From positions 1 through 32,510 of the forward strand of contig JALHTJ010000172.1 of NCBI GenBank assembly GCA_022865785.1: a stretch of 32,510 nt of DNA. Reading direction: 5' to 3'. This DNA comes from Candidatus Aminicenantota bacterium (lineage in GTDB: Bacteria > Acidobacteriota > Aminicenantia > UBA2199). A program made the translations under genes and the position numbers. Below, in pieces: positions 1 through 32,510 of this stretch. Position 1 is the stretch's first letter; the number at the start of each line of letters is the position of its first letter. Under the pieces are notes generated by a model, which was not told the DNA's origin, did not search any database, and worked only from the letters and a program-made list of their open reading frames with translations.

Positions 1-66
1 GGTTGCATTTTGCCGGCAGATATGGTACAAAAAAACTGACAGGGTCTGCATGGAGAAGAGGTAAAT

Positions 67-822
67 TTGGCTAATTTTCAGAATGAAAGGGAGCAGCTGG
101 CACAGCTGGAAGACCTGTTCCGGGAAAACAAATTCATTGACGGCCTGTCCCAGGCTGAAGATGTGATCAAGCTGTTTCCGGCTTCCTTTCAATTGCGATT
201 CCTTAAATTCAAATTCCTGCGCGCCTTGGAAAAAACCGAGGAAGCCATGCTATTGCTGCGTGAAATGTACGTCATGTTCGGCGACAATATCATGGTCCTA
301 AAAGAACTGGCTGAATTGAATTTTCAGCAGCAAAAACACCCCGAGAGCCTGCTTTATTACCAGAAGCTGCTTTTTTTGGATTCTTTCAACACGGTTGCCC
401 AGGAGCGGGTCAAGCAGCTCCAGGGGCTGCTTGAGGCAGGCGTGTCCGCTAAATTGGACGATACCAAAGTGGAAATTTTTCAGGAAGACAGCGTAGCCCG
501 GGAGTTATCTGCGCCGCCGCAGATCACTTTTGAAGTGGAAAGTGGAACAACGGTGCTGGCGGATGAAAAGGGAACGCAGCCGCAAGGTGAGGAAAAGCCT
601 TTTGAAACGGAAAGCGCCGCCGAACTGTATTTCAAGCAGGGTCTATACCGTGAATCTCTGGCCATTTACAAGAACCTGTTTGAAAAAACCGGTCGCACCG
701 ACTTTTTCATGAAGATAAAGGCCATCCTGCTGCTGCAGCGTACTGAAAAAAGCAACCAGGTCATCGAACAACTGCAGAGGTTTTTGCAACTGATCCAACA
801 AAGGGGAAGCCAAATTGTTTAA
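67..822 (+). CDS. TPR-like / tetratricopeptide-type helical repeat protein
   Basis: 251-aa ORF with TTG start after a purine-rich GAGAAGAGG; helical repeats such as ALEKTEEAMLLLREMYVMFGDN and HPESLLYYQKLLFLDSFNTVAQERV are TPR-like. Confidence 0.7.
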   Translation: MANFQNEREQLAQLEDLFRENKFIDGLSQAEDVIKLFPASFQLRFLKFKFLRALEKTEEAMLLLREMYVMFGDNIMVLKELAELNFQQQKHPESLLYYQKLLFLDSFNTVAQERVKQLQGLLEAGVSAKLDDTKVEIFQEDSVARELSAPPQITFEVESGTTVLADEKGTQPQGEEKPFETESAAELYFKQGLYRESLAIYKNLFEKTGRTDFFMKIKAILLLQRTEKSNQVIEQLQRFLQLIQQRGSQIV

Positions 823-1162
823 AACGATTTTTAACGACATACAGGCCCGCAATCCGGAAATTTACCTGATCGGGATTTGGGGTAAGGACGGACTGGAATT
901 AGAAAAAGCGGTGTACCTTCCTCCCGACGCCGATACGGATCTGCTCGGAGCCGAGCTGGCCGAAGTGGTCGGGAAACTGGACAACCTGGAAGTGACCAGC
1001 GCCGATTTCCATATCGAATATATTTCCGGAAAATTCAAGATCATGGTTCATTCATTGAACAGCGGTTATTTCCTGCTCTTTTTATCAGGACCGAACTTGA
1101 TTTCCGGGAAATTGAATTATTACCTGAATTTAAAAAAAGACAATATACTCGCTTTGCTTTGA
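815..1162 (+). CDS. Roadblock/LC7-like domain protein
   Basis: 115-aa ORF, TTG start overlapping the end of the upstream CDS. Pattern 'I.ARNPEIYLIGIWGKDGLELEKAVYLPPDADTDLLGAELAEVV...' resembles Roadblock/LC7 proteins. Confidence 0.6.
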   Translation: MFKTIFNDIQARNPEIYLIGIWGKDGLELEKAVYLPPDADTDLLGAELAEVVGKLDNLEVTSADFHIEYISGKFKIMVHSLNSGYFLLFLSGPNLISGKLNYYLNLKKDNILALL

Positions 1163-1200
1163 ACCAGTCATTTCCAGCAAATTTTTCAGGAGTGTAAGCC

Positions 1201-3744
1201 ATGGGAATTTTTAAAAAATTCAAAGTAGTTCCCGATCTGCCGGAAAAACTGAAGCCGCTGCTGGTCATCGCTTCCAACCTATGGCTGACCTGGAATCCTG
1301 AAGCCATCAAACTTTTCATAACCATGGACGGTGATTTGTGGGAAAAAAACCAGCACAACCCGATCCGCATGTTGGGTGAAATCAGCCAGGAAAAGCTTGA
1401 TGAGCTGGCCCATGATGAAGGGTTTTTGAGTGAGCTGCAGCGGGTTAGTGAGCAGCTGGACCAGTACTTGCACCTGCTGCGCAGCATCAACCATACCCAG
1501 CAGGTCAGCATTGCTTATTTTTCCGCTGAGTACGGCCTGAGCGATACCCTGCCCATTTATTCCGGGGGGCTGGGGGTCCTTTCCGGCGACCATGTCAAAG
1601 CAGCCAGCGACTTGAACCTGAACTTCCACGGCGTCGGATTGCTCTACCAATTGGGCTATTTTCAGCAATACTTGAATATGGACGGCTGGCAGCAGGATTT
1701 TTACCAGGTCAACGATTTCCACAACATGCAGGTCCAGGAAGTAAAAAAGCCGGACGGATTGCCTTTGGAAATCGAGCTGGATTTTCCCGGTCGCAAGGTT
1801 TATGTAAAGGTCTGGCAGATAAGGGTGGGTAGGGTTTCCATCCATATGCTTGATTCCAATATTGACAAGAACAATGAATACGACCGGCGCCTGACTTCCC
1901 AGCTTTACGGGGGCGGGCCCGAAATCCGTATGCAGCAGGAGATCATCCTTGGCATCGGTGGCGTGAAGATGTTGGCAGCCCTCGGCATCCAGGTCACCGC
2001 CGTGCACATGAACGAGGGCCATTCCGCTTTCACGCCTTTCGAGCGGGCCAGGACCTTGATGAAAAACGACGGCCTCAGCTTCACCGAGGCCATGGAACTG
2101 GTGCGCCAGTCGAGTGTGTTCACCACCCATACCAATGTCCAGGCCGCCCATGATGTCTTCAGCCCCGAACTGCTGAAAAACTATTTCGGAAACTACCTGA
2201 AGGAATTCAACATTCCCTTGAACGAATTTATGGCCTTCGGCCGGGTTGATCGTGAAAACCAGCAGGAAAATTTTTCCATGACCGTGGCTGCCGTGAAAAA
2301 TTCCGCCTTTGTCAACGGCGTTTCCACTCTGCACGCCCAGGTGGCCAAAGATATCCTGAAAAATCTCTGGCCGACCGTGCCGTTGGAGCATGTTCCCATT
2401 CAATCAATCACCAACGGCATCCACATTCCCTCCTGGGTTTCTTTTGAAATGAACGACCTGTTCGAAAGGTATCTGGGCGGCAAGTGGCGCGAAAAACAGG
2501 ATTACCGCGATGCTTGGGAAAAGGTGCTGAATATCCCCGATCCCGAACTCTGGAACGTGCATGAGATTCGTCGCAGGCGCCTGATCGTTTTCACCCGCCA
2601 GCGATTAAAAAAACAACTGATCGCCAAGGGTGCCTCGAACCTGCTGGTAAACGAATCGCAGGAAGCCTTGAATCCGGTGGCCCTGACCATCGGTTTCGCC
2701 CGCCGCTTCGCAACCTATAAACGCGCTTACCTTATCTTCAAAGATCGGGAGCGCTTGCTTAAAATACTGAATAATCCGGAACGGCCCGTGCAGCTGATCT
2801 TCGCCGGCAAGGCCCATCCCCAGGACCAGGCCGGCAAGGAACTGATCAAGGACATCATTTCTTTCATGTCCACAGAGCACCTGCGCGGCAAAATCGCTTT
2901 TATTGAAGACTATGACATCAACGTGGCCCGCTACCTGGTTTCGGGCGTTGATATTTGGCTGAATACGCCGCTGCGGCCCTTTGAGGCCTGCGGCACTTCG
3001 GGCATGAAGGCCGCCTGCAATGGAGTCTTGAATTTCAGTGTTTTGGACGGCTGGTGGGACGAGGCGTATGACTTGAAGAACGGTTGGGCCATCGGCAACC
3101 GCGAAGCCTACACCGACAAGGAATACCAGGACGAGGTCGAAAGCAAGGCCATTTATTCAATTCTTGAAAAAGATATCATTCCCCTGTTTTACGAAAGGGG
3201 CGCCGATGGCCTGCCGCGAGAATGGATCCGCATGATGAAGCATTCCCTGGTCACCATCGCCTCGCGCTATAATACCAATCGCATGGTCAAGGAATATTTC
3301 AACAAATTCTATAAAAACGCTGCGGACAACTACGCCAAGCTGAGCGCCGATGGTTTCTCCGCCTGCCGTGAACTGGTCAAGTGGAAGGGCAGGATGAAGA
3401 ACGAATTCCCGGCCGTGCGCGTCGAGAACGTTCAGGCCGACACCAACCGCACCTACAAGAGCGGCGAGCAGTTCCGTCTGCAAGCCGATCTTTTTTTAGG
3501 CAAGACCCAACCAGGGGAAATCCGGGTTGATGTATATTACGGCACCATCGTTGGTGATGACATTTTACAGAGTTCCGCCTTGGTCCCATTGGACAATGTT
3601 GAAAAAATCGAAGAGAGCCGCTTCCGCTTCAGCGGCGTTATCAACTGCACCCGCACCGGCAGCTTCGGTTTCAAACTGCGTGTCACGCCTTTTCATCCGC
3701 TATTAAGCGATCCCAATCAGATGAACTTGGTTCTCTGGAGCTGA
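1201..3744 (+). CDS. glgP: Alpha-glucan (glycogen/maltodextrin) phosphorylase, DUF3417-containing type
   Basis: 847-aa ORF; SAEYGLSDTLPIYSGGLGVLSGDHVKAASDLNL, HMNEGHSAF, TIGFARRFATYKRAYLIF and RPFEACGTSGMKAACNGVLNFSVLDGWWDEAY are characteristic. Confidence 0.93.
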   Translation: MGIFKKFKVVPDLPEKLKPLLVIASNLWLTWNPEAIKLFITMDGDLWEKNQHNPIRMLGEISQEKLDELAHDEGFLSELQRVSEQLDQYLHLLRSINHTQQVSIAYFSAEYGLSDTLPIYSGGLGVLSGDHVKAASDLNLNFHGVGLLYQLGYFQQYLNMDGWQQDFYQVNDFHNMQVQEVKKPDGLPLEIELDFPGRKVYVKVWQIRVGRVSIHMLDSNIDKNNEYDRRLTSQLYGGGPEIRMQQEIILGIGGVKMLAALGIQVTAVHMNEGHSAFTPFERARTLMKNDGLSFTEAMELVRQSSVFTTHTNVQAAHDVFSPELLKNYFGNYLKEFNIPLNEFMAFGRVDRENQQENFSMTVAAVKNSAFVNGVSTLHAQVAKDILKNLWPTVPLEHVPIQSITNGIHIPSWVSFEMNDLFERYLGGKWREKQDYRDAWEKVLNIPDPELWNVHEIRRRRLIVFTRQRLKKQLIAKGASNLLVNESQEALNPVALTIGFARRFATYKRAYLIFKDRERLLKILNNPERPVQLIFAGKAHPQDQAGKELIKDIISFMSTEHLRGKIAFIEDYDINVARYLVSGVDIWLNTPLRPFEACGTSGMKAACNGVLNFSVLDGWWDEAYDLKNGWAIGNREAYTDKEYQDEVESKAIYSILEKDIIPLFYERGADGLPREWIRMMKHSLVTIASRYNTNRMVKEYFNKFYKNAADNYAKLSADGFSACRELVKWKGRMKNEFPAVRVENVQADTNRTYKSGEQFRLQADLFLGKTQPGEIRVDVYYGTIVGDDILQSSALVPLDNVEKIEESRFRFSGVINCTRTGSFGFKLRVTPFHPLLSDPNQMNLVLWS

Positions 3745-3758
3745 GAAGAGATGAGTAA

Positions 3759-3887
3759 ATAGTGATTAGTGAGCAGTGATTAGCTAACAAACATTCCGAG
3801 AAATTTTATTCTTTCGATTCTTTTCGCCTCGAGTTTCGTTAGGCCATGAAAGGGCTTCTTCACCAATCACTATTCACTAATTACCAA
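3759..3887. repeat. Inverted repeat with heptad-periodic arms (element A) between convergent glgP and rsmB
   Basis: Left arm 3759-3783 ATAGTGATTAGTGAGCAGTGATTAG; reverse complement of right arm 3863-3887 TTGGTAATTAGTGAATAGTGATTGG; 19/25 identical by eye; both arms have 7-nt periodicity (GTGATTA/GTGAGCA/GTGATTA). Confidence 0.8.
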
Positions 3888-5192
3888 TCACTTATTTCGA
3901 TTAGGCCTTTCCAGCAGCGAGATATAAAACAAATCGTTGTTCAGTTCAGAAGGCAAGAGATAACAGCCGAATTTCGTTTTTTGCACCCGGTAGTGGTATT
4001 TTTCCAGCAGCGGCTGAATGGCCACCGCCTGCAGGCCGCGGCTGGCGGCAACTTTTCCCACCACCCCCTCGCTCTCTTCATGGATAAATGAGCAAACGGC
4101 GTACAACCAACGGGCATGCGGGAAACGTTCGACCAGGCTGGCCAGCATGAGCCTTTGCTGCCGTGAATTTTTTTCGATCATTTCCTTGCTGATCTTGCTT
4201 TTTAAATCGGGATTTTTGCGCAAAGTGCCGCTCGAGGTGCAAGGGGCATCAAGGATGATCAGGTCGGCTGCCTCCCGGTCGTGCGGATATTTGAAGATAT
4301 CGGCAACGAAAGGGAAAATCGTGTCCAGGTGCAAACGGCGGATGTTTTGCTCGAGCAGGCGCAGCCGCTGCGGGTTGACATCGCTGGCCCATATTTTTAT
4401 ATCAGGTCGCAGGCAGGCCAACGTCTGTGATTTGCCCCCCGGGGCTGCGGCCACGTCGCAGACTGTTTTCTCGGCAGTAGCGGCCGCCAGCAGCGCCACC
4501 GCTTGAGAACCGGTATTCTGGACATAAAATCCGCCCAATTGCTCCGGCTTTTCCAGTACTTGGCCGGCGGCCTTGGTTTCGAAACAATCCAGTTGTGGCA
4601 ATTCACGGAAGGGGATGCCGGCGCTGGTCAAGGTCTGGCGCGCCTGATCCATGCTCATCTGCTTAGGGTTGAAACGCAGGTGAAAAACGGGTTCGCGGTC
4701 CAGGTATTCCAGGTCCGCTTCCGATGCGGCGGACAGCTGCTGCAGGCTGGCGAGCAGCTGTGCCGAGATGGAGAATTTCAAGCCAGGGTTTTCGCTGCTG
4801 CTGATGGAGTTTTTTACCTCCTGCTTGCGGCGCAGCAGTTGGCGCAAAACGGCGTTGACAAAAGGTTTCTCTTTCTTGGCTACGGCATTCACCACTTCGT
4901 TGACCACCGCGTACTCGGGATAGGAATCGGAATACAACAGCAGGAAAACAGCGATTTTTAAAAATACATGCGTGGCCGCGTCTGGCGCCTGGTTTTTGTT
5001 TTTCAGGAAAAGGCCGATAACATGTTCCAGGGCGATGTCCTTGCGCACCACCCCGTACACCGTGCGTGTCAGCGCATTTTTGTCGCTGGCGGAATAATGC
5101 TCTAAAAATCGTGTTAACAACATACGCAGATTGGTTTGTGGGTCGGTGTAATAATCGCACAGGACGCTGGCGGCCGGGTTGATGAAATTCAC
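3888..5192 (-). CDS. rsmB: 16S rRNA (cytosine-C5)-methyltransferase RsmB
   Basis: N-terminal NusB-like region; AAAPGGKSQTLACL, DAPCTSSGTLRKNPDLK and YAVCSFIHEESEGVV motifs; GTG start overlapping the fmt stop. Confidence 0.9.
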   Translation of the reverse strand: MNFINPAASVLCDYYTDPQTNLRMLLTRFLEHYSASDKNALTRTVYGVVRKDIALEHVIGLFLKNKNQAPDAATHVFLKIAVFLLLYSDSYPEYAVVNEVVNAVAKKEKPFVNAVLRQLLRRKQEVKNSISSSENPGLKFSISAQLLASLQQLSAASEADLEYLDREPVFHLRFNPKQMSMDQARQTLTSAGIPFRELPQLDCFETKAAGQVLEKPEQLGGFYVQNTGSQAVALLAAATAEKTVCDVAAAPGGKSQTLACLRPDIKIWASDVNPQRLRLLEQNIRRLHLDTIFPFVADIFKYPHDREAADLIILDAPCTSSGTLRKNPDLKSKISKEMIEKNSRQQRLMLASLVERFPHARWLYAVCSFIHEESEGVVGKVAASRGLQAVAIQPLLEKYHYRVQKTKFGCYLLPSELNNDLFYISLLERPNRNK

Positions 5193-6121
5193 GATAACAG
5201 CTCAGGGAAGCGGTTTCCCAGGGAAAACTGCCAGGGGCTCATGGCCTTTTTGCCATCGGGTTGAATATTGGTAATTTCCAGGACCGTCTCCAAACCGCAA
5301 CCGACCAGCAGGCCTTGGGAGTCCAGGGCCAATATTTGGCCTGTCTGGCCGTGGTGTTCTTTGCCGGATACTCTGGCGTTTATGATTTTAATCTGCCGAT
5401 TTTCCAGGCTGAAAAACAACCCAGGCCAAGGTGTGAAAGCCCGTAGCCGGTCGCAAAGGCGTTGGGCCGGCAGCCGCCAATCAACCCGGCCTTCGCTTTT
5501 TTTGACCGCCGGCGCCAAAGTAGCCAGGGAATCGTCCTGGGGATGCTTGCGGATCTTGCCCGAAAAAATCTGCTTTAATGTGTGCAACAGAAAGGGAGCG
5601 GCCCTTTCACCCAGGCGCAGCTGATAGGAGGCGGTGGTGTCGTCGGGACGGATGGCGATCTCTTCCTGTGCCCAGACCGGACCGGCATCCATGCGGCCAC
5701 TGATCTCAAAAACGGTTATGCCGCTGCGGCTCTCTCCATTTTCAAGGGCACGCTGCACCGGCGCGGCCCCGCGATAGACGGGCAGCAGAGAAAAATGGAC
5801 ATTGATCGTCCTGTAACGAGGCAGGGAATAGAGGGCTCTGGGAATGAACTGGCCGTAGGCCACGGCCACGGCGACGGCCGGGTCGATGCGGCGCATGGCC
5901 AATTCCAACTCCGGCTCGCGCAGATCGGGCGGCTGAATGCAGGGCAGGCGGTTCTCGACAGCGAATTGCTTGACCGGAGGAACGATCAACTGGCGGTTGC
6001 GCCCGCCGTAGTTATCCGGTTGAGTGACGATCAGTTTCAGGTTGAAATTTCTGTTCAGTTCTTTGAGGATGGGCAGGCCTATGGCCGAGGTTCCGAAAAA
6101 AACCAATTCACCATTGACCAC
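5189..6121 (-). CDS. fmt: Methionyl-tRNA formyltransferase
   Basis: 310 aa; VFFGTSAIGLPIL, INVHFSLLPVYRGAAPVQRAL, MDAGPVWAQEEIAI, FTPWPGLFF; adjacent to def. Confidence 0.95.
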   Translation of the reverse strand: MVNGELVFFGTSAIGLPILKELNRNFNLKLIVTQPDNYGGRNRQLIVPPVKQFAVENRLPCIQPPDLREPELELAMRRIDPAVAVAVAYGQFIPRALYSLPRYRTINVHFSLLPVYRGAAPVQRALENGESRSGITVFEISGRMDAGPVWAQEEIAIRPDDTTASYQLRLGERAAPFLLHTLKQIFSGKIRKHPQDDSLATLAPAVKKSEGRVDWRLPAQRLCDRLRAFTPWPGLFFSLENRQIKIINARVSGKEHHGQTGQILALDSQGLLVGCGLETVLEITNIQPDGKKAMSPWQFSLGNRFPELLS

Positions 6122-6626
6122 TTTTTCTCTTCTGGTTGATCTCTTTTTTGATCAGGGTGCGTTTCAAACTGGATACGCGGTCAACGATCAGCATGCCGTT
6201 GAGGTGGTCGATCTCATGCTGCAGCACCCGCGCCTTCAGGCCGTCGAATTCGGCGCGCAGTTCTTGGCCGTCAAGCAGGGTGGCCTGCAGGAAAATACGG
6301 GCGTTGCGCTTGATGGGCAGTGAATAGCCGGGAACCGACAGGCAACCCTCCTCGCTGATCTCATAGCCTTCGGCTTCGATGATCTGCGGATTGATGATGA
6401 CCAGCAGCTCTTCGGGATTTTCCCCGATCGAGAGATCCATGGTGAGCAGCTGAACGGATTCGCTCACCTGGGGCGCGGCCAGGCCGATGCCCGGGGCCTG
6501 GTGCATGGCTTGCACCATGGCCGCGGCCAGATCGGTGATGTGCCGGTCGATGTCGCGGATCGCGCGTGCCTTCACTTTCAGCACGTCATCGCCGTATTTG
6601 CAGATCTTCAAAGTCTCGTTTGCCAC
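6108..6626 (-). CDS. def: Peptide deformylase
   Basis: GIGLAAPQ, EEGCLSVPG and QHEIDHLNG motifs all present. ORF is open to 6665, but a GTG at 6626 (VANETLKICKYGDDVL) fits the family N-terminus better. Confidence 0.93.
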   Translation of the reverse strand: MANETLKICKYGDDVLKVKARAIRDIDRHITDLAAAMVQAMHQAPGIGLAAPQVSESVQLLTMDLSIGENPEELLVIINPQIIEAEGYEISEEGCLSVPGYSLPIKRNARIFLQATLLDGQELRAEFDGLKARVLQHEIDHLNGMLIVDRVSSLKRTLIKKEINQKRKSGQW

Positions 6627-6684
6627 GGAATGATTATATTTTTTCGCCGGACACTTGTCAATCATTCGCGGATTTGCCGAACTT

Positions 6685-6810
6685 GGAATCCCCCTTGTCC
6701 CCCCCTTCAGTAAGGGGGAATTTGAAAGGTGAGAGAAGTCGAGTGATTTCTGTTAAAGCGATTGCTTCCAACCCCCTTTACTAAGGGGGGTGCCGCAGGC
6801 GGGGGGATCC
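6685..6810. repeat. Nested palindromic (MITE/REP-like) element in the divergent def/mutL intergenic region
   Basis: Outer arms GGAATCCCCC (from 6685) and GGGGGGATCC (ends 6810). Each half holds its own hairpin: CCCCCTTcagtAAGGGGG (6701-6718) and CCCCCTTTActaAGGGGGG (6772-6790). Confidence 0.8.
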
Positions 6811-6963
6811 ATATGTCGTGTATCAACGGTTTTGTTATTGCCGTCTCTCGCTCCTGCCTGCATATCAATCGGGTAAGGGTTGTGTGTTTAGAATTGCAAA
6901 AGAATCGGCTTTGTGATATTTTTTCCAGACGGCCGGCCGGTGAGCCGGCCGCTGGGAGTAGCT

Positions 6964-8658
6964 GTGGCCAGAATTCAGGTTTTAGCTGAAAGCGTGTTTC
7001 GCAAGATCGCCGCCGGTGAGGTAGTCGAACGCCCGCTTTCCGTGGTCAAGGAACTTGTGGAAAACGCAATTGATGCCGGTGCCGGCGAGATCGCCGTCGC
7101 CATGCTGTCCGGAGGCAAGGAAATGATTCGCGTCGAGGACAATGGTTGCGGCTTTGGCGCAGTCGATATCGAGATTGCTTTCCAGCGCCACAGCACTTCC
7201 AAGCTGGTGGAACTGGAAGACCTGGACCGTTTATTGACCCTGGGCTTTCGCGGCGAGGCCCTGCCCTCCATCCTGGAAGTGGCCGATATCGACCTGGACA
7301 CTGCCGATAACAACGAAGGCCGAGGCTGGCACTGTCGTTTCCGTGGCGGCAGGATGCTGGAGAAAAAACAGGTCTCCTGTCGCCGAGGCAGTGCCGTGAC
7401 GGTGCAGCAGCTGTTCGCCAATTTTCCGGTGCGCCGCAAGTTCATGAAAAGCGACCAGGGGGAGATGCGGCCGGTTGCCGCTTTTCTGGAAAATGCGGCC
7501 CTGGCCCGTCCCACCATCGCCTTTTCCTTGCAGCACAACGGCAGGACGGTATTTTCTTACCCCGCGGCCGCGAACCTCTCTGAGCGCATCTATCAGGTCT
7601 TCGGGAAAGAGTTTTTGGACGATTTACGGCCCGTGGATTTTGCCTCCGGCCACTTCTCACTCAATGGTTTCATTTCGGCGGCTCAAACCGGCGTCAGCGG
7701 CAAAGGACGCCAGTTTTTCATGGTTAACGGCCGGCCGGTCAAGGAAAAAACCTTGCTGGCCGCTTTCAACAACACCTATCAGCCCTACTTGGAAAAATCG
7801 CGTAGTCCGGTCGGGGTGCTCCATTTTAATGTTCCTCCCAGCCAGATCGATGTCAACATCCATCCCATGAAGCTGGAGATACGTTTCCTGGACAGCCAGC
7901 GCGTCTACCAGTTCCTGCAGCAGGCTATCGACGCCACCCTGGGACGGCCACCGCGCCCGCAGGCCGTTGCGTTCAACGAATTTTCTCAGCATGCAACTAT
8001 TAACGGCCCGGTTGCCGGAATCGATACGACCGCCGCAGAAACGCCCGCGTTGTTTGCCCGGGCAGCGCTTGATTCCGGGGATGATTTTTGCCTGCTGGGC
8101 CAATACCTGAATTCATATATCGTGGTCGAAAAAAACGGCGAACTGCTGATCATCGACCAGCACAACGCCCGCGAAAGAGTACTGTTCGAGCGCTTGCAGA
8201 TCGGCTACAACTCCGGCAGCGCCCCATCAGCTCAGACCCTGTTCCCCCTGCTGCTGGAATTGTCTCCGGCGGAACGGGCGGCCCTAGATGAAAGCAAAAT
8301 GATTTTCTTTAAAAAAGCCGGTTTTGACATCCGTCTCTTGAGTGGCTCGGCCATTGAAGTCAAGGCATACCCGCAATTTTTAAGCGAAGCGGGCATCCGC
8401 GATTCCCTGCGCGCCGCCCTGCGCGAATCCCCTGCTGGGGACAGGTCGTCCGGTGAATTGAACGATGATGAACGTTGGCTTGCCGCCCTGGCCTGCCACG
8501 AAGCCGTCAAGGTTAACCAGCGCTTGCAGCCTGAACAGCAGCAGGCTTTGGTCCGGGACCTTTTTGCCTGCGCCCATCCCTATTTTTGTCCGCACCGCCG
8601 TCCGATCATCATTACCCTGACCCAGGCCGACATCGAAAAGCAACTGAAACGACGCTGA
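6964..8658 (+). CDS. mutL: DNA mismatch repair protein MutL
   Basis: GTG start at 6964 giving MARIQVLAESVFRKIAAGEVVERPLSVVKELVENAIDAGA; DNGCGF, HSTSKL, LGFRGEALPSI; C-terminal DQHNARERVLFE and CPHRRP. Confidence 0.95.
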   Translation: MARIQVLAESVFRKIAAGEVVERPLSVVKELVENAIDAGAGEIAVAMLSGGKEMIRVEDNGCGFGAVDIEIAFQRHSTSKLVELEDLDRLLTLGFRGEALPSILEVADIDLDTADNNEGRGWHCRFRGGRMLEKKQVSCRRGSAVTVQQLFANFPVRRKFMKSDQGEMRPVAAFLENAALARPTIAFSLQHNGRTVFSYPAAANLSERIYQVFGKEFLDDLRPVDFASGHFSLNGFISAAQTGVSGKGRQFFMVNGRPVKEKTLLAAFNNTYQPYLEKSRSPVGVLHFNVPPSQIDVNIHPMKLEIRFLDSQRVYQFLQQAIDATLGRPPRPQAVAFNEFSQHATINGPVAGIDTTAAETPALFARAALDSGDDFCLLGQYLNSYIVVEKNGELLIIDQHNARERVLFERLQIGYNSGSAPSAQTLFPLLLELSPAERAALDESKMIFFKKAGFDIRLLSGSAIEVKAYPQFLSEAGIRDSLRAALRESPAGDRSSGELNDDERWLAALACHEAVKVNQRLQPEQQQALVRDLFACAHPYFCPHRRPIIITLTQADIEKQLKRR

Positions 8659-8756
8659 CTTCGTCAACCTTTTTTGACATTTCGCCAGTGCTATGCTAAC
8701 ATTGCTTTTTCATTGGGGAAATCATACCCAAAAAATCCGGTTGATAGAGGTGTGAC

Positions 8757-9383
8757 ATGTTCAAGTCCCTGGTTCCGAAAAACGAAATATTTTATGAACT
8801 CTTCAACCAGATCAGTGCCAATACGGTCGAAGGTGTGCAAACCCTGGTCAAAATGCTCGATGACTGTGAGCATTACAACGAGTACGCTGTCAGCCTTAAG
8901 TCACTGGAGCACCAGACCGACCTTTTGGTGCACAGCGTCATGTCGCATCTGCACAAGACCTTCGTCACCCCCATCGACCGCGAGGATATCCACCAGCTGG
9001 CCGTGCGCCTGGACGACATCCTGGACCTGGCCGAGGCCGCCAGCTCACGCATCGACCTCTACCGCCCCTGCGCCGTGCCGCGCGAAGCCAAGGAGTTGAG
9101 CCACGTGCTGCTGGAGAGCGTCAAATTGGTCAAGGAGATGGTCGGCCTGCTGCGCATGCTGAAAAAGCCGACCCGCATCATGGAACTGACCGTGGAGATC
9201 AACCGCCTGGAGGACCAGGCCGACTACATCCGCCGCAGCACCCTGGCCCGGCTTTTCCGCGAGGAAAAAGATCCTTTTGAACTGATCAAGTGGAAGGATA
9301 TCCTGGAATACATAGAGCGGGCCACCGACCGCTGCGAGGACGTGGCCGACATCACCGAAGGAATCGTCCTGGAAAATACTTGA
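8757..9383 (+). CDS. DUF47 / PhoU-like phosphate transport regulator
   Basis: 208 aa; FVTPIDREDIHQLAVRLDDILDLAEAASSRIDLY pattern; immediately upstream of a PiT permease. Confidence 0.9.
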   Translation: MFKSLVPKNEIFYELFNQISANTVEGVQTLVKMLDDCEHYNEYAVSLKSLEHQTDLLVHSVMSHLHKTFVTPIDREDIHQLAVRLDDILDLAEAASSRIDLYRPCAVPREAKELSHVLLESVKLVKEMVGLLRMLKKPTRIMELTVEINRLEDQADYIRRSTLARLFREEKDPFELIKWKDILEYIERATDRCEDVADITEGIVLENT

Positions 9384-9396
9384 CCGAATAAGCACC

Positions 9397-10395
9397 ATGA
9401 TGATCCTGATCGTCTTCATTGTTTTTCTTGCCCTGCTTTTTGATTTCATAAACGGTATGAACGATGCCGCCAATTCAGTGGCAACTATCGTTTCAACCCG
9501 GGTGCTCTCCCCGCGCCTGGCCGTGCTTTGGGCGGCTTTCTTCAACTTTGCCGCTGCTTTTCTCTTTGGCGTGCACGTGGCCAATACCATCGGCAAGGGC
9601 ATCATCGATGTCAAAATCGTTTCCGCCCCCATGATCCTGGCTACTTTGATCGGGGCCATCACCTGGTCTTATTTCTGCACTCACCTGGGGTTGCCGATCA
9701 GCGTTTCGCACGCCCTGGTCGGCGGCCTGGTCGGAGCGGCCCTGGCCAAAAGCGGCATCAAGGCGCTGGTCATTTCCGGCTTGTTGAAAATCTCCCTGTT
9801 CATCGTCCTGGCGCCGGTAATCGGACTGGTGCTTGGCTACATGCTCATGATCCTGGTCATGTGGATCTGCCATAAGCGTTCGCCGCAGACGGTAGACCGC
9901 TGGTTCCGCCGCCTGCAGCTCTTTTCCGCCGCCCTGTACAGCATCGGCCACGGCACCAACGATGCCCAGAAGACCATGGGGGTCATCGCCATGCTGCTGT
10001 ACTCGACCGGCCACCTGGGCAGTACTTTCTACGTCCCCTTGTGGGTGGTCATCAGCTGTTATCTGGCCATTTCACTGGGTACCTTGAGCGGCGGCTGGAA
10101 GGTGATCGAGACCCTGGGCATGAAAATGACCAAGCTCAAGCCCGTGCACGGATTCAGCGCTGAAACAGCCGCGGCGGCTTCCATACTTTTTTCCACTTTC
10201 CTTGGAGTCCCCGTCTCCACTACCCATACCATCACCGGGGCCATCATTGGCGTCGGCTCCACCAGCCGCTTGTCGGCCATCCGCTGGGGCTTGGCCTATC
10301 GCATCGTCTGGGCCTGGATCCTGACCATCCCGGGATCGGCCCTGGTCGCGGCCTTGTGCTGGTATGGCATATCGTTGCTGCACCTTCCCGGCTGA
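9397..10395 (+). CDS. pit: PiT-family inorganic phosphate transporter
   Basis: 332 aa; FDFINGMNDAANSVATIVSTRVLSP and the duplicated GHGTNDAQKTMGVIAMLL / PVSTTHTITGAIIGVGST motifs. Confidence 0.93.
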   Translation: MMILIVFIVFLALLFDFINGMNDAANSVATIVSTRVLSPRLAVLWAAFFNFAAAFLFGVHVANTIGKGIIDVKIVSAPMILATLIGAITWSYFCTHLGLPISVSHALVGGLVGAALAKSGIKALVISGLLKISLFIVLAPVIGLVLGYMLMILVMWICHKRSPQTVDRWFRRLQLFSAALYSIGHGTNDAQKTMGVIAMLLYSTGHLGSTFYVPLWVVISCYLAISLGTLSGGWKVIETLGMKMTKLKPVHGFSAETAAAASILFSTFLGVPVSTTHTITGAIIGVGSTSRLSAIRWGLAYRIVWAWILTIPGSALVAALCWYGISLLHLPG

Positions 10396-10545
10396 GTATA
10401 AGGAAGTATCGTAATTGAAGGGAAAACCTCCGGCGATCGATTGCATGCGGCAGCAAGAGAAATAGCGGGATCACGGATCTTTTTTATCTTGAATGGTTAT
10501 TGCTTTTAAAACGGGATTCCATTTTGATCGGGTTCGATTCCGGGG

Positions 10546-10573
10546 TTGACAACACCTTGAAAGTTGGTAAAAT
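10546..10573 (+). promoter_or_regulatory. Candidate sigma70-type promoter for the pst operon
   Basis: TTGACA (10546-10551), 16-nt spacer, TAAAAT (10568-10573), upstream of pstS with AAGGAG Shine-Dalgarno near 10621. Confidence 0.65.
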
Positions 10574-10632
10574 GAAACCTATATATTCTCCAAAACAATT
10601 TCCACAATCATTTTAATTAAAAGGAGAAAAAA

Positions 10633-11511
10633 GTGGCGCAAAAAAAATGGATGTTTTTGGCAATAGGCGTCTGCCTGGCGCTGGGCCTCTGGTTCTACGG
10701 CTGTGGCCGTAAAGGCCAGCAAGCCAATGCCATTCAAATCAAGGGCTCGGACACCATGGTCAACCTGGGCCAGGCCTGGGCCGAGGCCTTCATGCAGGCC
10801 GACCCCAAGGTTTCGGTGGCTGTCACCGGCGGCGGTTCGGGCACAGGCATCGCCGCCATGCTTTCCAACACCTGCGACATCGCCGAGCTCTCGCGTGAGC
10901 TCAAGCCCGAGGAGATCGCCATGGCCAGGCAGAAGGGCTTTGAACCCAAACAGATCATCGTGGCCCTGGACGGGCTGGCCGTGGTGGTCCACCCCGCCAA
11001 TCCGCTGTCGCAGCTGACCCAGGACCAGTTGGCCGCGATCTTCTCCGGTTCCGTCAGCAATTGGAAAGAAGTGGGCGGCAGCGACCTGCCTATCGTGATC
11101 TTGTCGCGCGAAGTCAACTCCGGTACCCATGTCTATTTCAAGGAGCACGTGCTGCGCGGCAACCGCAAGGAGAGCCAGGTGGAGTTCGCCGCCAATGCCC
11201 TGCTGCTGCCCAGTTCCCAGGCCATCGCCGACGAAGTGGCCCAGAATCCCAGCGCCATTGGCTATTACGGCATGGGTTACATTTCACCGAAAGAAAAGGC
11301 CCTGGCCATTGCCAAGGATGCCGATTCTCCATATGTTAAGCCTTCCATTGAAAATGTCGTCAGTCAGGCCTATCCTATCTCACGTCCGCTGCTCATGGTC
11401 ACCCGCGGCCAGCCCGCGGGGCTGGTGGCCCGCTTTATCGATTTCATCCTCAGCCCGGAAGGACAAAAGATCGTGGTCAAGATCGATTTCGTGCCGGTAA
11501 AAAACAATTAA
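10633..11511 (+). CDS. pstS: Phosphate ABC transporter substrate-binding lipoprotein PstS
   Basis: GTG start; lipobox-like WFYGC; IQIKGSDTMVNLGQAWAEAF, TGGGSGTGIAAM, SREVNSGTHVYFKEHVL. Confidence 0.93.
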   Translation: MAQKKWMFLAIGVCLALGLWFYGCGRKGQQANAIQIKGSDTMVNLGQAWAEAFMQADPKVSVAVTGGGSGTGIAAMLSNTCDIAELSRELKPEEIAMARQKGFEPKQIIVALDGLAVVVHPANPLSQLTQDQLAAIFSGSVSNWKEVGGSDLPIVILSREVNSGTHVYFKEHVLRGNRKESQVEFAANALLLPSSQAIADEVAQNPSAIGYYGMGYISPKEKALAIAKDADSPYVKPSIENVVSQAYPISRPLLMVTRGQPAGLVARFIDFILSPEGQKIVVKIDFVPVKNN

Positions 11512-11517
11512 ACAAAG

Positions 11518-12399
11518 ATGAAACCCATGCGGGTACGCAAGCTGAAGGAATGGCTTATTGAAAAATCCATTTTGCTCAGCGGCATATTTTCCGTTGTTTT
11601 CGTCGTATTGATATTCCTGTTTTTATTGCGCGAAGGGCTTTCCCTTTTTCGCGGCGAAAGCGTGATCGACTTTATTTTCGGCAAAAGCTGGTACCCCATC
11701 TCCGATCCGCCGCGCTTCGGCATCCTGCCGCTGATCCTCGGCTCACTGCTGGTCACTTTGGGAGCGGCCGCCATTTCGGTGCCCATCGGCATCGCCGCCG
11801 CATTGTACATCGCCGAGGTCGCGCCGCTGCGGCTCAGGGAGGCTCTGAAAGCCGGTATCGAGCTCCTGGCCGCCATCCCCTCGGTGGTCATCGGCTTCAT
11901 CGGCCTGATCACTCTCGGTCCCTGGATCAAAAATTTATTCAACATCCCTACCGGGCTGACGGCACTGACCGGATCGGTCACCCTGGCCTTCATGGCCATG
12001 CCCACCATCGTCTCCATCGCCGAGGACGCCATCACTGCCGTGCCGCGCCAGTACCGCGAGGCGGCCATTGCCATGGGTGCCACCAAGTGGCAGACCACCT
12101 GGCGCATCGTGGCCCGCGCCGCCCGCCCGGGTATGCTGGCCGCGGTCATGCTGGGCATCGGCCGCGTCATCGGCGAGACCATGGCTGTGATGATGGTCAC
12201 CGGCAACGCCGCCATCATCCCCACGAGCTTCCTGCAGCCGGTGCGCACCCTGACCGCGACCATCGCCGCCGAAATGGGCGAGTCAGTGCAGGGAGGGCCG
12301 CACTACGCGGCTTTATTCGCCATCGGCATCGTGCTCTTTGTCATTACCTTCCTGATCAACGGTGTGGCCGATCTTTATCTGCACCGCTCGCGCCGTTAA
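11518..12399 (+). CDS. pstC: Phosphate ABC transporter permease PstC
   Basis: 293 aa; GILPLILGSLLVTLGAAAISVPIGIAAALYIAE, YREAAIAMGATKWQTTWRIVARAARPGMLAAVMLGIGRVIGETMAV. Confidence 0.93.
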   Translation: MKPMRVRKLKEWLIEKSILLSGIFSVVFVVLIFLFLLREGLSLFRGESVIDFIFGKSWYPISDPPRFGILPLILGSLLVTLGAAAISVPIGIAAALYIAEVAPLRLREALKAGIELLAAIPSVVIGFIGLITLGPWIKNLFNIPTGLTALTGSVTLAFMAMPTIVSIAEDAITAVPRQYREAAIAMGATKWQTTWRIVARAARPGMLAAVMLGIGRVIGETMAVMMVTGNAAIIPTSFLQPVRTLTATIAAEMGESVQGGPHYAALFAIGIVLFVITFLINGVADLYLHRSRR

Positions 12400-12401
12400 G
12401 C

Positions 12402-13247
12402 ATGAAGCCGCGACTGGCCCAGAAGATCGCTTTTGCCTTCCTGCTGCTGGCCACCCTGCTGGTGGTGCTGCCGGTGCTGGTCATCCTGCTGATCATCGTG
12501 GCCAAAGGCGCCAGTGCCATCAGCTGGGATTTCCTGTTTTCCATGCCCCGGGACGGCATGACCGCCGGCGGTATTTTCCCGGCCATCCTGGGCACCCTCT
12601 ACCTGGTGATTGGCGCCATCATCTTTGCCGTGCCGCTGGGAGTCATGGCCGCCGTTTACCTGGTTGAATATTCCAGCGACAATTGGCTGTCGCGCCTGGT
12701 CAAGCTGTCCATCGTCAACCTGGCCGGCGTGCCTTCGGTGGTGTATGGCCTTTTCGGCCTGGGGATCTTTGTCACCTTCTTCCGTTTCGGCGCCTCGATC
12801 CTGTCCGGGTCGCTGACCCTGGGCATCATGATCCTGCCGGTGATCATCACTTCCTCGCGCGAAGCGCTGGAAAGCGTGCCCCGGCATTTCCGCACCGTCA
12901 GCCTGTCGCTGGGAGCTAGCCGCTGGCAGACCATCCGCCATTCGGTGCTGCCGCACGCCTTGCCGGGAATTTTGACCGGCATGATCCTGGGCCTGGGCCG
13001 GGCCGCCGGTGAGACCGCCCCCATCCTTTTTACGGTGGCCGCATTTTACCTGCCGCGCCTGCCGCAGTCGGTTTTCGATCAGACCATGGCTTTACCTTAC
13101 CACCTGTACGTCATATCCACCCAGGTGCCGGGTATAGCCGAGAACGTCCGCTACGGGACGGCACTGGTACTGCTGTCGCTGGTGCTGCTGCTCAACCTGG
13201 CCGCCATCCTGATCCGCTCCCGTTTCCGCAGGAAGAAAAAATGGTAG
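12402..13247 (+). CDS. pstA: Phosphate ABC transporter permease PstA
   Basis: ATG at 12402, 3 nt after the pstC stop; GGIFPAILGTLYLVIGAIIFAVPLGVMAAVYLVEY, LGASRWQTIRHSVLPHALPGILTGMILGLGRAAGETAPILFT. The ORF-track extension back to 12087 is overlap in another frame of pstC. Confidence 0.93.
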   Translation: MKPRLAQKIAFAFLLLATLLVVLPVLVILLIIVAKGASAISWDFLFSMPRDGMTAGGIFPAILGTLYLVIGAIIFAVPLGVMAAVYLVEYSSDNWLSRLVKLSIVNLAGVPSVVYGLFGLGIFVTFFRFGASILSGSLTLGIMILPVIITSSREALESVPRHFRTVSLSLGASRWQTIRHSVLPHALPGILTGMILGLGRAAGETAPILFTVAAFYLPRLPQSVFDQTMALPYHLYVISTQVPGIAENVRYGTALVLLSLVLLLNLAAILIRSRFRRKKKW

Positions 13248-14002
13248 ATCCGGCAGCCAAGTTCTCCATTCGCGCTTTCCATGTCCACTACGGCCAGTTC
13301 AGCGCCCTGCGCGACCTGAACCTGGAAATCCTGGCCAACGAAATATTCACCGTCATCGGGCCGGCCAATTCCGGCAAAACCACCTTCCTCCATTCGTTGA
13401 ACCGCTTGATCGACCTGGTGCCGGTCAGCCGTTGCCGGGGAGAGATCAGTCTGGATGGCATTGACATACGCCGTGGCCTGGAAATCGAAGTCCTGCGCCG
13501 AAAAGTCGGCATTGTATTTGCCCTGCCGCTGCCGTTGCCCATTTCCATTTTTGAAAATGTGGTCTACGGACTGCGCATGCAGGGCATACGCGACCCGCGG
13601 CGCCTGAACGAAGCGGTAGAGAGAAGTCTGAGAGAATCGTATCTGTGGGAGGAAGTCAAAGACCGTTTACGCACGCCGGCCATGAATCTATCCGGCGGTC
13701 AGCAGCAGCGTTTATGCATGGCCCGCATCCTGGCCGGCCAACCCGATGTGCTGCTTTTCGATGAACCAACCTCGGGACTGGACCCGATTTCCACGGCCAG
13801 GATCGAAGAGACGTTGCTGATTTTAAAGAAAAAATACACCATCGTATTGGTGACCAACAACGTGGCCCAGGCGGCCCGGGTGGGGGACCGCACCGCTTTC
13901 TTCCTGATGGGCGATATGATCGAAGTGAGCGATACAGGCAAAATGTTCACCACGCCGGCCGACCAGCGCACCAGCGACTATATAACCGGCAAGTTTGGCT
14001 GA
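13241..14002 (+). CDS. pstB: Phosphate ABC transporter ATP-binding protein, first copy (PstB1), degenerate Q- and H-loops
   Basis: Walker A GPANSGKTT, signature NLSGGQQQRL, Walker B VLLFDEPTSGLD; Q-loop reads VFALPLPLP (Ala for Gln) and H-loop reads VTNNVAQAAR (Asn for His). Confidence 0.92.
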   Translation: MVDPAAKFSIRAFHVHYGQFSALRDLNLEILANEIFTVIGPANSGKTTFLHSLNRLIDLVPVSRCRGEISLDGIDIRRGLEIEVLRRKVGIVFALPLPLPISIFENVVYGLRMQGIRDPRRLNEAVERSLRESYLWEEVKDRLRTPAMNLSGGQQQRLCMARILAGQPDVLLFDEPTSGLDPISTARIEETLLILKKKYTIVLVTNNVAQAARVGDRTAFFLMGDMIEVSDTGKMFTTPADQRTSDYITGKFG

Positions 14003-14003
14003 C

Positions 14004-14762
14004 ATGAGCGAAATCAGCATTGAAACCCGAGGTTTGAATCTTTTTTACGGTGATTTCCAGGCCCTGATCGGGATTGATCTGCAAATACCCGCCCGTAAAG
14101 TGACCGCCCTGATCGGACCCAGCGGCTGCGGCAAAAGCACCCTGCTGCGGGTGTTCAACCGTATGAACGACTTGATCGACGGCGTGCGCGTCAGCGGCCA
14201 GGTCATTATCGGCGGCCAGGACATATTCGCTCCCGGAGCCGACCTGCTTGGTTTGCGCGAAAAGGTGGGCATGGTCTTTCAGCGTCCCAACCCCTTTCCC
14301 CTTTCGGTGTACGAGAACATCGTTTTCGGTTTGGCCGTGCATCGATTGGCGCGCCGGCAGGAATACGGCGGCATCGTCGAACAGGCCCTGCGCAGCGTGC
14401 TGCTTTGGGACGACCTCAAGGATAGGCTGCACCATTCGGCATTGAAGCTGTCGCTGGAGCAGCAGCAGCGCCTGTGCATCGCCAGGGTGCTGCCTTTGAA
14501 ACCGCAGATCCTGCTCATGGACGAACCCTGTTCCGCTTTGGATCCCATCGCCACTCTGCACATCGAAGAACTGATGCAGAAATTGAAAAAAAAGTACACC
14601 ATCGTCATCGTCACCCACAACATGCAGCAGGCGGCCCGGGCCTCGGACCGCACCGGTTTCCTTTACCTCGGCAAACTGATTGAGATTAATGAAACCGTGA
14701 ACATATTCACCAAGCCGGCGCAGGCCATGACCGAAAACTATATCAGTGGCCGCTTCGGCTGA
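14004..14762 (+). CDS. pstB: Phosphate ABC transporter ATP-binding protein, second copy (PstB2), degenerate signature motif
   Basis: Walker A GPSGCGKST, Q-loop VGMVFQRPNPFP, Walker B ILLMDEPCSALDP, H-loop IVTHNMQQAARASDRT; signature reads LSLEQQQRL instead of LSGGQQQRV/L. Confidence 0.93.
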   Translation: MSEISIETRGLNLFYGDFQALIGIDLQIPARKVTALIGPSGCGKSTLLRVFNRMNDLIDGVRVSGQVIIGGQDIFAPGADLLGLREKVGMVFQRPNPFPLSVYENIVFGLAVHRLARRQEYGGIVEQALRSVLLWDDLKDRLHHSALKLSLEQQQRLCIARVLPLKPQILLMDEPCSALDPIATLHIEELMQKLKKKYTIVIVTHNMQQAARASDRTGFLYLGKLIEINETVNIFTKPAQAMTENYISGRFG

Positions 14763-14778
14763 AACCAGGAGAGAAAAT

Positions 14779-15429
14779 ATGGCGAGAGAACATTTTCAAA
14801 ACATGCTGCGCGGGCTGGAACAGGAGTTGGTGGCAATGGGGGAGATGGTCATTGCCGCCATTGACCGCTCTATCCAGGCGCTGAAGAACGTCGACAAGGC
14901 CGAAGCCGAACGCATCATCGCCGACGATGCCCTGATCAACCAGCGGCGCTGGGACATCGAAAACCAATGCATCCAACTTTTCGCTACCCAGCAGCCCGTG
15001 GCCGGGGACCTGCGCGAGATCGTGTCCTTTATCGACCTGATCACCAACCTGGAGCGCATGGCCGACCATGCCAAGGGCATCGCCACCATCGTGGTCCGAC
15101 ACGACCAAAAACCGCTGCTCAAGCCGCTGATCGATATTCCGCGCATGGCTGACAAGGCCCGCGAAATGATCCAGAAAAGCCTGACCGCCTTCATCACCCA
15201 GGATGTGGAAGCGGCCGCTGCCATCATTGAAATGGACAATGAAGTGGACGCTTTGTACGATCAGATTTTTCGCGAGCTTCTGACCTACATGATGGAGGAT
15301 CCCAAGACCATTACCCGCGCCGTCTACCTGATCTGGGTGAGCCACAACCTGGAACGCATCGCCGACAGGGTGACCAACATCTGCGAACGGATCATCTTCA
15401 TGGTCACCGGCGAGATCCAATCAGATTAA
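14779..15429 (+). CDS. phoU: Phosphate signalling/transport accessory protein PhoU
   Basis: ATG at 14779 after AGGAGAG; MAREHFQNMLRGLEQELVAMGEMVIAAIDRSIQALKN, LFATQQPVAGDLREIVSFIDLITNLERMADHAKGIA. Confidence 0.94.
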   Translation: MAREHFQNMLRGLEQELVAMGEMVIAAIDRSIQALKNVDKAEAERIIADDALINQRRWDIENQCIQLFATQQPVAGDLREIVSFIDLITNLERMADHAKGIATIVVRHDQKPLLKPLIDIPRMADKAREMIQKSLTAFITQDVEAAAAIIEMDNEVDALYDQIFRELLTYMMEDPKTITRAVYLIWVSHNLERIADRVTNICERIIFMVTGEIQSD

Positions 15430-15597
15430 GCGTTAGCGAGTACGGCCCGCGACAACTCCTTGTGAGATGACTTGCATGGAAGATGAACGAATGACGCGCT
15501 GGGGATTACCGGGCGCTCCGAAAAACTGACCGCTCAAAAAAAATCCTGCCAACCGGTGGTTCCCCTGACAAAAAAATATTTTTTATGTTTATTTCTA

Positions 15598-15626
15598 TTG
15601 ACACGTATTTAAAAACAAACTATATT
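15598..15626 (+). promoter_or_regulatory. Candidate sigma70-type promoter for the kamA operon
   Basis: TTGACA (15598-15603), 17-nt spacer, TATATT (15621-15626). Confidence 0.7.
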
Positions 15627-15654
15627 CTTAATTGAAAAGTGGGAGGCATAGAAA

Positions 15655-16980
15655 TTGAAAAAAGCCAATCGCCTTATGGCGATAAAAGAAGCTGAAATCC
15701 TCAGTGAGGAGGCTGAACCTCCAAGCAGGGCGCTGCTGGAGGAAAGCAACAACCCTGCCTCGTCGTTGCTCTTTCCCGAGTTAATACAGTTCCCCAATTC
15801 CAAACCCGATAAAACAGTTCTGAAGATCGGAGCCCGTTCACTGCAGTTCCTGAGAAAATATTTTCCATTGGCGACAAAGGATGACTGGAATAATTGGGAA
15901 TGGCAGCTGCGCAACAGTATCACCAGCTTGAAAGCACTGCAGCAAATTCTGCAGCTGTCCGATGATGAGGTGCGAGCCATGACCGTGCAGAGCGGCAGCC
16001 TGCCCTTGCGCGTCACTCCGTATTATGCCAGCCTGCTCGATCCACTTGACTCCATGCAGCCGCTGCGCCGCAGTGTCGTGCCGGTAACAGCCGAGCACCT
16101 GATCTCCTGCGGTGAAGCCGCCGACCCGCTGGGTGAAGATACCCACAGCCGCGTACCGGGATTGGTGCACCGCTATCCCGACCGGGTGCTTTTGCTGGTT
16201 ACCGGTTTCTGTTCGACCTATTGCCGTTATTGCACCCGCTCGCGTCTGGTGGGCGACCAGAACAAGCGCCATCTCAACCACGAACAGTGGGACCGGGCCC
16301 TTTCCTACATCGAACTGAATCCTGCCGTGCGCGATGTCCTGCTCTCCGGCGGTGACCCGCTGACTTTACCCGATGACAGCCTTGAATACCTGCTGACCCG
16401 TTTGAGTCGCATCCCCCACGTGGAATTCGTCCGCATTGGCACCAAGGTGCCTGTGACCATGCCGCAGCGCATCACCCATTCGCTGGTCAATATATTGAAA
16501 CGTTTCCGTCCCCTGTGGATGAGTATCCATTTCACCCACCCTGACGAGATCACTCCGGAAAGCGCCCAGGCTTGTGAACGGCTGGCCGATGCCGGCATTC
16601 CCTTGGGCAGTCAGACCGTGCTGCTGAAAGACATCAACGATTCGGTGCCGGTCATGAAAAAATTGATGCATGAACTGCTCAAGATCAGGGTCCGTCCATA
16701 TTATATGTACCAGTGCGATCCCATCCTCGGATCTTCCCATTTCCGCACCCCGGTGGAAAAAGGCCTGGAGATAATCGAAGGCCTGCGCGGCCACACCAGC
16801 GGCTACGCCGTTCCCCATTACGTTATCGATGCCCCGAACGGCGGCGGCAAGATCCCTCTGCTTCCCGATTATTACCAGGGACGAGCCGACGGCAACATAC
16901 TGCTGAGAAACTACCAACAAAAAATATACCGCTACCCCGATCAGAAGAGCGAAGGATCGGCGCCGGGAGAGGGTTTGTAA
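15655..16980 (+). CDS. kamA: KamA-family radical SAM protein, lysine 2,3-aminomutase-like
   Basis: TTG start, GGGAGG SD; DWNNWEWQLRNSI, CSTYCRYCTRSR (CxxxCxxC), DVLLSGGDPL, IRVRPYYMYQCDPILGSSHFRTPVEKGLEIIEGLRGHTSGYAVPHYVIDAPNGGGK. Confidence 0.93.
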   Translation: MKKANRLMAIKEAEILSEEAEPPSRALLEESNNPASSLLFPELIQFPNSKPDKTVLKIGARSLQFLRKYFPLATKDDWNNWEWQLRNSITSLKALQQILQLSDDEVRAMTVQSGSLPLRVTPYYASLLDPLDSMQPLRRSVVPVTAEHLISCGEAADPLGEDTHSRVPGLVHRYPDRVLLLVTGFCSTYCRYCTRSRLVGDQNKRHLNHEQWDRALSYIELNPAVRDVLLSGGDPLTLPDDSLEYLLTRLSRIPHVEFVRIGTKVPVTMPQRITHSLVNILKRFRPLWMSIHFTHPDEITPESAQACERLADAGIPLGSQTVLLKDINDSVPVMKKLMHELLKIRVRPYYMYQCDPILGSSHFRTPVEKGLEIIEGLRGHTSGYAVPHYVIDAPNGGGKIPLLPDYYQGRADGNILLRNYQQKIYRYPDQKSEGSAPGEGL

Positions 16981-17064
16981 AAGTTAGTGCCAGGCTGAAA
17001 AACCGCTTGCGTATTTTTAGCAAGTGGAATAAAATCACCATGAAATCCAAACGCAGAGGAACCC

Positions 17065-18042
17065 ATGAACATTGGTTTAACCTATGATTTGAGGCAGGAT
17101 TACCTGGATGCAGGATACAGCGAAGAGCAAACCGCCGAGTTCGACAGTCCCGACACCATTGCCGCCATTGAGAAGGCGCTTATTGCCATGGGGCATAAGA
17201 CCATGCGCATCGGCAATGTAAAAAGTTTGGTTCAGCGGCTGGCCGCCGGCGAGCGCTGGGATATGATCTTCAACATCTGCGAAGGCATGTTCGGGTTGGG
17301 CCGTGAAGCCCAGGTGCCGGCCCTGCTCGATGCCTACCAGATCCCATATACGTTTTCCGGTCCTCTGGTGCTGGCTCTTACCCTGGACAAGGCTCTGACC
17401 AAGCGTGTGGTCCGCTCTCTGGGCGTGGCCACCCCAGATTTCGCCGTGGTCGCGGCCAAGGAGGATATCGCTGCCGTTGATCTGCCCTTTCCCCTCTTTG
17501 CCAAGCCCCTGGCCGAAGGCACGGGATTGGGCATCGATGCCAGGTCCAAGATAGATTCCCGCCGGCAGTTGACGGCCGTCTGTTGCGAATTGTTGGAAAA
17601 ATTCAAGCAGCCGGTGCTGGTGGAGACTTATCTGCCCGGTAGGGAGTTCACCGTCGGCATTGTCGGCAGCGGCACCGCGGCCGAAGCCATCGGGGTGATG
17701 GAAGTTTTTTTAAAACCAGAGGCCGAAGCCAATGCCTATTCATACGTCAACAAGGAGAACAGCGAGGAATTGGTCCAGTACGCACTGGCGCCCGAGGTGG
17801 AGGCCTCATCTTGCCGGGATGTGGCTTTGCGGACCTGGCGCGGCTTGGGTTGCCTTGATGCCGGCCGCGTCGACGTAAAAATGGACGGGAACGGTGCCGT
17901 TAATTTCATAGAGGTCAATCCCTTGGCCGGCTTGCATCACGAGCACTCCGACCTGCCGATCATCTGCAGCCTGGTGGGCATCCCTTTCCAGACGCTGATT
18001 GAGAGGATCATGGCTTCCGCCGGCCGCAGGGCACGCCCATGA
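17065..18042 (+). CDS. ATP-grasp ligase, D-Ala-D-Ala-ligase-like (copy 1)
   Basis: 325 aa; DMIFNICEGMFGLGREAQVPALLDAYQIPYTFSGPLVLALTLDKALTKRVV, PLFAKPLAEGTGLGI, NFIEVNPLAGLHHEHSDLP. Confidence 0.88.
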   Translation: MNIGLTYDLRQDYLDAGYSEEQTAEFDSPDTIAAIEKALIAMGHKTMRIGNVKSLVQRLAAGERWDMIFNICEGMFGLGREAQVPALLDAYQIPYTFSGPLVLALTLDKALTKRVVRSLGVATPDFAVVAAKEDIAAVDLPFPLFAKPLAEGTGLGIDARSKIDSRRQLTAVCCELLEKFKQPVLVETYLPGREFTVGIVGSGTAAEAIGVMEVFLKPEAEANAYSYVNKENSEELVQYALAPEVEASSCRDVALRTWRGLGCLDAGRVDVKMDGNGAVNFIEVNPLAGLHHEHSDLPIICSLVGIPFQTLIERIMASAGRRARP

Positions 18043-19028
18043 ATGGGAAAAAAGCGGTCATCCTGCACAGCCAGGTCGGGGAAGATTCGCCCAAGGACGA
18101 ACAGGACGTGCTGGTCCAGGCCGACGAGGTTTGCCAATCCCTGGCCGAACTGGGTTACCAGCCGGAGATCGTGCCTTTTTACCTTGATCTTGAGAAAAAT
18201 ATCCGCACCCTAAAAAAAATGGATCCGCTCTTTGTCTTCAACCTGGTGGAGACGGTGGAAGGCAACGGCCAGCTGATCCACCTGGCGCCGGCGCTGCTCG
18301 ACCACCTCGGCCTGCCCTACACCGGCAATAGCCAGGAAGCAATTTTCGTAACCTCCAACAAAGCCCTGTCCAAGAAACTGCTCTCTGCGGCCGGGGTGGC
18401 TTCCCCGCCCTGGCTGGGAGATGGAAATCCCCGGGATGCCGCTGCGCTGGGAGCGGGGAGGTACCTGCTGAAATCGGTCTGGGAGCATGCCAGCAATTGG
18501 TTTGACGACAGCTCCCTCGTCCAGGTCGGCGGTGCCGCGGAATTGGGCGCGCTGCTGGAGAAGAAGAACCGCAGCGGCCGCGGCCGCTTCTATGCCGAAA
18601 GCTATATCGATGGGCGTGAGTTCAACCTGGCCCTGCTGACCGGTGAATTTTTGCCGGCAGCGGAGATCCAATTTGTAGAATTCCCTGACGACAAATTGCG
18701 CATCGTCGATTTCCGTGCCAAATGGGAAGAGGCTTCGTTTGAATACACCCATACCCCGCGTACCTTTGATTTCCCAGCCGCCGATCAGCCTCTTCTTGCT
18801 GAGTTGCGGACCATAGCCGGACGCTGCTGGGATTTTTTCAACCTGAGCGGTTACGCCCGTGTCGATTTCCGGGTGGATAAAAACAACCGTCCCTGGGTGC
18901 TGGAGATCAATACCAATCCCTGCCTCTCTCCGGACGGAGGTTTCCATGCCGCCGCTGAACGGAACGGTCTGTCGTTCAGCAAAACAGTGGAAAGGATCGT
19001 CAATGATTGCCTGTCCGCTAAGAAATAG
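18039..19028 (+). CDS. ATP-grasp ligase, D-Ala-D-Ala-ligase-like (copy 2, divergent)
   Basis: 329 aa overlapping copy 1 by 4 nt; LFVFNLVETVEGNGQLIHLAPALLDHLGLPYTGN, SNKALSKKLL, YARVDFRVDKNNRPWVLEINTNPCLSPDGGF. Confidence 0.85.
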   Translation: MNGKKAVILHSQVGEDSPKDEQDVLVQADEVCQSLAELGYQPEIVPFYLDLEKNIRTLKKMDPLFVFNLVETVEGNGQLIHLAPALLDHLGLPYTGNSQEAIFVTSNKALSKKLLSAAGVASPPWLGDGNPRDAAALGAGRYLLKSVWEHASNWFDDSSLVQVGGAAELGALLEKKNRSGRGRFYAESYIDGREFNLALLTGEFLPAAEIQFVEFPDDKLRIVDFRAKWEEASFEYTHTPRTFDFPAADQPLLAELRTIAGRCWDFFNLSGYARVDFRVDKNNRPWVLEINTNPCLSPDGGFHAAAERNGLSFSKTVERIVNDCLSAKK

Positions 19029-19056
19029 AATCTTTGCTTGAATGACGGAGGAATCC

Positions 19057-19551
19057 ATGAATAAGTCCGCAGCGTTGGTTTTTCGCGAAAATGTTCTGCC
19101 CGGCGATCCCGTCGCGGTCAGAGGAATCGTAGCGTCAACGGGGTTTTTCTATGACCATGAGATCGATGTGGCGGTGGAACTGGTGGACGAGCGGCTGCAA
19201 AAGGGGCTGAAAAGCGGCTACCTTTTCCTGTTCGCCGCGCAGGGTGATCGTACGGTCGCTTACAGTTGTTTCGGAGAGATCGCCTGCAGCGAAGGCAGTT
19301 ACGACCTTTACTGGATTGCCGTACATGACGATTGTCGCAACCAGGGCATCGGTAAAATTCTGCTTGATAGGACAGAAGCGCTGATCGCCGGACGCAAAGG
19401 CCGCGCCATCTGGGTGGAAACTTCGGGCCAGGAAAAATACCTGCCGACACGGAAATTCTACCTGCGCTTGGGATACGAGGAGGAGGCAGTGCTCAAAGGT
19501 TTTTACAGTGCAAACGATGACAAGATCATCTATGTCAAAAGGTTGGTCTGA
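19057..19551 (+). CDS. GNAT-family N-acetyltransferase
   Basis: LYWIAVHDDCRNQGIGKILLDRTEAL (motif A RxxGxG-like) and RKFYLRLGYEEEAVLKGFY; downstream of the ATP-grasp pair. ATG at 19057 (MNKSAALVF) preferred over 19042. Confidence 0.85.
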   Translation: MNKSAALVFRENVLPGDPVAVRGIVASTGFFYDHEIDVAVELVDERLQKGLKSGYLFLFAAQGDRTVAYSCFGEIACSEGSYDLYWIAVHDDCRNQGIGKILLDRTEALIAGRKGRAIWVETSGQEKYLPTRKFYLRLGYEEEAVLKGFYSANDDKIIYVKRLV

Positions 19552-19553
19552 CC

Positions 19554-20621
19554 ATGGTCGAAACAATAAAAAAAAGATCGCTTAAAAGCGGCCTGCCTCC
19601 AGGCACGCTGATGCACATCGGCACCAAGAAGGCCATGGAGAGCCGCATCCGCATCCTGGATTACGACGAGGGTTCCGTGCGTGAAAAAAAACAGGCGACC
19701 TTCGACGATTGCCTTCCGTTCCGTGACAGCGATTCAGTGACCTGGATCGACATCGAGGGGCTCCAGGACGTCGGGCTGCTGGAACGCCTGGGCAACGGTT
19801 ACGGCCTGCACCCCCTGATTCTTGAGGATATCCTCAACACCGACCAGCGCCCCAAGTTCGATGACATGGATGGCTACATGTACGTGGTCCTAAAAATGCT
19901 GGATTATGACCCGGGCAGTTCGGATATCATTTCTGAACAGGTCAGCATCGTTTTCGGCCGCAATTTCGTGATCTCGATCCAGGAGGGGCGCGAAGGCGAT
20001 CCCTTCGATCCGTTGCGCGAGCGTATCCGCAGCGGCAAGGGGCGCATCCGTAAGTCGGGTCCCGACTACCTGGCCTATTCTCTGCTCGACGCCATCATCG
20101 ACCATTATTTCCTCATCCTGGAAAAAATCGCCGAAAGCATCGAAACGCTCGAGGAAAATCTGATCGGCGATCCCGGGCCGGAAACCCTGCGCCAGATCCA
20201 CCACCTGAAGCGGGAAATGATCTTTTTGCGCAAGTCGGCCTGGCCTTTGCGCGAAGTCATCTACGGCCTGGAAAAGAGCGATTCCGACCTGATCCGCCCA
20301 GGGACAAAGATATTTCTCCGCGACATCTACGACCATGCCGTGCACATCATCGACAGCATTGAAACCTATCGCGAGATGCTGTCCAGCATGCTGGACATCT
20401 ATCTTTCCTCGCTGAGCAACCGCATGAACCAGGTGATGAAGGTCCTGACCGTGATCGCCACCATTTTCATGCCCCTCACCTTTCTGGCCGGCATCTACGG
20501 CATGAACTTCAGGGTTATGCCCGAGCTCGGCTGGCGCTGGGGCTACCCGCTGGTGCTGCTCATCATGCTGGGTGTGGGCGGGCTGATGCTCTATTTTTTC
20601 AAAAAGAAAAACTGGCTGTAG
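19554..20621 (+). CDS. corA: CorA-family magnesium/cobalt transporter
   Basis: 355 aa; two C-terminal TM segments with IFMPLTFLAGIYGMNF (GMN motif). Confidence 0.95.
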   Translation: MVETIKKRSLKSGLPPGTLMHIGTKKAMESRIRILDYDEGSVREKKQATFDDCLPFRDSDSVTWIDIEGLQDVGLLERLGNGYGLHPLILEDILNTDQRPKFDDMDGYMYVVLKMLDYDPGSSDIISEQVSIVFGRNFVISIQEGREGDPFDPLRERIRSGKGRIRKSGPDYLAYSLLDAIIDHYFLILEKIAESIETLEENLIGDPGPETLRQIHHLKREMIFLRKSAWPLREVIYGLEKSDSDLIRPGTKIFLRDIYDHAVHIIDSIETYREMLSSMLDIYLSSLSNRMNQVMKVLTVIATIFMPLTFLAGIYGMNFRVMPELGWRWGYPLVLLIMLGVGGLMLYFFKKKNWL

Positions 20622-20683
20622 TAACAATAAATCGACCATGGACATCGACTACGTGATGCTTGAGCAAACTCAGAGATCATTCG

Positions 20684-20776
20684 TAATTCGTAATGTGATA
20701 ACGAAGAATTTTATTGTGATTTCAAATTTTTGCTTTTTCTCATCAGGCATCATATATCACGCATAACGATAGTTCG
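20684..20776. repeat. Degenerate heptad-periodic inverted repeat (element B) downstream of corA
   Basis: Left arm CATTCGTAATTCGTAATGTGATAACGAAGAA; right arm reverse complement ATCGTTATGCGTGATATATGATGCCTGATGAGAAAAAG; 7-nt phasing and terminal purine tract kept, base identity poor. Confidence 0.45.
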
Positions 20777-20798
20777 CCTGCCGCCAACTCGTTCCGTA

Positions 20799-20827
20799 TT
20801 GACCGATACATTTTTTTGTGGTATGAA
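20799..20827 (+). promoter_or_regulatory. Candidate promoter for the trpB-like gene
   Basis: TTGACC (20799-20804), 17-nt spacer, TATGAA (20822-20827). Confidence 0.4.
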
Positions 20828-20979
20828 TATTCCCAATGTTACGTGATTCAGGTTTCTTGTCGTCGCCCGCCTTTGCCTGGCACTACGGTTGCTGGTGGGC
20901 GGCCCCGTCCGCCTGAAAATCTATCCATCCATCCTTTTTTTTATTTCCTGAAAATTAAAAAAATCCAAAGGAGAAAAAC

Positions 20980-22290
20980 ATGGAAAGATTTTCAACAAGA
21001 AAAAAAGAACATTTGCCGACCCATTTCTATAACATCAAGGCCGACCTGGCCGTTCAACCCAAGCCGCCCCTGGATCCACGCAGCGGTCAAGCCCTCGATC
21101 CCTCCGCGCTGCAGGCGATTTTCCCGCGCGCTTTCATTGATCAGGAGATCAGCCGCGAGCGTTATCTGCCGATTCCGACGGCGGTGCTGGAGGCCTACGC
21201 CCAGTTTCGCCCCACACCGCTAATTTATGCCGCTGAACTGAAAAAAAAGTTGCAGACACCGGCTCATATTTTTTACAAGTTCGAGGGTGTCAGCCCCACC
21301 GGCAGCCACAAGAGTAACACGGCACTGATGCAGGCCTATCTTGCCGCCGAAGAAGGGGTGAACACGCTGGTTACCGAAACCGGGGCCGGCCAGTGGGGCT
21401 CAGCCCTGGCTTACGCCGGCTCGCGCTTCGGCATCTCCACGCGGGTGTTCATGGTGCGGGCCAGTTACCGCCAAAAGCCCGGGCGGCGCACGCTCATGAG
21501 CCTGTTCGGGGCGCAGGTCGAAGAAAGTCCCGGACCCAACACCGAATCCGGCCGCGGTTATTTTTTAAAAAACGCCGATCATCCGGGCAGCCTGGGCATC
21601 GCCATTTCCGAAGCCGTGGAAACCGTCCTGAACAACCCGGCCAGCAAGTATGCCCTGGGCTCTGTATTAGACAGTGTGCTGCTGCATCAGACCGTGATCG
21701 GGCTGGAAGCGGAAAAGCAATTAAGTGAAATCGGCATGGAGCCGGACACGGTCATCGGCTGTGTGGGCGGCGGCTCCAATTTTGCGGGCATCAGTTTTCC
21801 TTTTATCAGAAAGAACCTGGTTGAGGGAAAAAAAATCGACTTCATCGCCGTGGAGCCCGAGGTTTGCCCTACACTGACCGGCGGGGAATTGCGCTATGAT
21901 CACGGCGACAGTGCCGGACTGACGCCGCTGCTGTACATGTATACTCTGGGGCGGGATTTCATTCCGCCGCCCATCCACGCCGGCGGCCTGCGCTACCACG
22001 GCATGGCGCCCCTGGTCAGCCACCTGGCCGCAACGGGGCAGGTGCGGGCTTGCTCCTACTCCCAGTCCGCCGTGTTCGCCGCCGCCAAAACTTTTTATGT
22101 CAGCGAAGGGGTGCTGCCGGCACCCGAATCGGCACATGCCATAGCCGCTGTTATCGAGGCAGCCAATCAGGCCGCGCGCACAGGAGAGGAAAAAATCATA
22201 CTGTTCAATCTTTCCGGGCACGGTTTTTTTGATATCGGCGCCTACGAGTCGAACGGCGGCGCCTCCAGTTCAACTGCAGTGCCGGCCTGA
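20980..22290 (+). CDS. trpB: TrpB2-type tryptophan synthase beta chain
   Basis: 436 aa; RPTPLIYAAELKKKL, GVSPTGSHKSNTALMQAYLA (PLP Lys), TETGAGQWGSALAYAG, CVGGGSNFAGISFPF; longer TrpB2-like N-terminus. Confidence 0.92.
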   Translation: MERFSTRKKEHLPTHFYNIKADLAVQPKPPLDPRSGQALDPSALQAIFPRAFIDQEISRERYLPIPTAVLEAYAQFRPTPLIYAAELKKKLQTPAHIFYKFEGVSPTGSHKSNTALMQAYLAAEEGVNTLVTETGAGQWGSALAYAGSRFGISTRVFMVRASYRQKPGRRTLMSLFGAQVEESPGPNTESGRGYFLKNADHPGSLGIAISEAVETVLNNPASKYALGSVLDSVLLHQTVIGLEAEKQLSEIGMEPDTVIGCVGGGSNFAGISFPFIRKNLVEGKKIDFIAVEPEVCPTLTGGELRYDHGDSAGLTPLLYMYTLGRDFIPPPIHAGGLRYHGMAPLVSHLAATGQVRACSYSQSAVFAAAKTFYVSEGVLPAPESAHAIAAVIEAANQAARTGEEKIILFNLSGHGFFDIGAYESNGGASSSTAVPA

Positions 22291-22347
22291 GATAGCGGCT
22301 GGGAATTATCCCCGGATGTGTTAAAATGAAAACTGAGGTATGCGGCC

Positions 22348-23973
22348 ATGTTCGACGTTTTTCTGGTTTTGCCTTATCCCTGCGCCGATCACCCTTCCTT
22401 CCCCGAGGGGATCCTGAAAAGGGCCCTGGAGGCGGCCGGGTTCAGTGTCGGCGTGATCGAAACGCCATTCTGGCAGGATAGGGAGTCATTTGCAGCGCTG
22501 GGCCGGCCGCGGCTTTTTTTCGCCGTGGTTTCGGGTCCGCTCGATTCGGTGGTGCTGAACTATACTGCCAACCGCCGCCGGCGCCGGGAAGACCTTTATC
22601 AGTTCGAAGGCGCAGCCTTTTTCAGCGGCCGCCCTCCCGACATCAAGTTCAAAATCCGCCCTGATCGCACCCTTACTGTATTCTCCAACCGGCTGCGCGA
22701 AGTATTCCGCGAAGTGCCGGTGGTCATTGGCGGCGTCGAAGCCGGCCTGCGCTGCTTCGCCCATTACGATTTCCAGGAAGACAAGATCAGGCGCTCCATC
22801 CTGCTCGATTCCCGCGCCGATATCCTGGTCAGCGGCAACGGTGAAAAGCAGATCGTGACCATCGCCCGCCTGCTGCATCAGGGCGTGCCGGCGGCGCAGA
22901 TTGACATTCCCGGTACGGCCAGGATCTGCTCAGGGCTGCCTTTGGCAAAAAACTGCCTGGAGCTGCCCGCCTGCGAAGAAGTGCAGGCCGATCCCGCACA
23001 ACTGCTGAGGAGCCAGTTGCAGATCGGCCAGGCCGGCGGCCAGCGCACCCTGGCCCAGAAACACGCCAACCGCTGGGTGGTGCAAAACCCGGCCGAGATT
23101 TACGATAGTGCCGACCTGGACCATATTTATGGACTCGGCTATAACCGCCGCCACCTGAATAGCCCGGCCTATTCCCCGGCCTTGCGCATGAACCTTTTTT
23201 CGATCACCGCGCACCGGGGCTGCGCCGGTGGCTGCGCCTTCTGTTCGATTACGCAAAGCGAAGGAAGGCGGGTGGTTTCGCGTTCCGCGGATTCGATTTT
23301 CAAGGAGATACGCTCCCTGGCCGCCCATCCCGAATGGCGCGGCGTGGTCTCCGACATTGGCGGGGCCACTGCCGAAATGTATGGCAGCGATTGTTTGGTC
23401 GCATCCTGTCAGCGTGATGCCTGCTTTCAGCCCCGACAATGCCGCCATTTCAATCCCGGCGAGCCCTATCGGGAAATGCTGCGCCAAGCACGGGCCCTGC
23501 CTGGAGTCAAAAAAATCATGCTGGGCTCCGGGCTGCGCCACGACTTGTTGCTGCAAAATCCCGAGCTGCTGGAAGAGATCCTGCGCGAGCACTGCGGCCG
23601 TTTCCTGCGTGTTGCCCCTGAGCACACCGAGGACGAAGTTCTGGATCTGATGGGCAAGCCGCGTTTCGCTGTTTTTGAGGAATTCGTCGCCCTTTTCAGG
23701 CGTATGAACCGTGGTTTGAAACGCCCGGTCGAGCTGGCGTCTTACCTGATCGTCGGACATCCCGGTGAGAGTAGGGTTATGGTTCAAGCCATGAAGGAGA
23801 AAATGCGCGCCCTGGGACTAAAAACCTGCGATGCGCAGATCTTCACTCCCACACCCGGCACCCTGTCCACGGCCATGTATCACTCGGGCCTGTCGCCGGC
23901 GGGAAAAGCGATTGCGGTAGAGAAGGACATCCGTGCCCTGCAGCAGTGCAAAGACCTCTTGACCGGGAATTGA
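22348..23973 (+). CDS. YgiQ-family radical SAM protein
   Basis: 541 aa; ITAHRGCAGGCAFCSITQSEGRRVVSRS, VSDIGGATAEMYG, RVAPEHTEDEVLDLMGKP, CDAQIFTPTPGTLSTAMYHSG. Confidence 0.93.
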   Translation: MFDVFLVLPYPCADHPSFPEGILKRALEAAGFSVGVIETPFWQDRESFAALGRPRLFFAVVSGPLDSVVLNYTANRRRRREDLYQFEGAAFFSGRPPDIKFKIRPDRTLTVFSNRLREVFREVPVVIGGVEAGLRCFAHYDFQEDKIRRSILLDSRADILVSGNGEKQIVTIARLLHQGVPAAQIDIPGTARICSGLPLAKNCLELPACEEVQADPAQLLRSQLQIGQAGGQRTLAQKHANRWVVQNPAEIYDSADLDHIYGLGYNRRHLNSPAYSPALRMNLFSITAHRGCAGGCAFCSITQSEGRRVVSRSADSIFKEIRSLAAHPEWRGVVSDIGGATAEMYGSDCLVASCQRDACFQPRQCRHFNPGEPYREMLRQARALPGVKKIMLGSGLRHDLLLQNPELLEEILREHCGRFLRVAPEHTEDEVLDLMGKPRFAVFEEFVALFRRMNRGLKRPVELASYLIVGHPGESRVMVQAMKEKMRALGLKTCDAQIFTPTPGTLSTAMYHSGLSPAGKAIAVEKDIRALQQCKDLLTGN

Positions 23974-24069
23974 CAGTCTAAAAAAGTCCCGAAAATTATT
24001 TTATCCGGTTTACTTTTGCAAAAAAAATGCACAGCAATCGCTCCTTATGCTTTGACAAGGAGACCCTTG

Positions 24070-24237
24070 ATGCGCAGTGACAACTACGCTCATGCCGCCG
24101 ATCTGACCTTGGCCGATCGCGCCCTGGAAAAAACCGGCATCGACGTCGGCCGCTGCAACGTCGGCAAATATTTCGTCTGCAAGGATGGCCCGGTTTTCAC
24201 CTTAGCCCAGCTGCAGGATATACCTCCGGAATATTAG
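24070..24237 (+). CDS. 55-aa small protein resembling the C-terminal Fe-S tail of PyrK/AsrB-type electron-transfer subunits
   Basis: AAGGAG SD just upstream of ATG 24070; MRSDNYAHAADLTLADRALEKTGIDVGRCNVGKYFVCKDGPVFTLAQLQDIPPEY; the 'GRCNVGKYFVCKDGPVF' segment resembles the CxxGxYxCxDGPVF tail of that family. Confidence 0.6.
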   Translation: MRSDNYAHAADLTLADRALEKTGIDVGRCNVGKYFVCKDGPVFTLAQLQDIPPEY

Positions 24238-24239
24238 TT

Positions 24240-24359
24240 CGTGACGCGTAACGCGTAACGTGGAAGAAAAATTCGATTATGAAGAAAAAAGACAAATTAT
24301 TGTGCTTGGAATTCGGATTTTTCTTTTTCCTTGTCACGCGTCACGCGTTACGCGTCACG
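24240..24359. repeat. Inverted repeat with heptad-periodic arms (element C) between convergent genes
   Basis: Perfect 17-nt outer arms CGTGACGCGTAACGCGT (24240-24256) and ACGCGTTACGCGTCACG (24343-24359); arms extend inward to GGAAGAAAAATTCG / GGAATTCGGATTTTTCTTTTTCC; words GTGACGC/GTAACGC repeat every 7 nt. Confidence 0.9.
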
Positions 24360-24364
24360 TTGAT

Positions 24365-26347
24365 CTAAAGGTCCAAGCGGATAGGCATAGTAACTGAGGT
24401 TATTTCGTCCCAATGCAGCTGGCGCTGGATGGCGAAGGCCGTCTCGTTGTGTAGCATCTTGTGGTAGAACTTCTCGTGGCGGAAGGTCAGCTTGCCGGTA
24501 AACACCGTGGAACGGTGGAACTCGTTTTTGGTGTCTTTGCACAACCGGGTGGCGGTTTCGACCACGTCGGTGCCCACGGCGCAGCGCCAATCTGCGGCGA
24601 AACCCAGTCGACGTGCCAGTTCCACGTATTTTTGCAAGGAAGCTTTCGATGCTTCCTCGAGGTTTTTCAACTCCTTGGCCCCTTTGAAGGAGCCGGAATC
24701 GACCACGGCTACCGAGGCGAAGATGAAATTTTTATAGAGGTTGGGAAAATTACGGATCACCGACAGCACGGTATGCACGCCGAAGCCGTTATAATCGCTG
24801 ACCAGTTGGATGGCGGTCATCTCCTGGGGGTTGGGCTTTTCCATGTTCGCCTTGCGGCTGGTGGGGATGTCCATCAGCAGGTCGTCCAGCTGGCGCACCG
24901 CTTTTTTAACCTTGTGGTAGTGGCTGCGAATCAGATAACACAGGGAGATGAAAGATCCGGTGATCAGCAGCGTTATCCAGCCGCCCTCGAGAAATTTTTC
25001 GCGGATGGTGACGACCAGGATGGTGAAGCAGAGGGTGAGGCCGACGAGGTGGACCGGCAGATATTTTTTCCACAATTTTTCCTTGGCACGGTTCTTGATA
25101 TAGTAAAGGGACATGCCGAGTTGCGAGATGGAAAAGGTCAGGAACACGTTAATTGCGTACATGGTTACCAGATTACGGATCGAACCGTGGGTGTAGAACA
25201 GCAGCAGGATCGAGGCGCCGCCCATGAGCAGGATGCCGTTGTGCATGGTCAGCCGTTCTGACAGCGAGGCGAAACGGTGCGGCAGCCAGGAGTCGATGGC
25301 CATGTTGGACATGATGCGCGGGCCGTCGATGAATCCGGCCTGGGCGGCCACGAACAGCAGGGCGCCCTCGGAAAGGATGGTGACCAGGGCCAGGGCGTAG
25401 CCGAACGACCAGTCGCCATACAGGGCGTTGGCCAGGATGGAGTTGAGGGTTTTGCCGGGCCCGGGAGTGACCTTGAGCAGCAGGTAGCAGAAAAAGAGGC
25501 CGCTGGCGGTGAAAGCCAGTGATACAGACATGTAGAGCATGGTTTTTTTGCCGTTCTGTACCTTGGGCTCACGCATGATCTGCATGCCATTGGAAACGGC
25601 TTCGATGCCGGTGTAGGTGCCGCCGCCGAGTGAATAGGCGCGCAGGAACAGGGCCAGCATGCCCAGGCCGCCCAAGCTTGACAAACCGGCATTGAAATCG
25701 GTCTTGATGCCGTGCACCACCGGCCCGATCTGGGGCAGGTGCGATAGGATGCCGTAGCCGATCATGAAGATGTGGGTAACGACGAAGACAACGAAGATCG
25801 GGGCCAGTATGGTCACCGATTCCTTGACGCCGCGGATATTGAGCACGATCAGGACCAGGATCAGGAAAAGTTCAAAGAATATCTTGTAACCGTGGGTTTC
25901 AACGGGCAGGAAGCTGAAAAGGGCGTCGCCGCAGGCGGCTATGGAGACGGTGATGGTTAGCATATAGTCGACCAGCAGGGAACTGCCCGAAAGCACGCCG
26001 GCTTTGGGGCCCAGGGTTTGGGTGGCAACGATATAGCCGCCACCCCCATGGGGGAAGTGTTCGATGATGCGTGAGTAGGAATAGGATATGATGAAGACGG
26101 TCAGCGAGGTGGCCAGGGCCAGGAAAATGGCCAGGTAGGTGTGCTGGCCCAGGGCCCGAAAGGCTTCCTCGGGGCCGTAGGAAGATGATGAGAGACCGTC
26201 AGCGCCCAGGCCGACCCAGGCCAGCAGGGGGACCAGCGAAAGCTTGTGGAAAATGGATGGGTCCTTGATGTTGCGCGGCGCCCCGACCACTGTCTGGCGC
26301 ACTTTCTCCAATAGCGTTGGTTGTTCGTCTGAACCGTTGGCGGCCAT
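24365..26347 (-). CDS. APC-superfamily transporter, KimA-like (putative potassium importer) with cytosolic C-terminal domain
   Basis: 660 aa; GLGADGLSSSSYGPEEAF, HFPHGGGGYIVATQTLGPKAGVLSGSSLLVDYMLTITVSIAACGDAL, GGGTYTGIEAVSNGM; about 180-residue soluble C-terminus. Confidence 0.8.
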   Translation of the reverse strand: MAANGSDEQPTLLEKVRQTVVGAPRNIKDPSIFHKLSLVPLLAWVGLGADGLSSSSYGPEEAFRALGQHTYLAIFLALATSLTVFIISYSYSRIIEHFPHGGGGYIVATQTLGPKAGVLSGSSLLVDYMLTITVSIAACGDALFSFLPVETHGYKIFFELFLILVLIVLNIRGVKESVTILAPIFVVFVVTHIFMIGYGILSHLPQIGPVVHGIKTDFNAGLSSLGGLGMLALFLRAYSLGGGTYTGIEAVSNGMQIMREPKVQNGKKTMLYMSVSLAFTASGLFFCYLLLKVTPGPGKTLNSILANALYGDWSFGYALALVTILSEGALLFVAAQAGFIDGPRIMSNMAIDSWLPHRFASLSERLTMHNGILLMGGASILLLFYTHGSIRNLVTMYAINVFLTFSISQLGMSLYYIKNRAKEKLWKKYLPVHLVGLTLCFTILVVTIREKFLEGGWITLLITGSFISLCYLIRSHYHKVKKAVRQLDDLLMDIPTSRKANMEKPNPQEMTAIQLVSDYNGFGVHTVLSVIRNFPNLYKNFIFASVAVVDSGSFKGAKELKNLEEASKASLQKYVELARRLGFAADWRCAVGTDVVETATRLCKDTKNEFHRSTVFTGKLTFRHEKFYHKMLHNETAFAIQRQLHWDEITSVTMPIRLDL

Positions 26348-26406
26348 GATTTTTCCTTATTGGGATGATGGATCCGGCATGGAATTCAGCATGCCTGAAA
26401 AACCAA

Positions 26407-26435
26407 ATTTTACTCTTTTCGCCGCCGGCTGTCAA
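26407..26435 (-). promoter_or_regulatory. Candidate sigma70-type promoter for the KimA-like gene
   Basis: On the minus strand: TTGACA (26435-26430), 17-nt spacer, TAAAAT (26412-26407). Confidence 0.65.
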
Positions 26436-26597
26436 ATTTACCGGGTTTGATTTGCAGTTGACAGTGTTTTTTCTTTGTGATAGTGAATAGAGGGCTGCCG
26501 TTATGGAACCGGCTGTGTGCCGGCTATCGCGGCTCCGAATAGGGAGTACGGTTAAAAATGAAAATTTGCCTTGGTAAGCCGTGACAGGGGGAAACCA

Positions 26598-28499
26598 ATG
26601 GAAGATGAGTATCAAAGCACTTTAAAAAAGAAAATTTCTATTCTTTTTCAACTTGGCAAGTGGCTGGACGTGGTGAAACTCTGCGAATCGTATACCGAGA
26701 AGTACGGTAAAGACATGGAACTTGACTTGATGCGCTTTAAAAGCGAGCGCCATCTGGGAATTTCCGCGTCGCCTCCGAAAAACCAGGACCAGGAAATGAA
26801 AAAGGCCGCGATAACTGAAGAAGATCAACACTTGGTATTATTGGATGACAAAGATGCAGTTGACGATGATTCAATCGTATTCCCGGTTTCCCCGCTTGAA
26901 GAAAAACAGACCAGAGATGATCAAAAAATCCCCGCAAGCCCAGCCGAGGAAATGCCATTTTTACGGGAAGATAAAATAGCCTATGACCCTTCTGAGGATG
27001 ACAGTGATCTGATCATCACCGATCCATTCGAGGAAAATGAGCCTGGATTCAGCTTGGCAGCGGATGAACCACCGGTGATTTTGAGTGATCGCGATGAAAG
27101 CGAGAGCGTGGAAATCACCAGCGAGCCCGCAGCGGAAATTGCAGATGCAAAGGAAAACCCAGTCGAACTCCCTAATGAGGAAATCGAGGTCGATTTTGAC
27201 AGTTTGGGTTCCATGACCATCGATGCCGATCCGCAATTGACCCCTGATACTCCAAAAGAGGAACCGTCCGTAAACGGCTTTGGGGATAGGGAAAGAACGG
27301 TTTGGGATGATCCCGAACGCAGCACTTCGGGAGGCAGCGAATTCCTCGAGGACCAGCCGGATGAAATTCCTTCTGGCAAACTCGCTGCCGATGAAGAGCC
27401 GCAGTATGAAAAAGGTACTTTTCATGAAATTTCAGAAAAAATGCCGCCGATCCAAAAAAAGGCCTTTCCATTCAAACTGCTTTTATTGATCGTCCTGCCG
27501 CTGGCCGCGGTCTTGCTTTTGTGGCTGGTTCTTTCCGGAAAGTTAAATTTCTCAGGCAACGACGCGCCAGCGGTCGATCCCGAACCTGTCGCCAAAGCGC
27601 TGGTGACCAAACAACCCCCCGTTACCAACAATATACCGCCCTCAAAGCTGGTTCCCGCAGTCGTAGAAAAAGACAAAGCTTTTGATGAAAAATTTCAGCA
27701 GGCCAGGGCGCTTTTTAAAAAAGGCGATTTGCTGAAGGCATGGGCCGTGGTTCTGGAAGCAAAAAAAATCAAGATGACCGAACCACTGCGCCTGCTTGAA
27801 GAGCAGTTGGCCGCCAAGATCCAAGCTGACGAAGCGCGGGCCAAGCAGGAAAGTCAAGTAGTGCAGAGCCAATGGCAGCAGGAAAGCCAGGCCTTCGCCA
27901 GGGCCGAGGCGGAAAACACCATGGCCGGCTGGCAGAATTTTTTAAATACGTACCCCCAGGGTGAATTCGCCTTCAAAGCTGAGAAGAAGATTACTGTTTT
28001 TAAAAAGCAAGCCCAGGAAAACGTTGATCAGCAGCTGTTGCTGAAGATCCGCCAGTTGCAAAAGGCCAAGCTACGCAGCGCCTATTTGAGTTTGGGGCAG
28101 GCTGACATCTCCGCCCTGCTGCGCCAGAGCGGCAAGCCGCCGGCTCAATTTGAAGCACATGAACACGGCGGCGCCAAGGTGATGCTCGATTTTGCCACCG
28201 GGTTGATGTGGAACCTGTGGAAGAAACCCATGGCTTATGACAAAGCCAAATGGTGGGCCAACCGTATCACGGCCGGATATAGCGGCTGGCGGCTGCCCTC
28301 TACCGAGGAGGCCGTTTCCTTGCTGCAGATGGACCGGGCTCAATATGCAGGACTGGGCGGTTTCGCCGTTTGGAGCGGCGACACCGTCAACGACCAATCG
28401 CGCTCGGTCTGGGTGCTGAAACTGCCTGAAGGCCAATTTACCGCTGCCGGTTACGACCAGTTCTTTTATGTTTGGGCAGTGCGCACAGCCGGCAAATAA
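26598..28499 (+). CDS. Single-pass membrane protein with TPR-like N-terminus, acidic low-complexity region and DUF1566/Lcl-like C-terminal domain
   Basis: ATG 26598 after AGGGGGA; TM segment FKLLLLIVLPLAAVLLLWLVL; C-terminus VMLDFATGLMWNLWKKPMAYDKAKWWANRITAGYSGWRLPSTEEAVSLL and AVRTAGK is DUF1566-like. Confidence 0.8.
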   Translation: MEDEYQSTLKKKISILFQLGKWLDVVKLCESYTEKYGKDMELDLMRFKSERHLGISASPPKNQDQEMKKAAITEEDQHLVLLDDKDAVDDDSIVFPVSPLEEKQTRDDQKIPASPAEEMPFLREDKIAYDPSEDDSDLIITDPFEENEPGFSLAADEPPVILSDRDESESVEITSEPAAEIADAKENPVELPNEEIEVDFDSLGSMTIDADPQLTPDTPKEEPSVNGFGDRERTVWDDPERSTSGGSEFLEDQPDEIPSGKLAADEEPQYEKGTFHEISEKMPPIQKKAFPFKLLLLIVLPLAAVLLLWLVLSGKLNFSGNDAPAVDPEPVAKALVTKQPPVTNNIPPSKLVPAVVEKDKAFDEKFQQARALFKKGDLLKAWAVVLEAKKIKMTEPLRLLEEQLAAKIQADEARAKQESQVVQSQWQQESQAFARAEAENTMAGWQNFLNTYPQGEFAFKAEKKITVFKKQAQENVDQQLLLKIRQLQKAKLRSAYLSLGQADISALLRQSGKPPAQFEAHEHGGAKVMLDFATGLMWNLWKKPMAYDKAKWWANRITAGYSGWRLPSTEEAVSLLQMDRAQYAGLGGFAVWSGDTVNDQSRSVWVLKLPEGQFTAAGYDQFFYVWAVRTAGK

Positions 28500-28546
28500 A
28501 ACAGGTCTGTGACACCTGTCCGGCCATGCCGGCCGCAGGAGAAGCC

Positions 28547-29407
28547 ATGAAATTCGTCGGTGCCCACGTCAGCGCCGCCGGTGGTGTTGAAAACGCTCCT
28601 CTTAACGCTGCCAAAATCGCTGCCAGAGCTTTCGCTCTGTTCACCAAGAACCAGAAACAGTGGCTGGCCAAACCGCTGAGCGTGGAATCCATCAGTTCTT
28701 TTAAGGAAAACCTGGCTGCCGCGGCCATCGCTCTGCGACATGTCCTGCCCCATGACAGCTACTTGATAAACCTGGGACATCCGGACGCGGAAAAGCGGGA
28801 GAAATCAATCCTGGCTCTGCTCGAGGAAGCGCGCCGCGCCGAGCAGTTGGGACTCACTTTACTAAATTTTCATCCCGGCAGCCATTTGGGAGCCATGGAT
28901 GAAAAAAAATGTCTGGAGCTGATTGCTTCAGGCATGAAGCGCATCCTGGCCGAAACCAACCAGGTCTGTTTGCTGCTGGAAACGACTTCCGGTCAGGGCG
29001 GTTATGTTGGCTATCGATTCGAGCAGCTGGCCGCCATTTTGGCCATGGTCGGCCAGGAAAAGCGGACCGGGGTTTGTCTGGATACCTGCCATGTATTTGC
29101 CGCCGGCTACGACCTGCGCACGGCGGAAACTTATGAAGTAACCATGAAAAGGTTTGAAGAAATTATTGGTCTCCAATATTTGCAGGCGGCCCATATTAAT
29201 GATTCCAAGGTGGACTTGGGCAGCCGTAAAGATCGTCACGACAGTATAGGCCGCGGCAAGCTTGGTATGGGAGCTTTTGCGCTGTTGATGAACGATGCCC
29301 GATTCGATGATATGCCCCTGATTCTGGAAACCATTGATGATACCCTTTGGGAAAATGAGATCAAACTTTTGTATTCATTGGTTATCCCAAATTCTCCAGT
29401 AGTTTAA
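28547..29407 (+). CDS. nfo: Endonuclease IV (apurinic/apyrimidinic endonuclease)
   Basis: ATG 28547 with AGGAGA SD; MKFVGAHVSAAGGVENAPLNA, NFHPGSHLG, LETTSGQGGYVGYRFEQLA, GVCLDTCHVFAAGYDL, HINDSKVDLGSRKDRHDSIGRG. Confidence 0.95.
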   Translation: MKFVGAHVSAAGGVENAPLNAAKIAARAFALFTKNQKQWLAKPLSVESISSFKENLAAAAIALRHVLPHDSYLINLGHPDAEKREKSILALLEEARRAEQLGLTLLNFHPGSHLGAMDEKKCLELIASGMKRILAETNQVCLLLETTSGQGGYVGYRFEQLAAILAMVGQEKRTGVCLDTCHVFAAGYDLRTAETYEVTMKRFEEIIGLQYLQAAHINDSKVDLGSRKDRHDSIGRGKLGMGAFALLMNDARFDDMPLILETIDDTLWENEIKLLYSLVIPNSPVV

Positions 29408-29489
29408 ATTTATATGACTATCCGGCTTACATCAATTTGACAACTATTTATCGCTGTGTTAAGGAGAATTTTCTATAAGGAGAATGCAA

Positions 29490-30833
29490 ATGGCATCCAG
29501 AGGCAAATGGGGTTCGAAGGTGGGTTTTATTCTTGCTGCAGCCGGTTCGGCTATCGGTCTGGGCAATATTTGGCGTTTCCCCTATATCACCGGCAATAAC
29601 GGCGGGGCACTGTTTGTCTTGATTTATATCGTTGCTATTATAGTTCTGGGATTGCCGATCATGCTGGCCGAGTTTGCTTTGGGACGAGCTACGGCCAAGA
29701 ATCCAGTCGGCGCATTCAATGCCATACGCCCGGGGACGAAATGGCACTTCACCGGCTTTTTGGGAGTGATAACCGGTGTGATGATCCTAACTTTTTATTC
29801 GGTCATTGCCGGTTGGACGCTTGGCTATTGTCTGAAGTGTCTTGGCGGCCAATTCAAAGGGATTGTCAGGGAAAAGGCCGCCCTGGTTTTTCAGTCCTTT
29901 ATTTCTGATTCCTGGGTCCAGATATTATGGTTGGCCGTTTTTCTACTGCTCACCATTTACATTGTTTCCAAGGGGATTTCGGGCGGATTGGAAAAATATG
30001 CCAAAGTCATGATGCCCTTGCTTTTTGTGATTATGCTACTGTTGTTAATTCGCTCCTTGACACTGCCTGGAGCAGAAAAGGGGCTGCAGTTCTATCTGAA
30101 ACCTGATTTCAGCAAAATCAATGGCCGGGTTTTTCTCGCGGCCATGGGCCAGGCTTTTTTCAGTCTCAGCCTTGGCATGGGTACCATGTTGACCTACGGT
30201 TCATATCTGAAAAGGAAGGAAAATCTGGTCTCATCAGCTGCCTGGGTGGCAGCACTGGACAGCCTTATTGCTATTCTGGCCGGATTCATTATATTCCCGG
30301 CCTTGTTTTCGCAGAATATGATGCCTGACCAAGGTCCTGGTTTGGTGTTTGTCATCCTGCCGGTGATTTTTTCGCAAATGCCCGGCGGCGTATGGTTCGG
30401 TTTTGCCTTTTTCACCTTGCTGGCTGTTGCGGCGTTGACTTCAACCATTTCCCTGCTGGAAGTGCCGGTGGCTTTTTTAATTGATGAAAAAAAATGGCCG
30501 CGCCGCAAAGCTACCTGGCTGGTAGGAATGGTGGCTTTTGTTTTAGCAGTACCTTCGGCATTGTCCGGAGGCGGGGTAAGATTTTTCACCAATCTGCCCA
30601 TATTGCACAAGGATTTTTTATCATTGTGGGATAAGCTGTGGGGAAATATTGCCTTAAGTATCGGAGCTTTTTTGGTTGCAATTTTTGTGGGTTATGTCTG
30701 GAAAACAGCAAACGCTCTGGACGAAATAACTAATAATGGTGTAAAGTTCCGTCTGGCCAAATGCTGGGTTCTATCCATAAAATACGTTTGTCCGCTGTTG
30801 ATCCTGATTGTACTGATTAGCCAGTTCTTTTAA
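29490..30833 (+). CDS. Neurotransmitter:sodium symporter (NSS) family transporter
   Basis: WGSKVGFILAAAGSAIGLGNIWRFPYITGNNGGALFVLIY is the NSS TM1 signature. Start 29490 preferred over 29484 from SD spacing (AAGGAG at about 29477). Confidence 0.93.
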   Translation: MASRGKWGSKVGFILAAAGSAIGLGNIWRFPYITGNNGGALFVLIYIVAIIVLGLPIMLAEFALGRATAKNPVGAFNAIRPGTKWHFTGFLGVITGVMILTFYSVIAGWTLGYCLKCLGGQFKGIVREKAALVFQSFISDSWVQILWLAVFLLLTIYIVSKGISGGLEKYAKVMMPLLFVIMLLLLIRSLTLPGAEKGLQFYLKPDFSKINGRVFLAAMGQAFFSLSLGMGTMLTYGSYLKRKENLVSSAAWVAALDSLIAILAGFIIFPALFSQNMMPDQGPGLVFVILPVIFSQMPGGVWFGFAFFTLLAVAALTSTISLLEVPVAFLIDEKKWPRRKATWLVGMVAFVLAVPSALSGGGVRFFTNLPILHKDFLSLWDKLWGNIALSIGAFLVAIFVGYVWKTANALDEITNNGVKFRLAKCWVLSIKYVCPLLILIVLISQFF

Positions 30834-30865
30834 TTTAAGACTTCGTGGCGAGGGACAAGGAAGAT

Positions 30866-30990
30866 GTAGACAGTAGATAGTAGTTAGTAGTCAGTAGTAA
30901 GAAAATAAAACGAAATTGAATTATATTTTGGGAGAGGTCCTTCAATGGCCCTGTTCTTCTACTAACTACTGACTACTGTCTACTAACTAC
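30866..30990. repeat. Inverted repeat with heptad-periodic arms (element D) between convergent NSS and APC genes
   Basis: Left arm GTAGACA GTAGATA GTAGTTA GTAGTCA GTAGTAA (from 30866); reverse complement of right arm (30954-30990) GTAGTTA GTAGACA GTAGTCA GTAGTTA GTAGAAG; about 27/32 identical by eye. Confidence 0.9.
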
Positions 30991-32464
30991 TTTCTTTATT
31001 TTTGCGCCGTTTCCAATACAGGTAGCCGGGTATGCCCGCAGCCACCAACAGCATGCCGAAAAGCGAGTTGATCAGCGGGGCGCGGCCGCTGCTGAAATTG
31101 ACTATGTCGGAATAAAGGGTGAATACCACATAGATCGATGCGAAAATGATGAACAGCACCGGCACCAGAGGATAACCCCAGACCCTGTAGGGTCGCTCGT
31201 GGTCAGGCATCTTGCGGCGCAGGACGATCACGCTCAGTGCGGCGGCGGCGTAGAAGATCCAGGAAACGAAGATAAGCATGTCGGTCAGTTGGTCGAAAGT
31301 GCCGCTCAATATCAAAACCGAAGCCCAGATTCCCTGTACGATCAGTGACGGTCCCGGGGTGCGGAAGCGCGGATGAACATTTTGCAGCTTCTTGAAAAAC
31401 AGCTTCTCTTTGGCCATGGCATAGTAGACCCGGGCCGACATCATCAGCGTTCCGTTAACCGTGCCAAAAGTGGAGATCATGATGGCCACGGCGATCAGGC
31501 TGCCGCCTAAGCTACCCATAAATGAAGAAGCCACATCGGTGGCCACCAGGTAGGATTGACCTGTGCTTTCGGCGGCCAGATACTTGCTGCCCATCTCATG
31601 GACGGGGATGATGTAGAAATAAGCCAGGTTGATCAGGAGATAGACCGAAATGAAGACAATTGTGGCGATGATCATGGCCCGGGGCAGGTTTTTTTGCGGA
31701 TTCTTGATTTCCCCGGCCAGGTAGGTGAGGTTTATCCAACCGTCGTAAGCCCAGAAGGCTCCCGACATGGCGATGATGAATGCCAGGAATACCGGGGCGT
31801 AGCCGCCGCTGAAAGTGACGGCCGATTGGGTGAAGTTGCCCAGGCTGCCGTGGCCGATGGTGAAGGCCAGAGCCACAAGGGCCAGGATGACGGCAATTTT
31901 TAAACTGGTAAAAATAACCTGGATGGCGCTGCCGAAACGCACGCCCAGGTAGTTGATAACGGTCAGGAACAGGATCAACAGGATGGTGCAGCCTTTCAGG
32001 CCGATAAACTTGAAAGGGGTGATGGCCCCGATCCAGGGGATGTGCAGGGCGAACGCTTCCCAGGCCGGGCCCAGGCGCGGGAAGGTGAAAAAATAGCCCA
32101 GGGAGTCGGAAAAGACATAGGCGATGGCGGCGATCGAACCGGTCTGAATGACGATGAAAACAGCCCAACCGTAAAGGTAGCCTGCGAAATCGCCGTAACT
32201 CTTGTTGAAATAAATATATTGGCCTCCGGCCTGGGGAAACATTCCTGAGATCTCGGCGATGCTCAATGTGCCGAACAGGGTCATCAGGCCGGCTACGACC
32301 CAGACCAGGAGCAGCAGCAACGGCGACTCAAGTTGGCTGGCCATCAACCCGGGTTTTTTGAAAATCCCCGAGCCGATAACCGAGCCTATGGCAAAGGCGA
32401 TGGCCGCTATCAGGCCGACCTGGCGCAGCAGTTCGACCGGCTTTTTTGTTTCAATTCCATTCAT
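30983..32464 (-). CDS. APC-family amino acid permease
   Basis: IGSVIGSGIFKKPGLMASQLESPLLLLLVWVVAGLMTLFGTLSIAEISGMFPQAGGQYIYFNKSYG, AFWAYDGWINLTYLAGEIKNPQKNLPRAMI. ATG 32464 (MNGIETKKPVELL) preferred; ORF open to 32500. Confidence 0.92.
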   Translation of the reverse strand: MNGIETKKPVELLRQVGLIAAIAFAIGSVIGSGIFKKPGLMASQLESPLLLLLVWVVAGLMTLFGTLSIAEISGMFPQAGGQYIYFNKSYGDFAGYLYGWAVFIVIQTGSIAAIAYVFSDSLGYFFTFPRLGPAWEAFALHIPWIGAITPFKFIGLKGCTILLILFLTVINYLGVRFGSAIQVIFTSLKIAVILALVALAFTIGHGSLGNFTQSAVTFSGGYAPVFLAFIIAMSGAFWAYDGWINLTYLAGEIKNPQKNLPRAMIIATIVFISVYLLINLAYFYIIPVHEMGSKYLAAESTGQSYLVATDVASSFMGSLGGSLIAVAIMISTFGTVNGTLMMSARVYYAMAKEKLFFKKLQNVHPRFRTPGPSLIVQGIWASVLILSGTFDQLTDMLIFVSWIFYAAAALSVIVLRRKMPDHERPYRVWGYPLVPVLFIIFASIYVVFTLYSDIVNFSSGRAPLINSLFGMLLVAAGIPGYLYWKRRKNKESS

Positions 32465-32510
32465 AGTTGTAGTTGTCCTCTTTTGAGCGTAAAGTTGCAA
32501 ATTCCGCGAA

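Follow-up and report, generated by a model that had tools for sequence, protein, structure and literature searches.

Two PstB-like ATPases with complementary motif losses in a phosphate importer operon of a Candidatus Aminicenantota bacterium

Paired and degenerate ATPases in described ABC systems

It has long been asked why many ABC exporters retain one ATP site in an impaired state, while Pst importers are taken as powered by two like ATPases. The E. coli importer PstSCAB (PDB 9k3x, 9k3s) has a single pstB gene, hence a homodimer with two canonical sites. Adjacent pstB genes within a pst-phoU operon, as in the locus described here, are present in B. subtilis (PstBA/PstBB) and in E. faecalis (PstB1/PstB2): a PstBA/PstBB heterodimer has been modelled (PMC11466899), the two E. 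faecalis proteins are not equivalent, and according to the 2025 paper on this species the relative contributions of tandem pstB paralogs had not been the subject of any published study (PMC12096839). The motifs of the E. faecalis tandem copies are intact, and the Bacilli pairs which we examined are canonical in both copies, except four of streptococcal type (one from S. cristatus) in which only the H-loop His of the downstream PstB is changed, to Arg (VTRSM), its Q-loop and LSGGQ being intact. This is a different asymmetry, and a one-sided one.

Each ATP site of an ABC transporter is made of the core of one subunit and the signature of the other (PMC7756269). In TAP1/2, TM287/288, BmrCD, MRP1/CFTR, ABCG5/G8 and Pdr5, as in our Pst pair, the motif losses converge on one composite site, and the degenerate signature of Pdr5, LNVEQ, has a Glu at the same place as the fourth position of the PstB2 signature (PMC7756269). 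A preliminary description of the locus had likened it to such exporters. The likeness holds for the convergence of the losses and fails for the Walker B Glu, which is altered in most of those systems and kept here; they are also exporters or a channel, whereas the Pst pair belongs to an importer, is encoded by separate NBD genes and has lost a Q-loop Gln. The same description knew of no comparable Pst system. Degenerate sites are already known in importers, namely RbsA and NupO (PMC11466899), but these are of type II, their two NBDs forming a single fused chain and the second Walker A Lys being lost, whereas the Pst importer is of type I, with two NBD genes and the Walker A Lys kept. In the open-access literature we found no description of a degenerate-site Pst system; the unequal-site design is well known in exporters and, within that literature, was not previously described for a Pst importer.

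The operon and its two unequal ATPases

The window, i.e. the whole stretch of 32,510 nucleotides that was analysed, carries on its + strand a DUF47 (PhoU-like) gene and a Pit-type phosphate transporter gene (8757-10395) directly 5' of a pst operon, whose genes follow in the order pstS (phosphate-binding protein, 10633-11511), pstC (permease, 11518-12399, with the coupling loop VPRQYREAAIAMGATKWQ), pstA (permease, 12396-13247, with the unusual coupling loop VPRHFRTVSLSLGASRWQ), pstB1 (NBD of 253 amino acids, 13241-14002), pstB2 (NBD, 13995-14762) and phoU (14746-15429). The test for a Pst importer operon, pstS, pstC, pstA, an ATPase and phoU together, is met, with TIGR02136 (pstS), the permease families TIGR02138 (pstC) and TIGR00974 (pstA), and TIGR02135 (phoU) all above cut-off. 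There is a 7-base overlap between pstA and pstB1, and pstB2, whose start codon is TTG at 13995 or possibly ATG at 14004, begins at, or one base past, the pstB1 stop region. This arrangement fits a 1:1 synthesis of the two ATPases. The genome of the window also holds, on contig C15, another pst set, which has only one PstB; in this pstC-pstA-pstB set (L349, 7162-9696) the lone PstB reads LSVGQ, LLQKP and ILGDEP.

PstB1 keeps an intact signature, LSGGQ (13688-13702, within LSGGQQQR), and has an Ala (GCC, 13520-13522) at the Q-loop position and an Asn (AAC, 13856-13858) at the H-loop position. PstB2 keeps its Walker A (GPSGCGKST, 14115-14141), its Q-loop Gln (CAG, 14280-14282) and its H-loop His (CAC, 14616-14618), and its signature is altered to LSLEQ (14448-14462, within LSLEQQQR). 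We recovered both reading frames and, at their stated positions, all six of the codons and motifs which the preliminary description had reported, and we agree with its claim that the three losses fall on one composite site (PstB1 core and PstB2 signature, hereafter the broken site) while the other (PstB2 core and PstB1 signature, the intact site) is canonical. That description did not mention that both proteins have retained the Lys of Walker A and the catalytic Glu of Walker B: the Walker A of PstB1, in the broken site, is GPANSGKTT (13358-13384), its Walker B is LLFDEP (13751-13768) and that of PstB2 is LLMDEP. PstB1 further has SGLDP and PstB2 SALDP. A degenerate-site heterodimer passes one test, that the core deviations and the signature deviation of the other NBD lie on one composite site, and fails another, that the Walker B catalytic Glu be replaced, which is usual and not universal. 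The chance that three losses share one of two composite sites is 1/4. This means that a single locus proves little, and that the weight of the argument lies on the conservation of the pattern in 81 distinct tandem pairs.

PstB2 reaches 363.5 bits against TIGR00972, above the curated cut-off of 343.2, whereas PstB1 stays below it with 316.8 bits, although TIGR00972 is its top-scoring family. The AlphaFold2 models have a pLDDT of 93.2 (PstB1) and 92.2 (PstB2) and find their closest PDB fold match, both of them, in E. coli PstB; the closest sequence match of PstB2 is the PstB of E. coli PstSCAB. Being below the cut-off with E. coli PstB as best fold match, PstB1 is best called a PstB-derived NBD, and an automatic annotation as "PstB, PstB" conceals an asymmetric machine.

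Conservation and history of the pair

We surveyed 108 distinct tandem pstB pairs, with mainly Bacilli pairs as controls. The profile was built from B1 (the upstream copy), which means that upstream states were selected for while those of the partner, B2, were not; the cyanobacterial tandem pairs (Nostoc) named in PMC12096839 lie outside the survey. The full pattern, in which the upstream copy has lost Q and H and kept the signature and the downstream copy has kept Q and H and lost the signature, was observed in 81 pairs; the remaining 27 comprise one milder form, 20 fully canonical pairs, the 4 streptococcal-type pairs and 2 three-gene loci, where signature loss stands beside a canonical PstB and B1 is located further away. 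It had been proposed that core loss in one copy should go with signature loss in the other, and that random degradation in homologous tandem pairs would refute the idea: the former occurs in 82 pairs out of 82, a partner with an intact signature never (0/82), and no random degradation was seen. Signature loss is absent from 24 control pairs, mostly from Bacilli. We use the Fisher value over pairs as descriptive only and claim no significance, because the full-form B1 constitute one group on the tree and the pairs are not independent events.

Both copies have motif losses, as would be expected of decaying duplicates, or of assembly errors, devoid of function. We give this reading practically no credence: the 81 distinct pairs, from many assemblies, are alike, which rejects a sequencing or assembly error in the window, the substitutes are conserved, the predicted folds are intact, and the dN/dS ratios within the genus, 0.10 and 0.16, reveal purifying selection on both genes. 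The pseudogene reading is refuted by this selection and by the conservation over 81 pairs.

In further tandem pairs from relatives of the same genus, family and class, every B1 has the Q-loop Ala, the H-loop Asn and an intact LSGGQ, and in every B2 an intact Q and H are combined with a signature LSLEQ, LTGEQ or LSGEQ. Further cases come from genome-collection records named Ignavibacteriae, WOR-1, planctomycete, Elusimicrobia, Acidobacteria, Deltaproteobacteria, Syntrophorhabdus, Pirellulales and Poribacteria. Wider surveys brought in more genomes, belonging to the same phyla as the planctomycete, Syntrophorhabdus and Ignavibacteriae records. These names are those of the depositors, and the "Acidobacteria" record groups within the window's own phylum in the survey. 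The B1/B2 importer is spread over many phyla. Plasmid relatives of PstB are all below 60% identity and viral matches reach 58% at most, their motifs being unread. At the Poribacteria locus a third PstB-like gene (L075, 7480-8277), with Q, signature and H altered (VFRKP, LSIGQ, ATNKR), adjoins a second weak PstA-like reading frame.

The two composite sites are not conserved in the same way. We sorted non-redundant sets of 57 B1 and 53 B2 according to the state of Q, H and signature. The purity of these columns therefore holds partly by definition, while that of the A-loop, of Walker A and of the kind of substitute does not. All the parts of the intact site are invariant or nearly so: SGGQ in B1 (57/57), and the A-loop Tyr, Q-loop Gln, H-loop His and SGCGK in B2 (53/53 each). 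Most elements of the broken site drift, namely the A-loop of B1 (Tyr in 31, Phe in 18, others), positions of its Walker A, and positions 2, 3 and 5 of the B2 signature; its Q-loop Gln is found in 0/57. Exceptions to this drift are the H-loop Asn of B1 (57/57) and the acid at position 4 of the B2 signature (Glu in 49, Asp in 4), and B1 also keeps the Lys of Walker A, the Glu of Walker B and the Asp of the D-loop, the latter two without exception (57/57 each). The substitute residues being themselves conserved, the second site is specialised rather than simply decayed.

A milder form occurs in Chloroflexota, in some Bacillota and in the Syntrophorhabdus phylum. There, the Q-loop Gln of B1 is replaced by Ala, Asp or Ser while the H-loop His is retained, and the partner has an LxLGQ signature with the Gly of the fourth position retained. 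Over 101 distinct partnerships, an H-loop Asn in B1 goes with Glu or Asp at position 4 of the B2 signature in 81/81 cases and an H-loop His with Gly in 19/19, the last partnership combining Gln with Gly. At many milder loci B2 does not adjoin B1, although both accompany the same pstS-C-A set, with B2 in some cases on the opposite strand, and the correlation survives this changed gene order; four milder loci had no B2 partner within the stretch fetched. At eight Chloroflexota loci the B2 with LSLGQ has DEA or DES in Walker B instead of the usual DEP; these genes are divergent and next to pstS, and several of the loci have a third, canonical PstB. The search reported one in-frame TAA in a Chloroflexota B1 gene (L433).

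On the tree, B1 and milder B1 make up one clade (support 97), within which all full-form B1 cluster together (89-90). B2 and most of the milder B2 likewise group together (90), near canonical PstB. The full form requires one origin only, and the evidence is one of long retention, not of many independent events, with a mean pairwise identity of 57% among B1 and 63% among B2 and a mirror-tree r of 0.87 over 80 pairs. As the milder forms are at the base, an order of steps is suggested, and not proved, in which the Q-loop and signature position 3 changed first and the H-loop and position 4 later.

The coupling loop of PstA has the form R-x-V-S in B1/B2 operons, with Val in 52/62 against 0/70 in canonical operons, and no such distinction was seen for the loop of PstC. 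The altered NBD may dock on PstA, or the difference may be a lineage signal. The usual EAA-type Glu-Ala is missing from the PstA loop of the window (RTVSLSLGA).

One working site or two

As an ATP site is shared across subunits, the perfect signature of B1 and the perfect core of B2 can be useful only to each other. This is our main argument: we infer a PstB1-PstB2 partnership as the only explanation of both. We consider it quite probable that the PstS-PstC-PstA importer is driven by PstB1 and PstB2 as an obligate heterodimer, in which one site is hydrolytic. The intact site, made of the Walker A and B and the Q- and H-loops of PstB2 with the LSGGQ of PstB1, would power the cycle. The broken site (PstB1 core and LSxEQ of PstB2) would probably still bind ATP through the retained Walker A, and it would hydrolyse it poorly or not at all, since it has lost the Q-loop Gln and carries an acid in place of the signature Gly by the gamma-phosphate. 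It may thus be a lasting ATP-bound hinge, in which case about one ATP would be spent per Pi. The motif pattern, its conservation and covariation, the common operon, the purifying selection and the intact predicted folds are shown by the data. The composition of the dimer and its very formation, like hydrolysis at a single site, the stoichiometry and the role of the hinge, are inferred, without any dimer model or biochemistry.

The Walker B Glu, invariant at the broken site, is a point against a dead second site, and MRP1 still transported at close to the wild-type level when the H-loop of its NBS2 carried Asn or Gln (PMC7756269). This means that the second site may retain some activity and that its silence is an inference. 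One could even suppose that the heterodimer hydrolyses ATP at both sites and that the substitutions tune rate or affinity without silencing anything: the retained Walker A Lys and D-loop Asp of B1 are compatible with this, and single-motif changes are tolerated in NBS1 of Pdr5 (PMC7756269). We hold such a tuning to be unlikely, without dismissing it, as three elements of one site are altered jointly, the signature is acidic throughout B2, and the drifting A-loop and Walker A of B1 point to relaxed demands.

E. faecalis requires its PstB2, whereas its PstB1 is accessory (PMC12096839), and another PstB is present in most genomes with B1/B2. It is then conceivable that PstB1 has an accessory or regulatory role (in PhoU/PhoR signalling) while PstB2 works mostly with another PstB. 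However, motif losses are absent from the E. faecalis proteins, PstB2 alone, with its broken signature, forms no canonical site, and B1 would hardly keep SGGQ and the D-loop Asp without exception; moreover the B1/B2 pair is the sole PstB-like one at E <= 1e-75 in four genomes, several of the genomes with the pair only being incomplete assemblies. We therefore regard an accessory PstB1 as very improbable, and retain the obligate heterodimer.

More tentatively, and with rather less than even confidence, we propose that an ancient and widespread class of type I importers evolved one-site ATP use and a hinge by a stepwise, coupled path, with loss of the Q-loop Gln and change of signature position 3, then H-loop Asn with the acid at position 4. 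This would fix which NBD lies under PstA, whose coupling helix is also changed, and perhaps halve the ATP spent per phosphate or give PhoU one fixed docking face. With a small importer, separate NBD genes, canonical relatives and natural intermediates (first with the Q-loop alone lost, then with the H-loop lost and the signature acidic), the question of the impaired site becomes directly testable, and the ATP spent per substrate, the order of the evolutionary steps and the pairing of NBDs with permeases can be addressed.

Finally we note that downstream of the operon, at 15655-19028 of the window, a lysine-2,3-aminomutase-like radical SAM gene precedes a GNAT gene and two genes of D-Ala-D-Ala-ligase type, possibly a small amino-acid or peptide pathway.
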